Notes under the pieces: model-generated
What the model saw: only the letters and a program-made list of their open reading frames with translations
What the model was told of the DNA's origin: nothing
Database searches by the model: none
Part shown: in pieces, positions 1 to 64,000 of the stretch
Layout of the letters: each line of letters opens with the position of its first letter
Numbering within the stretch: the stretch's first letter is position 1
Translations under genes and position numbers: made by a program
NCBI RefSeq assembly: GCF_000378045.1
Contig: NZ_KB899095.1
Coordinates: 141,873 to 205,872 of the forward strand
Source of the DNA: Marinobacterium rhizophilum DSM 18822
GTDB lineage: Bacteria > Pseudomonadota > Gammaproteobacteria > Pseudomonadales > Balneatricaceae
Direction: 5' to 3'
DNA length: 64,000 nt

Positions 1-1728
1 AAAAGTGGTGCGATCGGCGAAATCCGCCCGCGACGGATACTTGGTGATATCGTCGCTGACCACGGCAATGCGACGCACACCCTCGCCGTACAGCTGATGG
101 CTGATCTGCTGCACCGTGAGCATGCCGTCCACCGGCTGGCCGCCGGTCATGGCCACGGCATCGTTATAGAGCACCTTGTAGGTAATGTTGGCGCCAGACG
201 CGATGGCGGCACGAATGGCCAGCAGGCCCGAATGAAAATAGGTGCCATCCCCCAGGTTCTGGAACACGTGCTTTTCGTGGGTAAACGGTGCCTGGCCGAT
301 CCAGGTCGCGCCTTCACCGCCCATCTGGGTAAAGGTATCGGTTTCGCGATCCATCCAGGTGGCCATGTAGTGGCAACCGATACCGCCCAGCGCGCGGCTG
401 CCCTCGGGCACCAGGGTGGAGGTGTTGTGCGGACAGCCGGAGCAGAAGTGCGGCGTGCGTTCGAGCAGTTCGCGCGGCTCGGCGAGGCTCGTTTCCTTGG
501 CGCTGAGAAAACTCAGCCGCTCGGACAGGCGTGCACTGCTATAGCGGTGCTGAATGCGCGATGCAATCGCGCGGGCAACCATCGCCGGCGTCAATTCGGC
601 AATGGAGGGCAGCAGTTCGATGCCATTGCCATCACGCTTGCCAACGATACGCGGCGCGTTTTCAGTACCGTAGAGCTGTTCCTTGAGCTGCTCCTCGATC
701 AGGCCACGCTTTTCCTCCACCACCAGCACTTCATCAAGACCGGCAGCGAATTCACGCACGCCTTCAGGCTCCAGCGGCCAGGGCATGGCCACCTTGTAAA
801 GCCGCAGGCCGATGGCCGCACACTCGGCTTCATCCAGGCCGAGGTCCGTCAGCGCCTGGACCACATCCAGGTAGGATTTGCCGGTGGTGATAATGCCAAA
901 GCGCGCATCGCTGCTGGTAAAAATCACCCGGTCGAGCCGGTTGGCCCGACAGAAAGCCTTGGCGGCCTCAAGCTTGTAATGGTGCAGACGCTCTTCCTGC
1001 TGCAGCGGCTTGTCGGGCCAGCGGGCATTAAGTCCATCGTCCGGCAGTTTGAAATCCGTTGGCAGCACGATCTGTACCCGGTGCGGGTCAAGATCCGCGG
1101 AGATTGAGGAGTCCAGCACCTCGGCCAGCGCCTTGAAACCCACCCAGCAGCCGCTGAAACGCGACATTGCCCAGCCATAGAGCCCGTAATCCAGCATCTC
1201 CTGAATGCCGCTGGGGTGCAGCACCGGCATCATCGCATCGCTAAAGGCGTAATCGCTCTGGTGCGGCAGCGTGGAGGACTTGCAGGCATGGTCATCACCC
1301 GCCACCGCAAGCACGCCACCAAAGCAAGAGCTGCCTGCCGCATTGGCATGTTTAAGTACATCGCCGGTGCGATCGACGCCCGGCCCCTTGCCGTACCACA
1401 GTCCGAACACGCCGTCGTACCTGGCCCCCTGGAACAGGTTCACCTGCTGCGAACCCCACACGGCGGTGGCGCCTAGATCTTCGTTAATACCGGGCTGGAA
1501 ATGAATGCGGTGTCTGGCCAGGTAATCCTTGGCCTCCCACAGGGTCTTGTCGAAGTTGCCCAGCGGCGAACCGCGGTAACCGGAAATAAAACCGGCGGTA
1601 TTCAGGCCTGCGGCCTGGTCCCGCTGTGCCTGCAACATGGGCAGGCGTGCCAGCGCCTGACTGCCGGTGAGATAGACGCGGCCTGCGTCCAGCTCCCATT
1701 TGTCACTGAGACTGATGTCATGACTCAT
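1..1728 (-). CDS. Indolepyruvate:ferredoxin oxidoreductase, fused alpha/gamma type (5' part only)
   Basis: The first 576 codons are open and run off the left edge; the 3' part lies outside. The enzyme family oxidatively decarboxylates aryl pyruvates (or branched 2-oxoacids) to acyl-CoA with thiamine diphosphate, passing electrons to ferredoxin. Visible hallmarks are the N-terminal NTAGFISGYRGSPLG segment typical of the single-chain proteobacterial form, the GSSCFGGVLAVAGDDH stretch, and a CSGCPHNTST motif near residue 430 followed by a GGIGCHYMA segment. The start at 1728 (MSHDISLSDKW) sits just before the conserved region; the Shine-Dalgarno is weak (AGGGTG). It is transcribed away from the gene-free stretch to its right. 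I am confident of the family; the exact 2-oxoacid substrate cannot be read from the sequence. Confidence 0.9.
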   Translation of the reverse strand, partial: MSHDISLSDKWELDAGRVYLTGSQALARLPMLQAQRDQAAGLNTAGFISGYRGSPLGNFDKTLWEAKDYLARHRIHFQPGINEDLGATAVWGSQQVNLFQGARYDGVFGLWYGKGPGVDRTGDVLKHANAAGSSCFGGVLAVAGDDHACKSSTLPHQSDYAFSDAMMPVLHPSGIQEMLDYGLYGWAMSRFSGCWVGFKALAEVLDSSISADLDPHRVQIVLPTDFKLPDDGLNARWPDKPLQQEERLHHYKLEAAKAFCRANRLDRVIFTSSDARFGIITTGKSYLDVVQALTDLGLDEAECAAIGLRLYKVAMPWPLEPEGVREFAAGLDEVLVVEEKRGLIEEQLKEQLYGTENAPRIVGKRDGNGIELLPSIAELTPAMVARAIASRIQHRYSSARLSERLSFLSAKETSLAEPRELLERTPHFCSGCPHNTSTLVPEGSRALGGIGCHYMATWMDRETDTFTQMGGEGATWIGQAPFTHEKHVFQNLGDGTYFHSGLLAIRAAIASGANITYKVLYNDAVAMTGGQPVDGMLTVQQISHQLYGEGVRRIAVVSDDITKYPSRADFADRTTF

Positions 1729-2850
1729 ACAGATTCACCCTGGCCTGCAGCAACCTGCACCCGCAACGGGGCCGGTGTTACAGACGATCAACTGCCAAAA
1801 ATGGAAGTGCGCCAAACGACGGATTCAAACCGTGGCGCTGCGCCTTGGATCAGTGATGGGGAAACAGAATGCGGGCTGGGCCGCCAGTGGAGAGATGCGC
1901 ACAACGGCGCGCTTTTAGAAGGTGCTGCCAGATAATCATGTAAAGTCCTCGTCCCTGGCCGGATCACGGCAAAGGAGCCCAATCTTGTTGTTATTGTCCG
2001 GCGGGGATAGCGCCTGCCGGCTTTTTTGATTTCCGGTATCACTGCCTTGTGGGAAGTGAAGTCGGACCATACTAATAAGGGTTTACGCGTACGTCAACAT
2101 GAAGTCGTGGCGAGTTTAATAGCTCACAGAAACGGGCCCCGAAAGATTGAATAAATCTAATTCAGAATGAAAACACATTAATTTAAATATTATATATAAC
2201 AGCTAGTTAGGTAAATTAACTGTCATACCCAGGGGCCAGGCACCCCCAACAGGCTGAAATGACCTCATTCAGCAGGCAGGTCGAGCCCCTGCAATTCGCA
2301 TTGGCATGACGGACATCCAGCACAACCGCTCACCCCGAAATTCTGTCGAGCATCAGTCAGTGACTGTGACGTTTGCGTCATGCAGTGGCCGGTATTGGCA
2401 GCAATGTCAGCGTCATGCCGCCAGCTTGGCGACAGTCTCTCTATAATTGGTGCGATTGATGCATTTAGCCAGCGGGCATCAGTTGCGGAACTGGCGTAAT
2501 TACTCGCCAGACAGCGTAATGCCGCCGATTAGCGGTAGCACCTGAAACAAAGTTGATGCAGTATCAAGACCGGATGGATCGCGATGGAAACGCAACAATA
2601 CACCCATGCACCAGTGCGGTGCATTTCGGTACTAATCCACAGGGAGCCCGCCCATTGTCTTTCAGTATCCTGCAGCTTTCAGTTACCACCGCGGGAATCC
2701 TCCCGCCGGTTCTCGTCCGGCTTGCGCTGTGTCGTACCATCGAAGGTCGCAGGAACGGAAGTCAGGCCTGCCTGCGTGTCTGCCACGATGATCCCGGCAG
2801 CTTATTATAGCCCTACAGTTTAACTGTGATATCAACGAGGAATATGATTA
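1729..2850. other. Long gene-free stretch
   Basis: About 1.1 kb between the oxidoreductase and the ParA-like gene. I see no convincing coding frame; short frames overlap one another and lack ribosome sites or recognisable motifs. The part around 2090-2230 is clearly richer in A+T than its surroundings. It must hold the promoters of both flanking genes. A near-perfect palindrome, ACAGTT-T-AACTGT at 2815-2827, lies 24 bases before the ParA-like start and could be an operator. A terminator-like hairpin is listed separately. Confidence 0.5.
1998..2027 (+). terminator. Terminator-like hairpin with T-run
   Basis: The arms CCGGCGGG and CGCCTGCCGG form a stem of about 8 pairs (one G-U) around a 7-base loop, followed by C and six T residues. 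This has the form of a Rho-independent terminator reading to the right, although no plus-strand gene lies upstream. It may end a small RNA or antisense transcript. Confidence 0.5.
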
Positions 2851-3558
2851 ATGAGTACCATCCATTTTATTGGCGGAGAGAAAGGCGGCGTCGGAAAATC
2901 TGTGCTGTCTCGTTTGTTGTCGCAGTATTTTCTCGACCGTGGAATGCCCTATCTCGGATTGGATGCCGATCAGTCCCACGCCACACTGACCCGTTTCTAC
3001 CCCGAGTTCACCCGCCCGATCAATCTCGATTCATTTGAAAGCACCGACCAGGTCATGGAGGAGGCGCTGGAAAACGACGCGCAGATACTGATTGACCTGC
3101 CGGCCCAGAGCGAGCGCTTTCTGGATCGCTGGATCGACCAGAACGGTGTACTGGATATGTGTGCCGAGCTGCAGATTCCATTGGTGTACTGGTACCTGGT
3201 TGACGATGGCCAGGACTCGGTCGCACTCATGGAAACCTTTTTGGCCAAATATGGCAGCCGACTGAATATCGCCATCATCAAGAACGAAGGCCGCGGTACC
3301 AACTTCGCCGCCATCGATGCTGTACTGCACGGCAGCGCCAGCAATAACGGCAACAGAACCCAGCATGCCGCTCTACCCGCGCTGCACCGGGAAACCATGC
3401 GCAAAATTGATGAATTAAGCTTCAGTTTCTGGGGCGCAGAAAACATCAAGGACAAAAATCTGGAACATCTAAGCCTGATGGAACGCCAGCGTACTCGGGT
3501 CTGGGTCAAAAAAACCTATTCCCTGTTCGATGACCTCTTTACCGGCCTGGCCTATTAA
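2851..3558 (+). CDS. ParA/MinD-like P-loop ATPase, orphan
   Basis: A 235-residue protein of the SIMIBI class. The N-terminus carries the deviant Walker A motif GEKGGVGKS (residues 9-17) with the signature lysine, followed by a switch I-like LGLDADQSH and a LIDLPAQ Walker B-like segment near residue 80. These proteins dimerise on ATP binding and position DNA or protein cargo. The usual ParA partner (parB) is not adjacent, and no replication or mobilisation gene is nearby. The start follows a GAGGAA ribosome site about 10 bases upstream. The sequence resembles stand-alone nucleotide-binding proteins found near mobilisation genes, but its role here cannot be named. Confidence 0.75.
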   Translation: MSTIHFIGGEKGGVGKSVLSRLLSQYFLDRGMPYLGLDADQSHATLTRFYPEFTRPINLDSFESTDQVMEEALENDAQILIDLPAQSERFLDRWIDQNGVLDMCAELQIPLVYWYLVDDGQDSVALMETFLAKYGSRLNIAIIKNEGRGTNFAAIDAVLHGSASNNGNRTQHAALPALHRETMRKIDELSFSFWGAENIKDKNLEHLSLMERQRTRVWVKKTYSLFDDLFTGLAY

Positions 3559-3561
3559 AAC

Positions 3562-3613
3562 GGCTGGCATTCAGCTCGTTTGGTCACCAAGCGAGCTGAA
3601 CCAGGTCCCAGCC
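3562..3613. terminator. Large hairpin after the ParA-like gene
   Basis: TTCAGCTCG (3570-3578) pairs perfectly with CGAGCTGAA (3592-3600), and the inner TTTGG/CCAAG extends the stem to about 14 pairs around a 3-base loop. An outer GGCTGG/CCAGCC pair (3562-3567, 3608-3613) adds to it. No T-run follows, so it may be a factor-assisted terminator or an mRNA-stabilising hairpin rather than a classical intrinsic terminator. The stretch from here to 3889 holds no gene that I can see. Confidence 0.5.
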
Positions 3614-3889
3614 AACGGCTCCTCTGCATTAATGGCCGTCGTCCCAGTGGCGATGACCGCGCAAAACCAATAATCGACGACAGTCTAATACGACCAGAAG
3701 TTCCCCACAGCAGAAACTCTATAGCTGCCTAACCCACTCCCAAAGATTGCCACAGGCAGATCGCCCCCCCTTTTTAAAGCACAGCCACACCAAATTTCCG
3801 ATTGGTCTTAACCGGGAAGCTACGATTAAGCGAATCGTCCGGGCACGCTCTAATACTTTTTGATTTGAAACTTTACGTCCGCATTTAAT

Positions 3890-3917
3890 TTGCTAATATA
3901 AAATTATTCTGTAGAAT
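3890..3917 (+). promoter_or_regulatory. Putative promoter of the H-NS-like gene
   Basis: TTGCTA (3890-3895) and TAGAAT (3912-3917) are separated by 16 bases in an A+T-rich tract. The -10 matches the sigma-70 consensus at 5 of 6 positions and the -35 at 4 of 6. The predicted start lies about 30 bases before the ATG at 3954. Confidence 0.5.
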
Positions 3918-3953
3918 CCAGCACGTTCTCAACATGACACAGGTGGCTATTAA

Positions 3954-4355
3954 ATGAGCGAAAACGAGTTCACTTCGACACTGCTGCGCAAAAACTCTCT
4001 GCGTAAAGCTGTAACTGAAATTTCTGTCGCTGAACTGGAGAAGGTTCTGTCCGACCTTCAGGAAATCCGCGACGAAAAAGTTGCTGCAGAAGAAGAACGC
4101 GCAGCCGCTGACGCAGCTCGCCTGGAAGCCGTTAAAAAGATCCAGGCCCAGATGGCCGAGCTTGGCCTGTCTGCTGAAGATATTTCTGCCGGCGGCGCAG
4201 CTGCTACCAAAAAAGCCTCGGTACCGGCTAAATACCGCCTGATCGACTCCGATGGCAAGCCGCACGAATGGTCCGGTCGTGGCCGTACTCCGCGCGTATT
4301 CCTGGAGCGTTTTGAAAAAGGCGCCAAGAAAGAAGACTTCCTGATCCAGCAGTGA
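3954..4355 (+). CDS. H-NS family nucleoid-associated protein
   Basis: A 133-residue histone-like silencer. The N-terminal two thirds is predicted coiled coil (LEKVLSDLQEIRDEKVAAEEERAAADAA is the oligomerisation region). A short linker leads to the C-terminal DNA-binding domain of about 40 residues, with the WSGRGRTP loop that inserts into the minor groove of A+T-rich DNA. Size and domain order match the family. An AGGTGG ribosome site lies 8 bases before the ATG. The gene is monocistronic, with its own promoter-like element and two terminator hairpins. H-NS proteins silence horizontally acquired A+T-rich genes; targets here are unknown. Confidence 0.9.
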   Translation: MSENEFTSTLLRKNSLRKAVTEISVAELEKVLSDLQEIRDEKVAAEEERAAADAARLEAVKKIQAQMAELGLSAEDISAGGAAATKKASVPAKYRLIDSDGKPHEWSGRGRTPRVFLERFEKGAKKEDFLIQQ

Positions 4356-4364
4356 TCGGACACT

Positions 4365-4433
4365 AAAGCCGGAGAACGCCGGCTTTGAACGCGATTTATA
4401 AAAGCGCTGTATCCCCCGGGATCAGCGCTTTTT
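4365..4433 (+). terminator. Tandem terminators after the H-NS-like gene
   Basis: The first hairpin pairs AAAGCCGG (4365-4372) with CCGGCTTT (4379-4386). The second pairs AAAAGCGCTG (4400-4409) with CAGCGCTTTT (4423-4432), with an inner ATCCC/GGGAT extension and a T-run, and is a strong intrinsic terminator. The A-rich left arm could also serve leftward transcripts. Confidence 0.85.
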
Positions 4434-4660
4434 CTATAAGACAGGCGCACATCCGGGCCCCGCACAAAACTGCCTTCCCGCCTGAGCAGACATCATTCGC
4501 ACACAACAGACACAAGCACACCTAAACACAGCTTTCGGCAAAGCCCATATAAAGAACAAGGCCAATTACGGAGCGCATCCGCCCCTCTTATTCACCTTCC
4601 GGGTTAAGCCTTTATACAGTTTCAACCTTTCCCGGCATTATCATTGATCCGGATTCAGGC

Positions 4661-5125
4661 TCAGGATCCACCGGAAAACCCCTGCTGCCGCCAGGCTTCA
4701 TAGCTGATTATCGCCACCGCATTAGACAGATTCAACGAGCGGTTATTCGGCATCATGGGAATACGCAGCCGGTCTTGCGGCGCGATACCTTGCATCACCG
4801 CATCCGGCAGGCCACTGGTTTCAGAGCCAAACAACAACACATCACCAGGGCGATATTCTATGCTGTCATGGGACTGAGTGGCCTTGGTGGTACATGCCAG
4901 AATACGCCGCTCCTGCATGGCGCTTTTAAACGCGGCAAAGTTTTCATAACGATGCAGACGGGCCAGATCATGGTAATCGAGCCCAGCACGGCGCAGGTTC
5001 TTTTCCTCAAGATCAAATCCCAAAGGCTCAATCAGGTGCAGCGTGCAGCCATTATTGGCTGCCAGCCGAATGATATTGCCGGTATTGGGCGGAACCCTGG
5101 GTTCGTAAAGCGCGATATGAAACAT
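4661..5125 (-). CDS. trmL: tRNA (cytidine/uridine-2'-O-)-methyltransferase TrmL
   Basis: A 154-residue SPOUT-class enzyme, full length for the family. TrmL methylates the 2'-OH of the wobble nucleotide 34 of leucine tRNAs using S-adenosylmethionine. The knot-forming motifs are visible: N-terminal [18 protein letters not shown], the [11 protein letters not shown] segment and the C-terminal [19 protein letters not shown] place the start at 5125 (MFHIALYEP), where family similarity begins; an in-frame ATG at 5152 would add nine unrelated residues. A GAAGGTGG sequence lies roughly 12 bases upstream. It stands alone on its strand. Confidence 0.95.
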
Positions 5126-5433
5126 GCGGCCACAACCACCTTCAGCAATCAAAGGTGGTCATTATACATGGACCTGCAGATCGCCTGCAGTTCTAACACA
5201 GTACAGGCAGGACCTGAGCCCCATCGCGGCATGCGGGCGACTGAAGCAGGCGTGCCTTTTCCGAATTCCATTGAAGCCACTGTCGATTCCGTACGCAATC
5301 TGTTTGCATCGCTGAATACTGTTAACCGGGCTCACATTGGCCGTTGGCCAATGGGGGCGTGTCCTGCACCACCTGATTAAACCGGTGCTAACGACGTAAA
5401 TTGCCACGGATTAATAGCTTCAAGACTCATTCG
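5126..5433. other. Gene-poor gap with one hairpin
   Basis: No convincing gene. A perfect hairpin, CATTGGCC-GTT-GGCCAATG, lies at 5335-5353 with no T-run after it. An 81-codon minus-strand frame across the gap has no ribosome site and no recognisable motif. Confidence 0.4.
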
Positions 5434-5577
5434 ATGACTCTGTTCGACCTGGATGACTTCCTCAAACGGCTTAAACAATCAGCCGGGAAACACGACGGGC
5501 TGAATGAGCGCCGCGACGCCCCAAGGAAAATACCCTGGTGTCGCTATCTCCAAGGCAGAAAAGCCGCCAGTATCTAG
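5434..5577 (+). CDS. Possible small protein (47 residues)
   Basis: An ATG-initiated frame encoding a short, charged protein that begins MTLFDLDDFLKRLKQ and ends KAASI. The start resembles an amphipathic helix (LDDFLKRLKQ). No good ribosome site precedes it, and the stop at 5575-5577 overlaps the stop codon of the convergent phosphatase gene. It may be a genuine small protein, the remains of a longer gene, or chance. I do not recognise it. Confidence 0.2.
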   Translation: MTLFDLDDFLKRLKQSAGKHDGLNERRDAPRKIPWCRYLQGRKAASI

Positions 5578-6158
5578 AGCCGGTCACCGACCTGAACCAG
5601 CAGCCGTATCTCGGCGGTCTGGTGATGCGCTACGCAGCGGTGCTCGGCGGCGGCCAGCCCCGCAAATGCCGTTTGCAGTATCTGCACCAGGTCCCCGTGC
5701 GAGACCAGCAACAGCACTTCGCCGGTATAACGGGCTTCCAGTGCATGCAGTACATCAAGTGCGCGCTGCAGCACCGCCGCCACCGGCTCTACTGCGCCCA
5801 CACCCTCTATTTTAGCGGCGTCCAGCGCCCAGACCTCGGCATAGCCGCTGTCGGCCTGGCCTTCCCAGCGACCAAAGAAACGCTCTCGCAAGCCCTGCTC
5901 CAGCGCGGGTTCCGGCAACTCAAAGTGAGCGGCGGCCAGTGTTGCGGTCTGGCGTGCACGCAGAAAGTCGGAACTGATGACTCGGGTCGGGCGCGAACCA
6001 CTGAACTGCGCCAGGGACGCAATAACCTGGCGCTCCCCCTCGGCGGTCAGGCCATAGCCGGTGGTCCCCGCTGCCACTGCACTTACGACAATTCCGGCCA
6101 CATTGGCCTCACTCTGACCATGGCGCATCAGGTAATAGCTGTTTCTGAATAGCGTCAT
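5574..6158 (-). CDS. Histidine phosphatase (phosphoglycerate-mutase-like) family protein
   Basis: A 194-residue member of the histidine phosphatase superfamily. The catalytic RHGQSEAN motif sits at residues 12-19, the RARQTA segment that supplies a phosphate-binding arginine is near residue 67, the general acid region is LRERFFGRWEG, and the second catalytic histidine is in LLVSHGDLVQ near residue 153. These hydrolases use a phosphohistidine intermediate; substrates range from sugar phosphates to nucleotide-loop intermediates. The AGGAA sequence lies very close to the ATG. Genes on both sides are unrelated, so no pathway can be assigned. Confidence 0.88.
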   Translation of the reverse strand: MTLFRNSYYLMRHGQSEANVAGIVVSAVAAGTTGYGLTAEGERQVIASLAQFSGSRPTRVISSDFLRARQTATLAAAHFELPEPALEQGLRERFFGRWEGQADSGYAEVWALDAAKIEGVGAVEPVAAVLQRALDVLHALEARYTGEVLLLVSHGDLVQILQTAFAGLAAAEHRCVAHHQTAEIRLLVQVGDRL

Positions 6159-6201
6159 TTCCTATCCCGTTCTTCCAGGCCCGCTGTCCTGCAGCACATG
6201 T

Positions 6202-6624
6202 TTAAATAAGCCGCTTGCGGATATTCACCACCAGAATTTCGGCCAGTATCACCACGACGAAGATCGCCAGCAGTGCCATAGCCACGCGCTGCCATTCAAA
6301 CAGGTTCATCGAATCGCTAAGTACCACACCGATACCGCCCGCCCCCACCAGGCCGAGCACCGCCGACTCACGGACATTAATGTCCCAGCGAAACAGCACG
6401 ATACTGAAAAACGCCGGCAGGATCTGCGGCCAGTAGCCCTTGAGCAGGATCGATGCCCAGGAAGCCCCCGTGGCAGTCAGGGCTTCGATGGAACCCATGT
6501 TGACCTCTTCGATGGCCTCCCCCAGCAACTTACCGACAAAACCCACCGAGCGAAACGCAATCGCCAGGAACAGCCGCCCGCCAATACCGAGCCGCTTCAA
6601 TCCCGGAATAGCTCCCACCCGCAT
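6202..6624 (-). pseudogene. C-terminal remnant of a phosphonate/phosphite ABC permease (PhnE-type)
   Basis: The frame encodes the last 140 residues of a PhnE-like inner-membrane permease, including the EAA-type cytoplasmic loop (EAIEEVNMGSIEALTATGAS) and the final two or three membrane helices ending LVVNIRKRLI. Intact PhnE proteins are about 270-290 residues, so the N-terminal half is missing. Reading upstream in the same frame reaches a stop codon within seven codons, and only about 130 bases separate it from the next gene, so the missing half is not nearby. No phosphonate-binding protein or ATPase gene flanks it. I read it as a deletion remnant; an expressed fragment would probably be non-functional. 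Confidence 0.75.
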
Positions 6625-6754
6625 CGCGCCCGCCCCATTTTTTTATGATTATTATGTTCAGTTATACCGTCTCGGCAGGAATGAAACATGCAGCAAAGCA
6701 CCGACCAACGCAAGGGAGGGGGTAAAAAGGCAACGCGACAACGACGGGAAAGTG

Positions 6755-7381
6755 TCAGCCGCCCAGGGCTGCGATCAGACCGAGAATGGGAGCGCCAGCA
6801 GGCGATAGCAGCCACAGGAGCAGCGCGCAGTTCACGCTGACCGTGAGCCAGAAGACAAAACGAAAGGAGGCTTTTTTCGACTTGTGACGCAGGATCTGCT
6901 GCGCAGCCAAGGCACCGGGCCAGCCGCCGAGCAATGCAAACAGATGCAGCGTGTTTTCCTGAATGCGCCACTGATCCCGCTGAGCCGCGGACTTGTCCAG
7001 CGCATAGGCAATCCAGGCGGCCAGGCTCATCAGCAGGTAGAGGCCGGCCACCAGCAACGGCAGCCTGCCCACCATCGCAGCGACGGCAACAAACCCCAGA
7101 AAGACACCCCCAAACAGCAACCCCAGCGTCCCGTTACCGGTCGAGCGCCTGGCCGGCCGGAGCTGGCGGCGCTCACCCGGATAGGCCACCTTCAGCGCCT
7201 GAGGGCGCCCCCGCTCGCCGGGGCCCAGCGTATAGGTGACGACATCCTGTTCCGACGGACGAAGCCGCCGACGGGTGAACGACTTGATATGTACAAACAC
7301 CGGCTCGCCACCGCCATCGGGGGTGATAAATCCAAACCCCTGATCATCCTTCCAGCGAGTGATTCGTCCTTGAAACCGCAT
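6755..7381 (-). CDS. Cold-shock domain / DUF1294 membrane protein
   Basis: A 208-residue two-part protein. Residues 1-65 form a cold-shock domain with the RNA-binding motifs GFGFITPDGG and PVFVHIKSF. The C-terminal half (about 85-208) is the DUF1294 membrane region with four hydrophobic segments and the conserved Y-ALDKSAA..WRI and LGGWPGALAAQQ stretches. The start at 7381 (MRFQGRITRW) is preceded by AGGAA at good spacing; an upstream in-frame ATG at 7555 adds a non-homologous tail. The architecture is widespread in proteobacteria, but its biochemical role is not established. Confidence 0.9.
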   Translation of the reverse strand: MRFQGRITRWKDDQGFGFITPDGGGEPVFVHIKSFTRRRLRPSEQDVVTYTLGPGERGRPQALKVAYPGERRQLRPARRSTGNGTLGLLFGGVFLGFVAVAAMVGRLPLLVAGLYLLMSLAAWIAYALDKSAAQRDQWRIQENTLHLFALLGGWPGALAAQQILRHKSKKASFRFVFWLTVSVNCALLLWLLSPAGAPILGLIAALGG

Positions 7382-7573
7382 AGGTACCGTTCCTGAAAAA
7401 CCTGTCGTGGCTATTCTAACCCGCGCCTGATGCGAAATTGAGAATTTTGGCCGGCAGCCTTGATCGCCAGCCGGAACTGACGACGCTATACACAGACGGG
7501 ATACGCCGTTATATCGGCGTGGCAACCGAAAGGGGCCGCTAAACAGCAGAAGCACACAACAGGCAGACCAAGA

Positions 7574-8098
7574 TCAGGGCGTTTTTTTCGCCAGTGTACC
7601 GCCAAACCAGTAGCTCAGTATCTGCACCACGCCCGCGGTCAGTACACCGAACAAAATCTGCAACTGGTCCATGAGCGAATTATCCCCTGTTTTCATATTG
7701 ATCTCGTCACTGGTTTCGACATAGAAAATGCCCGCCAGCATCAGAAAATAGGCAGACAGAAACAACGCACTGATAATGACCTGGGGACGGATACCAAGGC
7801 TTTCTTTGCTCAGCATCATGGGTGGCGCACCGCCAGTGCTGTTTTCCAGCGATGGCAGGTCAACGCCCAGCTTTTGCATTTCAAGCAGGAATGGCTGATC
7901 CAGGCTCTTGATCAGCTGCAGGTTTTTCGCATCCGCAAGCAGCGTACCGAGTATCTCCTGCGGACTCGTACCGCTGACCTCGATACCTGCTGGCAGGTTA
8001 TCCTGAATATAACGATGCGCCACGGCAGCAAAAGGCCCTTTCAGGGCTATCGCCAGCGTGGGTGCAACCTGTTGAAGAATAGGCGTTATTTCATTCAT
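7574..8098 (-). CDS. Holin-like protein, 3-TM type (gene-transfer-agent holin family), orphan
   Basis: A 174-residue protein with a soluble helical N-terminus (about 1-100) and two clear membrane segments near residues 108-128 and 147-168. The arrangement and the first residues (TPILQQVAPTLAIALKGP) resemble the 'holin of 3TMs' family seen in phages and gene transfer agents, in which the protein permeabilises the inner membrane for lysis. No endolysin, spanin or structural phage gene is nearby. It could be a prophage leftover or a domesticated membrane protein. Family assignment is moderate and function uncertain. Confidence 0.5.
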   Translation of the reverse strand: MNEITPILQQVAPTLAIALKGPFAAVAHRYIQDNLPAGIEVSGTSPQEILGTLLADAKNLQLIKSLDQPFLLEMQKLGVDLPSLENSTGGAPPMMLSKESLGIRPQVIISALFLSAYFLMLAGIFYVETSDEINMKTGDNSLMDQLQILFGVLTAGVVQILSYWFGGTLAKKTP

Positions 8099-8215
8099 CC
8101 CTGATGCTCCGCAGTGCTCGCCGTAGATTCAGGCACAATCATCATGAAGCCCAATTGCGCCAACTCTTTCTGATCCTGCACCCGTGGCGACGGATGCACA
8201 ATAGGGAAGCGGCAG

Positions 8216-8240
8216 ATAGCCCTGCGATTTAGCGGGCTAT
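8216..8240 (-). terminator. Hairpin downstream of ntrC
   Basis: ATAGCCC (8216-8222) pairs with GGGCTAT (8234-8240) around an 11-base loop, about 36 bases past the ntrC stop. There is no T-run, so it may be a Rho-assisted or stabilising structure. Confidence 0.4.
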
Positions 8241-8275
8241 TCGGCGAAGCGCATTTGCAGTTTTTGCATTAGCGC

Positions 8276-9712
8276 TTAGTCACCATCATCGACATCGTTA
8301 CCGCTATCCATGCCCAGCTCCTTGATCTTGCGGGTCAGGGTATTGCGCCCCCACCCGAGCAAAAGAGCCGCATCACGGCGACGGCCGGCGGTGTGCTTGA
8401 GGGCGGTTTCAATCATGATGCGCTCAAACGCCGGCACCGCTTCATCCAGAATCCCCTGGCGACCGCACCCCAGCTGCTGATCGGTCCAGAGGCGCAGTGC
8501 CTGTTCCCAATTGGAGCTGACAGTGGTGCCCTGATCCTGCTGTTCCAGCAGTTCCGGTGGCAGGTCTTCGATCAGCACCTCGCGACCCGATGCCATAACA
8601 GTCAGCCAGCGACAGGTATTCTCCAGCTGGCGTACGTTGCCCTGCCAGGCCAGGTGGCTCATGAACTTTTCAGTGTCCGGTTTGAGCACCTTGGGCTCGA
8701 CATTCAATTCCTTGGCCGAGCTGGCGAGAAAGTGCTGGGCCAGACGCGGAATATCTTCGCGCCGCTCCGACAGCTTGGGAATGTGGATGCGAATTACGTT
8801 GAGGCGATGAAACAGGTCTTCACGAAAGCGCCCGTCGGCCACCAGCGTTTCCAGGTTCTGATGGGTAGCCGCAATAATGCGCACATCCACCTGTACCGGT
8901 GTATGGCCGCCCACCCGGTAGAATTCACCTTCAGCCAGTACGCGCAGCAAGCGTGTCTGGGTGTCTGCCGGCATGTCACCGATTTCATCCAGAAACAGGG
9001 TACCGCCGTCGGCCTGTTCAAAACGTCCGCGTCGTGCCGCTGCGGCACCGGTAAAGGCGCCCTTCTCGTGCCCGAACAGCTCGGACTCGATCAGATCTTT
9101 GGGGATAGCCGCCATATTAAGCGGTATAAACGACTGACTGGCCCGCGGACTGTGTTTATGCAGAGCATGGGCCACCAGCTCTTTGCCGGTGCCGGACTCA
9201 CCATTGATCAGCACCGTAATGTTGGACTGCGACAGCCGGCCAATAGCCCGGAACACTTCCTGCATTGCAGGAGCCTCGCCGATAATCTCGGTGGCCCGGA
9301 CCGTCGCAGGCTCCGCTACCACACCCTGCTGCTGCTGCTCGCGGGCATGAGCCACGGCTCTGCGTGCCAGCGCGACAGCATCATCGACATCAAAGGGCTT
9401 GGGCAGATATTCAAAGGCACCGCCCTGATAGGAGGCTACGGCACTTTCAAGGTCCGAATGTGCGGTCATGATAATAATCGGTACTTCCGGATGCGTTGCC
9501 TGCACCTTGTCGAGCATGGCCAGACCATCAGTGCCGGGCATGCGGATATCGCTGATAATTGCATCCGGGCACTCACGCGTCAGACGGCGCAGCAGGTCGT
9601 CGGCATTATCGAACGAGTGGTTCTCAAGCCCGGCCTGGTCCAGCGCTTTTTCCAGTACCCACCGGATAGACCGGTCGTCGTCCACAATCCAGACGTTACC
9701 TGACATTCTCAT
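8276..9712 (-). CDS. glnG: Nitrogen regulator NtrC (sigma-54 enhancer-binding response regulator)
   Basis: A 478-residue response regulator that, when phosphorylated by NtrB, activates sigma-54 promoters under nitrogen limitation. The receiver has the acidic pocket DDD and phosphoacceptor Asp55 in SDIRMPG. The central AAA+ domain carries Walker A GESGTGKE, the sigma-54-contact loop GAFTGA, the Walker B region TLFLDEIGDMP and arginine-finger segments. The C-terminus is a Fis-type helix-turn-helix (RRRDAALLLGWGRNTLTRKIKEL) for binding NtrC sites. The ATG at 9712 lies 7 bases after GGAG; an ATG at 9706 is an alternative. It overlaps the 3' end of ntrB by 17 bases, so the two are translationally coupled. 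Confidence 0.98.
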   Translation of the reverse strand: MRMSGNVWIVDDDRSIRWVLEKALDQAGLENHSFDNADDLLRRLTRECPDAIISDIRMPGTDGLAMLDKVQATHPEVPIIIMTAHSDLESAVASYQGGAFEYLPKPFDVDDAVALARRAVAHAREQQQQGVVAEPATVRATEIIGEAPAMQEVFRAIGRLSQSNITVLINGESGTGKELVAHALHKHSPRASQSFIPLNMAAIPKDLIESELFGHEKGAFTGAAAARRGRFEQADGGTLFLDEIGDMPADTQTRLLRVLAEGEFYRVGGHTPVQVDVRIIAATHQNLETLVADGRFREDLFHRLNVIRIHIPKLSERREDIPRLAQHFLASSAKELNVEPKVLKPDTEKFMSHLAWQGNVRQLENTCRWLTVMASGREVLIEDLPPELLEQQDQGTTVSSNWEQALRLWTDQQLGCGRQGILDEAVPAFERIMIETALKHTAGRRRDAALLLGWGRNTLTRKIKELGMDSGNDVDDGD

Positions 9713-10781
9713 GGTGTAGCTCCAGCGGTATAAAGAGTTTGAATTGGGTTTCTCCCGGCTCAGTCACACACTCGATCAGCCCCTGGTGCTGATTGATGAT
9801 CGATTGGGCAATGGACAGTCCCAGACCCGTGCCATCGGCATGTCCGGTAACCATCGGGTAGAAAATGTTGTTGAATATTTCTGTAGGAATGCCTGGACCG
9901 TTATCACTGATAATCACACAGCAAACCAGGCGGTGACGCTCAGTCCCCAGCGTGACCTGGCGCATGGCCCGAGTACGTAGCTGCAGCGTAGGCTCGGACG
10001 TGCCGGCGCGCTGCAATGCCTGCATGCCATTGCGCACGATGTTCAGCACTGCCTGAATCAGCTGCTCGGCGTCACCGGTAAACTCTGGAATGCTGGGGTC
10101 GTAGTCACGCTGGATACTGAGCCAGCTGCCGCTCTCGGCATTGACCAGGCTGCAGACACGTTCAAGGATGGCATGGATATTGACATCGGTCAGCTGTGGC
10201 AGCTTGCGTGGCCCCAGCAGTCGATCCACCAGGTTGCGCAGCCGGTCCGCCTCTTCAATAATCACGCGGGTATACTCGTGCAAATCGGCGTCGTTGAGTT
10301 CCCGCTCCAGCAACTGTGCGGCACCGCGAATCCCCCCCAGGGGATTCTTGATTTCGTGCGCCAGACCCCGCACCAGATTGCGGGCAGCGGCATGACGGGC
10401 AAGCAGTTCTTCTTCGCGCTCAATGCGCATCAGGCGATCCCGCGCTTCCACTTCCACCAGCAGAGTTCGATCACCGCGGGACTGGGGAATGGTGTTGACG
10501 CTATAGTCCACGGTCAGCTCATGTCCGCCCATGGTCACCATACGCGCCTCACGCTTGGTATACGGATGCCCCGATGCCAGTGAATCCTGCAACACATGAA
10601 GCTCGTCGGGGCTCGCCGCCAACCATTCTTCAGCCCGCATGCCCTTGAGCCTGCGCATCGAGGCCTCGAACAGCATCTCGGCTGCCGGGTTCATGTACAC
10701 AATGCGCAATGCACCGTCGAGCATGATTACGGCCTTGCTGAGATTATCGAGTATCTGCTTGTGCTGGGATGACCTGAACAT
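9696..10781 (-). CDS. glnL: Nitrogen sensor kinase/phosphatase NtrB
   Basis: A 361-residue soluble histidine kinase that phosphorylates or dephosphorylates NtrC in response to PII. An N-terminal PAS domain (about 8-120; KAVIMLDGALRIVYMNPAAE) precedes the phosphoacceptor H-box LAHEIKNPLGGIRGAAQLLE near residue 140 and the ATPase domain with N-box (VLNIVRNGMQAL), G1 (ISDNGPGIP) and G2 (GTGLGLSIAQSII). Length is normal (E. coli 349). It is the first gene of an ntrB-ntrC unit, separated from glnA by 585 bases holding a terminator, an NtrC site and a sigma-54 promoter, so it can be transcribed independently of glnA. Confidence 0.97.
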   Translation of the reverse strand: MFRSSQHKQILDNLSKAVIMLDGALRIVYMNPAAEMLFEASMRRLKGMRAEEWLAASPDELHVLQDSLASGHPYTKREARMVTMGGHELTVDYSVNTIPQSRGDRTLLVEVEARDRLMRIEREEELLARHAAARNLVRGLAHEIKNPLGGIRGAAQLLERELNDADLHEYTRVIIEEADRLRNLVDRLLGPRKLPQLTDVNIHAILERVCSLVNAESGSWLSIQRDYDPSIPEFTGDAEQLIQAVLNIVRNGMQALQRAGTSEPTLQLRTRAMRQVTLGTERHRLVCCVIISDNGPGIPTEIFNNIFYPMVTGHADGTGLGLSIAQSIINQHQGLIECVTEPGETQFKLFIPLELHHENVR

Positions 10782-10810
10782 GGTGGACTCTATCTCTGGA
10801 CTGAATAAGT

Positions 10811-10830
10811 ATTAGCAAAATCGGCGCCAA
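10811..10830 (-). promoter_or_regulatory. Sigma-54 promoter of ntrBC
   Basis: Read on the minus strand the sequence is TTGGCGCCGATTTTGCTAAT, with the invariant GG and GC doublets separated by exactly 10 bases as in the -24/-12 consensus. The predicted start lies about 20 bases before the ntrB ATG. The NtrC site further upstream supports it. Confidence 0.8.
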
Positions 10831-10946
10831 CTTACTGATAGGGTCAAAACCGATTCCAGACCCTGTTTAGCGCCCTGCATCGAGCGCACATAGCGCACCG
10901 GGAGCAAAAGACAGCCCGACTTTTAGTTTAGCGCCCGGCGAGACAT

Positions 10947-10963
10947 TGCACCATTACGGTGCG
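10947..10963. promoter_or_regulatory. NtrC binding site upstream of ntrBC
   Basis: TGCACC-N5-GGTGCG is a near-perfect match to the dyad NtrC recognises (TGCACC-N5-GGTGCA). It lies about 120-150 bases upstream of the sigma-54 promoter, the usual enhancer distance. Further half-sites beginning TGCACC occur at about 10970 and 11013, so a cluster is possible. Confidence 0.75.
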
Positions 10964-11300
10964 TACGATTGCACCATGACAATCTCGTGCTCCGGCATGA
11001 TGCTCTACTTTCTGCACCGAAAACTTGCTCAAACCAGCTTTAATTAAAGCAACAGCCCTGGTCCTGCCCGCCAGACAGCGCGCAACCGGGCACAATCGGG
11101 CGATTCAGAATGATTCATCTCGGTGCATCGAGTGCCATCGGCGATACCCTGCCCGATAAAGCGACAAAGATCGGTGAAAACGCCGACCTGCCAGCTGCAA
11201 AATGCCCCATAAAAACAAGGTTGAATCACACAGACTGACCCGTACCTAAAGGTCTTGCAAAGATGGTGTTCGACTAAAGACATGCACGAACGGCAGGCAC

Positions 11301-11327
11301 AAAAAAACCTCCCGAAGGAGGTTTTTT
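11301..11327. terminator. Bidirectional terminator after glnA
   Basis: AAAAACCTCC pairs with GGAGGTTTTT around a tetraloop-like CGAA, with A- and T-runs on both sides. It lies about 40 bases past the glnA stop and separates glnA from ntrBC. The rest of the gap up to the NtrC sites holds no gene that I can support. Confidence 0.9.
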
Positions 11328-11366
11328 GTAATCCGTCAGATCAGCGCCGCCTCAGCGGCACAGGCC

Positions 11367-12773
11367 TTATACGGAGTAGTAGAGGTCAAATTCTACCGGG
11401 TGAGTCGTCATGTTGACGCGCGCCAGTTCTTCACGCTTCAGGCGGATGTAGGCATCCAGCATGTCGTCGGAGAAGACACCGCCTTTGGTCAGGAACTCGC
11501 GATCATTTTCCAGCGCCAGCAGAGCTTCATCGAGGCTCTCGGCAACGGTCGGGATCTCTTTCGCTTCTTCCGGCGGCAGGTCGTACAAATCCTTGTCGGC
11601 AGGATCGCCAGGGTGAATCTTGTTCTGAATACCGTCGATGCCTGCCATCAGCAGTGCCGCGAAGCACAGGTAGGGGTTGGCAGCAGGATCCGGGAAGCGC
11701 GCTTCTACACGACGGCCTTTCGGGCTGGTGGTGTAAGGAATACGCAGCGACGCGGAACGGTTACGGGCAGAGTATGCCAGCATAACCGGCGCTTCGAAGC
11801 CCGGCACCAGGCGCTTGTAGGAGTTGGTGGACGGGTTGCACAGGGCATTCAGCGCCTTGGCGTGCTTGACGATACCGCCGATGTAAAACAGCGCGGTATC
11901 GCTCAGGCCACCGTAGCCGTCGCCAGCGAAGATGTTAACGCCATCCTTGCTCATGGACAGGTGAACGTGCATACCGGAGCCATTATCGCCCACCAGCGGC
12001 TTGGGCATGAAGGTCGCAGTTTTGCCGTAGCTGTGGGCAACGTTGTGCACGCAGTACTTCAGAATCTGAACTTCATCCGCTTTTTTAACCAGAGTGTTGC
12101 CGCGCACACCGATTTCACACTGGCCGGCAGTCGCCACTTCGTGGTGGTGTACTTCGATGGTCAAACCCATGGCTTCCATGGCGTCACACATCGCAGCACG
12201 CAGGTCGTGCAGGGAGTCGATCGGCGGAACCGGGAAGTAGCCGCCCTTGACGCGCGGGCGGTGACCGGTGTTGCGACCTTCGAACTGTTTGTCGGAAGAC
12301 CAGGCTGCTTCTTCAGAACCGATGCTGTAACCGCAACCACCGATACCGGCGTGCCATTCAACGGAATCGAAAACGAAGAATTCCGGCTCAGGGCCCAGCA
12401 TGGCGCTGTCGGCGATACCGGTAGACTTCAGGAACTCTTCTGCACGGGTTGCAACGGAACGCGGGTCACGGTCGTAACCCTGGCCAGTCATCGGCTCTAC
12501 GATGTTGCAGCGTACGATAACAGTGGCATCTTCGGCGAAAGGATCCAGCACGGAAGCACTGTCGTCCGGCATCAGGATCATGTCGGATTCGTTGATTCCC
12601 TTCCAGCCGGCGATGGAAGAACCATCGAACATCTTGCCTTCTTCGAAGAACTCGTCGCCCATGTCCGAAACCGGAATGGTGAGGTGCTGCTCTTTACCTT
12701 TGAAATCGGTAAAGCGCAGATCCAGCCAGCGTGCTTCGCTTTCTTTAATAAGATTCAGAGTATTCTCTGACAT
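11367..12773 (-). CDS. glnA: Glutamine synthetase, type I
   Basis: A 468-residue dodecameric ATP-dependent enzyme that makes glutamine from glutamate and ammonium. Visible signatures are the N-terminal [14 protein letters not shown], the metal and substrate residues in [10 protein letters not shown] and [16 protein letters not shown], the ATP-site [16 protein letters not shown], and [31 protein letters not shown]. The adenylylation tyrosine is present as Tyr397 in [10 protein letters not shown], so activity should be controlled by GlnE and PII. Length equals the E. coli enzyme. Upstream lie a consensus sigma-54 promoter and an NtrC dyad; downstream is a strong terminator before ntrBC. Confidence 0.99.
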
Positions 12774-12859
12774 TTGCCTTTCTCCACTCTGTTGAAACTG
12801 TCAGACTCGTGGTTCTGCAGTCCTGTAAAAACGGCCTACAACCTCTTGGCTGTAACGCG

Positions 12860-12876
12860 AGCAATCTCCGTGCCAG
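12860..12876 (-). promoter_or_regulatory. Sigma-54 promoter of glnA
   Basis: On the minus strand the sequence is CTGGCACGGAGATTGCT, which matches the sigma-54 consensus TGGCACG-N4-TTGC exactly. The predicted start is about 75 bases before the glnA ATG. Confidence 0.88.
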
Positions 12877-12937
12877 CACTACGAATATCCTAAGTGCTTC
12901 ATTTCCGGTCAATCAAGTCTAAAACCAGCCAACACAG

Positions 12938-12954
12938 TGCACCAAAAAGACGCA
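12938..12954. promoter_or_regulatory. NtrC-type dyad upstream of glnA
   Basis: TGCACC-AAAAA-GACGCA is a partially symmetric NtrC site, with one perfect arm and one matching at 4 of 6 positions. It is centred about 75 bases upstream of the sigma-54 promoter, a suitable enhancer position. The rest of the 434-base glnA/typA gap contains the typA promoter and no gene. Confidence 0.6.
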
Positions 12955-13167
12955 CACGGAGACAGTTACGCACAACTATGAGGCATCCATAGTGTTTACC
13001 GCCTGGGCGGGCACCTGCGAATCCATCATACTGCAACGTATCCAAAGCTGTCTGCCTCAAAAAGGAGCCATAGGACATTTTTCGTGCATTCCCTATGTAA
13101 TCCCAATCAGTTACTGAACTGAACACGTTTTGATCATATCCTGATCGCTTGTTCGGCTCCGCTCCCG

Positions 13168-13173
13168 TATAAT
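13168..13173 (+). promoter_or_regulatory. -10 element of the typA promoter
   Basis: A perfect TATAAT hexamer lies 35 bases before the typA start. No strong -35 hexamer sits at 16-18 bases; TTGTTC occurs only 13 bases upstream, so the -35 is weak or unusual. Confidence 0.45.
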
Positions 13174-13207
13174 GTCGCCTTTCAGATTTTCTTGAAGGTA
13201 AGAACTG

Positions 13208-15016
13208 GTGATCGAGAAGCTTAGAAACATTGCCATCATCGCGCACGTCGACCATGGTAAAACCACCCTGGTCGATAAGTTGCTGCAGCAGTCCGGTACA
13301 TTGGGCCGGCGCGATGAAGGCGCTGAGCGTATCATGGACTCCAACGACCAGGAGCGTGAGCGCGGTATTACCATTCTGGCGAAAAACACCGCCATTGAAT
13401 GGAACGGTTACCGGATCAATATCGTTGATACCCCGGGACACGCCGACTTCGGTGGCGAAGTGGAACGCGTCCTGTCCATGGTCGACTCCGTATTGCTGCT
13501 GGTTGACGCCGTTGACGGCCCGATGCCGCAGACCCGCTTCGTAACCCAAAAAGCTTTCGCTCAGGGCCTGCGCCCAATCGTGGTCATCAACAAGGTAGAC
13601 CGCCCGGGCGCACGTCCGGACTGGGTTGTAGATCAGGTATTCGATCTGTTCGATAACCTGGGTGCCACCGACGAGCAGCTCGATTTCCCGATCGTGTACG
13701 CCTCTGCCCTTAACGGCATCGCCGGCCTTGAAGCCGATCAGCTGGCCGAAGACATGACGCCGCTGTTTGAAGCCGTGGTTGAACATGTATCTCCGCCGGC
13801 CGTGGATCTGGAAGGTCCGCTGCAGATGCAGATCTCCGCCCTGGACTACAACAGCTACGTTGGCGTTATCGGTGTCGGTCGCGTCAAGCGCGGCAAGATC
13901 GCGGTCAATGCCCAGGTCAAGGTTATCGACCATGAAGGCAAGGTCCGCAACGGCAAGGTGCTGAAAATCATGGGTTACATGGGTCTGGAGCGGGTTGAAG
14001 TCCCCCAGGCACAGGCCGGCGACATCATCTGCATCACCGGTATCGATGGGCTCAACATCTCCGATACCCTGTGCGATCCGTCCCTGGTCGAAGCCCTGCC
14101 GGCCCTGAGCGTCGACGAACCCACCGTCTCCATGACCTTCCAGGTCAACGACTCGCCGTTCGCCGGCCAGGACGGCAAGTTCGTCACCAGCCGCAACATC
14201 AAGGACCGCCTCGAGCGCGAACTGATCCACAACGTGGCACTGCGTGTTGAACAGGGCGAAACCCCTGAGAAATTCAAGGTTTCCGGCCGTGGCGAACTGC
14301 ACCTGTCGGTGCTGATCGAAACAATGCGTCGCGAAGGCTTTGAGCTGGGTGTGTCCCGCCCCGAAGTTATCCAGAAGATCGTCGACGGCCAGATCCAGGA
14401 ACCGTATGAAATGGTTCTGCTGGACGTTGAAGAGCAGCACCAGGGTTCGGTTATCGAAGAGCTGGGCAAGCGCAAGGCTGACATGACCAACATGGAAGTG
14501 GATGGCAAGGGCCGCGTGCGCCTGACCTTCATGATTCCGTCCCGCGGTCTGATCGGCTTCCGCTCTATGTTCCTGACCATGACCTCAGGCACGGGCATCC
14601 TGACCTCGACATTCGACCACTACGGTCCGGTCAAGGAAGGCGAAGTGACTTCGCGCATGAACGGCGTACTGGTTTCCATGGTGACCGGCAAGGCCCTGGG
14701 CTATGCCCTGTGGAACCTGCAGGAACGCGGCCGTCTGTGCGTAGAACCCAACATCGAAGTCTACGAAGGCATGATCCTGGGTATCCACAGTCGCAGTAAC
14801 GACCTGGCGGTCAACCCGACCAAAGGCAAGCAGCTGACCAACGTGCGTGCCTCCGGTACCGACGAGAACATCCAGCTGACGCCGGCAATCCGCTTCACTC
14901 TGGAGCAGGCGCTGGACTTCATCGAAGACGACGAGCTGGTGGAAGTGACGCCTAAAGGCCTGCGCATTCGCAAGAAGCTGCTGAAAGAAAACGAGCGCAA
15001 GCGCAACAAGAAGTAA
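13208..15016 (+). CDS. typA: Ribosome-binding translational GTPase TypA/BipA
   Basis: A 602-residue translational GTPase of the EF-G superfamily that binds the ribosome and helps 50S assembly, especially under cold and stress. The G motifs are clear: [15 protein letters not shown] (G1), [13 protein letters not shown] (G2), [12 protein letters not shown] (G3) and [10 protein letters not shown] (G4). Domain II, EF-G-like domains III and V ([37 protein letters not shown]) and the lysine/arginine-rich TypA-specific C-terminus follow. The start is GTG, chosen because [17 protein letters not shown] aligns with the family and AAGGTAAG lies just upstream. It is monocistronic, with a strong terminator. 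Confidence 0.98.
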
Positions 15017-15044
15017 ATTGCCCTTGCTATAAAAAGCTCATTAT

Positions 15045-15075
15045 AAAAAGAGCGCCGAAAGGCGCTCTTTTTTTT
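15045..15075 (+). terminator. Intrinsic terminator of typA
   Basis: AAAAAGAGCGCC pairs with GGCGCTCTTTTT around a GAAA tetraloop and is followed by a long T-run. The A-rich left arm makes it potentially bidirectional. The remaining bases up to 15314 hold no gene that I can see. Confidence 0.92.
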
Positions 15076-15314
15076 GGTCTGTCGGCCAGAGGTAAAAAAG
15101 CCCACGATAGCGCTCCTGCGGACGGCATGCTCAAACACCTCAGCACCTTGCCGGCAGCACTGGTGTCTGCCGACGCCGCACATCGCCAGGCAGAGACTGG
15201 CGGCCTAGAATCACCAGTCCTCCTCAATACCCAGCCCCGCACCCCGCCAGCATAAGGGCCCATTCCATCTATACTCCGAGGCACTCACACGAACCCGCCT
15301 GACAAGAGGCCGCC

Positions 15315-16541
15315 ATGCACAAACCCCCTTTTCATACGCCGCCATCGCCTGAGCGCGGCTTTCGCTCCCGCCGCTTTCTGCAAACGCATATCCGCGAGAT
15401 CCTGAGCTTTTATCACCCCCGCTGTATCGACACAGACCTCGGCGGCTATTTCCAGGCATTTCGCGATGACGGCAGCATCTACGATACCCAGAGCCGACAC
15501 CTGGTCAGCAGCACCCGCATGATCTTCAACTACGCCATGGCCGCCATCGAGTTTGGCGAGCCTGCCTACCTGGATGCGGTGCACCATGGCCTCAAATTCC
15601 TGCGCGAGAAACACTTCAACCCGAACACCGGCGGTTACCGCTGGGCGCTTAATGGCGAATCGACAACCGATGACACCAACCACTGCTACGGGCTTGCCTT
15701 CGTGCTGCTGGCCTACGCCAGCGCCCTGAAGGCCGGCATCGAGGAGGCAGCGCCCTGGATAGAGGAGACCTACGCGCTGATGGAGCAGCATTTCTGGGAC
15801 GCCGAACACTGTCTTTATCGTGACGAGATCAGTGCCGACTGGCACACCGTGGCGCCTTACCGCGGACAGAATGCCAACATGCACAGCTGCGAAGCCATGA
15901 TCGCGGCGTATGAAGCGACACAGGATACGAAGTACCTCGAACGCGCCATGACCCTGGCCCACAATATCTGTCTGCGCCAGGGTGCCCAGGCCAATGGCCT
16001 GATCTGGGAGCACTACGATGCCAACTGGCAGATAGACTGGGACTACAACCAGTCCGACCCCAAAAACCTCTATCGTCCCTGGGGTTTTCAGCCGGGTCAC
16101 CTCACCGAGTGGACCAAACTGCTGTTAATGATTGCCCGTTATCACACCGACGAGTGGTTGGTGCCGACGGCGCGACGACTGTTCGACAGCGCCGTGGAAA
16201 AAGCCTGGGATCATGAAAATGGCGGACTTTTTTACGGTTTCGCGCCCGATGGCCGCATCTGTGATGACGACAAGTATTTCTGGGTGCAGGCCGAATCCAT
16301 GGCCGCCGCCGCCCTGCTGGCCGAACGCACCGGCGACGACCAATACTGGCACTGGTACCAGCGCCTGTGGGACTACAGCTGGCAGCACATGATCGATCAC
16401 CGCCACGGCGCCTGGTACCGGCTGCTCAATGCCGACAATCAGCGCTATGACGACATCAAGAGCCCGCCCGGCGGTAAATGCGACTACCACACCATGGGCG
16501 CCTGCCACGAAATCCTGCGCTGCACAAACCTGGAGGCCTGA
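15315..16541 (+). CDS. AGE-family sugar epimerase/isomerase (mannose isomerase-like)
   Basis: A 408-residue protein of the N-acylglucosamine 2-epimerase superfamily, which folds as an (alpha/alpha)6 barrel. The family includes GlcNAc 2-epimerase, cellobiose 2-epimerase and D-mannose isomerase. Visible landmarks are GGYFQAFRDDGSIYD, STRMIFNYAMAA, HCYGLAFVLLAYA, RGQNANMHSCEAMIAAYEAT, RPWGFQPGHLTEWTKLL and KYFWVQAESMAAA, which carry the conserved arginine, histidine and tryptophan of the active site. The overall pattern favours the mannose isomerase subgroup (mannose/fructose interconversion), but the exact sugar is an inference. A separate MFS transporter follows 116 bases downstream on the same strand. 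Confidence 0.85.
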   Translation: MHKPPFHTPPSPERGFRSRRFLQTHIREILSFYHPRCIDTDLGGYFQAFRDDGSIYDTQSRHLVSSTRMIFNYAMAAIEFGEPAYLDAVHHGLKFLREKHFNPNTGGYRWALNGESTTDDTNHCYGLAFVLLAYASALKAGIEEAAPWIEETYALMEQHFWDAEHCLYRDEISADWHTVAPYRGQNANMHSCEAMIAAYEATQDTKYLERAMTLAHNICLRQGAQANGLIWEHYDANWQIDWDYNQSDPKNLYRPWGFQPGHLTEWTKLLLMIARYHTDEWLVPTARRLFDSAVEKAWDHENGGLFYGFAPDGRICDDDKYFWVQAESMAAAALLAERTGDDQYWHWYQRLWDYSWQHMIDHRHGAWYRLLNADNQRYDDIKSPPGGKCDYHTMGACHEILRCTNLEA

Positions 16542-16657
16542 ATGAATCCGCGGTATTTAAGCTGAGATAAGATCCACCAGGGCTACGCCCGCCGCGCCTT
16601 CTCGCGTATTGTGAAAAGCTGTCTGGCGGGTGTTCAGTTTCGAAAAGGATTTGTCCC

Positions 16658-18274
16658 ATGCAGCAAAAGCTCTTGTACCGTATCAGCCCTATTCTGTTCG
16701 CCATCACCGCCTACGCCGCCAGCCTCAACCTGTTCTTTGTGCTGCTGCCCATTCGCATGAACGACCAGGGCATCGCCACGTCGGAAATCGGTATCGCAAT
16801 GAGTATGTATGCGGCCGGTGCCGTGCTGGCAGGCCTGTTCGCCTCCAGGGCGGTACACCGGGTCGGGCATATTCGCGCCTTTGCCAGCATGGCCGCGACC
16901 CTGGCCATCATCGCAGTGGCCCACAGCTACCTGACCAATATCTGGCTCACCGGGCTGTTGCGCCTGCTGGCCGGCTTCAGCTTTGTAACCGGCTTCATTA
17001 CGCTGGAAAGCTGGCTCAACGTGCTGAGCGACAGCACCAACCGCGGCAAGATTTTCAGCATCTATCAGATCTGTATCGCGCTGGGTTTTGGCAGCGCTCC
17101 CTTTCTGCTGAATCTCTCGGTCGACAGCGACCCGCGCCTGTTCGGTGTCATCAGCATTTTCCTGTGCATTTCACTGATCATCATGTCCATGAGCCGCATC
17201 CCGGTGCCCGAAGCCACCGAACGCGCCCGCGCCATGTCGTTCAAGGCACTCTGGGCCTATTCCCCGTCCGGCACCCTGTCGAGCTTCTGTGCCGGTCTCA
17301 TCAGTGCCGCCAGCGTGTCGCTGATCTCGCTCTATGCCTATGAGCGTGGCTTCACCGGCGTCTGGCTGTCACTGATTCTGGGCTCCTATCAGCTCGGCGG
17401 CCTGCTAACCCAGTACCCTACCGGCTGGCTCGCCGACCGCTATGACAAACGCTCCGTGGCGTCCGGACTGATGGCCCTGGGGATCATCAGCAACCTGCTG
17501 ATTGTGTTCGATTATTTTGTCGGCCTGCCCACCGGGCTGCTGGTACTGGTGTTCCTGGTATCGGGCGGCTCCGGCGTGGCGCTGTTCCCGCTCGCAGTCA
17601 CCCAGGTGTTCGATCACATCGACCTCAAAGACGCCATGCCGGCCACCAGCACGCTGCAGATTCTGCTGGGTGTCGGGGGTGTCATAGGCCCCGTCGTCGC
17701 GGGCTTCCTCATGAGCGCCTTTGAGAGTATCTGGCTCTACTATTACCTGATCGCTGTCCATGCGGCGGTGATTGTCTTCCTGCTGGTGCGAAAGCTCTTC
17801 ATCCGTACCGAGCGCCTGAGCGCCAGCGCGCCCTACCGTGTCACCACCCAGCCCACATCCCTCGGGTCGTCCAAACTCGACCCCGGTATCGACTACAGCC
17901 TGGCCCAGATTGAAGAGCCAGCGCTCAAACTGCTGCTGGTGGCACTGCGCCAGCACCCCCGGGACCCGGCCGAACTCATACGCGTCGCGCTGGATAATGC
18001 CGATCTGCAGCCCAGCGATGTCGCCACCCAGATGGTCCTGACCCTGCCCAAGCAGTCGGGACACCTGATGCAACTGCTGGTCGAACTCTATCCCGAGCAG
18101 CGGCTGGATATCACCCGCTCGCTGCACGACCTGTTCGCACTGCACAAAGAACGCATCAACAGCCTGATTGAGGAAGGCCTGATCGCCGGCGCTACCGAGA
18201 CTCAAGCCCAGGCAGTACGGGCCATCATCGAAGGTCACCGGGAACATACAAAGGAAGAGTCACTGACGGACTAG
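16658..18274 (+). CDS. MFS transporter with C-terminal cytoplasmic extension (YcaD-like)
   Basis: A 538-residue major facilitator. Twelve hydrophobic segments occupy about residues 8-400, with the family loop GWLADRYDKRSV between helices 8 and 9 and a GxLAGLFASRAVHRVG loop between 2 and 3. A hydrophilic tail of about 140 residues follows; it contains leucine-rich helical segments and is predicted cytoplasmic. The length and tail resemble the YcaD-like group, whose substrates are poorly known. The upstream neighbour is a sugar isomerase, so a sugar substrate is possible but unproven. Confidence 0.8.
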   Translation: MQQKLLYRISPILFAITAYAASLNLFFVLLPIRMNDQGIATSEIGIAMSMYAAGAVLAGLFASRAVHRVGHIRAFASMAATLAIIAVAHSYLTNIWLTGLLRLLAGFSFVTGFITLESWLNVLSDSTNRGKIFSIYQICIALGFGSAPFLLNLSVDSDPRLFGVISIFLCISLIIMSMSRIPVPEATERARAMSFKALWAYSPSGTLSSFCAGLISAASVSLISLYAYERGFTGVWLSLILGSYQLGGLLTQYPTGWLADRYDKRSVASGLMALGIISNLLIVFDYFVGLPTGLLVLVFLVSGGSGVALFPLAVTQVFDHIDLKDAMPATSTLQILLGVGGVIGPVVAGFLMSAFESIWLYYYLIAVHAAVIVFLLVRKLFIRTERLSASAPYRVTTQPTSLGSSKLDPGIDYSLAQIEEPALKLLLVALRQHPRDPAELIRVALDNADLQPSDVATQMVLTLPKQSGHLMQLLVELYPEQRLDITRSLHDLFALHKERINSLIEEGLIAGATETQAQAVRAIIEGHREHTKEESLTD

Positions 18275-18339
18275 TGCTGTTGAGCTCGAATAAAGAAGGG
18301 GAGATTACAGACTCGATATCTCACAAGAAGCCCAGGACC

Positions 18340-18364
18340 AAAAACCTGGCCCCGGGTTGGTTTT
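18340..18364. terminator. Possible bidirectional terminator
   Basis: AAAAACC pairs with GGTTTT around a GC-rich loop, between the convergent MFS and oxidoreductase genes. The A and T tracts on the two sides would let it act in both directions. The stem is short. Confidence 0.4.
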
Positions 18365-18380
18365 CACCAAAGGTTGTCGC

Positions 18381-19547
18381 TTAGAATTTGACCCAACCGG
18401 ACTGGTTATCGGCCGACTCTACACAGCATTCCAGCAAGCGGACGCCATCGATACCGGCATCAATATCCGGATACCAGAGATCGGGCTGTGCTTCACCGCG
18501 ACTGGCGGCGTCCATAGCCGTACCGAAACGGTGATAGAGGTTAGCCCAGGACTCAAAGAACCCCTCAGCATGACCGCCTCCGATACGATTGCAGCTAACC
18601 GCATTCGAATCGTTGTGCAGGTATCCCATGCCCCGCTCCAGTACCCGCACAGGCTCGCCCTGCACTTCATAACGCAGCTGATTGGGCTGCTCGTCCCACC
18701 ACTCCAGACTCGCTTTCTCGCCGACAATACGGATTTTCTGCTGATGCATGGAGCCTGCATTAATGGAGCTGGCCCACAGCGTTCCTACGGCCCCACCTTC
18801 AAACTGCATCATGACATGCGCATTATCTTCAAGCGGCGCCCGAGTCGGAACAAAGCTCTGGCGATGACAGCACAGGCGCTCTACCGCCAGACCTGTAATC
18901 AACTGCGCCGCATAGAAAATATGCGTACCCAAATCACCCAGGACGTAGGTCGGGCCGGAAACTTCCGGATTCATTCGCCAGCGGGCACCAGGGCTAGTCT
19001 CTTCGACGGCCAGGTTGTGAAAGCCATGGGCAAACTGCATGTTCACCACACGCACTGCGCCAATCTCGCCGCTACGCACCATTTCACGCGCCTGATGAAT
19101 CATCTGAAAGCCGGAATAGCCATACATGACACCAAAGACCAGATTACGCGCCTGCGCACACTGCTTCAGGTCTTCCGCCTCAGCTACGCTGAAGGTCACC
19201 GGCTTCTCGCAGATAACGTGCAATCCCGCCTCGAGCGCCGCCCGACTGATGACATAGTGACTGCAATTGGGGGTCGCGATGGAAACGGCCTGAATACCGT
19301 CTTCACGCTGCGCCTCAGCGGCGAACATCTGGGTGTAATCCGCGTAGCAACGCTGCGGATCTATGCCCAGGCTCGTACCGAAGTCCTCGCAGCGCTGCGG
19401 GTCGAGATCAAAGGCACCTGCCGTCAGTTTGTACAGGTTATCGCGCTGTGCCGCAGCACGGTGCGCATAACCAATCTCACTACCGCGCCCGCCGCCGACC
19501 ATGGCCCAGCGAATGGGCTGGGAAAAACGTTTTTCTTCGTTAAACAT
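18381..19547 (-). CDS. Gfo/Idh/MocA-family oxidoreductase (inositol-cluster type)
   Basis: A 388-residue NAD(P)-dependent dehydrogenase. The N-terminal Rossmann fold shows VGGGRGSEIGYAHR; the VICEKPVTF motif carrying the catalytic lysine lies near residue 115, and the C-terminal alpha/beta domain holds GDLGTHIFYAAQLITG with its active-site Asp-His pair. This long form is common in inositol and sugar gene clusters (IolX/IolW-like) and oxidises or reduces cyclitol or sugar hydroxyls. It lies 16 bases downstream of iolD and is surely co-transcribed with it. Another long-form paralogue is encoded at 29392-30597. The substrate is unknown. Confidence 0.87.
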   Translation of the reverse strand: MFNEEKRFSQPIRWAMVGGGRGSEIGYAHRAAAQRDNLYKLTAGAFDLDPQRCEDFGTSLGIDPQRCYADYTQMFAAEAQREDGIQAVSIATPNCSHYVISRAALEAGLHVICEKPVTFSVAEAEDLKQCAQARNLVFGVMYGYSGFQMIHQAREMVRSGEIGAVRVVNMQFAHGFHNLAVEETSPGARWRMNPEVSGPTYVLGDLGTHIFYAAQLITGLAVERLCCHRQSFVPTRAPLEDNAHVMMQFEGGAVGTLWASSINAGSMHQQKIRIVGEKASLEWWDEQPNQLRYEVQGEPVRVLERGMGYLHNDSNAVSCNRIGGGHAEGFFESWANLYHRFGTAMDAASRGEAQPDLWYPDIDAGIDGVRLLECCVESADNQSGWVKF

Positions 19548-19563
19548 GACTCAGAGCCCTCTC

Positions 19564-21414
19564 TTATATGCCTTGTCGCTGATATTTACGACCCAACCCA
19601 AAATCACTGACAGCCTTAGCGGTGCGCTCATTGCGTGTCACTTCAGGCAAACCGACATCCCACCAGCAGTCACAGGAGGACCACTTGGTTGAGTCAATGT
19701 CGAGCACGAGCACGTAGGTCCGATCCGATGCTTTCGCCCGTGCATAGGCCGCATCGAAGTCAGCCAGGCTGGCGACTTTTTCACTGCGGGCACCCTGCGC
19801 CTGCGCATGCATGACAAAATCGACGCGGGCGAGGTCCGGCACGGTGCGACGGCAATCCTTCAGCAGATTATTGAAGGACTCATTGCCAGTATTGTTCTGC
19901 AGCTTGTTGATAACCGCATAGCCCCCGTTGTCGCATACCACGACGATCAGCTTGTGGCCGCTCAACACAGAACTGTAGATATCCGAGTTCATCATCATGT
20001 AGGAGCCGTCCCCGACCAGCACGACGACCTCCGAATCCGGGTTTGCCATCTTGGCACCCCAGCCACCCGCGATTTCGTACCCCATGCAGGAGAAGCCAAA
20101 CTCGATATCGAACTTGCCCAGCTGCCGAGACTGCCAGTTCATGTTGAGCTCTGCCGGCAATCCACCCGCCGCTGCGAGCACGGTATCGCCGGGTTCCTGC
20201 AGGCGGTTTACCGCCGCAATAACCTGGGCATAGGAGGCATCCGTTCCGGGTATGACCTCAGCCCGCTGCGCGCACAGTGCCTTCCACTTTTCCGCCTCGT
20301 CAAACGCACTTTGCGCCCAAGCATCATCTGCACGGTAGTCGCCCAACAGGCTATTCAGTCGGGCCATCCCGCTCCTGGCATCCGCAATCAGCGGCAGTGC
20401 AAAATGCTTGGTGGCGTCAAACCGGGCAACATTGAGCGAAACAATCTTCAGATTCGGGTCACGAAAAACGGACCAGGAGCCGGTGGTAAAGTCCTGCAAG
20501 CGCGTACCGATCGCTAGTACCACGTCGGCATGGCCGGCCAGATAGTTGGCTGAATTGGACCCCGTTACACCGATAGGGCCGCCATTAAGGCGATGGCTTT
20601 GCAGCAGCGTTGCGCGCCCGGCAATGGTTTCCACTACGGGAATATTGTGCGCTTCGGCCAGCTGCAACAGCGCGTCACAGGCATCGGAGTAATGCACTCC
20701 ACCACCACTGATAATCAGTGGCCGGCGTGCCGACTTCAGAATTTCAGCCGCAGCTTCAAGCTCCGTCTGCTCAGCTTCAGGCCGGCGGATACGGTGTACG
20801 CGCTCAGCGAAGAACGCTTCGGGATAGTCATAGGCCAGCCCCTGAACATCTTGCGGCAGGCTAATGAAAACCGGGCCACAGGTGGCGGGATCCAACATGG
20901 TTTCGATCGCCTGGGGCAATGTTTGCAGCAGTTGCGCCGGGTGCACCACCCGATCCCAATAACGCGTAACGGCCTTAAAGGCGTCATTGACGGTCAGCGC
21001 CGGGTCATGAAAATGTTCCGTCTGCTGCAGCACCGGATCCGGCAAGCGGCTGACATGGGCATCACCTGCAAACATGAGCAGCGGCAAACGGTTGGTATGC
21101 GCAATGCCGGCAGCCGTCAGCATATTGGTCGCCCCCGGGCCGATGGAAGCAGAGGCAATACCAATGCGCTGGCGCTTGTTCGCCTTGGCATACGCAATCG
21201 CCGCTGTTGCCATAGACTGCTCGTTCTGGCCGCGCCAGGTGGGAATCGTATCCTCAATGTTTTTCAGCTGCTGCCCAAGGCAGGTCACATTGCCGTGACC
21301 AAAGATGGCAAATGAACAGCCGAACAGCGGAACCCGCTCTCCCTGTACTTCAATTTTCTGCGCCGACAGATAGCGCGCAAGCGCTTCGGCCAAGGTCAAA
21401 CGTACGGTTTCCAT
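19564..21414 (-). CDS. iolD: 3D-(3,5/4)-trihydroxycyclohexane-1,2-dione hydrolase IolD
   Basis: A 616-residue thiamine-diphosphate-dependent enzyme that opens the six-membered ring of the diketo intermediate in inositol catabolism, giving 5-deoxy-glucuronate. The start MxTVRLTLAEALARYL and the GNVTCLGQQL and RGQNEQSMATAAIAYAKAN segments are typical of IolD. The thiamine-binding motif GDGSYMMMNSDIYSS...NN is present near residue 470-510. The length matches the family. It is the first gene of a leftward unit with a Gfo/Idh/MocA partner and is divergent from the IolE-like gene; the shared 267-base region holds two LacI-type operators. Confidence 0.95.
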   Translation of the reverse strand: METVRLTLAEALARYLSAQKIEVQGERVPLFGCSFAIFGHGNVTCLGQQLKNIEDTIPTWRGQNEQSMATAAIAYAKANKRQRIGIASASIGPGATNMLTAAGIAHTNRLPLLMFAGDAHVSRLPDPVLQQTEHFHDPALTVNDAFKAVTRYWDRVVHPAQLLQTLPQAIETMLDPATCGPVFISLPQDVQGLAYDYPEAFFAERVHRIRRPEAEQTELEAAAEILKSARRPLIISGGGVHYSDACDALLQLAEAHNIPVVETIAGRATLLQSHRLNGGPIGVTGSNSANYLAGHADVVLAIGTRLQDFTTGSWSVFRDPNLKIVSLNVARFDATKHFALPLIADARSGMARLNSLLGDYRADDAWAQSAFDEAEKWKALCAQRAEVIPGTDASYAQVIAAVNRLQEPGDTVLAAAGGLPAELNMNWQSRQLGKFDIEFGFSCMGYEIAGGWGAKMANPDSEVVVLVGDGSYMMMNSDIYSSVLSGHKLIVVVCDNGGYAVINKLQNNTGNESFNNLLKDCRRTVPDLARVDFVMHAQAQGARSEKVASLADFDAAYARAKASDRTYVLVLDIDSTKWSSCDCWWDVGLPEVTRNERTAKAVSDFGLGRKYQRQGI

Positions 21415-21524
21415 AGAGGCTTACCTTTTATTATTACGATATGCACCCGTGACTAGGTACTGCAGACGACAGTCGCCAGAACCCGTCCCTCTTGGATCGA
21501 ACTATCAATGAGCTAAAAAAATTT

Positions 21525-21538
21525 TGCAAACGTTTTTA
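21525..21538. promoter_or_regulatory. LacI-type operator 1 (iolD side)
   Basis: TGCAAACGTTTTTA matches the palindrome TGAAAACGTTTTCA at 12 of 14 positions, with the central CG typical of LacI/GalR operators. It lies 111-124 bases upstream of the iolD start and is probably the operator for the leftward promoter. Confidence 0.6.
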
Positions 21539-21609
21539 CTAAATTTCAGAAGAAAACCCGAAATAAGCAAAATATTTGGCGTTTAACGCCTGAAAATGGA
21601 TTTTAATGG

Positions 21610-21638
21610 TTGCAAATATGATAACGTTTTCATATAAA
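21610..21638 (+). promoter_or_regulatory. Promoter with embedded LacI-type operator 2 (iolE-like/importer operon)
   Basis: TTGCAA (21610-21615) and TATAAA (21633-21638) are separated by 17 bases. The spacer ends with the operator TGATAACGTTTTCA (21619-21632), a 13/14 match to the palindrome, so a bound repressor would block RNA polymerase. A separate short palindrome, GGCGTT-T-AACGCC, lies upstream at 21578-21590. Confidence 0.7.
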
Positions 21639-21681
21639 GATTGCAGACCCGACGACCAACCCGCTCACAGGAATAATAATC

Positions 21682-22581
21682 ATGCAGCTTCGCCTGTCTA
21701 ACGCCCCCTGCTCCTGGGGTATCGAGTTCGCTGACAATCCGAGCAATCCGAAGTGGAGCCTGGTGCTCGACGAGATTGCCCAGGCCGGCTATAAAGCGAC
21801 TGAGCTAGGACCGCTGAACTACTTCCCTACCGATGTGCAGCAGCTCAGGGCGGAACTGGCTCAGCGCGACCTGCAGCTCATCGCCGGCACCATATTCAAG
21901 CACCTGCACGACCCCTCCCGTCGACAGGAAATCCTTGATTACACCCATGCCACCTGCAAGGTCCTGCAACCCCAGAACGCCAAGTACATGGTTGTTATCG
22001 ACCACGTCTCTTCACCGCGTACGGACCAGGCTGGTCAGATTCTGACAGCAGACCGCCTGCCGCCAGAACAGTGGAAAGGCATGATGCAAACCATCAATGA
22101 GCTCTCGCGCATCTGCCTGAACGAGTACGGCATCATTCCCGTACTGCACCCGCACGCAGGCACCTACATCGAATACCGCGACGAAATCGATCGCGCCATG
22201 AATGACCTGGACGAGAGCATCGTCAAGCTGTGCATCGATTCAGGCCACTGCACATACGCCGGTATCAATCCCTCGGAACTGATCCGTGCCTACGCCGATC
22301 GCGTCAAGTACCTGCACTTCAAGGACATCAACGGCAAGGTTCTGGAACAGGTCGTGGCCCAGGGAACTGACTTTTACAAGGCCATTGGTCAGGGCGTTTT
22401 TTGCCCCCTCGGCCAGGGGTCTGTCGACTTCCAGCAACTGCGCCAGACACTGCTCGACCTCGCCTTCGATGGCTGGGTGACCGTAGAACAGGACGTGGAT
22501 CCTGCTGCGCTGGACAACAGCTCGCTGGAAAATGCACGCCAAAGCCTGTCCTTTATTCAGGATGCAGTCCTGCGCGGCTAA
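21682..22581 (+). CDS. IolE/IolI-like TIM-barrel sugar epimerase/dehydratase
   Basis: A 299-residue protein of the xylose-isomerase-like TIM barrel superfamily. Metal ligands are suggested by TELGPLNYFPTD, VLHPHAGTYIEY, LCIDSGHCTYAG, YLHFKDINGKV and the terminal GWVTVEQDVD. IolE dehydrates 2-keto-myo-inositol and IolI isomerises it. The N-terminus (RLSNAPCSWGIEFADNP) is not that of classical IolE (IAPIAWTNDDMPE-type), so the precise reaction is open, though clusters of this kind often carry such a protein. It is first in a rightward operon with the importer. It is followed by a 180-base spacer rich in hairpins. Confidence 0.8.
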   Translation: MQLRLSNAPCSWGIEFADNPSNPKWSLVLDEIAQAGYKATELGPLNYFPTDVQQLRAELAQRDLQLIAGTIFKHLHDPSRRQEILDYTHATCKVLQPQNAKYMVVIDHVSSPRTDQAGQILTADRLPPEQWKGMMQTINELSRICLNEYGIIPVLHPHAGTYIEYRDEIDRAMNDLDESIVKLCIDSGHCTYAGINPSELIRAYADRVKYLHFKDINGKVLEQVVAQGTDFYKAIGQGVFCPLGQGSVDFQQLRQTLLDLAFDGWVTVEQDVDPAALDNSSLENARQSLSFIQDAVLRG

Positions 22582-22594
22582 GCATCAGGACCAG

Positions 22595-22745
22595 GAGTGC
22601 CGTCTGACAGCACTCTTTACACCAGCCTTGGCGAACGGACGGTCCGTTCGCCCCCAAAGCGTAAAACCAGAAAATTAAAGTAAGACCAGGGCGATCACCG
22701 CCCTACAAGGTCAATAAATAAAAACAAAACCGTCCAGCCGGACGG
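22595..22745 (+). repeat. Array of four hairpins between the IolE-like gene and the binding-protein gene
   Basis: In order: GAGTGC/GCACTC (22595-22615, followed by TTT); GGCGAACGGAC/GTCCGTTCGCC with a one-base centre (22630-22652); AGGGCG/CGCCCT (22688-22704); and CCGTCC/GGACGG (22730-22745), ending 16 bases before the binding-protein ATG. Such structures in transport operons commonly attenuate read-through or protect processed mRNA ends so that the binding protein is made in excess. I infer that role here. Confidence 0.6.
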
Positions 22746-22761
22746 AACCCCGGAGAAAGTC

Positions 22762-23706
22762 ATGATCAACGCAAAAAAAATAATGAAGCACACCCTTTTG
22801 GCCACCCTGATCGGCACCTCCTCAATGGCAATGGCTGCTGAGCAACTCAAAATCGGCGTTGCCATTTCGGTATTTGATGACAACTTCCTCACCGCACTGC
22901 GCACCGGCATGCAAAGCTACGCTGACGACATCAACGTAGAGCTTCAGGTTGAAGATGCCAAAGCCGAAGTGGGCAACCAGCTCAATCAAATTCAGAACTT
23001 CATCGCCTCGGGTGTCGATGCCATCATCGTCAACCCAGTGGACACCGACGCCACCATTTCCATGAGCGATGACGCCGCCGCCGCCGGCATTCCCCTGGTG
23101 TATGTGAACCGCCAGCCAATCAACGTTGACTCGCTGCCCGAAAACCAGGCCTTCGTGGCCTCCAACGAAGTAGACTCCGGCACTCTGCAAACCAAGGAAG
23201 TCTGCCGCTTGCTGGGTGGCAAGGGCAAAGTCGTGGTCATGATGGGCGAGCTGTCCAACCAGGCCGCCATTCAGCGCACCAAGGACATTCACGATGTGAT
23301 CGCCACACCGGAATGCGCAGGCCTGGAAGTGGTCGCCGAGCAGACCGCCAAATGGTCCCGCACCGAAGGCAGCGACCTGATGACCAACTGGATCTCGGCC
23401 GGTATCGAGTTTGACGCCGTGATTGCCAACAACGATGAAATGGCCATCGGCGCCGTTCAGGCACTCAAGGCCACAGGCCGCGCCATGGACTCCGTCGTGA
23501 TTGCCGGCATTGACGCCACCCCCGACGCACTGGCCGCCATCAGGGCAGGCGAAATGGACGTAACGGTATTCCAGGATGCTGCCGGACAGGGCAAAGGCGC
23601 TGTGGATGCCGCCATCCAGCTGGTCGCCGGCAAGAAAATTGAGCAGAAAGTATGGGTTCCTTTCGAGCTGGTGACCCCCGCCAACTTTGAAAAGTACATG
23701 CGCTAA
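22762..23706 (+). CDS. Periplasmic sugar/cyclitol-binding protein of a CUT2-type ABC importer
   Basis: A 314-residue type I periplasmic binding protein. A signal peptide is visible (basic start INAKKIMKH, hydrophobic core, cleavage near AMA-AEQ, about residue 26). The mature part begins [14 protein letters not shown] and shows [24 protein letters not shown] and [14 protein letters not shown], typical of the RbsB family. Linked genes for a double ABC ATPase and a single permease complete the importer. Inositol clusters such as Caulobacter ibpA-iatA-iatP have this layout, so myo-inositol or another cyclitol is the likely ligand; this is inference from context. The ribosome site is AGAAAG. Confidence 0.88.
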
Positions 23707-23737
23707 CAGAGCCCACTATCCGCAGGGACTGTTGATG

Positions 23738-23761
23738 CCGGCGGCCAGGTTCTGCCGCCGG
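23738..23761 (+). repeat. Intergenic hairpin after the binding-protein gene
   Basis: CCGGCGGC (23738-23745) pairs with GCCGCCGG (23754-23761) around an 8-base loop and has no T-run. It sits between the binding-protein and ATPase genes, the classical place for a 3'-protecting hairpin that raises binding-protein mRNA. Confidence 0.6.
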
Positions 23762-23806
23762 AAGCAACAGCCCCCTCACGCTCAATTAAACAGGAGGGGC
23801 TGCGTT

Positions 23807-25354
23807 ATGGTTAACGCATCACAGCTGGAAGAGGCTCCATCAAAGGGGGCAATAGCCCAGGCAAAGCCTTACGAATACGTGCTTGAAGTCGTCAACGCGC
23901 GCAAGGAATTCCCAGGTGTAGTCGCGCTGGATAACGTCTCGCTGCGCGTACGCCCGGGCACCGTACATGCGCTGATGGGTGAAAACGGTGCCGGCAAATC
24001 AACCCTGATGAAAATCATTGCCGGCATCTACCACCCCGACGCCGGTGAAATCCGGCTGCGCGGTGAAGCCGTGCACCTGGCCACCCCGCTGGCGGCCCAG
24101 GAAGCCGGCATCGCCATGATTCACCAGGAGCTGTTGCTGATGAATTCCATGACGGTGGCAGAAAACATCTGGATTCGCCGCGAGCCGCTCAATGCCTTCG
24201 GACTGGTGGATCACGCCAAGATGCACCGAATGACCACTGAACTGTTTGAACGTCTGAATATCCAGCTAGACCCAGACGCCGAGGTGAGCGAACTCTCGGT
24301 GGCCAACCGCCAGATGGTGGAGATCGCCAAGGCGGTGTCCTTCAACTCCGATGTCCTGATCATGGACGAACCCACCTCGGCCATTACCGAGAAGGAAGTG
24401 GCACACCTGTTCGAGATCATTCGCGGCCTGCGTGAGCGGGGCATCGGTATCGTCTATATCACCCACAAGATGAACGAACTGTTTGAGATCGCCGACGAGT
24501 TCTCGGTGTTCCGCGACGGCCATTACATCGCCACTCACCCGTCTTCCGAGGTGACCCGCGACGACATCATTCAAATGATGGTCGGCCGTGAAATCACCCA
24601 GATGTTCCCCAAGGAAGAAGTGGAACTGGGCGACGTGGTGCTGTCGGTGAAGAACCTGACCCTCGAGGGCGTGTTCCACGACGTCTCCTTCGACGTGCGC
24701 GCCGGTGAAATCCTGGGCCTTGCCGGCCTGGTCGGCTCGGGCCGCTCCAACGTGGCCGAAACCCTGTTCGGGGTGACACCCGCCACCTCCGGCACCATCG
24801 AGATCAATGGCAAGGAGGTATCGATCCAGACCTCCCATGATGCCATCAAGCTGGGCATGGCGTTCCTCACCGAGGACCGCAAGGAGACCGGCTGCTTCCT
24901 GCCGCTGGATATTCAGGAAAACGCCCAGATGGCCGTCATCCACGATGACTTCGTGAAGTATGGTTTCGTGCAGGAGGCCAAACTCGAAAAGGTCTGCCGG
25001 GAAATAAGCCAGAAGTTGCGCATAAAAACGCCGAACATGCATGAGTGCATCGAAAACCTGTCCGGCGGTAACCAGCAGAAAGTACTGATCGGTCGCTGGC
25101 TGCTGACCAACCCCAAGATTCTGATCCTCGACGAACCCACCCGCGGCATCGACGTCGGTGCCAAGGCCGAGATTCACAGCCTGATCACGCAATTGGCCCA
25201 TAACGGGGTCGCGGTGATCATGATTTCTTCCGAGATGCCCGAAGTACTGGGCATGAGTGACCGCGTTCTGGTCATGCACGAAGGGCGCTGTACAGGCATT
25301 CTGGATCGCACAGATGCCGACCAGGTCGCCGTCATGGATTTGGCTGCCCAATAA
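23807..25354 (+). CDS. CUT2-type sugar/cyclitol ABC importer, double ATPase subunit
   Basis: A 515-residue protein with two ABC cassettes in tandem, as in RbsA. Cassette 1 has Walker [10 protein letters not shown] near residue 60, a degenerate signature ([12 protein letters not shown]) and Walker [12 protein letters not shown]. Cassette 2 has a Walker A-like GLVGSGRSN near residue 305, a good signature [11 protein letters not shown] and Walker [15 protein letters not shown]. The start at 23807 (MVNASQLEE) follows a strong AGGAGG. It energises uptake through the permease encoded 34 bases downstream. The substrate is probably an inositol or related polyol, inferred from the neighbours. Confidence 0.92.
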
Positions 25355-25388
25355 TAATGAACCGCATCAGGAAAATAAGAGGTCGATT

Positions 25389-26426
25389 ATGACTACCCAC
25401 ACTGCAACAACGCCTAATGCCACGCTGGAGGCGCCCTCCAAAAGGCGCCTGCCCCAGGAGTTCAGCATTCTATTGGTCCTGTTAGGTATCGCCGCCTTCT
25501 TTGAAGTCCTTGGCTGGTTTCTCGTCGGCCAGAGCTTCCTCGGTAACATGAGCCGCCTGCAGATCATCATCCTGCAGGTCTCCGTGATCGGCATCATCGC
25601 CGTCGGCGTGACCCAGGTCATCATCACCGGCGGCATCGACCTGTCCTCCGGCTCCGTGGTGGCCATGAGCGCCATGGTCGCAGCCACCTTCGCCCAGGAC
25701 GCCAACTGGCCGAAAATCATCCATCCGGCGCTGGTGGACCTGCCCTGGTTCGTCCCGCTGACCGTGGGCCTGGCCGTGGGTGCCGCCGCTGGTTTCATCA
25801 ACGGCTGGCTCATCACCAAGACCAGGATTCCGCCCTTTATCGCCACCCTGGGCATGATGGTATCGGCCCGCGGTATCGCCCGCTGGTACACAGACGGCAG
25901 CCCGGTATCCGGTTTCACCGAAAGCTTTGCCATGCTGGGTAACGGCATGGGCCGCTGGGCACCGGTGGTCATCTTCCTGGTCGTCGCCGCCGTGTTCCAT
26001 ATCGTTATGCGCTACACCCGCTTCGGTAAGTTCACTTACGCCATCGGCGCCAACCCCCAGGCTGCCCGCGTTTCGGGTATCAACATCGAGTCGCACCTGA
26101 TCAAGGTCTACATGATTGCAGGTCTGCTGGCCGGTCTTGCCGCCATGGTCGCCATTGCACGCATCAAGACTGCCCAGGCGGGTATGGGCCTGATGTATGA
26201 ACTGGATGCCATCGCCGCTGCGGTTATCGGTGGCGTATCGCTGTCCGGTGGTCGCGGACGCATCACCGGCACCGTGATCGGCGCCCTGATCCTCGGCGTG
26301 ATGCTGTCGGGCTTCACCTTCCTGCGCGTGGATGCCTACTACCAGGACATTATCAAGGGAGCCATTATTGTTGTGGCCGTGGTGGTCGACATGCACCGCC
26401 AGAACAAGCGCAGCAAGAAAACCTGA
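25389..26426 (+). CDS. CUT2-type sugar/cyclitol ABC importer, permease subunit
   Basis: A 345-residue integral membrane protein of the RbsC family with eight to ten hydrophobic segments. Landmarks include GVTQVIITGGIDLSSGSVVAM, GWLITKTRIPPFIATLGMM, GANPQAARVSGI and the C-terminal GGVSLSGGRGRITGTVIGALILGVM. The start at 25389 (MTTHTATT) follows AGAGG; an earlier in-frame ATG lies inside the ATPase gene. The C-terminus ends IIVVAVVVDMHRQNKRSKKT, and the DNA encoding this tail is copied twice more just downstream. It is the last gene of the IolE-like/importer unit. Confidence 0.92.
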   Translation: MTTHTATTPNATLEAPSKRRLPQEFSILLVLLGIAAFFEVLGWFLVGQSFLGNMSRLQIIILQVSVIGIIAVGVTQVIITGGIDLSSGSVVAMSAMVAATFAQDANWPKIIHPALVDLPWFVPLTVGLAVGAAAGFINGWLITKTRIPPFIATLGMMVSARGIARWYTDGSPVSGFTESFAMLGNGMGRWAPVVIFLVVAAVFHIVMRYTRFGKFTYAIGANPQAARVSGINIESHLIKVYMIAGLLAGLAAMVAIARIKTAQAGMGLMYELDAIAAAVIGGVSLSGGRGRITGTVIGALILGVMLSGFTFLRVDAYYQDIIKGAIIVVAVVVDMHRQNKRSKKT

Positions 26427-26613
26427 CGACGCACGCCACAGGCCCACGCCATGACAAGGGGTGACATCATCCATCGTTGTGGTCGCCGCCGCGGACATGC
26501 ACCGCCAGATCAAGCGCAGCAAGAAAACCTGACGACGTACGCCATAGGCCCAGGCCATGACAAGGGGTTCCTCATCATCCATTGTCGTGGTCGTGGTGGT
26601 CGACATGCACCGC
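26367..26613 (+). repeat. Tandem partial copies of the permease 3' end (about 107-bp unit, 2.3 copies)
   Basis: Unit 1 (26367-26472) covers the last 19 codons, the stop and about 47 bases of 3' flank. Unit 2 (26473-26580) repeats it with scattered substitutions, including GACATGCACCGCCAGATCAA and AAGCGCAGCAAGAAAACCTG. Unit 3 (26581-26613) is truncated after GACATGCACCGC. Units 2 and 3 are outside any gene. The divergence among copies suggests that the duplication is not recent, or that it has been repeatedly remodelled. Confidence 0.85.
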
Positions 26614-26639
26614 TGCGGCAAAGACCACGCAGCCTGGTG

Positions 26640-26688
26640 TTGACATAAAATACGCGCAGGGACATTGTGCCCATTATGCCCCTGCGCG
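26640..26688 (+). promoter_or_regulatory. Possible promoter and overlapping dyad of the LacI-family gene
   Basis: A perfect -35 TTGACA (26640-26645) stands 17 bases from a poor -10 CATTGT (26663-26668). A dyad CGCGCAGGG/CCCTGCGCG (26653-26661, 26680-26688) spans the -10. The dyad could be a hairpin, terminator-like read-through block or operator. The match to the catabolic operators is nil. Confidence 0.4.
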
Positions 26689-26805
26689 CTGTATACCAAT
26701 TTGGCGCCCGCGCCAGTATAGTAAACCAGCAAACTCAGAATGTGGCTTCAATGCGAGCATCAGCACTGGAGCAGCTGCACAGCCCAGACTCTTCAGGAAA
26801 TTTTT

Positions 26806-27861
26806 TTGAGCAGCCCAATCAAGCCATCACAAAAGCTCAGCCCACATCCGGACAACATCACCATCACCGAGGTCGCGGCTGAAGCACAGGTTTCAATATC
26901 CGCGGTATCCAGAGCTTTCAACCCCACAGGCAGCTGCGCGCCCAAAACCCGGGCCAAGGTCTTCGCTGCGGCGGAAAAGCTGGGCTACAAACCGAACCGC
27001 CTGGCCCGCGGGCTAAAATCGAATTCCAGCCTCATTGGCATCCTGATGACGGACTTCGAAAACCCCGCTTACCTGTCCATCCTCAGCGATTTGACCTCCG
27101 CCATTCAGGCACACAACTGCCACAGCCTGCTGATCAACGTCGGACCGCAAAAAAGCGTCACCGAGGCGGTCGAGCTGATCATGGAATACCACGTCGATGG
27201 GCTGATCGTGACCTCATCCTCCCTGCCGGATGAGCTGATCAGCGCCTGCCAGCGCAGAAACACACCCGTGGTTATCTTCGGTCATCACTCCCGCAATGCA
27301 CCGGCAACCATAGTGTCCTGCGACAACGTGGCGGGCGGGCGCATGGCGGCGGACATGCTGCTTGATGCGGGCTATACAAGGCCGGCGTTTGTCGGCGCCA
27401 CCACCAGCGTCTCGACCACTACCGACCGGCAGCGAGGATTCATTACCCGGCTCATTGAGCGCGGCTGTACGGAATGGACGACGACCGAGGGTAACCGGCA
27501 CAGCTACGATTCCGGCTACGAAGCGACCTGCAAACTGTTCGCCTCCCCCGACAAGCCCGACTCGATCTTTTACCTTGATGACATCATGGCCTGTGGCGGC
27601 ATGGATGCCATCCGTTACGAGTTCGGGCTCAAAGTACCTGAAGATGTTGGCGTTATCGGCGTCGATGATATTCGCCTTGCCGCCAGCCGGGCTTACGATC
27701 TGACCACGATTCGCCAGCCATTCACCGACATGGTTAACACCGCCGTCACCGCGCTGTTCGCACAGATCAAGGATGCCTCCCTCGAGCCGCAAAACTTCAC
27801 CCTGCCCTGCACCCTGGTAACACGGGGCTCGACCCGGGCTATCTCCACCCAGGCCGAATAG
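26806..27861 (+). CDS. LacI-family transcriptional regulator of the catabolic island
   Basis: A LacI/GalR repressor of about 351 residues. The helix-turn-helix ITEVAAEAQVSISAVSRAFN and hinge KVFAAAEKLGYKPNRLARGLKS are at the N-terminus. The ligand-binding core follows, with SLIGILMTDFENPAYLS, VDGLIVTSSSLPDE and the C-terminal VIGVDDIRLAASRAYDLTTIRQP. I prefer the TTG start at 26806 because AGGA lies 7 bases upstream and the HTH would begin soon after. An ATG at 26740 in frame has no ribosome site and adds 22 unlikely residues. It lies between the two operator-bearing regions and is the obvious candidate to bind the TGAAAACGTTTTCA-like sites; the inducer is probably a cyclitol or sugar acid. 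Confidence 0.88.
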   Translation: MSSPIKPSQKLSPHPDNITITEVAAEAQVSISAVSRAFNPTGSCAPKTRAKVFAAAEKLGYKPNRLARGLKSNSSLIGILMTDFENPAYLSILSDLTSAIQAHNCHSLLINVGPQKSVTEAVELIMEYHVDGLIVTSSSLPDELISACQRRNTPVVIFGHHSRNAPATIVSCDNVAGGRMAADMLLDAGYTRPAFVGATTSVSTTTDRQRGFITRLIERGCTEWTTTEGNRHSYDSGYEATCKLFASPDKPDSIFYLDDIMACGGMDAIRYEFGLKVPEDVGVIGVDDIRLAASRAYDLTTIRQPFTDMVNTAVTALFAQIKDASLEPQNFTLPCTLVTRGSTRAISTQAE

Positions 27862-28027
27862 CGCCGACGCGCCTGCGTCGAGCGCTGCGTCACCGTTCGG
27901 CCGACCTTGCTCATCGGGCGCCTGTGCCACCGCCCATCAACCGCTACTCATCCCCCCGCACGCACTTTGACCGCTCCTCCCCGCTCACTCAGACCCCGTA
28001 CTGAATTGCTGCGCCCAACCCCAAAAC

Positions 28028-28041
28028 AGAAAACGTTTTCA
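28028..28041. promoter_or_regulatory. LacI-type operator 3
   Basis: AGAAAACGTTTTCA matches the palindrome at 13 of 14 positions and contains a perfect 12-bp dyad GAAAACGTTTTC. It is 73 bases (about seven helical turns) upstream of operator 4, which would allow looping. The rest of the 27862-28265 gap holds no gene. Confidence 0.7.
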
Positions 28042-28091
28042 CAAAAATAGCGCAGAAAACAAATAATCACCCACAAAACGGACAATTACTG

Positions 28092-28120
28092 TTGCATTTG
28101 TGAAAATGTTTTCATTTAAT
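28092..28120 (+). promoter_or_regulatory. Promoter with embedded LacI-type operator 4 (iolG operon)
   Basis: TTGCAT (28092-28097) and TTTAAT (28115-28120) are 17 bases apart, and the spacer ends with TGAAAATGTTTTCA (28101-28114), a 13/14 operator. The layout is the same as at 21610-21638: operator abutting the -10. The start lies about 140 bases before the iolG ATG. Confidence 0.7.
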
Positions 28121-28265
28121 AGCAGCAGGCTCATTGAGGTATCGCGACTCGACCCGGCAGGCGCTTGCGCCTAACCCGCACGACAGGCAGCGCTGCCCAG
28201 CTCACCCAACACGATCGATTCATCACAATGGTCGACTTATAACAACAAAGGATGGAGTTTCCCAG

Positions 28266-29258
28266 ATGCTTAATATTGCCTTATTCGGTGCAGGGCGCAT
28301 TGGCAGAATGCACGCCACCAACATTGCCGCCCATCCGCACGCCAGCCTGGCCTATGTATTTGATGTCAACACTGCGGTCGCCCAGGACGTTGCCTCCCAA
28401 TACGGCGCAACCGCTATTGAAACCGTTGAACAGGCCCTGGCTGACCCCAAGGTCCAGGCCATCCTGATAGCCACGCCCACAGACACCCACGTTGACCTCA
28501 TCATTCGCGCTGCCAAGTCCGGCAAAGCCATTCTGTGCGAAAAGCCGATCGATCTGGATATCACCAAAGTCGATCGCTGCCTGGACGAAATACAAGACTG
28601 TGATGTGCCAATTCAGATGGGCTTTAACCGTCGTTTCGACCCCAGCCACAAAGCTGTGGAACGCGCGGTTCAAAGCGGTGAGATGGGCCAGCTTGAAAGT
28701 CTGATCATCACCAGCCGGGACCCTGGGCTGCCGCCGGCGGAATACCTCAAACATTCGGGCGGCCTGTTCCGCGACATGATGATCCATGACTTCGACATGG
28801 CGCGTTACATCATGAACGATACGCCTGTGTCGATCAGTGTCATGGGCGGAGTCCTGGTCGACAGGGAGCTGAGCCGTTTCGGCGATGTTGATACAGCCAT
28901 GGCCATCATCCAGTTTGCCTCAGGCGCACTGTGCCACATCAACTGCTCGCGCCGCGCGGTCTATGGCTATGACCAGCGTATCGAGGCCTTTGGCTCGGCG
29001 GGCATGATTCTGTCCAACAACCAGACCCCCACCTCGGTCACACGCCATACGGCAACCGCCACCTCTGCCCGTGAGCCACTGCAGGACTTCTTTATCACCC
29101 GCTACCACGACTCCTACAGACTGCAGCTCGATGCCTTTATCGCCGCCGTGACTGAAGGCAAGCCGGTATCGCCGTCGTTTCAGGATGGCAGGCTTGCGCT
29201 GCTCATGGCCAATGCGGCCCAGCAGTCCCTGGAAACAGGACAAATCGTCAAACTGTAA
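28266..29258 (+). CDS. iolG: Inositol 2-dehydrogenase IolG
   Basis: A 330-residue Gfo/Idh/MocA dehydrogenase, the standard length for IolG. It oxidises myo-inositol to 2-keto-myo-inositol with NAD+. The N-terminal Rossmann motif is GAGRIGRMHATNI; AILCEKPIDLD carries the catalytic lysine near residue 97; DMMIHDFDMARYI supplies the Asp-His pair; and the C-terminal QLDAFIAAVTEGKPVSPSFQDG is characteristic. The start at 28266 follows GGAG at 8 bases. It is the first gene of a six-gene rightward operon controlled by operators 3 and 4. Confidence 0.93.
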   Translation: MLNIALFGAGRIGRMHATNIAAHPHASLAYVFDVNTAVAQDVASQYGATAIETVEQALADPKVQAILIATPTDTHVDLIIRAAKSGKAILCEKPIDLDITKVDRCLDEIQDCDVPIQMGFNRRFDPSHKAVERAVQSGEMGQLESLIITSRDPGLPPAEYLKHSGGLFRDMMIHDFDMARYIMNDTPVSISVMGGVLVDRELSRFGDVDTAMAIIQFASGALCHINCSRRAVYGYDQRIEAFGSAGMILSNNQTPTSVTRHTATATSAREPLQDFFITRYHDSYRLQLDAFIAAVTEGKPVSPSFQDGRLALLMANAAQQSLETGQIVKL

Positions 29259-29391
29259 CGCCAGCCGCGCCTCGCCAGCCACCGCCGTGCGAACCCGGAC
29301 AGACGGGGTCGCGCAACGGGGCAAAACCCAGCCGCGCTGTCCCGCTATTCGTTTGAGCGCCGCGGCCTCAAACGCCACAGGAGAAACCTAG

Positions 29392-30597
29392 ATGACCAGC
29401 AACCCAGTCATGAAGAAACTCGGACGCCGCCTGCGCCTGGGTGTTATTGGCGGCGGCCCGGGCTCCTTTATCGGCAACGTACATCGCGGCGCAGCCGTGC
29501 TTGAGGAAATGTATGAAGTGGTCGCAGGGGTGCTGTCATCCGACCCTGAGCGTTCGCTGTCTGCGGCCAAGGAGCTGGGCATTGCTCGCGCCTACAGCAG
29601 CGCTGAGCAAATGTTCGCGGCAGAAGCGGATCGCGCCGACGGCATGGACCTTGTCGCCATCATGACACCGAACAACAGCCACTACACACTTGCCTGCCAG
29701 GCACTGGAAGCCGGTTTTCACGTCATGTGTGAAAAACCCCTGACCAACGATCTGGACGAAGCCCAGGATCTGGTCAAACGGGTTCAAGCCTCGGATCGCC
29801 AGTTCTGCGTCGCTTACGGCTATACGGGTTACCCCATGGTGCGGCAGGCCCGCGCCATGATTGAGGCCGGTGAACTGGGCGAGATCCGCATGATTCAGTG
29901 TGAATATGTGCAGGGGCACCTCGCCGAGCTGACCGCATCCGAACAGCGGGGGCAGAACTGGCACATGGACCCGGCCGTAGCCGGCCCCTCCCTCATCCTG
30001 GGCGACATTGCGACCCACTCCTACCACCTGGCGTCCTATGTCAGCGGCATGGAGCCGGCACAGATCAATGCGGATGTAACCACGGTTGTACCTGGGCGCG
30101 AAGCCCATGACTACGCCGGCATTCAGCTGCGCTATGCCAATGGTGCCCGCGGCATGCTGTGGATAACACAGGCGGCGGCCGGTGCCACCCACGGTCTTTA
30201 CCTGCGCATTTTCGGCAGCAAGGGTGGGCTCGAATGGCATCAGGAACAGCCCAATGAGCTGCTCTATCGGCGCCTGAATGCACCCGCGACCACCTATACC
30301 AAGGGTGGGCCGGGCCTGAGCGAGGCGGCGAATCGCGTCACGCGCATAGCCATCGGTCATCCGGAGGGCTATCGCGAAGCCTTTGCCAATCTGTACTCCG
30401 ACCTCGCCGAAGCCATAGTCGCCACCGAGACAGCCAGCGCGCCTGAGCCGCTGTCGCTCTGGTACCCCAATGAGCAGGACGGCGCCAGCGGCGTGCGTTT
30501 TGTACAGGCGGCCCTGCGCTCCAGCGAGAATGACGGAAGCTGGGAGCCCTGCGGCCCGGACCTTCAGGCCCGCATGCCGCTGCCAGATCACCGATGA
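29392..30597 (+). CDS. Gfo/Idh/MocA-family oxidoreductase (long form)
   Basis: A 401-residue dehydrogenase related to the one at 18381-19547. It shows the Rossmann motif GVIGGGPGSFIGNVHRGAA, VMCEKPLTNDLDEA with the catalytic lysine, YGYTGYPMVRQAR and GDIATHSYHLASYVSG. The two long-form proteins share segments such as MFAAEA, NNSHY/NCSHY and LWYPN/LWYPD. It follows iolG by 133 bases and precedes the dehydratase by 25, so it belongs to the operon. It probably acts on a second position or stereoisomer of the cyclitol, or on a sugar; the substrate is unknown. Confidence 0.87.
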   Translation: MTSNPVMKKLGRRLRLGVIGGGPGSFIGNVHRGAAVLEEMYEVVAGVLSSDPERSLSAAKELGIARAYSSAEQMFAAEADRADGMDLVAIMTPNNSHYTLACQALEAGFHVMCEKPLTNDLDEAQDLVKRVQASDRQFCVAYGYTGYPMVRQARAMIEAGELGEIRMIQCEYVQGHLAELTASEQRGQNWHMDPAVAGPSLILGDIATHSYHLASYVSGMEPAQINADVTTVVPGREAHDYAGIQLRYANGARGMLWITQAAAGATHGLYLRIFGSKGGLEWHQEQPNELLYRRLNAPATTYTKGGPGLSEAANRVTRIAIGHPEGYREAFANLYSDLAEAIVATETASAPEPLSLWYPNEQDGASGVRFVQAALRSSENDGSWEPCGPDLQARMPLPDHR

Positions 30598-30622
30598 ACA
30601 AGGCGATTAACAAGGTAAAGCC

Positions 30623-32359
30623 ATGACTAATACACATAAAAAAAAGCCGGAAGATCTGCGCAGTAACCGCTGGTTTGGTCCTGACGACCTGCGTTCCTTT
30701 GGCCACCGTTCACGCGCCAAACAGATGGGCTACTGGAGCGAGGAATTTGTCGGGCGCCCGATCATCGGCATCGTCAATACCTGGAACGACCTCAATACCT
30801 GCCATTCGCATTTCCCCGAGCGCATCAAGGACATCAAGCGCGGCATCACCGCGGCCGGCGGATTTCCCGTCGAGCTACCCGCGCTCTCGCTCGGCGAACA
30901 GCTGATGAAGCCCAGCGCCATGATGTATCGAAACCTGCTTGCCATGGAGGTCGAGGAAACCCTGCGCAGCTATCCCATAGACGGCGCCGTGGTCATGGGC
31001 GGCTGCGACAAGACAACGCCGGGCGTGCTGATGGGCGCTGCCTCGATGAACCTCCCGACAATCTATGTCCCGGCCGGGCCCATGCTGCGTGGCAACTGGC
31101 GCGGCAAGGCGCTGGGCAGCGGCACCGATGTCTGGAAATACTGGGATGAGCGTCGCATCGGCAATGTCAGCGATGAAACCTGGTCCGGCATTGAAGACGG
31201 CATTGCCCGCTCGCCCGGCACCTGCATGACCATGGGGACCGCCGCCACCCTGATGTCCATCGCCGAGGCGCTGGGCATGTGTCTGCCGGGGGCCTCCTGT
31301 ATTCCGGCCGTCGATTCGAACCACAACCGCATGTGCTACGCCAGCGGTGCCCGGGCGGTGGAGATGGTATGGGAAGACCTGAAGCCCACCGACATCCTGA
31401 CCGCCGAGGCATTCGATAACGCCATTGCCGTCGACATGGCCATTGGTGGCTCTACCAACGCCATAATCCACCTGATTGCACTGGCCAAGCGTGTCGGCGT
31501 GCCGCTGGATCTGGAGCACTTCGATCGCATCGCCGCCGGTGTTCCTCTGCTGGCATGCATCCAACCCTCCGGCGAATATCTGATGGAGGATTTCTACTAT
31601 GCCGGCGGCCTGCCTGCGCTGATGGCACAGCTGAAATCACGCCTGCACCTGAACGTCGTTACCGTGAATGGCAGCACCCTGAAAGACAATATCAAGGATG
31701 CCGAAGTCTGGCGCCCGGAAGTTATTCGCTCGCTGGATAACCCGGTGCAGGAAGCCGGCGGTACTGCGGTGCTGCGCGGTACCCTGGCCCCCGGCGGCGC
31801 CATCATCAAGCCGACCGCAGCCGACCCACGGCTGTTAAAACACAGCGGCCCAGCACTGGTGTTTGAAAGCATCGCCGAGCTTAAGGCCCATATCGATGAC
31901 GACGACCTCGATGTAACCGCCGATACCGTACTGGTGATGCAAAACGGCGGCCCTGTCGGCGGGCCCGGCTTGCCCGAATGGGGCATGCTGCCGATACCGA
32001 AAAAACTGCTCGAACAGGGCGTGCGCGACATGGTGCGTATCTCGGATTCACGCATGAGCGGCACCAGCTATGGCGCTTGCATTTTGCATGTATCACCTGA
32101 ATCCGCGGTGGGTGGGCCCCTGGCACTGGTACAGACCGGCGACATCATTGAAGTCGATGTGAGCGAGCGCCGCCTCGATTTAATGGTGGCCCCTGCGGAG
32201 CTGGAGCGCCGGCGCAGCGCTTGGAAAGCGCCGACCCCACGCCATACCCATGGCTACGCCTCGCTTTACCGTGCCCATGTCACTCAGGCCGATCAGGGCT
32301 GTGATTTCGACTTTATGAACGGTGCCCCCGGCTCAACGCCGGAGCCGGACATCTACTGA
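30623..32359 (+). CDS. IlvD/Edd-family sugar-acid dehydratase (arabinonate/xylonate type)
   Basis: A 578-residue iron-sulfur dehydratase. The cluster ligands are visible in NDLNTCHSHF, VMGGCDKTTPG and SCIPAVDSNHNRMCYASGAR. Other landmarks are DMAIGGSTNAIIHLIALAKR, LAPGGAIIKPTAA and MVRISDSRMSGTSYGACILHVSPES. The MTNTHKKKPEDLRSNRWF start and length match sugar-acid dehydratases acting on L-arabinonate or D-xylonate, rather than branched-chain IlvD. It would turn an aldonate into a 2-keto-3-deoxy acid. It is followed 10 bases later by a lactonase and then by an aldolase, which together form a non-phosphorylative pathway. Confidence 0.9.
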   Translation: MTNTHKKKPEDLRSNRWFGPDDLRSFGHRSRAKQMGYWSEEFVGRPIIGIVNTWNDLNTCHSHFPERIKDIKRGITAAGGFPVELPALSLGEQLMKPSAMMYRNLLAMEVEETLRSYPIDGAVVMGGCDKTTPGVLMGAASMNLPTIYVPAGPMLRGNWRGKALGSGTDVWKYWDERRIGNVSDETWSGIEDGIARSPGTCMTMGTAATLMSIAEALGMCLPGASCIPAVDSNHNRMCYASGARAVEMVWEDLKPTDILTAEAFDNAIAVDMAIGGSTNAIIHLIALAKRVGVPLDLEHFDRIAAGVPLLACIQPSGEYLMEDFYYAGGLPALMAQLKSRLHLNVVTVNGSTLKDNIKDAEVWRPEVIRSLDNPVQEAGGTAVLRGTLAPGGAIIKPTAADPRLLKHSGPALVFESIAELKAHIDDDDLDVTADTVLVMQNGGPVGGPGLPEWGMLPIPKKLLEQGVRDMVRISDSRMSGTSYGACILHVSPESAVGGPLALVQTGDIIEVDVSERRLDLMVAPAELERRRSAWKAPTPRHTHGYASLYRAHVTQADQGCDFDFMNGAPGSTPEPDIY

Positions 32360-32369
32360 GGAATCAGCC

Positions 32370-33254
32370 ATGAGCGCTATCACCTGCGTGCTGGATGCCA
32401 AAGCGCAACTGGGGGAATCACCGGTCTGGTGTGCCCAGTCGCAAACCCTGTTCTGGGCGGACTTGCTGGCGCCCGCCATCCACAGTTTCACACCGGCCAG
32501 TGGCGCGTCCCGCCACTGGCCGATGCCGGAAACCCTGGGCTCCTTCGGCCTCTGTGAGCAGGGTGGCGCTGTGGTGGCACTGCGCTCCGGGCTCTATCAC
32601 TTTGACTTTGAACGCCAGCGGCTGCGTCTGATCAATGTGCCAGCGGGAGAGCCCAAGACCCAGACCCGCTTCAACGATGGCAAGGTATCGCCGGACGGGC
32701 GCTTCTTTGTCGGCACCATGGATGAGCAGCAAAAAAGCCGGCCTCTTGGCGCGCTCTATCGGCTGGACCCCGATGGCAGCAGCCACAAGGTGCTGGACGA
32801 ACTGATCGTTTCCAATGGACTGGCCTGGAGCCCCGACGGCCAAACCCTCTATCACGCCGACACCCGCGCGAACACAATATGGGCATGGGACTATAGCGCG
32901 CTGGATGGCAGCCTCAGCCACAAGCGGCAACTGGTGCGTACCGACAGCGCCATGCATGGCATGCCCGATGGCGGCGCGACCGATATGGAGGGTTATTACT
33001 GGAGCGCCGGTGTCTTTGCCGGGGTACTGAATCGCTGGTCCCCCGATGGCAGGCTTGATCGGCAGATTGCAGTCCCCTGCCAGACCCCGACCATGCCCTG
33101 CTTCGGCGGGCCGGACATGAAAACCCTGTATCTCACCTCGTTAAGTACCGGCCTGCAGCCACAGGCGCTGAAAGATTACCCGCAGGCGGGCGGCATTTTC
33201 GCCCTGCGTGTCGATGTGCCCGGCGTTCCCATCGCAAAATTCGGTGGCGGCTAA
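32370..33254 (+). CDS. SMP-30/gluconolactonase-family lactonase
   Basis: A 294-residue six-bladed beta-propeller hydrolase. The family signatures AQLGESPVWCAQ, FADLLAP-like WADLLAPAIH, RFNDGKVSPDGRFFVGTMDEQ and SNGLAWSPDGQTLYHADT provide the divalent metal ligands (Glu, Asn, Asp). It should hydrolyse the aldonolactone made by a sugar 1-dehydrogenase to the aldonate for the dehydratase encoded upstream. The start at 32370 follows GAGGA and the gene lies 10 bases after the dehydratase stop; an earlier in-frame ATG lies within the dehydratase gene. Confidence 0.92.
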   Translation: MSAITCVLDAKAQLGESPVWCAQSQTLFWADLLAPAIHSFTPASGASRHWPMPETLGSFGLCEQGGAVVALRSGLYHFDFERQRLRLINVPAGEPKTQTRFNDGKVSPDGRFFVGTMDEQQKSRPLGALYRLDPDGSSHKVLDELIVSNGLAWSPDGQTLYHADTRANTIWAWDYSALDGSLSHKRQLVRTDSAMHGMPDGGATDMEGYYWSAGVFAGVLNRWSPDGRLDRQIAVPCQTPTMPCFGGPDMKTLYLTSLSTGLQPQALKDYPQAGGIFALRVDVPGVPIAKFGGG

Positions 33255-33275
33255 CCCACCACCAGGAGAGCTTTC

Positions 33276-34061
33276 ATGCGCGCAAACCAACTCAGAGCCA
33301 TCTGGCAGTCCGGTGGCTGCGTCATTAACAGCTGGCTGTCATTACCCAGCAGTTTCGCCGCCGAAACTATGGCACATCAGGGCTGGGACAGTCTGACCAT
33401 CGATATGCAGCACGGGCTTATCGACTACCAGAGCGCCCTGCAGATGCTCACGGCCATATCAACCACACGGGCAGTGCCCATTGTGCGTGTACCTTGGCTG
33501 GACCCGGGTTTCCTGATGAAAACCCTCGATGCCGGTGCCTATGCCGTCATCTGCCCGATGATCAATACCCGGGCGGATGCCGAACTGCTGGTCAGTGCCA
33601 CCCGCTATCCGCCCCAGGGCACGCGGAGTTATGGACCCATCAGGGCCTTTCTCTATGGCGGTGCCGATTACCCGGCACAGGCCAACGACACCATAGTGCG
33701 CTTCGCGATGATCGAAACCCTGGAAGCACTGGAAAACCTGGACGATATTCTGTCTGTCGAGGGCCTGGATGCGGTCTATATAGGCCCGGCGGACCTGTCC
33801 AGCGCCCTGGGCTACGCGCCACAATTTGATCCCGTCGAGCCCACCGTCGTGGATGCTATTGATCATATTCTGGCGCGCGCCAAGGCCCATGGCGTTATCG
33901 CCGGCATCCACAACGGTACGCCCCAATATGCACAACAGATGATCGACAAGGGATTCCAGTTTGTCACCATCGGATCCGATGTGCGCATGCTGGCGTCGGG
34001 CTCCAAACAGATCCTCAAACACTTTAATCCGGCGGGCAACGACGCTCCCGCCGTTTATTAA
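33276..34061 (+). CDS. HpcH/HpaI-family class II pyruvate aldolase
   Basis: A 261-residue metal-dependent aldolase. Landmarks are TIDMQHGLIDYQSALQML, MKTLDAGAYAVICPMINTRADAELLV, GTRSYGPIRA, MIETLEALENLDDI (metal glutamate) and YIGPADLSSALGY (metal aspartate). Family members cleave 2-keto-3-deoxy acids to pyruvate and an aldehyde. The gene lies 21 bases after the lactonase gene. With the dehydratase it would complete a route from aldonate to pyruvate plus a short aldehyde such as glycolaldehyde or lactaldehyde; the chain length is not determined by the sequence. Confidence 0.92.
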   Translation: MRANQLRAIWQSGGCVINSWLSLPSSFAAETMAHQGWDSLTIDMQHGLIDYQSALQMLTAISTTRAVPIVRVPWLDPGFLMKTLDAGAYAVICPMINTRADAELLVSATRYPPQGTRSYGPIRAFLYGGADYPAQANDTIVRFAMIETLEALENLDDILSVEGLDAVYIGPADLSSALGYAPQFDPVEPTVVDAIDHILARAKAHGVIAGIHNGTPQYAQQMIDKGFQFVTIGSDVRMLASGSKQILKHFNPAGNDAPAVY

Positions 34062-34133
34062 CTTGGCGCAGCACACACACCCAACCGTTTCTGGCGTGCA
34101 GCCCGATAGACAAGACCGACCTGGAGACCCGAT

Positions 34134-34904
34134 ATGAGCACTGAATACAGCCGCTATCCCAGCCTGAAAGACCGGACTGTCTTTATCACCGGCGGTGCTA
34201 CAGGCATAGGGGCTTCCATGGTGGAGCATTTTGTCGCCCAGGGATCCAAGGTCTGCTTTGTCGATATCGATCAGGCGGCCGCGAATGAACTCTGTACACA
34301 GCTTGCCGGCAGCGGCAGCTGGGACCCGCTGTTTATCGCCTGCGACCTGACCGACATACCCGCACTACAACAGGCGATAGCAACGGCCAGTGAAACCCTG
34401 GGGCCCATCCGCGTGCTGGTCAACAATGCCGCACAGGATACCCGGTACGCTTTCAAGGATATCGACGTTGCCGCCTGGGATGCGATGCAGGCAGTGAATT
34501 TGCGCCATGTGTTTTTTGCCTGCCAGGCGGTTCACGACGACATGACCGCCAACGGCGGCGGTTCAATCATCAACTTCAGCTCGCCGAGCTTTATGCGCCG
34601 CTCCGCCAACATATCCCCCTACGCCACCGCCAAGGCTGGCACTATCGGCCTGACGCGAACCCTGTCTCGTGATCTGGGACACTCGAACATCAGGGTTAAT
34701 ACGGTACTGCCGGGCTGGGTCATCACGCCGCGCCAGAAGGATCTCTGGTGGGATGCCAAACTGGAGCAGGAAGTACTGGCCAATCAGAGCCTGCATCAGA
34801 AACTTGAGCCCGGTGATGTATCCCGCATGGTGCTGTTTCTAGCCGCCGATGACAGCAAAATGATCACCGCTCAGACCTATATAGTTGATGGTGGCCTTGT
34901 TTGA
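34134..34904 (+). CDS. SDR-family sugar (acid) dehydrogenase
   Basis: A 256-residue classical short-chain dehydrogenase. The cofactor motif FITGGATGIGASMVEHF, the Asp in CFVDIDQAA favouring NAD+, NNAAQDTRY, the catalytic Ser in IINFSSPSF and the YATAK catalytic Tyr-Lys are all present. It resembles sugar 1-dehydrogenases of the L-arabinose, D-xylose and L-fucose oxidative routes, so it may form the lactone used by the lactonase encoded two genes earlier. Oxidation of a 2-keto-3-deoxy acid is the alternative. It is the last gene of the iolG operon. Confidence 0.9.
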   Translation: MSTEYSRYPSLKDRTVFITGGATGIGASMVEHFVAQGSKVCFVDIDQAAANELCTQLAGSGSWDPLFIACDLTDIPALQQAIATASETLGPIRVLVNNAAQDTRYAFKDIDVAAWDAMQAVNLRHVFFACQAVHDDMTANGGGSIINFSSPSFMRRSANISPYATAKAGTIGLTRTLSRDLGHSNIRVNTVLPGWVITPRQKDLWWDAKLEQEVLANQSLHQKLEPGDVSRMVLFLAADDSKMITAQTYIVDGGLV

Positions 34905-34922
34905 GCGCACAAAGCCCGCAGC

Positions 34923-34952
34923 AAAAAAACCGGCGCTGCTAAGGCGCCGGTT
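34923..34952 (-). terminator. Terminator of the YjiH-type gene, possibly bidirectional
   Basis: AACCGGCGC (34928-34936) pairs with GCGCCGGTT (34944-34952). On the minus strand the stem is followed by seven T residues (complement of 34923-34929), which fits termination of the leftward gene ending at 35004. It may also stop the SDR transcript. Confidence 0.75.
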
Positions 34953-35003
34953 GAGGTGAGCGATGACGACAGCGGGAGCTAATCCCCAATGCCGCCCCTG
35001 ACG

Positions 35004-36410
35004 CTAGGCTCTAAACACGACCAGATGGGCAATCAGCGCGATAACGGGGAGTGAAATCGCGGTTCTTACCAGAAAGATTTTTACCAGATCAAAGAACCCC
35101 AGTGGAATCCGCGATTTAAGAATCAGTACCCCGACCTCCGACATATAGATCAGCTGTGTGATGGACACGGAAATAATCACAAAGCGCGTCAGCTCGCTCT
35201 CGATCCCTGCAGCCACCACGGCGGGCAGGAACATCTCGGCGAAGCCCAGCAGCAAAGCCGGCGCGGCCTTGTCTGCTTCAGGCAACTGCAGCAACTCCAG
35301 CACCGGGATCAGCGGGTAAGACAGCCAGGTCATGATCGGCGTGAACTCGGCGATCACCAGCCCTGCGGTGGCAATTGCCATCAGCGCCGGCATAAGCCCA
35401 AACCAGATATCGGCAATGTTCTGCAGCGCGGATTTCACCAGGGCACCAGGCCCTGGCGCATTGCGCGCCTTGTTCATCGCCTGTTTCAGGCCCCAGGCAA
35501 ACAGGGTACTGCCAGCCGGCACTTCTTCATTCAGCTGCTTGCCGCCCGGCGGGTAATAGTCATGCCCCATGCGCGATAATGGCGGTAGGCGCGGCACTAT
35601 CATCGCCGCCACTACACCGGCCGCCACCACGGTCAGGTAATACTCGATAAACAGATGACCCAGACCCACAAACTCGGCGATCACCAGGGTGAAGGGCACA
35701 GACACTATGGAAAAATTAGTGGCAATGACCGCCGCGTCCCTGGCCGAATAATAGCCCCGCTCATACTGTTGCGAGGTAATCAGCACGCCCACAGCCGCCG
35801 ATGAAAGCCAGGATGCTGTGGCATCAATGGAGGCGCGCCCGGGAATACAGAACAGCTTGCGAAATATATTGCGAAACAGCGTACCCACCAGCTCCATCAG
35901 GCCGTAGTCCGTGAGTAATGGCAGTAACAGGGCCGCAAAAAGGAAAATGGTGACTATGGCCGTCGCCAGATCATTCAGTACCACCTGCCCGGTGCGGCTC
36001 GACCAGATCCATTGCGGGCCGGCCTGGAAGTAAATCAGCAGCGTCGTCACCAAACCGCCCAGGCGCAACAGCAACCAAGGCATGCTGACCCTGAACAGCT
36101 CCGCCATAAACGACTCCGGTTTTACCCAGGCTGGCCGCAACAGCGTGATCCAGGTACTCAGCAACGCTGAAATACCCACAATGATCACCACCAGCAGGAT
36201 CATATAGTTCGTCAGCGCGGTCTTGAGCTCCGTTGCCAGAACCGCCATCAATATAGTGATCTGCCCATCCACTTCGATGGGAAACAGGAAAGCCAGTACT
36301 CCTATGAGTGACGGCACCAGAAACTTGCACAGGAGCCCATAATTGAACCCCTCAGCCTGGCGTTGAGTATCGCCCCCAACGCCCAAACCATGATTACCTT
36401 CGTTTGCCAT
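35004..36410 (-). CDS. YjiH-type membrane transporter (nucleoside-recognition/gate domain)
   Basis: A 468-residue polytopic membrane protein with about ten to twelve hydrophobic segments. Landmarks are FLVPSLIGVLAFLFPIEVDGQITI near the N-terminus, ASWLSSAAVGVLITSQQYERGYYSARDAAVIATNFSIVS (gate-like region), and LLLGFAEMFLPAVVAAGIESELTRFVIISVSITQLIYMSEVG. This is the YjiH family, whose transported substrates are not settled. It lies downstream of an agmatinase-family gene on the same strand, separated by a 183-bp inserted repeat, and a LysR gene is divergent. A guanidino compound or its amine product is therefore a reasonable substrate guess. Confidence 0.82.
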   Translation of the reverse strand: MANEGNHGLGVGGDTQRQAEGFNYGLLCKFLVPSLIGVLAFLFPIEVDGQITILMAVLATELKTALTNYMILLVVIIVGISALLSTWITLLRPAWVKPESFMAELFRVSMPWLLLRLGGLVTTLLIYFQAGPQWIWSSRTGQVVLNDLATAIVTIFLFAALLLPLLTDYGLMELVGTLFRNIFRKLFCIPGRASIDATASWLSSAAVGVLITSQQYERGYYSARDAAVIATNFSIVSVPFTLVIAEFVGLGHLFIEYYLTVVAAGVVAAMIVPRLPPLSRMGHDYYPPGGKQLNEEVPAGSTLFAWGLKQAMNKARNAPGPGALVKSALQNIADIWFGLMPALMAIATAGLVIAEFTPIMTWLSYPLIPVLELLQLPEADKAAPALLLGFAEMFLPAVVAAGIESELTRFVIISVSITQLIYMSEVGVLILKSRIPLGFFDLVKIFLVRTAISLPVIALIAHLVVFRA

Positions 36411-36466
36411 GTTTCGCCCCTATTATAATTATTAGCAAATGACGCTATTACACTGGAACCTGACTG

Positions 36467-36649
36467 CTAGCAGCCTGTCGGACTTGGCCGATCGTAACGA
36501 GGGAAAGACCGGTTTGCGGCAGTTTTTGAGCTCTTTTGAGGCGAATAGTGGTTCTATTTAACAAAAAAGAACTCAGAAAATGACCCCTCTTTACTGGAGA
36601 GAATCGGCTTTTCCGCAGTAGATCAGTGGTAAATCCGACAGGCTGCTAG
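36467..36649. mobile_element. MITE-like element, copy 1
   Basis: A 183-bp segment bounded by CTAGCAGCCTGTCGGACTT (36467-36485) and AAATCCGACAGGCTGCTAG (36631-36649), which are inverted repeats matching at 18 of 19 positions. The interior has no coding frame. An inverted, longer relative lies at 62047-62337 and shares interior stretches such as AGTGGTTCTATTTAACA and GGCTTTTCCGCA. The right end overlaps the stop codon of the ureohydrolase gene (TAG lies within the terminal CTAG). The structure fits a non-autonomous transposable element. Confidence 0.75.
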
Positions 36650-37620
36650 CCACGCTGCCTTGAAGACTGCTCCGCCAGCATGCACAGGATTTCCCACATC
36701 AGGGTTACGCCCACCAGCGCAGTGTTTCCGCTGGGATCAAACGGCGGTGCCACCTCAACCACATCCCCGCCCACCAGATCGAGCCCGCGCAGGCTGCGCA
36801 GCAAGCGCTGGGCATCGTGTGTACTGATACCGCCGACTTCCGGCGTACCTGTGCCCGGGGCATAGACGGGGTCGAGGCAATCGACATCAAAGCTGACATA
36901 GGTTTTCTCTGTGCCCACAACACGGCGAATCTCCTGGATCACCGCCTCAACACCGAGATCAAAATATTCCTCAATACGGATTACGCGAATTCCCTGCTCC
37001 AATCCCCAGGCATCATCATTTTCACTGTACAGCCCGCCCCGAATACCAATCTGCACAATACGCGTTGGGTCTAGCAGGCCTTCTTCAACGGCGCGGCGAA
37101 ACGGAGTGCCGTGGGTATATTTACAACCACCAAAATAACGATCGAAAGTATCGGTGTGAGCATCAAAGTGCACCATGCCCAAGGGGCCATGACGGGCTGC
37201 CAGAGCCCGCAGAATAGGCAGGCTGACCAGGTGATCGCCGCCAGCCGACAGGGGCACAATCCCCTGCTCCACCACCTGACGATAAAAACGTTCGACTCGT
37301 TCCAGGGTATCTTCAATCACTATAGGGTTGACCGGCGTATCCCCAAGATCAGCACAGTTGGCCAGCGCATAGGGGTCAATGCCAAAAGTAGGGTGAAACC
37401 TGCGCATCAGGGACGACAGATCCCGCATTTGTCGGGGCCCGTGTCGGGCACCGGCCCGGTTTGTCGTACCACCGTCCCAGGGCACACCAATCAGACCAAT
37501 ATCCACACTGGCAGCATCGGCCAAGGTGACGTAGGGCAGTCGCATGAAGGTTGCTATACCGGCGTAGCGCGGCGTGGTGTTGGAGTCGATGGGTGTAAAA
37601 CTATTGTATTGCTCTGCCAT
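36646..37620 (-). CDS. Agmatinase-family ureohydrolase (guanidino-acid hydrolase likely)
   Basis: A 324-residue binuclear manganese hydrolase. Metal-binding motifs are SAGGDHLVSLP, HFDAHTDTFDRY and SFDVDCLDPVYAPGTGTPEVGG. Enzymes of this group release urea from agmatine, 4-guanidinobutyrate, 3-guanidinopropionate or guanidine. The length and the pairing with a divergent LysR regulator and a transporter resemble the guanidinobutyrase and guanidinopropionase loci of pseudomonads, so a guanidino acid is more likely than agmatine; this is inference. The stop codon is formed by the first bases of the inserted MITE-like element, so the original C-terminus may have been different. Confidence 0.88.
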   Translation of the reverse strand: MAEQYNSFTPIDSNTTPRYAGIATFMRLPYVTLADAASVDIGLIGVPWDGGTTNRAGARHGPRQMRDLSSLMRRFHPTFGIDPYALANCADLGDTPVNPIVIEDTLERVERFYRQVVEQGIVPLSAGGDHLVSLPILRALAARHGPLGMVHFDAHTDTFDRYFGGCKYTHGTPFRRAVEEGLLDPTRIVQIGIRGGLYSENDDAWGLEQGIRVIRIEEYFDLGVEAVIQEIRRVVGTEKTYVSFDVDCLDPVYAPGTGTPEVGGISTHDAQRLLRSLRGLDLVGGDVVEVAPPFDPSGNTALVGVTLMWEILCMLAEQSSRQRG

Positions 37621-37754
37621 GGGCGACCTCTTGTTTTCAGCCAGGGTTTCTGCGGGCCCACACTGCGACGGGCCCGGTTTGACAAAGTATTGGGCAAAGC
37701 ATACGTTTCAATAAATTACGAATAACTCATATTTAGATTACAAAACTTGCAACT

Positions 37755-38699
37755 ATGAAATCGACCACAAATGCCCTGAGTGGACTAATCAGTGATCTGG
37801 ATCTGCGCCTGCTGCGTGTTTTTAAAACCGTGGTGGAATGCGGTGGTTTTTCCGCCGCCGAGGTAGAGCTCAATATAAGCCGCTCCGCCATCAGTCGCTA
37901 TATGGGAGACCTGGAAACCCGTCTGCACATGCGCCTGTGCTACCGTGGCCGTTCCGGCTTCGCGCTAACCGACCAGGGGCGGCTGGTGTACGAGCATCTA
38001 TTGCAGTTGCAAGTCGATCTGGAGAAATTCCGCAGTAATATCAATGCCGTACATAACAAGCTGGTTGGCGAACTGCACCTTGGGCTAACCGACAACACCA
38101 TCACAGACCCTCAATCGCTTGTGCCGCAAATGATTGCCAGCCTCAAACAGCTGGGGTCCGGGATACGGATTGTCACCCAAACGACCTCACCCAATGAGAT
38201 TGAACGCGCCCTGATCGAAGGCCGCCTGCATGTGGGTATCATCCCCTGCCACCAGGAATTGCCCGGGCTACGCTACTACCCGCTGTACCTTGAAAGATCA
38301 CGCCTTTACTGCGCCCAAAGCCACCCGCTGTTTAATCAGGAAGACGCCGGCCTGCTTCCTGAGAAGCTCGCTAGCTTCGACTATGTCAGCCCCGGCTACA
38401 AACCCGATGTGCATTTGCTGGAACTGCAGAGCCTGCTCAAAACCACGGCTCATGCCTATCAGATGGAAGGCATCGCCACCCTGATACTCAGCGGACAATA
38501 TATTGGGTTTTTACCCGAGCACTATGCGCGGCAATGGGCCGGAAAAAACATGATTCGCCCCGTCCTGCCCGAGCAGTTCTTTTTCGACACCCCCTTTAAT
38601 GCAGTCTGGCGCGATGAGGCCCAGTCCAACCTGTTGCGCGAAGCCTGCCTGAGCGAACTGCGCCTGGCTTATGGCAATGATGCTCCCGCGCAGGTCTGA
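37755..38699 (+). CDS. LysR-family regulator, divergent from the ureohydrolase gene
   Basis: A 314-residue LysR-type regulator. The winged helix-turn-helix spans about residues 14-73 (LRLLRVFKTVVECGGFSAAEVELNISRSAISRYMGDLETRL). The effector-binding domain follows (LHLGLTDNTITDPQSLVPQMIASL; IIPCHQELPGLRYYPLYLE). It is transcribed away from the ureohydrolase gene across 134 bases, the usual arrangement for control of a divergent target. The substrate of the ureohydrolase or its precursor is the likely co-inducer. Confidence 0.9.
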   Translation: MKSTTNALSGLISDLDLRLLRVFKTVVECGGFSAAEVELNISRSAISRYMGDLETRLHMRLCYRGRSGFALTDQGRLVYEHLLQLQVDLEKFRSNINAVHNKLVGELHLGLTDNTITDPQSLVPQMIASLKQLGSGIRIVTQTTSPNEIERALIEGRLHVGIIPCHQELPGLRYYPLYLERSRLYCAQSHPLFNQEDAGLLPEKLASFDYVSPGYKPDVHLLELQSLLKTTAHAYQMEGIATLILSGQYIGFLPEHYARQWAGKNMIRPVLPEQFFFDTPFNAVWRDEAQSNLLREACLSELRLAYGNDAPAQV

Positions 38700-38802
38700 A
38701 CCTGCACCATTACAGAGCAGTAAGATTCGGATGCAGCTGACTGTGGACAACCCTATACTGAGTGACTGACTCAGTCCCACACACGCAACGAAAGGCCAAG
38801 TC

Positions 38803-39753
38803 ATGCGCTCCCTGCACCCCGACTTCCCACCCTACGCAGAACACCGTCTGCAGGTCGACGATATCCACAACCTCTATGTGGAAGAGAGTGGCAATCCGCA
38901 GGGGGTTCCAGTGCTGTTCGTGCACGGCGGCCCGGGCGGGGGCTGCAGCGCAAGCCACAGGCGCTTCTTCGACCCCGCCAAGTACCGCATTATTCTGTTC
39001 GATCAGCGTGGTTGCGGCCGCTCTCGGCCCCATGCATCCCTGAAGCACAACACCACCGCACACCTGGTGGACGACATGGAACAGATTCGCCAACGCCTGG
39101 GCGTCGATCGCTGGCTGCTGTTTGGTGGCTCTTGGGGATCGACCCTGAGCCTGGTGTATGCCCAGACGCATCCCGAACGCGTCTGCGGCCTGATTCTGCG
39201 TGGCATTTTCCTGTGCCGCGACCAGGACCTGCAGTGGTTTTATCAGCGCGGCGCCAACGCCCTGTTTCCCGATTACTGGGAGCAGTTCGAGCAGCCGATA
39301 CCGCCGGAGGAGCGCGGCGACATGCTGAGGGCCTACCACCGCCGCCTGACCGCCGACAACGAAATTGCCCGTATGTCCGCGGCCAAGGCCTGGTCCATCT
39401 GGGAAGGCCGCTGCTCGACCCTGGACCCCAACAGCCAGGTGGTGGATCACTTCGGCGATCCCCATGTGGCCCTGGCCATGGCGCGCATCGAGACCCACTA
39501 TTTCGTCAACCAGGCCTTCCTTGAACCCAACCAGATACTGCGTGATGCCCGCATTATCAGGGACATTCCCACCGTCATCGTGCAGGGGCGCTACGATGTC
39601 GTCTGCCCGCCGGAACAGGCCCATGCGCTGCATCGTGCCCTGCCCCGGGCCGAACTTCACCTGGTAAGGGATGCCGGCCATTCGGCGTTCGAGCCCGGTA
39701 TCATCAGCAACCTGGTGGAAGCCACCGACGACTTCGCCCGCAGTCTGGCCTGA
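38803..39753 (+). CDS. pip: Prolyl aminopeptidase (proline iminopeptidase)
   Basis: A 316-residue alpha/beta-hydrolase that removes N-terminal proline from peptides in the cytoplasm. The oxyanion-hole motif HGGPGGG is near residue 44, the nucleophile serine in GGSWGSTLSLVYAQ near residue 112, the aspartate in VQGRYDVVCPPEQA near 267 and the histidine in DAGHSAFEP near 294. The GRCSTLDPN and IETHYFVN segments are diagnostic of Pip. Length is normal. A REP doublet lies immediately downstream, then dtd on the same strand, a pairing found in many gammaproteobacteria. Confidence 0.95.
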   Translation: MRSLHPDFPPYAEHRLQVDDIHNLYVEESGNPQGVPVLFVHGGPGGGCSASHRRFFDPAKYRIILFDQRGCGRSRPHASLKHNTTAHLVDDMEQIRQRLGVDRWLLFGGSWGSTLSLVYAQTHPERVCGLILRGIFLCRDQDLQWFYQRGANALFPDYWEQFEQPIPPEERGDMLRAYHRRLTADNEIARMSAAKAWSIWEGRCSTLDPNSQVVDHFGDPHVALAMARIETHYFVNQAFLEPNQILRDARIIRDIPTVIVQGRYDVVCPPEQAHALHRALPRAELHLVRDAGHSAFEPGIISNLVEATDDFARSLA

Positions 39754-39765
39754 GCGGCACCGCCT

Positions 39766-39844
39766 GTGGGAGCTCACTCTGTGAGCGAATCATTCGGGCA
39801 CCCTCGCGGTACCGAAGCCATGCGCCCGGAGACCGGGCTCCCAC
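39766..39844. repeat. REP-like doublet (two inverted REP hairpins)
   Basis: The segment begins GTGGGAGCTCACTCTGTGAG and ends with CGGGCTCCCAC. GTGGGAGC (39766-39773) is the inverted complement of GCTCCCAC (39837-39844). The left unit folds as GCTCAC/GTGAGC and the right as CCCGG/CCGGG. The head GTGGGAGC...GCGAA resembles the Pseudomonas REP families mobilised by RAYT transposases; no RAYT gene is in the window. Confidence 0.65.
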
Positions 39845-39901
39845 TTGTTCTGGCACATCGGCACCGTTAGCATGCCCTATTTTTATTCCGGGATGACAAT
39901 A

Positions 39902-40339
39902 ATGAAGGCTTTGATACAGCGGGTCAGTCAGGCTCAGGTGATGGTGGGCGACGAGTGCACCGGTCGCATAGGAGCGGGCATGCTGATTCTGCTCGGAATC
40001 GAACGTACCGATGATCAAGCCACAGCCGACAAGCTGCTCGGCAAGGTGCTGGGGTACCGCATTTTCAGCGACGCGGATGGCAAGATGAACCTTAATCTTC
40101 CCCAGTCCGGCGGCGGCCTGCTGGTGGTCTCCCAGTTCACCCTGGTGGCAGATACACGCAAGGGCCTGCGTCCCGGCTTTTCCTCCGGCGCAAGCCCGGA
40201 ATTGGGCGAACAGCTGTACGATTATTTTCTGCAACAGGCGCGCCAGCGCCATACAGAGGTCGCCTGTGGCCGTTTTGGGGCCAACATGCAGGTGTCACTG
40301 ACCAATGACGGGCCCGTGACTTTTTTGCTTGAGAGCTAA
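39902..40339 (+). CDS. dtd: D-aminoacyl-tRNA deacylase
   Basis: A 145-residue enzyme that hydrolyses D-amino acids from mischarged tRNAs and acts as a chirality checkpoint. The exact family length, the N-terminal [15 protein letters not shown], the [21 protein letters not shown] motif and the C-terminal [11 protein letters not shown] with the cross-subunit Gly-Pro motif identify it. The start at 39902 aligns with the family; an earlier in-frame ATG adds unrelated residues. Its stop overlaps by 4 bases the end of the convergent cupin gene. Confidence 0.97.
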
Positions 40340-41031
40340 GCGCTTTCCTCCGTCAACGGTACCGAGCGCAGTGCCGCGAGCCCCCCTTCCTTGATATAGA
40401 GTGTGCAGCCGGTTTTGCTGGCCGGGCGATGCGTGGATCCGGCGGGCAGACGCAACCAGTCATGGCTCTGGTAATCGCCCTGCTCGTCATTGAAGCCCCC
40501 GTGGATTACCAGTATTTCCACACCGCCGGGATAGCGGCGCGGTCCTGCCAGGGTGCCGGCCGCCCAGCGCTCCAGACGCATGGTCTCGGCATGTTCCGGT
40601 TCCTTGTACAGCATCTTGAGTTCAATGCCCGGTGCCAACGGCTGCCAGCTGATCGCTTTCGCGGCCAGGCTGATATGATGCCGCATCCCGGCATACTGGC
40701 GCAGCTTGACGAACAGCAGGCAGCCCGTTTTCGATGAGGGGGCATGCTGAAACCCTGCGGGGTTCAGCAGGTAGCTGCCGGCGGGCCAGTCGCCTTCCTG
40801 ATCGGTAAAGACACCGTCCAGCACCAGGATTTCTTCGCCGTCGGGATGGGGGTGCAGCGGAAATTCGGCCCCCGCCGGATAACGCACCAGCGATGTAACT
40901 TGACCACTCTCGGGCATGCCCACCAGATGCAGCCGCTTGCGCAGAACTTCGCCGCCCGGGCTTGGCACCCAGGGCTCGGCATCCGTGTGGACATGGACCC
41001 GGCGGGCCATATCGCCATTGACTGCTATCAT
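40336..41031 (-). CDS. ChrR-like double-cupin protein
   Basis: A 231-residue protein built from two cupin repeats. Repeat 1 holds the metal-binding motif [18 protein letters not shown] and [28 protein letters not shown]; repeat 2 holds [19 protein letters not shown] and [24 protein letters not shown]. The family is the cupin half of ChrR, the zinc anti-sigma factor for singlet-oxygen responses, but the anti-sigma zinc domain is missing. It may be a stand-alone sensor or an enzyme. No ECF sigma factor gene is adjacent. Confidence 0.8.
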
Positions 41032-41075
41032 GATCGCACCCTCTTTTTAAGAGCCCCATTGGCAAGGAGCCTGAT

Positions 41076-41696
41076 ATGCAACGTTATTCTCGGCACAGGG
41101 TCCCTGCACTGCTGTGGCTACTCGTCTTTGGGGCCGCGCTGCTCTGGTCGGCCATTGCCCCGAAGGATCGCCTGACCTGGTGGCTGGAGGTGATGCCGGC
41201 GCTGGTCGCCCTGGTGTTACTGACTGTCACGCGGCGGCGCTTCCCCCTCACGCCGCTGTGTTACGGCCTGATCCTGTTCCATTGCATCATCCTGATGGTA
41301 GGGGGGCATTATACATATGCTGAAGTACCACTATTCGATCAGATTGCCGAATGGACCGGCAGTTCACGCAACAACTACGATAAAGTTGGCCATTTTGCGC
41401 AGGGGTTTGTGCCCGCAATGGTCGCGCGTGAGCTGCTGTTGCGCCTAAGGGTTATCAATGGCGACCGCTGGCGCGCCTTCCTGATCGTCTGCTTCTGCCT
41501 GGCGCTGAGTGCCTTTTACGAACTGATCGAATGGTGGGTCGCACTGCTGAGCAACGAAGCCGCCGAGTCTTTCCTGGGCACCCAGGGCTACATCTGGGAT
41601 ACCCAGTCCGACATGTTCATGGCGCTGGTCGGTGCGATCTGTGCGCTCGGTCTGCTGGCCAACCTACACGACCGGCAGTTGCAGCGGCTTGTCTGA
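41076..41696 (+). CDS. DUF2238 (YjdF-like) inner-membrane protein
   Basis: A 206-residue membrane protein with five or six hydrophobic segments. The conserved motifs HYTYAEVPLFD, RNNYDKVGHFAQGFVPAMVARE, FYELIEWWVAL and GTQGYIWDTQSDMFMALVGA identify the family. The function is not known; conserved His, Asp and Glu residues within the membrane regions suggest an enzyme or metal-binding role. It is divergent from the ChrR-like gene. Confidence 0.9.
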   Translation: MQRYSRHRVPALLWLLVFGAALLWSAIAPKDRLTWWLEVMPALVALVLLTVTRRRFPLTPLCYGLILFHCIILMVGGHYTYAEVPLFDQIAEWTGSSRNNYDKVGHFAQGFVPAMVARELLLRLRVINGDRWRAFLIVCFCLALSAFYELIEWWVALLSNEAAESFLGTQGYIWDTQSDMFMALVGAICALGLLANLHDRQLQRLV

Positions 41697-41716
41697 TGCC
41701 GGCTATTCCGGCATCC
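41696..41716 (+). terminator. Hairpin at the end of the DUF2238 gene
   Basis: GATGCCGG (41696-41703) and CCGGCATC (41709-41716) pair perfectly around a 5-base loop. The stem starts in the stop codon. No T-run follows. Confidence 0.45.
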
Positions 41717-42434
41717 AATCGGATCGATCAATTTACTTCGCTCAGCCCTACGGAGCCGCACTAATGAGCATTGAGGCAATCCTCTGGGCCGATTGCTAAT
41801 AGCCGCAACCGTAACGCAGGCAGTTTTCAACAGCCCGCAACTGCGGACACAGCCCGTGGGACCGCCGAACACCTGGAAACGAACAACAGCCCAGATCGCA
41901 CACAACCTGTTCCAGAGGCCTTGCAGTATTACCCCCCCTAGCATGCAGAATGGGCGACTGATGCCCACTGCTTTATATCAGGCGCCAACAGGGTTAAACC
42001 TTTCTCTGGCCACTAATGGAGAAAACCATATAGTGTGCTTTACTAAAGGCATATAACTACGTGCTACAAAGAGGCTATTGGGCCTACCAAACCAAAGGAA
42101 CTTGTAGGATGCATTTTGTTCCCCAGGGAAGGTTATGGAGTCATGCGCGGGACAATACCCCCATCAATTATTTACGCCTTCCGGCAATCGAAGACTCGAC
42201 AGCGACCGTTTTTTCCTCACGGAGAGAACGTGGCCAGACCCTGCACACTGGAAGAGCAGCTCACCGCGTCAGTAATCGACGTCCACAGCCCCAGGTCCCG
42301 GCAACCAGATCCGCTCACCCTCCGTCTGGCCAAACACGGCGTCTATGGCCACCGTACCGGAGCCTTGGAACGGTCGTTAACTCGAACAGACGCTATCGAC
42401 TGAAAACACTCCGTCTATTGCGGGAGCAAACCCT
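41717..42434. other. Long leader region of the c-di-GMP signalling operon, no gene seen
   Basis: About 720 bases. Several short overlapping frames read through parts of it, but none has a ribosome site, codon pattern or motif that supports it. An A+T-rich patch around 42000-42060 (ACCATATAGTGTGC, GGCATATAACTACG) is a plausible promoter zone. A GGGAG ribosome site at the end serves the GTG start at 42435. Confidence 0.4.
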
Positions 42435-44738
42435 GTGAGCCAGCTGCCAACCACCCGCAACCAGCGCATTCTGGTGGTCGACGATACCCCGTCGATTCAC
42501 CAGGATTTCCAAAAGATACTCGGTGGCAGCCCGGATAATCAGGACGCACTGGCGTCGGCCGAGGCCGCGCTGTTCGGCGATGTGGCCGTACAGCGAGAGT
42601 GCTTCGAACTCGAGTCTGCATTTCAGGGGCAGGAAGCCCTGACCAGGGTCGTCGCGGCGCTGGAGCAAAAGCGCCCCTATGCCATGGCCTTCATCGACAT
42701 GCGCATGCCTCCCGGCTGGGACGGCCTGGAAACGATTGAGCGCCTCTGGCAGGTCGACCCTCGGCTGCAGGTTGCCCTCTGTACCGCCCACTCCGATTAT
42801 TCCTGGGAACAGATGGCGGAACGCCTGGAGTTGGGAGACCGACTGCTGATTCTGAAGAAGCCGTTCGACAGCATCGAGATTCGTCAGATGGCCAGCGCCC
42901 TGACCGTGAAGTGGCAAATGACCCAGGACGCAGCCTTCAAGATGAGCTGCCTGGAGCAGGCCGTTGAGGAGCGGACCAAGGAGTTGTCGGACGCCAATAT
43001 CATCGTTCAGAACAGCCCAACGATACTGTATCGCCTGCGTGGCGAACCCTCCTTTCCGCTGATGTACATCTCCCACAACATCACCAAGTTCGGCCACGAT
43101 GCCGCCGCGCTGGTGGCATCACCCGACTGGGCGCAAGTGCTGATCGATCCCGACGATCGCGCCATGGTCGATACAGCCATGGCGCGAGTACTGGATAAAG
43201 ACGCCCAGGGCGCCTCGATCGAGTTTCGTCTACGCACCGGCGATGGAGCTCACCGCTGGGTCGAGAACCGCTATATTCCGGTGCGCGGCAAGGACGGCCG
43301 GCTCATTGAAGTCGAAGGCATCATTCTCGATGTCACCGAGCGCAAGGTCGCAGAAGAGAAAATCGCGCTGCTCGCCCGCACCGACGGACTCACCGGCCTG
43401 GCCAACCGCGCGACCTTTATCGAACGACTCAGCCAGGCCTTCGCCGCCAGCAAACGGGGCGCTACAGCATTCGCCATTTTTTACCTGGACCTCGATCACT
43501 TCAAGCAGGTCAACGATACCCTGGGCCACCCGGTGGGCGACCTGCTGCTGCAGGAAGTTGCGGTACGCCTGGGGAACTGCACCCGCAAGAATGATGTGAT
43601 CGCGCGCCTGGGCGGCGACGAATTCGCCATACTGCAAATGGACATGAACGAGCCGGCAAACGCCGCCGTACTGGCGGCCAAGCTGCAAACCACGCTGGCG
43701 CACCCCTACCAGCTCAACGGCAACGAGGTGCGCATCTCGGCCAGCATCGGCATCTGCCCGTACGCACCCGGCAGCACCGCAGCAGACGCCATGCTGGCAC
43801 AGGCGGACCTGGCGCTCTACCGCTCCAAGGAAGAAGGCCGCAACCAGTACCACTTTCATTCCGAGGATCTCGATCAGGAAGTGTTCGACCGGGTAACGCT
43901 GGCGAACGATTTGCGAACAGCGATGGAACAGAACGAGCTGGAGCTCTATTACCAGCCGGAGGTGGAACTGTCGACCGGAAAAATCCTCGGCATGGAAGCA
44001 CTGGCGCGCTGGAACCACCCCGAGCACGGCCTGCTCAACGCCGACGCCTTTATCCCCATTGCCGAGAAGACCGGCGCCATCGTGGCGCTCGGCCATTGGG
44101 TACTCGAACAGGCGTGCCAGCAAATGCACCGGTGGCGCAACCAGGGCACGGCGCCACCGGTGATCACGGTCAATCTGTCGCTGGCACAGATCAAAAGCGG
44201 CGACGAGCTGGTGCGGGATGTCTCCGCCACCCTCGCCAAATGGGGGCTGCAACCATCCGATCTGAAGTTCGACGTGACCGAAGCCACGCTGGCACAGACC
44301 AAATGGACTCGTAATGACGTACTGCCACAACTGCGCGAACTTGGCGTGAAGATCGCCATAGACGATTTCGGCACCGAATACTCGTCGTTCGACTACCTCA
44401 AGACCTATCGCGTGAACCACCTCAAGATTGCCCAGACCTTCATTAACGCGGCCACCGACGACGCCGACAGCGCCACGACGGTCCGTGCCATCATCAACTT
44501 TGCCCGCGAGCTCGGCATCGGCATCATCGCCGAAGGCGTCGAAACCAAGGAACAGCGCGCCCTCCTGATCTCGGCCGGTGCCACAACGCAGGCGCAGGGC
44601 TTCTACTTCAGTGAAGCGGTAGACAGCCGCCGCGCCAGCGAACTGCTCCAGTGCGGCAGCATCCTGCCGAATAAGCTGAGTGACCCGGCACCCGACTCCA
44701 CCAGCCTACCGAAAACACCGCCAAAGGGAGTCCCATGA
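42435..44738 (+). CDS. Response regulator with PAS, GGDEF and EAL domains
   Basis: A 767-residue c-di-GMP enzyme. The receiver domain (about 10-160) has acidic Asp16/Asp17, phosphoacceptor Asp88 in FIDMRMPPGWDG, Thr117 and Lys in LKKPF. It carries an extra segment of about 30 residues after helix 1. A coiled linker leads to a PAS domain (about 190-310), then a GGDEF domain with intact RLGGDEF and inhibitory I-site RKND five residues before it. The EAL domain keeps GMEALARW, the Asn in VNLSLAQ, DDFG and EGVE, but the usual LKID is LKIAQ and DDFGTGYS is DDFGTEYS, so phosphodiesterase activity may be weak or lost. The start is GTG with GGGAG upstream. It overlaps the next gene by 4 bases. Confidence 0.93.
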   Translation: MSQLPTTRNQRILVVDDTPSIHQDFQKILGGSPDNQDALASAEAALFGDVAVQRECFELESAFQGQEALTRVVAALEQKRPYAMAFIDMRMPPGWDGLETIERLWQVDPRLQVALCTAHSDYSWEQMAERLELGDRLLILKKPFDSIEIRQMASALTVKWQMTQDAAFKMSCLEQAVEERTKELSDANIIVQNSPTILYRLRGEPSFPLMYISHNITKFGHDAAALVASPDWAQVLIDPDDRAMVDTAMARVLDKDAQGASIEFRLRTGDGAHRWVENRYIPVRGKDGRLIEVEGIILDVTERKVAEEKIALLARTDGLTGLANRATFIERLSQAFAASKRGATAFAIFYLDLDHFKQVNDTLGHPVGDLLLQEVAVRLGNCTRKNDVIARLGGDEFAILQMDMNEPANAAVLAAKLQTTLAHPYQLNGNEVRISASIGICPYAPGSTAADAMLAQADLALYRSKEEGRNQYHFHSEDLDQEVFDRVTLANDLRTAMEQNELELYYQPEVELSTGKILGMEALARWNHPEHGLLNADAFIPIAEKTGAIVALGHWVLEQACQQMHRWRNQGTAPPVITVNLSLAQIKSGDELVRDVSATLAKWGLQPSDLKFDVTEATLAQTKWTRNDVLPQLRELGVKIAIDDFGTEYSSFDYLKTYRVNHLKIAQTFINAATDDADSATTVRAIINFARELGIGIIAEGVETKEQRALLISAGATTQAQGFYFSEAVDSRRASELLQCGSILPNKLSDPAPDSTSLPKTPPKGVP

Positions 44739-46636
44739 ATCAGCAAGCCAGCGGTGGCAACCGCCGCATCCTGGTGATCGATGACAATCCCGCCATCCAT
44801 CGGGACTTCCGCAAGATACTCGATCCGGGTCCCGACAAAGATGAGGCTCTCGCCCTGTCCGAGGCAGCCCTGTTCGGCACGACCCGCGTTGCGCGCCCGA
44901 CCTATGAGCTTGATTTCGCGTTTCAGGGGCAAGAAGCGCTGAACATGGTCGAGCACGCGCTGCAGGACGGCAGGCCCTATGCCATGGCATTTATCGACAT
45001 GCGCATGCCACCCGGGTGGGACGGCGTCGAGACCCTGGAATACCTCTGGCGGGTCCAACCGCTGTTGCAGGTTGCCCTCTGTACCGCCCACTCCGATTAT
45101 TCCTGGGAAGAAATGGCGGAACGTCTTGATCTGGGAGACCGGCTGCTGATCCTGAAAAAGCCTTTCGACTCCATCGAAATTCGCCAAATGGCCAGCGCGC
45201 TGACGGCAAAGTGGCAGATGTCACAGCATCTGGCCCTAAAAATAGACAGGCTGGAAACAACCGTTGCGCAAAGTGCTTCCGCGCTGCAGGAAATGACCCG
45301 TCTGCTTCACTACGACGACCTCACCGGCTTGCCAAATGCCGCATTACTGCAGGATCGCATGGCGCAGGCGCTGGCCATCGCCGCCCGGCAGCACAAAAGC
45401 CTGGCAGTGATGTACATCGGTCTTGACCGCTTCAAGCTCATCAACAATGCCCTGGGGCACCCGGCCGGCGATGCATTGCTCATAAAGGTTGCTGAATGCC
45501 TGGTGGCAACGGTGCGTAAATCCGACTCCGTTTTCCGCTACGGCGGGGATGAATTCGTGATTGTGCTGCCCGATTTGGTACTCCCGCAACAGGCCATTTA
45601 TGTTGCAAACAAGCTACTGACCACACTCAGAAAGCCGCGATCCATCCAAGGGCAGAACCTCAATACCACCGCTAGTCTGGGTATCAGTACCTATCCGAAC
45701 GATGGCGATAATGCGGATGATCTGGTCGCTAATGCGGAAACCGCGATGCACAATGCCAAAGAAAATGGCCGTGATGATTTCCAGTTTTACAATCCGGCTA
45801 TCAACCTGCGTGCCCGCGAGCAGCAATCGATCGAAGCCGGGCTGCACACCGCCCTGGAAAAGCGGCAATTCACCCTGTTCTACCAGCCGAAGCTGAATCT
45901 CGAAACCGGGACGATTACCGGCGTCGAGGCACTGATCCGCTGGCAACATCCGGAGTGGGGAGCTGTGTCCCCCGCCCAATTTATTCCTGTCGCCGAGTAC
46001 GGTGGCCAGATTATACCGATCAGCCGCTGGGTGGTGCGTGAGGCCTGTCGCCAGGCCAGAGCCTGGCGGCAAGCCGGGCTGCCACCACTGATCATGGCGG
46101 TCAATATCTCCGCCGTCGAGTTTCGACAGCCGGGTTTCCTGGAGAGTATTCGTACGGTCTTGCAGGAAACCCGGCTGGAACCTCGCTTGCTCGAGCTCGA
46201 GCTCACGGAAAGTGCTCTGATTCAAAATATCGAGTTTACGGTCTCGATCCTGCTGCAACTCAAGGATCTGGGCGTGCGGATCTCCATTGATGACTTTGGC
46301 ACCGGTTATTCCAGCCTGAGTTATCTGAAGCAGTTTCCAGTCGATGTACTGAAAATCGACCAGTCCTTTGTGAAGGATATCGGCAAACCGGATAGTGACG
46401 CCATCGTCAGCGCCATTATCAGCATGGGCCAAAGCCTCAGGTTTAAAATCATCGCCGAGGGCATCGAAACACGGGAACAGCTGGACTTTCTGCAAGCCCG
46501 CCAGTGTGAAGAAGGCCAAGGCTATTACTTCAGCCGGGCGGTGACCGCTGAGGCATTTGCCGCGCTACTGGCAGGCGGCATAACGGTGGGGGCGGAAGAT
46601 GAGGGTGGCCCGCCGGTCTGTGAACTCCATCGATAG
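44735..46636 (+). CDS. Response regulator with GGDEF and EAL domains
   Basis: A 633-residue protein with a receiver (about 10-160) almost identical in sequence to that of the preceding gene, including the phosphoacceptor Asp88 in FIDMRMPPGWDG and the TAHSDYSWE and ILKKPFDSIEIRQMASALT stretches. There is no PAS domain. The GGDEF domain has RYGGDEF and the I-site RKSD. The EAL domain is canonical: GVEALIRW, VNISAVEF, LTESAL, DDFGTGYSS, VLKIDQSFV and EGIETREQ, so phosphodiesterase activity is likely. The paired receivers suggest that both proteins are addressed by the same kinases. The 4-base overlap with the upstream gene points to translational coupling. Confidence 0.94.
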   Translation: MNQQASGGNRRILVIDDNPAIHRDFRKILDPGPDKDEALALSEAALFGTTRVARPTYELDFAFQGQEALNMVEHALQDGRPYAMAFIDMRMPPGWDGVETLEYLWRVQPLLQVALCTAHSDYSWEEMAERLDLGDRLLILKKPFDSIEIRQMASALTAKWQMSQHLALKIDRLETTVAQSASALQEMTRLLHYDDLTGLPNAALLQDRMAQALAIAARQHKSLAVMYIGLDRFKLINNALGHPAGDALLIKVAECLVATVRKSDSVFRYGGDEFVIVLPDLVLPQQAIYVANKLLTTLRKPRSIQGQNLNTTASLGISTYPNDGDNADDLVANAETAMHNAKENGRDDFQFYNPAINLRAREQQSIEAGLHTALEKRQFTLFYQPKLNLETGTITGVEALIRWQHPEWGAVSPAQFIPVAEYGGQIIPISRWVVREACRQARAWRQAGLPPLIMAVNISAVEFRQPGFLESIRTVLQETRLEPRLLELELTESALIQNIEFTVSILLQLKDLGVRISIDDFGTGYSSLSYLKQFPVDVLKIDQSFVKDIGKPDSDAIVSAIISMGQSLRFKIIAEGIETREQLDFLQARQCEEGQGYYFSRAVTAEAFAALLAGGITVGAEDEGGPPVCELHR

Positions 46637-46746
46637 GGGCATTTCCAGGTGGTGTAAAGCGGCGCCGGGCCGTTCCTGGCGACGCACGTAGGTTAAGCAA
46701 CACAGGGCCGCCATTCATATTTGGTCAAGAGTAAGGAAGAACCCGA

Positions 46747-47706
46747 ATGCCCATGCGTTCTCTGTCATGTAGCCTGGCGTTGCTGCTCCTGCTGCCGACC
46801 CCGTTGAGCGCCTCCCCGCGGCATGAACCGATCACGCCAATTTCCCCGATTCGAACCGCAGACCCGGCGCGGACCGAGCTGGGTAAGCAGCTGTTTCACG
46901 ATGTTCGCCTTTCTGCCGACAACAGTGTGGCATGCGTCAGCTGCCACGATCTGAGCCGCGGCGGTGCCGACAGCCGCGCCCATTCGCTGGGCATCGGTGG
47001 CAAGCCGACCGCCGTGAATACCCCGACCGTGTTCAATGCGGCGCTGAACTTCAGGCAGTTCTGGAACGGCCGCGCCGACTCGCTGGAGGCCCAGATTGAT
47101 GCTGTGATCGAGAACCCCGATGAAATGGGCTCAAAATGGCCGGACGTGGTCGCCAAGCTGGTACAGGACGCCAACTACAAGGCGGCTTTCAGCCTGGCTT
47201 ACCCCGACGGGGTGACACAGGCCAATATCCGCAACGCGATCGCAACGTTCGAGCGTACGCTGCTCACCCCAGACTCCCCCTTCGACCGCTATCTGCTGGG
47301 TGATGCCGACGCCATCAGCGCCGACGAAAAGGCCGGGTATCTGAAATTCAAGCAATACGGCTGCGTTGCCTGCCATCAGGGGGTGAACATTGGTGGCAAC
47401 ATGTACCAGAAATTTGGCGTCATGGGGGACTACTTCAAGCAACGCGGTAACCCGACCGACGCCGACCTGGGCCGTTTTCTGGTCACCCGGAACGAAGAAG
47501 ACCGGCACGTTTTCAAGGTGCCAAGCCTGCGCAATGTTGCACTCACCGCGCCCTACTTTCACGATGCGTCGGCCAGAACGCTGAAGGACGCCGTCGATGT
47601 CATGTTCAGGTACCAGCTGGGCCGCGCCGCGTCGCAGGAAGACAAGGCGTCGATCATCCGCTTCCTCAAAACGCTGACCGGTGAGCTGAGGGGTAGCCTG
47701 CAATGA
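46747..47706 (+). CDS. Secreted dihaem cytochrome c peroxidase family protein
   Basis: A 319-residue periplasmic protein with a signal peptide (MPMRSLSCSLALLLLLPTPLSAS, cleavage near residue 23). Two haem c sites are present: CVSCH near residue 60 and CVACH near 210, with the family segments NTPTVFNAALNFRQFWNGRA and VPSLRNVALTAPYFHDAS. Family members reduce hydrogen peroxide with electrons from small cytochromes, or carry out MauG-like oxidations. Its last four bases overlap the start of the membrane histidine kinase gene, so it may deliver a redox or peroxide cue to that kinase, or remove the signal. Confidence 0.92.
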   Translation: MPMRSLSCSLALLLLLPTPLSASPRHEPITPISPIRTADPARTELGKQLFHDVRLSADNSVACVSCHDLSRGGADSRAHSLGIGGKPTAVNTPTVFNAALNFRQFWNGRADSLEAQIDAVIENPDEMGSKWPDVVAKLVQDANYKAAFSLAYPDGVTQANIRNAIATFERTLLTPDSPFDRYLLGDADAISADEKAGYLKFKQYGCVACHQGVNIGGNMYQKFGVMGDYFKQRGNPTDADLGRFLVTRNEEDRHVFKVPSLRNVALTAPYFHDASARTLKDAVDVMFRYQLGRAASQEDKASIIRFLKTLTGELRGSLQ

Positions 47707-49517
47707 AAAAGTCCTTACAACGGCGTATGGCCATCCTGGGGCTGGTATTCGCGACGCTGCTGGTGTTTCTGTACATCAAGAACCCGGCGCATGACGCCAC
47801 GCCCTACTTCGAAAGCATCGCGCTGTTGCGCCAGATCAAGCAGCTGGATGCCCGCCGGGAGCTCGACGCAGTGAAATCGAAGCTAGGCGTAAACAGCAGC
47901 TATGACCCGCTGGTCAACGCGCTCAGCGAGCTGGACACACTGCGTGGGCAAGTGAATCAGCTCGGCATCCAGCAACTTCAGGCCACCCCGGCCGACTGGG
48001 ACCGCAGTTTCGGCGCCTACCGTGACACGGCTGAATACAAAACCGGCCTGATAGAACAGTTCAAAACGCATAATGCGGTGTTACGCAACTCCCTGGCTTT
48101 TCTGCCTACAGCGGCCAGCGATATCCGCAATGTGATTCTCCCTATGGCCCACCAGGAACAGGACGAAAACCGCGAGGTGCTGGAACAGCTGACAGCGCAG
48201 GTGGACGGCGTGTTACTGAACAGCCTGGTCTTCAGCCAGTCCGCCACCGACGGCCAGGTGTCGGAGATCCTCACGGGTCTGGATAAGCTGGCCGCGGTGT
48301 CTATGTCGCTACCCCCCGCCGTCACTGACGGGCTGGACATCTTCATGGCCCATGTGCGCACCCTGATAGCCGAGCATAATCGGGTGAACGAGCTTCTGAG
48401 CACAATTGCTGCGGTGCCGGTCGCGGCGCACATTGACGATCTCGAGTACCTGCTCAGCAGCGTAGAACAGAAGGCCATAGCACGCACCCAGCAGTATCGG
48501 CAATACCTGCTCCTCCTCTCCGCCGTACTGGCGGGCCTGCTGCTGTACCTGGCCAGTCGGCTGGTACGCAGCTATGCGGTGATCAACCGGGTCAATCAGC
48601 AGCTCAAGGCCGCCAACGACAACCTGGAACAGCGGGTGCAGGATCGTACCCTCGAACTTCAGCAGGCACAGGGCAAACTGGTGGACTCTGCACGCCAGGC
48701 AGGCATGGCGGAAATCGCCACCAATGTGCTGCACAACGTGGGAAATGTGCTCAACAGCGTGAATATCGCGGCCGACCAGGCCATGCGTCAGGTGCGCACG
48801 TCCAAGGTCCAGGGCCTGGCCAGGGCCATGCAGATGCTGAATCAGCACGCCACGGATCTGGGCGAGTACATCACCCAGGACGAGAAGGGCAAGCTGCTGC
48901 CGGGATACCTGAATCAGCTGACTGAGGCACTGCAGGCCGAACAGCAAAGCATCCTCAACGAGCTTGGGCAGTTGACCCACAGTGTCGACCACATCAAGGA
49001 GATCGTCTCCACCCAGCAGGCCTATGCGGGCGCCGCCAACCTGGTCGAACCCCTGCAGATAGACAGTGTGATCGAGGATGCCCTGCGCATGAACAACAGC
49101 GCGTTCACCCGTCATCAGGTCACCGTGGTCAAGCAATTTTCCGAGGTACCGGTCCTGTTACTGGACAAGCACCGGCTGCTGCTGATCCTGATCAACCTGA
49201 TCAGCAATGCCAAAAATGCGATGGCCGACCCGGCCGGGCATGCCCGCACCCTGACCCTGAGCGTGGCCATGGTCGACACGGCCACACTGCAGATCGGCGT
49301 GCAGGACGATGGCCAAGGCATTGAACCGGACAACCTGACGCGCATTTTTAATCATGGCTTCACGACCCGCAAGGATGGCCACGGCTTCGGCCTGCACAGT
49401 TGCGCGGTAGCGGCGATGGAGATGGGCGGCAATTTGACAGCCCACAGCGATGGACCGGGTAAAGGCGCCGCCTTTGTGCTGGAGCTGCCGGCCCAGGCCG
49501 TGCAGGAAATGCCATGA
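47703..49517 (+). CDS. Membrane histidine kinase with large periplasmic helical sensor (DAHL-like)
   Basis: A 604-residue kinase. One membrane helix near residues 8-24 and a second near 268-290 enclose a periplasmic region of about 240 residues, predicted all-helical and resembling the DAHL sensor fold. A coiled coil (LKAANDNLEQRVQDRTLELQQAQ) leads to the phosphoacceptor region GMAEIATNVLHNVGNVLNS, where the His of LHNVGN is the likely site, then the ATPase domain with N-box INLISNAKNAM, G1 VQDDGQGIEP and G2 DGHGFGLHSCAVAAMEMGG. From residue 325 onward it is nearly identical to the soluble kinase encoded at 50785-51879. No receiver is attached, so the GGDEF-EAL regulators encoded upstream are the likely partners. 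Confidence 0.9.
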   Translation: MKKSLQRRMAILGLVFATLLVFLYIKNPAHDATPYFESIALLRQIKQLDARRELDAVKSKLGVNSSYDPLVNALSELDTLRGQVNQLGIQQLQATPADWDRSFGAYRDTAEYKTGLIEQFKTHNAVLRNSLAFLPTAASDIRNVILPMAHQEQDENREVLEQLTAQVDGVLLNSLVFSQSATDGQVSEILTGLDKLAAVSMSLPPAVTDGLDIFMAHVRTLIAEHNRVNELLSTIAAVPVAAHIDDLEYLLSSVEQKAIARTQQYRQYLLLLSAVLAGLLLYLASRLVRSYAVINRVNQQLKAANDNLEQRVQDRTLELQQAQGKLVDSARQAGMAEIATNVLHNVGNVLNSVNIAADQAMRQVRTSKVQGLARAMQMLNQHATDLGEYITQDEKGKLLPGYLNQLTEALQAEQQSILNELGQLTHSVDHIKEIVSTQQAYAGAANLVEPLQIDSVIEDALRMNNSAFTRHQVTVVKQFSEVPVLLLDKHRLLLILINLISNAKNAMADPAGHARTLTLSVAMVDTATLQIGVQDDGQGIEPDNLTRIFNHGFTTRKDGHGFGLHSCAVAAMEMGGNLTAHSDGPGKGAAFVLELPAQAVQEMP

Positions 49518-49631
49518 GACAGCATCGGCGTTGCCCGTCGGCAGGGACGCACAGTGGCTCAAACGAATGCGCAGGCACAGCCAGCCTGATCCGCTCAGGC
49601 AGCTGAGTCGTTTTAAACCCAGGAGTGCATC

Positions 49632-50792
49632 ATGGAGCAGCAGAATTACATACGCAAAGCGCAGTCCCACGCCACCGACCCGCACGAGGCCGCGCAGGAA
49701 TTCCATGCCCTGGTGGCGCAACCCGACATGGCGCTGGTGATCTTCTACTGCTCCAACCAGTACGATCTGGACGCGCTCGCCGATACCATGCAACGTCTGT
49801 TCGCCGGCGTGCAGGTCGTCGGTTGTACCACGGCCGGAGAAATCGGCCCTGCCGGCTGCCTGGAACACAGCCTGACCGGAGCCAGCTTTGCGGCGAGCCA
49901 TTTCAGCGTTACCTGCGGCCATCTCGAACATTTGCAGCAATTCAATGCCGACAAGGGCGAGGCCTTCGCCCACGCATTGCTGCACAAGCTGCACGCCCAG
50001 GTCCCGCACAGCGACACGAACAACAGCTTCGCGCTGCTGCTGATCGATGGTCTGTCGATGCGCGAAGAGCCGGTAACCCGGGCATTCCAGCGCGCACTGG
50101 GCAAGCTACCCCTGATCGGCGGCTCGGCAGGTGACGACTTGGCGTTTGTCGAGACCCAAGTCTATTGGCAGGGCCAGTTCTGTTCCGACAGTGCTATTCT
50201 GGTTCTGCTGAGCACCCCTGTGCCCTTTCGGATTTTCAAGACACAGCACTTCGTTGCCACGGACGAGCGACTGGTGGTCACGGAGGCCGATGCAGCGTCC
50301 CGCGTCGTCAGGGAGATCAACGGACTGCCGGCCAGCCAGGAATACGCCCGAGTTTTCGGGATCGATACCTGCGCCCTCGATCCCATGCGTTTCGCAGCCT
50401 GGCCCGTGGTCTTGACGATCGGTGGCACGCCCTACGTGCGCTCCATCCAGAAAGCCAACCCGGATGGCAGCCTGACGTTTTTCTGCGCCATCGAGGACGG
50501 ACTGGTGCTTCGGCTCGGGAAGGGCGTGGACCTGCTGCAAAACCTGGAACTGACGTTTGCCAGAATTCGGGCCGAAATCGGCCCGCCCTTGCTTACCCTG
50601 GGCTACGACTGCATCCTGCGCAAACTGGAGATTTCCGAAAGCCCCGACAGGCAGCGCATCGGCGAAGTGCTGATGCAGAACAACACCGTCGGCTTCAACA
50701 CCTACGGCGAACAGTTCCGCGGCGTGCATGTCAATCAAACGCTGGTCGGAGTCGCGATAGGCGCACACACGCTGGAGACGAACGATGCCTGA
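49632..50792 (+). CDS. FIST-domain sensor, NosP-like
   Basis: A 386-residue soluble protein with FIST-N (about 20-220; LVIFYCSNQYDLDALADTMQ, VVGCTTAGEIGPAG, LLLIDGLSMREEPVTRAF, LIGGSAGDDLAF) and FIST-C (about 225-370; VVREINGLPASQEYARVFG, FFCAIEDGLVLRLGKG, LGYDCILRKLE). FIST proteins encoded beside a histidine kinase gene include NosP, a haem-binding nitric oxide sensor that inhibits its partner kinase and so adjusts c-di-GMP and biofilm behaviour. The gene overlaps the downstream kinase by 8 bases, exactly that arrangement. Whether this protein binds haem or a small molecule cannot be seen from sequence. Confidence 0.88.
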   Translation: MEQQNYIRKAQSHATDPHEAAQEFHALVAQPDMALVIFYCSNQYDLDALADTMQRLFAGVQVVGCTTAGEIGPAGCLEHSLTGASFAASHFSVTCGHLEHLQQFNADKGEAFAHALLHKLHAQVPHSDTNNSFALLLIDGLSMREEPVTRAFQRALGKLPLIGGSAGDDLAFVETQVYWQGQFCSDSAILVLLSTPVPFRIFKTQHFVATDERLVVTEADAASRVVREINGLPASQEYARVFGIDTCALDPMRFAAWPVVLTIGGTPYVRSIQKANPDGSLTFFCAIEDGLVLRLGKGVDLLQNLELTFARIRAEIGPPLLTLGYDCILRKLEISESPDRQRIGEVLMQNNTVGFNTYGEQFRGVHVNQTLVGVAIGAHTLETNDA

Positions 50793-51879
50793 GCCAACGG
50801 TACGCCAGGACCAGCCGGCTGAGCGATCCAGCGAGAGCGAAATCATTCGGCTCAACAAGATCATCCGCGCCCTGATGGACCGCGCCGAACGCAGTGCCAA
50901 TGCCCAGGGCTCTGACTTTGGCCTGTTCCAGACCACGGTAATGCTGGAGGAGCTGGTGGCCAGCCGCACGGAGGAGCTGCAAACCGCCCTGGACGAGAAC
51001 GAAGACATCACCCAAAAACTGCGCCAGACCCAGGGCGATCTGGTTGAATCGGCGCGTCAGGCAGGCATGGCGGAAATCGCCACCAACGTGCTGCATAACG
51101 TCGGCAATGTTCTCAACAGCGTAAATATCGCGGCCGATCAGGTCATAAATCAGGTGCGCTCATCCAAGGTCCAGGGTTTGGCCAGGGCCATGCAGATGCT
51201 GAATCAGCACGCCGCGGACCTGGGCGACTACATCACCCATAACGACAAGGGCAAACTGCTGCCGGGATACCTGAACCAGCTGACCGAGGCGCTGCAGGCC
51301 GAACAGCAATTCATCCTCGACGAGCTTGGGCAGTTGCTTCTCAGTGTCAACCACATCAAGGAGATCGTCTCCACCCAGCAGGCCTATGCGCGCACCTCCA
51401 CGCTGGTCGAACCCTTGCGGGTCAGCGACCTTATCGAGGACGCGCTGCGCATGAACAACAGCGCGCTCGACCGCCACCGGGTCACGGTGGTCAAGCACTT
51501 TGCCGAGGTTCCGGTCCTGTTACTGGACAAGCACCGGCTGCTGCTGATCCTGATCAACCTGATCAGTAATGCCAAAAATGCGATGGCCGACCGGGCCGAG
51601 CATGCCCGCATCCTGACCCTGAGTGTGGCCATGGTCGAGACCGACACACTGCAGATCGGCGTGCAGGACGATGGCGAAGGTATTGAGCCGGACAACCTGA
51701 CACGCATTTTTACCCATGGTTTCAGCACCCGCAAAGATGGCCACGGCTTCGGCCTGCACAGTTGCGCGGTGGCGGCAATCGAGATGGGCGGCAATTTGAC
51801 GGCCCACAGCGATGGACCGGGCAAGGGCGCCCTGTTTACCCTTGCGTTACCCTGCGAGACAGAAGAGAGCACACGATGA
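50785..51879 (+). CDS. Soluble histidine kinase, partner of the FIST protein (NahK-like)
   Basis: A 364-residue kinase without membrane helices or PAS domain. An N-terminal coiled coil (about 20-95; EIIRLNKIIRALMDRAE, TTVMLEELVASRTEELQTALDE) leads to GMAEIATNVLHNVGNVLNSVNIAADQ, with the phosphoacceptor His in LHNVGN, and then to the ATPase domain with INLISNAKNAM, VQDDGEGIEP and DGHGFGLHSCAVAAIEMGG. The first residues of the coiled coil resemble NahK-type kinases co-transcribed with NosP. The catalytic half is nearly identical to that of the membrane kinase, at both protein and DNA level. Likely targets are the two receiver-GGDEF-EAL proteins. Confidence 0.92.
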   Translation: MPEPTVRQDQPAERSSESEIIRLNKIIRALMDRAERSANAQGSDFGLFQTTVMLEELVASRTEELQTALDENEDITQKLRQTQGDLVESARQAGMAEIATNVLHNVGNVLNSVNIAADQVINQVRSSKVQGLARAMQMLNQHAADLGDYITHNDKGKLLPGYLNQLTEALQAEQQFILDELGQLLLSVNHIKEIVSTQQAYARTSTLVEPLRVSDLIEDALRMNNSALDRHRVTVVKHFAEVPVLLLDKHRLLLILINLISNAKNAMADRAEHARILTLSVAMVETDTLQIGVQDDGEGIEPDNLTRIFTHGFSTRKDGHGFGLHSCAVAAIEMGGNLTAHSDGPGKGALFTLALPCETEESTR

Positions 51880-52059
51880 CCCCGAGGCGGCGACATCGCC
51901 TTTAGACCGCTGGGTCAGTCGCCACCTGTTGCGTCGATGGAGTGGCAACGCGCAAATGCGACACCCCGCTGCCCAAAGGCGTCCTCGGTACACCGGGTCA
52001 CTGGCCTGATCCGGCAAAAATGGTTAGCGTAGGACAATCCACCTAATGATTCAGTTGCC

Positions 52060-52545
52060 ATGAGCCGAGCCTTTGTAAAAGAAGACAGCGACCAGCCGGA
52101 ACACCTGCCCGACCGTCCGTTGAGCCAGCATCCCAACTACATGACCCCCGACGGCTACAAGAGCATGCAGGCACAGTTGCAGCAGTGCGAGCAGGAAATA
52201 TCCGCGCTCAGGAGCGGCGACGAATGGGCCGAAAATACACGGTTGCCGGCGCTGGAACGGGATCTGCGTTACTGCCGCGCCCGGCTGAAAAGTGCCCAGG
52301 TCATAGAGCATGCCGCTGGCGCAGCAGCAAAAGTGCGTTTTGGCTGCACAGTGCATTTTGTCGACGAACAGGATCTGCAGCACTGTTTTCGCATCGTCGG
52401 CGAAGACGAAGCCAATATCGCCCAGGGACGCCTCAGCTGGACCTCACCGCTGGCCAGCGCCCTGCTGGGCCGTGAGTTGGGCGACGTCGTACGCTGGCAA
52501 CGCCCGGCCGGTGATCTTGACATAGAAATCACCGCCATCGACTGA
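52060..52545 (+). CDS. GreA/GreB-family transcription factor
   Basis: A 161-residue protein starting MSRAFVKEDSDQPEHLPDRPLSQHPNYMTPDGYKSMQ, typical of a GreB-like group. The N-terminal coiled coil is followed by the C-terminal FKBP-like fold (VHFVDEQDLQHCFRIVGEDEANIAQGRLSWTSPLASALLGRELGDVV). The coiled-coil tip keeps acidic residues (SGDEWAEN), so stimulation of RNA polymerase transcript cleavage is possible. It is somewhat diverged from canonical GreB and may be an accessory secondary-channel factor. It is convergent with a LysR gene 7 bases away. Confidence 0.88.
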   Translation: MSRAFVKEDSDQPEHLPDRPLSQHPNYMTPDGYKSMQAQLQQCEQEISALRSGDEWAENTRLPALERDLRYCRARLKSAQVIEHAAGAAAKVRFGCTVHFVDEQDLQHCFRIVGEDEANIAQGRLSWTSPLASALLGRELGDVVRWQRPAGDLDIEITAID

Positions 52546-52552
52546 AAGTCTT

Positions 52553-53434
52553 TCAGCGCAGGGATGCGATCATCTCCTGCCAGAAGGCCTGAGCCAGCTC
52601 ACTCAATGGCAGGTCCCGCAGCCGGATCAGGTAGATCGGCACCCGACTGCGAAATGTGAAGTCTTCCACCTCCAGCGCCACCAGCTGACCCTTCTCCAGC
52701 TGGGTTGCCACCATCTGTGCCGGCATCCGTGCCCACCCCATGCCGGCCACCAGCAGGGCTTTTTTCATCTGGTAATCCCCCACATACCAGCGCTGTCCGC
52801 CCGGAATGACATGAACATGATCAAACGGGGACATCGACCCTGTATCGCTGAGCAGTATATGGGGACGGCCGCGCAGCTCGGCCTGTGTAATGGTGCGCTC
52901 GCCGGCACCGCTCAAGTAGGTCGGCGCCGCCACCGTCAGCATGTCGATATCGCCCACACGGACAAATTCAAACCGTTCGTCCAGGCCGGTATGAGGCCCC
53001 ATGGCCAGATCCGCCTTTTCGCGCAGCAGCGACTCCAGCACCCCTGACAGGTGCTGGGTGTTGATGCTCAGATGCATTTGCGGGTAACGGGCACAGAACC
53101 CCTTGACGGTTTCCAGCCATAACGGATAGGCGCACATGGCACTGAGAGACAGGGCGAGCGAAGGCGCGGCACCTTGTGCCAGATGGTGCCCCAGGGTTTC
53201 CAGACTCTGTACCTGTCCCAGCACCTTCTTGGCCTCACGGTAAAATGCCTTGCCCGCCGGCGTCAGCGCGGGCCTGTAGCTGTCCCGGCTGAACAGCAGA
53301 AGATCGAACTCGTCCTCCAGTGCGCGTACTGCGGCACTCACCGTCGACTGAGTCTTGAACACTTCGGCGGCGGCGGCCCTGAAACTGCCCTGCTCCACGA
53401 CGGCGATAAAAGCCCTGAGCTGTTCATTGGTCAT
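52553..53434 (-). CDS. LysR-family regulator divergent from a TSUP transporter
   Basis: A 293-residue LysR-type regulator. The helix-turn-helix lies at the N-terminus (LRAFIAVVEQGSFRAAAAEVFKTQSTVSAAVRALEDEF), and the effector domain contains LALSLSAMCAYPLWLETVKGF and VAGMGWARMPAQMVATQLEKG. It is divergent from the TauE/SafE-type exporter gene across 108 bases, so that gene is its likely target. The inducer is unknown. Confidence 0.9.
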   Translation of the reverse strand: MTNEQLRAFIAVVEQGSFRAAAAEVFKTQSTVSAAVRALEDEFDLLLFSRDSYRPALTPAGKAFYREAKKVLGQVQSLETLGHHLAQGAAPSLALSLSAMCAYPLWLETVKGFCARYPQMHLSINTQHLSGVLESLLREKADLAMGPHTGLDERFEFVRVGDIDMLTVAAPTYLSGAGERTITQAELRGRPHILLSDTGSMSPFDHVHVIPGGQRWYVGDYQMKKALLVAGMGWARMPAQMVATQLEKGQLVALEVEDFTFRSRVPIYLIRLRDLPLSELAQAFWQEMIASLR

Positions 53435-53542
53435 CGGTGCCGGAACCTCACGGATAATGAACGATAAAAACGATCATTTTGAGCTAAACATGTCGTTATC
53501 TTACGTTCATAAATCTGGCTATTCTAGCGCCATGTTCAAGCC

Positions 53543-54283
53543 ATGGAGCAGCCTGCGTTGGATCTGACACTGTATTGCGTACTCGCCGGCGGCCTGATCA
53601 CCGGCTTCTCCAAGTTTTCCGTCGGCGGCATGGGGCTGCTGATCCTGCCGGTGCTGATGCTTGCCATGACCGGCCCAGAAGCCCTGGCCGTACTGGTGCC
53701 CATGTATATCGCCACCGACCTGATGGCGATTGCAATGTACCGCCGCGATGTAAACTGGTCGGTGCTGATTGCCCTGCTGCCTCCCGCCCTGATTGGCGTA
53801 CTGCTGGGTACCTGGTTACTGGGCAGCCTGGATACCAGCGCCTTTACCCCGTTGCTGGGCGGACTGATCATTTGCATGATTGCGCTGGGCCTCTGGCTGG
53901 ACCGTCGCCCCACCGGCATCATGCGCCACCCCGTGGCGGCCAATGTTACCGGCCTTGCAGCGGGTTTCATCAGCATGATCGCCAATGCTGCCGGCCCCCT
54001 GTTCAGTCTCTATCTGCTGGAGCAGCGACTGCCCAAGGATGCCTATGTCAGCACTCGCGCCTGGGGTTTCATGATCATCAATGCCGCCAAACTGCCGATG
54101 CTCTGGAGCCTGGGCCTGATCAGCCGCGACAGCCTGACACTGAGCCTGTACGGCCTGCCGGCACTGATGCTCGGTGCGAGCATCGGCTACTGGCTGCTGC
54201 GCCGGCTGCAGCTGTCGCAGTTCAAATGGCTGATCCGCATCATGGCCAGCCTCGCCGCCATCAAGCTGTTTGCCTTCAGCTGA
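53543..54283 (+). CDS. TSUP (TauE/SafE) family membrane transporter
   Basis: A 246-residue membrane protein with about eight hydrophobic helices in two repeats. Repeat 1 begins LAGGLITGFSKFSVGGMGLLILPVLMLAM and repeat 2 includes NVTGLAAGFISMIANAAGPLFSLYLL, the family signature. TSUP proteins move sulfonates, sulfite or other organic anions. Control by the divergent LysR gene is likely. The last codons (IKLFAFS) are encoded by DNA that is partly duplicated 84 bases downstream. Confidence 0.9.
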   Translation: MEQPALDLTLYCVLAGGLITGFSKFSVGGMGLLILPVLMLAMTGPEALAVLVPMYIATDLMAIAMYRRDVNWSVLIALLPPALIGVLLGTWLLGSLDTSAFTPLLGGLIICMIALGLWLDRRPTGIMRHPVAANVTGLAAGFISMIANAAGPLFSLYLLEQRLPKDAYVSTRAWGFMIINAAKLPMLWSLGLISRDSLTLSLYGLPALMLGASIGYWLLRRLQLSQFKWLIRIMASLAAIKLFAFS

Positions 54284-54391
54284 ACCGTCAGACGGAACAG
54301 TAACGGCCCCATCCGCACCATGGGCCTATCATCACTTGTAACCATCACGTTGTTCGCCTTCAGCTGAATGATCCGACGGAACAGTAGCAGG
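54259..54391 (+). repeat. Direct repeat of the TSUP gene 3' end
   Basis: Copy A (54259-54306) spans the last eight codons, the stop and 23 bases beyond. Copy B (54343-54391) repeats it with substitutions, including shared GCCTTCAGCTGAA and GACGGAACAGTA. The offset is 84 bases. Copy B is outside any gene. The rest of the gap up to 54605 holds no gene that I can see. Confidence 0.75.
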
Positions 54392-54605
54392 TCGACAATC
54401 GAGGCCGCCCCAGGCGGTTCGCTGCGCGAGCTCAAGGTAATGTGCGATGCCCCCGACTATTGCTGTGCTGCAGCCGGGAAGCAACCGCCACGAACCGCTA
54501 TAGTCAATGGGGACTCCGGCGCCGAAGCGCCCGGCCCCGTTCGGACGGATACTCCCGCCTGACTTATGCCGGCATGCACGGTAACACTCACTTTACATTT
54601 TCAAG

Positions 54606-55586
54606 GTGAACGCATTGGAAGTTTCAAACGTGAACCCGGCCCCCGACACGGCGCGCCCCGCCTGTGAGGTGGTCGTGGTTGGCAGTCTGAACATGGACCT
54701 GGTCACCCGTACGCCACGTCTGCCGCAACCAGGCGAGACACTGACCGGCCGCGGCTTCTCGATCACCCAAGGTGGCAAGGGCGCCAACCAGGCGGTCGCG
54801 CTGGCGCGGCTCGGCGCCTCGGTGGCCATGATCGGCTGCGTCGGCGACGACGATTATGGCCGTGAGATGCTGGCCAATCTTGCCCGTGAAGGCATTGATC
54901 ATCGCGGCGTACGCATCGAGCACGGCTGCCCGACCGGAATCGCCGCCATCACCGTCGACGATACCAGCCAGAACAGCATCATCGTGGTACCCGGCAGCAA
55001 CCACGCGCTAACGCAGGCCGATATCGAGCCCTTCGATACGCTGTTGCGCGACGCCAGGCTGCTGGTCTGCCAGCTCGAAGTGCCACTGGAGACAGTGCGC
55101 TTCGCCCTGCAGGCCGCTCGCCGCCACGGCTGCACCACCCTGCTCAATGCCGCCCCGATCCTGCCGCTTGACGACGCCCTGCTGGCAATGGTCGACTGGC
55201 TGGTCGTCAATGAAATCGAGGCCGCCGCACTGGCCGGCCAGGCCGTCGGCACGCCCGACGAGGCGCTGGCCGCGATCACCCCGCTACGCGCCCGCGGCTG
55301 CGGCGATGTGCTGATTACTTTGGGTGCCCAGGGCACGGTCGCGGCCTTTGGTGACGAGCTGCGCCATTTCGAGGCTCAAAAGGTGGCGGCCATCGACACC
55401 ACCGGCGCCGGCGATACCTTTGTCGGCGGGTTCGGCGCGGCCCTTGCCCAAGGTGCAACGGTGGAAGCCGCGATCCGTCTCGGTCAGGCCGCCGCTGCCA
55501 TCGCCGTGACGCGCGCGGGCGCCCAGACCGCCATGCCCTATCGCCATGAATTTGCCAACCAAACCGACAGCGACCGAAAGAGTTAA
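54606..55586 (+). CDS. rbsK: Ribokinase
   Basis: A PfkB-family kinase of about 320 residues that makes ribose 5-phosphate. Landmarks are VVGSLNMDLVTRTPRLPQPGETLTG, the substrate-binding GGKGANQAVALARLG, LLNAAPILPL, VVNEIEAAAL and the catalytic DTTGAGDTFVGGF with the base aspartate. The frame can begin at GTG 54606, which has little ribosome site. GTG 54630 has GGAAG 8 bases upstream and may be the true start. The next gene starts one base after its stop, so ribose released by the nucleoside hydrolase can be phosphorylated directly. Confidence 0.93.
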   Translation: MNALEVSNVNPAPDTARPACEVVVVGSLNMDLVTRTPRLPQPGETLTGRGFSITQGGKGANQAVALARLGASVAMIGCVGDDDYGREMLANLAREGIDHRGVRIEHGCPTGIAAITVDDTSQNSIIVVPGSNHALTQADIEPFDTLLRDARLLVCQLEVPLETVRFALQAARRHGCTTLLNAAPILPLDDALLAMVDWLVVNEIEAAALAGQAVGTPDEALAAITPLRARGCGDVLITLGAQGTVAAFGDELRHFEAQKVAAIDTTGAGDTFVGGFGAALAQGATVEAAIRLGQAAAAIAVTRAGAQTAMPYRHEFANQTDSDRKS

Positions 55587-55587
55587 G

Positions 55588-56592
55588 ATGGAAGCGGACC
55601 AGACCCAGAACACGAGCGTGCCAACCAAGGTCCTGTTCGATACCGATCCCGGTGTCGATGATGCGATGGCTTTGCTGTTCCTGCAGCAGCACCCGGCCAT
55701 CGACCTGATCGGTATCACCACGGTGCATGGCAATGCCCATATCGATGTCACCACCCGCAACGCCCTGTACCTGTGTGAACGTTTCGGCATCGAGGTGCCG
55801 GTTGCTCAAGGTGCGCGAAACCCACTGTTGCAGTACAAGGCCGAGCCCCCCACCTTCGTCCACGGCGACGATGGCCTGGGCAACGTCGGCCTCAGCTTCG
55901 AGCCGACCCGCCAAGCGGACGACCGCCCCGCCTATCGCCTGATCATTGACACCGTGCGCCAGCATCCGGGCGAAGTGACCCTGGTTGCCGTCGGTCCGCT
56001 GACCAACCTGGCGCTGGCGGTCAAGGAGGATCCGGAGATCGCCTCGCTGGTGAAGGAGGTCGTGATCATGGGCGGCGCCTTTGGCATCAACGGCCAGGGT
56101 GGCAATGTGACCCCGGTGGCCGAGGCCAACATCATCGGCGATCCGCACGCGGCCGATATCGTCTGCACCGCGCCCTGGCCGGTCACGCTGATCGGCCTGG
56201 ACGTCACCCACCAGGTGCTGATGAGCAACAACCTGTTCGAGCAGTTGCGCGACCAGGGCGGTAGCGACGGCCAGTTCATGTGGGACATCTCGCGCTTCTA
56301 CGTCGACTTCTATACCACCCGCGAACAGATCCCGGGCTGCTACGTGCATGACTCCAGCGCCGTCGCCTACGTTATAGATCCGACCCTGTTCGAGGTACGC
56401 CGCGGCCCGGTCCGCGTCGTCGACAGCGGCATCGCCATCGGCCAGAGCGTGCAGCAGCCGGACGACCGCAGCTATGCACCCGGCCCCTGGGACGGCTACC
56501 CGTCGCAGAACGTGTGCGTGGCGGTAGATGCCCCGCGCCTGCTGCAGCTGTTCATGGATACGTTCGTGCCGGCGGCCGGCGGCGTCAGCTAG
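55588..56592 (+). CDS. Nucleoside hydrolase (IUNH family)
   Basis: A 334-residue calcium-dependent N-ribohydrolase that splits nucleosides into base and ribose. The signature VLFDTDPGVDDAMALLFL supplies metal ligands; GITTVHGNAHIDVTTRNAL, VTLVAVGPLTNLALAVKEDPEIA, IMGGAFGINGQGGNVTPVAEANIIGDPHAA and the late HDSSAVAYVIDP region complete the site. I start it at 55588 (MEADQTQ), just past the ribokinase stop; an earlier ATG inside ribokinase is in frame but unlikely. Coupling with ribokinase indicates a nucleoside salvage or catabolic unit. Base specificity is not readable. Confidence 0.92.
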   Translation: MEADQTQNTSVPTKVLFDTDPGVDDAMALLFLQQHPAIDLIGITTVHGNAHIDVTTRNALYLCERFGIEVPVAQGARNPLLQYKAEPPTFVHGDDGLGNVGLSFEPTRQADDRPAYRLIIDTVRQHPGEVTLVAVGPLTNLALAVKEDPEIASLVKEVVIMGGAFGINGQGGNVTPVAEANIIGDPHAADIVCTAPWPVTLIGLDVTHQVLMSNNLFEQLRDQGGSDGQFMWDISRFYVDFYTTREQIPGCYVHDSSAVAYVIDPTLFEVRRGPVRVVDSGIAIGQSVQQPDDRSYAPGPWDGYPSQNVCVAVDAPRLLQLFMDTFVPAAGGVS

Positions 56593-56824
56593 CGCCCCCT
56601 TAATCCACCAGCGGCCCCGCAGAGGAAACAACAGATGACGTGCCGTTCAAGCCGTTCGATGTCGACCACCCGGTGCCCAGGTCCAGAACGATACGTCACC
56701 GGCACTCTCACCCGAGACGCGCTCCGCTCGACAGTACGCTATTTGCGCTCAGCGGGTCCTGCCGTCAAACGAACATCGTTTGGCTATGCTTAGGGCGTGC
56801 CTGCAACTGACCGGACACCCGCCC

Positions 56825-57226
56825 ATGCTGCTTACCGTGGCCCATTTCGATTTCCCCTACCAGGCCCAGATTGCCCTCGCGCAACTGGAGTCAGAAGGAA
56901 TCAACGCCTGGGTCGCCGATGAGTTCACCATCGGCATGCAGTGGCTGTACAGCAATGCGCTGGGTGGCGTGCGGCTGCAGGTCGAGCCGCAGCAACTGCA
57001 GCGCGCACGGGAAATTCTGGCGCAGGACCGCAGCGCGGATGTGGAAGCCCAGGAAGGCTGCGATCCGCTGGTCTGCCCCTGCTGTGGCAGCACCCGAACA
57101 CACTATCGGCCGGTCGGACGCCGGCTCGCCTTCCTGGTGTTTGTGGGACTCGAGTTCCCGCTGTTTCCGGTGCGCAACGCCGTTCACTGCGATGCCTGCG
57201 GCTCCCTGAGCCGTCTGTATGACTGA
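56825..57226 (+). CDS. DUF2007-domain protein with C-terminal zinc-ribbon-like motif
   Basis: A 133-residue small protein. The N-terminal part (MLLTVAHFDFPYQAQIALAQLESEGINAWVAD) is the DUF2007 'putative signal transducing' domain; the C-terminus has paired cysteines, CPCCGS near residue 84 and CDACGS near 126, separated by a hydrophobic segment (RRLAFLVFVGLEFPLFPV), which suggest zinc binding. The start at 56825 aligns with the family; no clear ribosome site is seen and an in-frame ATG exists at 56780. The function is unknown. The gap to 57586 holds nothing recognisable. Confidence 0.8.
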   Translation: MLLTVAHFDFPYQAQIALAQLESEGINAWVADEFTIGMQWLYSNALGGVRLQVEPQQLQRAREILAQDRSADVEAQEGCDPLVCPCCGSTRTHYRPVGRRLAFLVFVGLEFPLFPVRNAVHCDACGSLSRLYD

Positions 57227-57586
57227 ACCGCGCCAGGTTCCACCCTGCCCCGACCGTGCCCTGTGCTAGTATCAAAAAACGATTCACAGCCCGCTGCTTG
57301 CATACGATCATGGATGACCCTCAGCTTCACATCCCAGCCCAGCCACCTGCCCCCCATCAAGGTGGTGCGATTCGACGCCTGCGACGCCAGCCCTAGCACC
57401 CGGCAGTAGCACTGGCATCAGACATTCGCCCATCTGGCCCTAACAGTTGATACGCCGATCCATAAGAATGGCGTCAGTATCAGTGATCGATGCACTTCGT
57501 TGCGACGCGGCTCAAGGTAGCTTTCCGCGGGCGCCAGATGCACCGGTCACCGACCCTCTTTTCATCCAGAGTCGAGTTACGTACCC

Positions 57587-58609
57587 ATGAGACAGCTGGT
57601 CGCACACCCCATAGACAGACTCGGTGAACTCAAACAGCGCTACTTCCCAGGCCTTTGCGTCGCCGTGACCATCGGCATCGCAGCGACCTTCCTGTCCCAG
57701 CGCTATGGTGCACCGGCCATGCTGATGGGTCTGCTGCTGGGCCTGGCATTCAACTTTCTCAGCGAAGAGCCCCGCGTAGTACCCGGCATCGAGCTGGCCG
57801 CCAAGTCTCTGCTGCGCCTGGGCGTCGCACTGCTGGGGCTGCGCATCACCTTCTCCGATGTGCTGACGCTCGGCTGGCCGCCATTGCTGATGGTCTTTTC
57901 AGCCGTATTGCTGACCATCGGTTTTGGCATCGTCATGGCGCGCCTGCTGGGCTTCAGCAGCCGCTTTGGCACCCTCACCGGGGGTTCGGTGGCCATCTGT
58001 GGCGCATCCGCCGCCATGGCAATCAGCAGTGTGCTGCCACAAACCGAGCAGACCAAGAAAGACACCCTGTTTACCGTCATCAGCGTAACGACCCTGAGTA
58101 CTCTGGCCATGGTGCTGTACCCCATGATCAGCCATGAGCTGGGACTGACGCCGGCCGAAGCCGGGCTCTTCCTCGGCGGGACCATCCATGATGTCGCCCA
58201 GGTGGTCGGCGCCGGTTACAGCGTGTCGTCCGAGGTCGGCGATTTGAGCACCTTCGTCAAACTGCTGCGCGTCGCCATGCTGGTTCCCATCGTACTGACC
58301 ATCGGCGTGGTGATTCGCCGTTCCATGGCCAGTCGCGGCGAAGTCGGTGGTGGCAGTGTCGGGGTGCCAGGCTTCCTGATCGGCTTCGTCGTGCTGTTCA
58401 CACTCAACAGTCTCGGCTGGATGCCGCAAATGATCGTTGAACCGATGGCTGACAGCGCTTCCTGGCTGCTGCTCACCGCCATCGCGGCCCTGGGTGTGCG
58501 CACCTCGCTGAAGGAAATTCTCACCGTGGGCCTTAAGCCGGTGCTGCTGGTGGTCAGCGAAACGATCTTCATCGTGCTGCTGGTGCTGGGGTTTATTACG
58601 CTGAGCTAG
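57587..58609 (+). CDS. YeiH/UPF0324-family membrane protein
   Basis: A 340-residue polytopic membrane protein with about ten helices. Landmarks are FPGLCVAVTIGIAATFLS, ELAAKSLLRLGVALLGLRITFSDVL, GGSVAICGASAAMAISSVLP and LFLGGTIHDVAQVVGAGYSVS, all typical of the family. Relatives are implicated in sulfonate or sulfate-related anion transport, but the role is not settled. It is convergent with the giant cyclase gene, whose stop is only 3 bases away, leaving no room for a terminator between the two genes. Confidence 0.9.
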   Translation: MRQLVAHPIDRLGELKQRYFPGLCVAVTIGIAATFLSQRYGAPAMLMGLLLGLAFNFLSEEPRVVPGIELAAKSLLRLGVALLGLRITFSDVLTLGWPPLLMVFSAVLLTIGFGIVMARLLGFSSRFGTLTGGSVAICGASAAMAISSVLPQTEQTKKDTLFTVISVTTLSTLAMVLYPMISHELGLTPAEAGLFLGGTIHDVAQVVGAGYSVSSEVGDLSTFVKLLRVAMLVPIVLTIGVVIRRSMASRGEVGGGSVGVPGFLIGFVVLFTLNSLGWMPQMIVEPMADSASWLLLTAIAALGVRTSLKEILTVGLKPVLLVVSETIFIVLLVLGFITLS

Positions 58610-58612
58610 ACC

Positions 58613-61600
58613 TCAGTTTGCAGTCTTCTGCGGGCCCAACTGCTCGAGCAGCGCTCTGGCCGCCCGCAGGTCAACCGTATCGAAACCTTCATCAAAACCC
58701 TTGTAACGGGCGGCCAGCAACTCGTGGGCTTCCTTCTGCCTGCCCTGCTGCTGCAGCAGCCGGGCCGAATCCATCGCCGCCCGCAGCTCCAGCGAACGGC
58801 TTCCCTGTTCACCCGCCAGGGCGATGGCCTTTTGGAAGCAGGCCTGGGCTTCTGAAGGCTGCGGCAGCCTGAACAGGCCCTGCAGCCGGTACAGCTCGGG
58901 CGCATAAAAGTTTTCCCCGGTCTGCTCGACGATGGCCAGGGCGTCATCGACTACCGCCAGCGCCGCGTCCACCTCTCCCGACTTGCCCAGGGATTCCGCC
59001 AGTAGCGCCATAAAGTAGGGTTTGAGGAACTCGCCACCGGTTGCCTGGTAATCCAGCATGCCCTGGCGAATGGCCGCTATGCCCTCGGCCGGCTGGCCCT
59101 GCTCGGCCAGGGTCCAGCCCCGCACAATGCTGGCGCGTGCGCGCCAATAGGGAAAACTTTGTTCGGTCGCCAGTACGATGACAGACTCGGCCCACTCCCG
59201 GGCCTGTGCCACTTCACCGCGCAGCTGATGCAACTCGGCCCTATAGATCATCGGATCGGCCAGGGTATAGGGATTGGGCGCCTGCTGTGCCAGCTCCAGC
59301 GCGTCCAGGCACCGTTGCAGCGCCTGGTCGGGATAACCGCGATACCATAGCGCCCAGGCACCGATCATCAGCCCCAGGATCCCGGGTTCAATACCGTACA
59401 GATACGTATGGTTGCCATGCTCGTGCGCATCATAGAGCGCAAGCACCTGCGCACAGTGCTCCTGCGCCTCCTGCAGCTGTCCCCGAAACAGCAAGGTCGC
59501 GCCCAGAGCGCCATGGGCCTGTACCCGCAGCGCCGGATCCGAGGCAGATTCTGCCATTGCCAGTAACTGCTCGGCCATCGTCTGGGCAGCGCCGAAATCG
59601 GCCCGCAGGGTATAGAAGCGCCGCAGCGCGACCAGGGCGGAAAACAGCTGCCCGCTGTCACCCAGCTCACGTCCCAGGCTTAGGGCCCGGGAAAAGCTCG
59701 CTTCAACCTCGGAAGCGCCAAACCCCCGGACAGCCATCCAGACGTGGCCCTGGGTGATCTGCAGTCTGAGCTCAAACCGCATTCGCTGCGTGGTATCCGG
59801 CAGTCTTGGCAGCAAGCCTTGCGCCCGGGTGAGGTGCGCCAGAGCCTCCTGGGCGGCAGAGCGGCGCATCGCCTGCTCTGCGGCGCGCAACAGATACTCC
59901 ACCGCCTTGCCGGCATTGCCGCTGCAGCTGTAATGGTGGGCCAGCTCGCTGCAGTGGTCGTTCAGACTGTCACCGAACAGTGCCTCGATCGCCAAGGCCG
60001 TGCGTTCATGCAGTTGGCTGCGGCGTTCCTGCAGCAGCGAACCATAGGCAACTTCCTGGGTGAGGCCATGCTTGAAGGTGTACTCGACCTCGGGAAAGGC
60101 CGGCCGCTCATAGAGAAACTCCCCGGCCTGCAAGCGGGACAGCCCGCGCTTGAGGGCGTCCTCCGGCGGCCCGACCACCTGCTGCACCAGGCTCCAGGGG
60201 AAGTCCTTGCCGATCACCGCGAGGGTTTGCAGCAATGCCTTCTCCTCCATGGCCAGGCGGTCGATGCGCGCACTCAGCACACCCTGCACCGTGGTGGGTA
60301 TGTGCAGATCGGCGGGTGCCCGCTGCAGGCGATAGGCGCCCGGCTCCCCGCTGAGCACTTGCTCCTCGGCCAGGGTCTGCACCACTTCTTCCAGGAAAAA
60401 GGGATTGCCCTCGGTCTGCTCCATGATCAGGGGCTTGAGCGGCGCCAGCGACGCATCCTCTCCCAGCAGGGCCGACAGCAGCTCCTCGGCCTCCACCGGG
60501 CCCAGCGGATCCAGCCGCAACTGGGTGTAGCAGCTTTTCTGGCCCCAGTCATGCTGATACTCGGGTCGGTAATTCACCAGCAACAGCATGCGGGCCCCGG
60601 CCACCCCGTCGCTGAGCACCCGTAAAAAGGCTTCGGTCTCGCGATCAAGCCATTGCAGATCCTCGAAGACAAGCACCAGCGGCTGATCGAGACTCTCGTG
60701 CACCAGCAACTGTCGAATGGCCTCGAAGGTACGCTGGCGCCGAACCTGTCCATCCATCTGTCCCAGCGACGAATCCGGTTCGGCCGCGCCCAGCAGGTAA
60801 TACAGATAGGGCAGGCTGCCCTCCAGGGTGCGGTCCAGCGTCAGCACCTTGCCGGTGATTTTCTCGCGACGCTGCCGCTCGTCGTCCTTAGGACCGATCT
60901 GCAGGTAGTTTTTCAGCAGCTCGATCAGCGGCAGGTAGGCAAAGGCCTTGCCGTGGGATACCGAAAAGGTTTCCAGTACCCGGCACGGCTGCTGGCCACG
61001 CTGCTTGAACTCGTAAAAGAGCCGCGACTTGCCGACACCCGGTTCGCCCACCACACCGACAATCTGCCCATGGCCGGCACAGGCCTTGTCCAGCGCCCGT
61101 TGCAGCTGCGCCAATTCGGCCTGACGACCGACAAAGCGTGCCAGGCCACGGTGTGCCGCCACTTCCAGCCGGGTACGCAGGGCGCCGAGGCCCTGCAGTT
61201 CATATACCGCCAGCGGCTCGGACAGCCCCTTGACCCGGGTACCCCCCAGCGCCTTGAAATCAAAGTATCCCTCGGTCAGCCGGTAGCTGGGCTCGCTGAC
61301 CAGAATGGTGCCGGGAGTGGCGATCCCCTCCATGCGGGCGGCAATGTGAATGGTATGGCCCACCGGGTCATAATCCGTGTGCAGGTCATCGGTACGAATT
61401 CCCCGCACCACCACTTCACCGGTATGGATGCCGATGCGCACCTGCAGCACATTGCCCTGCTCAAGCCGGATGCGGTCACTGTGATGGCGTATCGTTTCCT
61501 GCATGCGCAGTGCCGCATAAAGCGCGCGCCGGGGATGGTCCTCATGGGCAATGGGGGCGCCGAACAGGGCCAGAATGCCGTCACCGAGTGACTTGGCGAC

Positions 61601-62026
61601 ATAGCCCTCGTAATGGTGCACGGCCTCCATCATCAGCTCGAGGACCGGGTCGATCAGATGACGTGCCTCTTCAGGATCCAGGTCCTGGATCAGCGCCGTG
61701 GAGCCGCTCATATCCGCAAACAGCACGGTGATGGTCTTGCGCTCGCCGCCGCTGTCGCCGCGGGCCTGCCGGGCGCTTTGCTCGACCAGGATACGTTCGG
61801 CCAGGTGGGGCGGCGTGTACTGGATAGGTGCCGGCGCCACCGGGGCGGGACGGGTGGCGGCCGCGACCGGCGCATCGCCCAGCGAGGTGCCGCAGGCATT
61901 GCAGAAGCGGGCGGCGGAACTCACCTCCTGACCGCACTGCGGACAGCAGCGCGCCATTCGCGCGCCACAATGCTCGCAAAATCGGGCGCCTGTCGCATTG
62001 TCTTGCCCACAATCAGCACAGCGCAT
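58613..62026 (-). CDS. Adenylate/guanylate cyclase - AAA ATPase - TPR regulator
   Basis: An 1137-residue multidomain protein. Residues 1-46 form a double zinc ribbon (Cys3/6/17/20 and Cys28/31/42/45). A class III nucleotide cyclase domain follows (about 95-275), with metal aspartates Asp105 in LFADMSGST and Asp149 in KSLGDGILALFG, and RIGIHTGEVV. The predicted ATPase (about 298-600) has Walker A GEPGVGKS (327-334) and a Walker B-like LVLVFEDLQWLD. The C-terminal half is helical, with TPR-like repeats. This architecture links a cyclase to a STAND-type NTPase switch and is common in bacteria with rich signalling. The ligand and whether the product is cAMP or cGMP are unknown. Confidence 0.92.
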   Translation of the reverse strand: MRCADCGQDNATGARFCEHCGARMARCCPQCGQEVSSAARFCNACGTSLGDAPVAAATRPAPVAPAPIQYTPPHLAERILVEQSARQARGDSGGERKTITVLFADMSGSTALIQDLDPEEARHLIDPVLELMMEAVHHYEGYVAKSLGDGILALFGAPIAHEDHPRRALYAALRMQETIRHHSDRIRLEQGNVLQVRIGIHTGEVVVRGIRTDDLHTDYDPVGHTIHIAARMEGIATPGTILVSEPSYRLTEGYFDFKALGGTRVKGLSEPLAVYELQGLGALRTRLEVAAHRGLARFVGRQAELAQLQRALDKACAGHGQIVGVVGEPGVGKSRLFYEFKQRGQQPCRVLETFSVSHGKAFAYLPLIELLKNYLQIGPKDDERQRREKITGKVLTLDRTLEGSLPYLYYLLGAAEPDSSLGQMDGQVRRQRTFEAIRQLLVHESLDQPLVLVFEDLQWLDRETEAFLRVLSDGVAGARMLLLVNYRPEYQHDWGQKSCYTQLRLDPLGPVEAEELLSALLGEDASLAPLKPLIMEQTEGNPFFLEEVVQTLAEEQVLSGEPGAYRLQRAPADLHIPTTVQGVLSARIDRLAMEEKALLQTLAVIGKDFPWSLVQQVVGPPEDALKRGLSRLQAGEFLYERPAFPEVEYTFKHGLTQEVAYGSLLQERRSQLHERTALAIEALFGDSLNDHCSELAHHYSCSGNAGKAVEYLLRAAEQAMRRSAAQEALAHLTRAQGLLPRLPDTTQRMRFELRLQITQGHVWMAVRGFGASEVEASFSRALSLGRELGDSGQLFSALVALRRFYTLRADFGAAQTMAEQLLAMAESASDPALRVQAHGALGATLLFRGQLQEAQEHCAQVLALYDAHEHGNHTYLYGIEPGILGLMIGAWALWYRGYPDQALQRCLDALELAQQAPNPYTLADPMIYRAELHQLRGEVAQAREWAESVIVLATEQSFPYWRARASIVRGWTLAEQGQPAEGIAAIRQGMLDYQATGGEFLKPYFMALLAESLGKSGEVDAALAVVDDALAIVEQTGENFYAPELYRLQGLFRLPQPSEAQACFQKAIALAGEQGSRSLELRAAMDSARLLQQQGRQKEAHELLAARYKGFDEGFDTVDLRAARALLEQLGPQKTAN

Positions 62027-62046
62027 GGGGCTTTTATGTCCTCCGC

Positions 62047-62337
62047 CTAGCAGCCTGTCGGACTTAACACTTATCTACTCGACTCGGGCATCCTGCTTCG
62101 CCCTACCTCCTGCATCCATGCAGTCGTGCGGAAAAGCCGCCTCTCTCCGGAAAAGAGTGGTCATTTTTCGCGCTCTTTTTTACTCGTCGCAGGCTCCTCG
62201 GTCTGCGACCCCGCTAAAGCGGTTCTTTCCACTTCGTTCCAAGTGTTAAATAGAACCACTATTCGTCTCAAAAGAACTCAAAAACTACCCCAAAACGGAC
62301 TTTCCCTCGCTACGACCGGCCAAGCCCGACAGGCTGC
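62047..62337. mobile_element. MITE-like element, copy 2 (inverted, longer)
   Basis: It starts with CTAGCAGCCTGTCGGACTT (62047-62065) and ends with AAGCCCGACAGGCTGC. The right-hand 90 bases read in reverse complement match the left part of copy 1 (36467-36649), including GAGGGAAAG, AGTTTTTGAG and AATAGTGGTTCTATTTAACA. The left part matches copy 1's right part around GGCTTTTCCGCA. It has about 110 bases of extra interior sequence, including a GTCGCAG/CTGCGAC hairpin. The right end lacks the CTAG. It lies in the 504-base gap upstream of the cyclase gene; the remainder of that gap (62338-62530) holds no gene. Confidence 0.7.
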
Positions 62338-62530
62338 GTTCACAAGTCGGCGTCCGCTGCCAGCGATACCGCGACCGATTCCGGGCCAGGGGTCGCGATA
62401 GCCGGTGCTGCCCGGCACCCGTCACACTGCGCGGGGCCGTCACCAGAACCGATGCTAAAAGCATAGCCGAGCCCGGCGCCAGGGGTTATCTGCTCCGCGG
62501 CCAGGCACCCGGACACTCCGCCATCAATCC

Positions 62531-63220
62531 TCAGCCATCAAAGCGATAACCCACCCCGTGCACCGTGACGATGATGCGCGGGTCTTTGGCGTCGCGCTCC
62601 ACGGCCTTGCGCAGTTTGGAGATGTGCTGGTCCAGGGTACGGCTGCTGGGCAGGTAGTGACGACCCCAGCATTCATCGAACAGCTCGTCGCGGCTCAGTA
62701 CCCGGCCCGGGTTGCGATGCAGCAGCTGCAGGATGCGCATATCCCTGAGGCTCAGATCAATGCGGTGGTCGCCGCGTTCGGCGCGCAGCTGCGCCGGCAG
62801 TACTCGCAGATCCGCCATCTGGAAACTGTCGTCCACCAGCGTGGGTGACAGGCCCCGCGCCAGGCACCGGCGCGTCACGGCACGGATACGCGCCACCACT
62901 TCCCGACTGCCGAAGGGCTTCTTGATATAGTCATCGGCACCCAGCTCCAGCCCCAGCACCTGATCGATTTCTTCCGACTTGGCACTGATGAAGATGACCG
63001 GCAGCTGCTGATCCTGCTGGCGAATACGCCGGCACAGACTGTAGCCGTCCTGACCCGGCATCATGATATCGAGCAACACCAGATCGGGCCTGTGCTGCTC
63101 GAACAGCGCCCAGGCCTGGTCGCCATCCGCAGCCTCGAGGCAGCTGTAGCCTTCGGCCTCCAGCAGATCCTTCAAACCCAGGCGGATATTGAGGTCGTCT
63201 TCGGCAATCAGTATTTTCAT
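62531..63220 (-). CDS. OmpR-family response regulator
   Basis: A 229-residue DNA-binding response regulator. The receiver has acidic EDD near residue 7-9, phosphoacceptor Asp51 in LVLLDIMMPGQDG, Ser/Thr in FISAKSEE and Lys in YIKKPFGSREV. The C-terminal winged helix contains DLSLRDMRILQLLHRNPGRVLSRDELFDECWG and the recognition-helix region SSRTLDQHISKLRKAVERD. It overlaps the upstream kinase gene by 4 bases. The target genes are not evident in the window. Confidence 0.94.
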   Translation of the reverse strand: MKILIAEDDLNIRLGLKDLLEAEGYSCLEAADGDQAWALFEQHRPDLVLLDIMMPGQDGYSLCRRIRQQDQQLPVIFISAKSEEIDQVLGLELGADDYIKKPFGSREVVARIRAVTRRCLARGLSPTLVDDSFQMADLRVLPAQLRAERGDHRIDLSLRDMRILQLLHRNPGRVLSRDELFDECWGRHYLPSSRTLDQHISKLRKAVERDAKDPRIIVTVHGVGYRFDG

Positions 63221-64000
63221 GCTTGTGCCTCCAGCCGAATCAGGAAACAGGCGCCGTGCTCACAGGGCTCAACAACTAGGTCGCCACCATGGGCACGGGC
63301 CAGATCCCGCGCCAGGCCCAGACCAATGCCGGTGCCGGCCACGCCATCGGTGAGTTTGTTGCTGCTGCGATAGAAGGGCTCAAAGATGCGCTGCCGCTCA
63401 CTGGCCTCGATTCCGGGCCCCTGATCCTGCACCCGGATACAGATCAGCGAACCCTCCCGCCAGGATTGCACCTGCAGGGTGCCACTGTCGGCGGCGTATT
63501 TCTCACAGTTGCTGAGCAGGTTGTTGAGGATCTGCTCCAGGGTCCCGGCATCGTAGCGCAGAGTGGCATCAATACCGGCGCTGAATTCCACTGTCATGCC
63601 ACGCTGCCGAAGCAGGGGTGCGAAGGTCTGCAGGATACGCGCGATCTGTTCATCCACATCACCGGACTCGAATCGCAGCCGCAGCTGCCGGCGCTGCAAT
63701 CTGGAAAAGCTCAGCACATTGTCAATCAGCCGCGACAGGCGCTGGCTCTCGCCGGTAATCACGTCCAGATAGCGCAGTACACCCGGATCCTGATCTTCAT
63801 CTCCAAGGCGCTCGTGCAGCATCTCGGCATAGAGCCGCACATTGGTGAGCGGCGTTTTCAGCTCGTGGGACACCTGGTTGACGAAGTTGACCCGCTGGCG
63901 CGCCAGCCGCAGTTCCCGACCGTGCTCGCGATACAGCAGATACCCCAGCAGGCCCAGCCCCAGGGCCAGCAACAGCAGGGGCACCGCCACATTCAGCCAG
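63217..64000 (-). CDS. Sensor histidine kinase (3' part; 5' end beyond the window)
   Basis: The frame is open to the right edge, so the sensor part is missing. The visible portion has a membrane helix (VAVPLLLLALGLGLLGYLLY), then the H-box VNQVSHELKTPLTNVRLYAEML, N-box ILNNLLSNCEKYA, G1 DQGPGIEAS and G2 GVAGTGIGLGLARDLARAHGG. It is a classical HisKA kinase. The gene precedes and overlaps the OmpR-type regulator gene by 4 bases, so the two form a cognate pair. Confidence 0.93.
   Translation of the reverse strand, partial: WLNVAVPLLLLALGLGLLGYLLYREHGRELRLARQRVNFVNQVSHELKTPLTNVRLYAEMLHERLGDEDQDPGVLRYLDVITGESQRLSRLIDNVLSFSRLQRRQLRLRFESGDVDEQIARILQTFAPLLRQRGMTVEFSAGIDATLRYDAGTLEQILNNLLSNCEKYAADSGTLQVQSWREGSLICIRVQDQGPGIEASERQRIFEPFYRSSNKLTDGVAGTGIGLGLARDLARAHGGDLVVEPCEHGACFLIRLEAQA

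Follow-up and report, generated by a model that had tools for sequence, protein, structure and literature searches.

A predicted secreted dihaem peroxidase, recurrently paired with DAHL-domain receptors, lies beside a NosP gene in Marinobacterium rhizophilum

Introduction

TorT is the periplasmic binding-protein partner of the sensor kinase TorS. The HbpS–SenS–SenR system of Streptomyces has a membrane kinase that responds to a secreted modulating protein under redox stress, and its output is transcriptional rather than through c-di-GMP (PMC4991794). Among the dihaem peroxidases, release of the distal His constitutes reductive activation in the classical CCPs (PMC10094543), and MauG carries a Tyr ligand (PMC6405878).

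Here we describe a locus of Marinobacterium rhizophilum DSM 18822, contained in a window of 64,000 nt (contig NZ_KB899095.1), that resembles each of these systems in part. It is like NosP–NosK–NosR, as presented in PMC12570481, in that one product passes the NosP model, a kinase without a sensor domain adjoins it and c-di-GMP regulators stand in the same row. It differs in that the core of this kinase is common with a membrane DAHL kinase, and in that the row also holds two REC-GGDEF-EAL proteins and a peroxidase. The likeness to TorT–TorS lies in a predicted DAHL fold that may resemble the TorS sensor domain and in the gene for a periplasmic partner beside the sensor; however, the partner of DAHL is a dihaem peroxidase (CCP_MauG) instead of a periplasmic binding protein, and the outputs of DAHL proteins vary between kinase and GGDEF-EAL. 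As in HbpS–SenS–SenR, a secreted protein accompanies a membrane kinase, although the protein belongs to another family (CCP_MauG) and the Streptomyces system is actinobacterial. The peroxidase aligns with classical CCPs (MacA, N. europaea CCP) at both haems, Trp, Glu and the Met ligand, whereas it and nearly all of its DAHL-linked relatives lack the distal switch His and the dimer-interface Trp.

No description of a peroxidase–DAHL sensor pair was found in the open literature searched, a search that papers in other wording would escape; the available portions of PMC3770913 and PMC7726332 do not describe one. The same literature gave no mention of the LRNSL motif with a histidine kinase, nor, in the text available, of a DAHL domain with one; the DAHL domain appears there in work on alignment methods. 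In a 2022 review of c-di-GMP sensing, a term search found neither 'peroxid' nor 'cytochrome' in the main text.

Results

Six ORFs on the forward strand occupy positions 42435–51879 of the window. A sequence-only reading of this DNA had described a six-gene module over this span, and the ORFs and Pfam matches bear out the presence of the six genes. The first, g1 (42435–44738, 767 aa), encodes a REC-PAS-GGDEF-EAL protein in which the receiver Asp, a GGDEF motif with RxxD I-site and the EAL motif are all present, with LKIAQ at the position of LKIDQ in g2. Every motif checked was found in g2 (44735–46636, 633 aa), a REC-GGDEF-EAL protein, and the REC domains of the two align without gaps and are closely similar. 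They are followed by g3 (46747–47706, 319 aa), a dihaem peroxidase (CCP_MauG) predicted to be secreted, and g4 (47703–49517, 604 aa), a histidine kinase with DAHL and HATPase_c domains. The g4 DAHL domain (47793–48500), which scores 150.6 bits against the PF19443 curated cut-off of 38, is predicted to be all-helical, and the kinase core (48655–49469) is a direct repeat of positions 51017–51831. The row ends with g5 (49632–50792, 386 aa), which carries FIST and FIST_C domains, and g6 (50785–51879, 364 aa), a kinase whose core is the second copy of that repeat (51017–51831) and for which Pfam reports only ATPase-domain families (HATPase_c) and no sensor domain.

The ORFs overlap by 4 nt at g1/g2, 4 nt at g3/g4 and 8 nt at g5/g6, and are separated by 110 nt at g2/g3 and 114 nt at g4/g5. 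A simple scan found neither a sigma-70-like nor a terminator-like site in either gap, which makes the one coupled operon proposed in the sequence-only reading plausible. No RNA family reached its gathering threshold in the window.

The g5 protein, one of two NosP-like gene products in the genome, scores 458.6 bits against the NCBIfam NosP model NF041558 (cut-off 450). With a kinase adjoining it and c-di-GMP enzymes in the row, the previously suggested NosP–kinase–c-di-GMP layout is supported. The NahK-like identity proposed for g6 was dropped, as its score of 34.9 bits falls far below the cut-off of the NahK model NF041831 (1500); a NosK-type kinase fits better. A membrane segment in g6 appears unlikely, as judged from a peak hydropathy over 17 residues of 1.74, compared with 2.65 and 2.38 for the two segments of g4.

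The kinase cores of g4 and g6 are 88% identical in DNA over 818 nt, and the 30-residue H-box blocks are 97% identical in protein, in agreement with the claim that both kinases have the same catalytic core. Relatives of the N-terminal ~85 residues of g6 follow NosP in two other genomes, attached to PAS-GGDEF in G015 and to a kinase in G057. Since these relatives follow NosP elsewhere and the core is common with g4, g6 looks like a NosP-partner head joined to the core of the DAHL kinase. This near repetition of the core makes it probable that signals from NosP and from the peroxidase converge on g1 and g2, the two REC-GGDEF-EAL proteins.

The Pfam DAHL profile (PF19443) was run over genome sets at three taxonomic ranks, namely the family (116 genomes), the class (274) and the phylum, Pseudomonadota (398). 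We studied 148 of the 153 matches above the cut-off, from 121 genomes; G083:C169, G455:C28, G544:C24, G574:C262 and G611:C163 were left out. A separate CCP ORF lies directly upstream on the same strand at 135 of the 148 loci, as scored with a CCP profile trained on the same set. The starts being unannotated, each DAHL frame was taken to begin at the in-frame start closest to the end of the CCP ORF, a choice that favours overlaps. On this basis the frames overlap in 122 of these 135 loci; the overlap is exactly 4 nt long in 91 of them and 1 nt in 20. The peroxidase/DAHL-kinase pairing pointed out in the sequence-only reading therefore recurs far more widely than had been noted. The 22 DAHL genomes chosen for comparison hold 78 CCP_MauG match rows, only ~3.5 per genome, so the adjacency is not a matter of chance.

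Thirteen DAHL loci are without a separate upstream CCP ORF. In four (L017, L163, L166 and L159) less than 1 kb of upstream sequence is present, and eight are truly without a CCP; six of these eight are weak DAHL matches of 48–63 bits, and the other two score 87 and 99. At L109, CCP and DAHL share one open frame of 777 codons, which departs from the usual CCP sequence near the CCP end and places a hydrophobic segment between its CCP and DAHL portions. This fusion was set aside as proof of interaction, as such a segment ill suits a periplasmic location of both parts, and the single frame may be a frameshift. An LRNS motif was also considered as a marker of CCP-linked DAHL and rejected as too variable, its loose form being found in 58 of the 135 loci with CCP and 2 of the 13 without.

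The nearest solved relatives of g3 in the PDB are bacterial CCPs (E-values of the CCP entries from 3e-82 to 5e-60), with matches spanning nearly all of the mature protein. In the alignment g3 keeps two CXXCH motifs, Trp, Glu and the Met ligand, and has Ile in place of the distal switch His; the dimer-interface Trp beside that His is absent. Its N-terminus is hydrophobic and resembles a signal peptide. A MauG-type enzyme was rejected because of the Met ligand. An AlphaFold model of g3, built from two sequences, was discarded (pLDDT 34.7).

The same features run through the 135 DAHL-linked CCPs. A hydrophobic stretch precedes haem 1 in 127, both CXXCH motifs are kept in 133–135, the Met ligand is present in 131 and the electron-transfer Trp is conserved across the set. 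As controls we used 41 other CCP ORFs from 21 of the 22 chosen genomes; G149, where the genes are in pieces, gave none. The distal His is found in at most 3 of the 135, which look misaligned, compared with 11 of the 41 controls, and its site is mostly Val, Ile or Ala; at the dimer-interface Trp the DAHL-linked proteins mostly have Gly. Met without His characterizes 129 of the 135, but this state is not specific to the clade, as 10 of the 41 controls share it. Of the 135, 103 (g3 included) retain the catalytic Glu, 29 have another residue in its place and 3 have a gap, compared with 35 of the 41 controls that keep it. The 103 proteins with this Glu, g3 included, may well be working peroxidases.

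The peroxidase could be an ordinary periplasmic detoxifier, with the DAHL protein merely co-transcribed for oxidative stress and binding a small ligand of its own. The retention in g3 of both haems, Trp, Glu and Met accords with this, as does the natural grouping of an enzyme with a stress sensor in one operon. Against it, the Glu is substituted in 29 of the 135 (with 3 more gaps) while the haem sites persist, and the fixed-order overlap in 122 of 135 loci and the grouping of the CCPs are difficult to account for if the two genes are simply adjacent. In a FastTree phylogeny, in which 58 of 174 branches are weakly supported, one branch (support 72) contains all 135 DAHL-linked CCPs together with a single control, L232. 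Placing the label 'DAHL-linked' on this tree of 135 proteins and 41 controls takes 2 changes, compared with 37.7 for shuffled labels. We consider the detoxifier explanation unlikely.

The DAHL domain is flanked on both sides by hydrophobic stretches in g4 and in 130 of the 135 CCP-linked loci. No convincing relative was found by sequence in the PDB, where 13 matches were weak (best E-value 0.018). A model built from two sequences (pLDDT 75, pTM 0.58) matched McpS (E = 1e-4), PilJ (1.7e-3) and TorS (6e-3) in Foldseek, with TorS–TorT complexes scoring weaker. The TM-scores of 0.33–0.62 indicate a moderate fit, for a type of long helical fold that matches easily. The predicted DAHL fold may thus moderately resemble the sensor domains of McpS, PilJ and TorS. 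McpS, the best match, was solved with bound malate and succinate according to its PDB titles, a point in favour of a DAHL domain that binds its own small ligand beside a detoxifying enzyme.

A chemical link between the two proteins was also considered, in which the peroxidase would act without a docked complex, by generating or removing a small ligand or by oxidising a residue of DAHL. Partner-modifying enzymes such as MauG do occur in the family (PMC6405878). However, the ligand in g3 is Met, where 20 of the 41 controls have Tyr, and 29 of the 135 have another residue in place of the catalytic Glu. Since the sole invariant column in a 53-row DAHL alignment is an Asp, no fixed Trp or Tyr target is seen in the domain. 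Such a chemical link seems quite improbable.

Distances between CCPs correlate with those between their DAHL partners (133 pairs, rho 0.39, compared with a maximum of 0.11 in 200 shuffles). Correlated trees arise from co-inheritance of overlapping genes alone, and this linkage explains part of the correlation. When partners were exchanged within each of the 17 genomes with several pairs, the fit was lower in 300 of 300 trials (observed 0.34, mean 0.21), and this fidelity among paralogues is hard to explain if the peroxidase is simply a detoxifier. The output was assigned as kinase in 56 cases and GGDEF in 58, with 19 unassigned; these are under-read, as most loci comprise 1.5 kb on each side and 70 of the 148 DAHL proteins run past the end of the sequence. 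Mapped on the CCP tree, the output (kinase or GGDEF) requires 14 or more changes. A specific CCP–DAHL interface with exchangeable outputs would give this combination of pair fidelity and output swapping.

An orthologous locus is present in Marinobacterium sedimentorum OS208 (G032), of the same genus, where g1–g4 are 91, 85, 89 and 83% identical to those of the window. It contains no NosP and no second kinase. The 3' end and flank of its g4 match the 3' end and flank of the window's g6, so the NosP cassette was either lost in M. sedimentorum or gained in the window recently. A loss would have removed NosP and one core from M. sedimentorum by recombination between the two cores, and a gain would have been an insertion of the cassette in the window. 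Within the same order, G506 has g1–g4, and G660 and G683 have g2–g4; none of these three has NosP beside the conserved core, and in G506 and G660 a REC-HisKA-HATPase protein takes its place. We found no second case of NosP beside a CCP–DAHL pair in 161 stretches, which cover a median of 1.5 kb downstream of DAHL and would miss a distant NosP; the only other FIST match among them is at L165, a DAHL locus without CCP. The sequence-only reading had made conservation of the pair next to FIST genes in relatives a test of its interpretation; the outcome counts against the combination, which among these stretches was found in the window alone, and not against the peroxidase–DAHL pair itself, which recurs at 135 of 148 loci. 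A conserved six-gene module was accordingly rejected, as M. sedimentorum and the three same-order genomes keep the core, whole or for the most part, without an adjacent NosP.

These comparisons bear on whether the NosP and peroxidase arms are separate, adjacent through recent rearrangement, with each kinase having its own receiver. The absence of g5–g6 from the M. sedimentorum locus and the matching 3' ends and flanks, which indicate recent loss or gain of the cassette, speak for this, as does the presence of DAHL in only 2 of 7 genomes of the genus, the other 5 having no match. The near identity of the two H-box blocks and kinase cores, and the close similarity of the g1 and g2 receiver domains, argue against it. 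We regard separate arms as rather unlikely.

Discussion

The main finding is a widespread peroxidase–receptor pair, placed parallel to NosP in the window. We hypothesize, and consider somewhat more likely than not, that the DAHL-linked peroxidase is a periplasmic haem co-receptor, and that both kinases of the window set c-di-GMP through g1 and g2. This reading builds on features seen in the sequences themselves: how the genes are arranged, how often peroxidase and DAHL are coupled, the clustering of the peroxidases on the tree, the missing switch His, the faithful pairing, the exchange of outputs and the kinase core common to g4 and g6.

In the basic unit, a secreted dihaem peroxidase that lacks the closing His would dock onto the periplasmic DAHL domain of a membrane receptor. 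The trigger could be peroxide or some other ligand reacting at the peroxidatic haem, or reduction of the electron-entry haem by the periplasmic cytochrome pool. A change in the shape of the peroxidase would then be passed through DAHL to whichever output is fused inside, which in the window is the histidine kinase g4. Cytosolic NosP would control the second kinase, g6. As the catalytic cores are almost the same, g4 and g6 should phosphorylate the same REC-GGDEF-EAL proteins, and their joint action on g1 and g2 would set the c-di-GMP level. Docking in the periplasm, the ligand, phosphotransfer and the direction in which c-di-GMP would change are all inferred. The recurrent pairing suggests that the peroxidase may be the ear of the sensor, beyond any role as a detoxifier.

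More tentatively, it is possible that the peroxidases of this entire clade have given up simple detoxification and now serve as haem co-receptors whose outputs can be exchanged, and that the window weighs oxidants or NO from both sides of the inner membrane. Loss of the switch His would leave the active-site haem permanently open, about one fifth of the set (29 of 135) has changed the catalytic Glu yet kept both haems, and DAHL would read the state of the haem protein. One and the same kinase core would then serve two haem sensors, the peroxidase in the periplasm and NosP in the cytosol, giving one c-di-GMP decision.

For each of the 135 pairs, the co-receptor hypothesis predicts that removal of the upstream peroxidase would leave the downstream sensor deaf. 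If it is true, DAHL would have both a partner and a probable type of signal, c-di-GMP would be tied to peroxide or redox state in the periplasm, and part of a large enzyme family would shift from detoxification to sensing.

In two same-order relatives (loci L267 and L269), a REC-HisKA-HATPase protein is encoded immediately 3' of the DAHL histidine kinase, the place held in the window by the FIST protein NosP. The dihaem peroxidase (CCP) at locus L232 (G005, contig C1) belongs to the DAHL-linked clade, the tree branch containing all 135 CCPs encoded upstream of a DAHL protein, and no DAHL gene adjoins it; a GGDEF open reading frame lies upstream of this CCP on the same strand. At locus L109 (G114, contig C1), a single open frame of 777 codons spans CCP, DAHL and GGDEF, and represents either a fusion or a frameshift. 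DAHL and FIST meet a second time at locus L165 (G492, contig C90), where a FIST gene lies near a DAHL kinase (a weak DAHL match) and the locus contains no CCP; this encounter is different in kind from that in the window.

The window also encodes, on the minus strand (58613-62026), a 1137-aa protein with zinc ribbons, a class III nucleotide cyclase domain, an AAA_16 ATPase and TPRs. Copies of an interspersed intergenic repeat occur at 62041-62337 and about 36470-36649, with 79 matching pieces, many of them partial, across the M. rhizophilum genome; the window scan against Rfam gave no match to it at the gathering threshold. Similar stretches are found in Marinobacterium sedimentorum, one directly 3' of its DAHL kinase gene.

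At locus L278 (G015), NosP is followed by an N-terminus like that of the window's NosK-type kinase (50785-51879), joined with PAS-GGDEF. The outputs of NosP partner heads may thus be exchangeable too.
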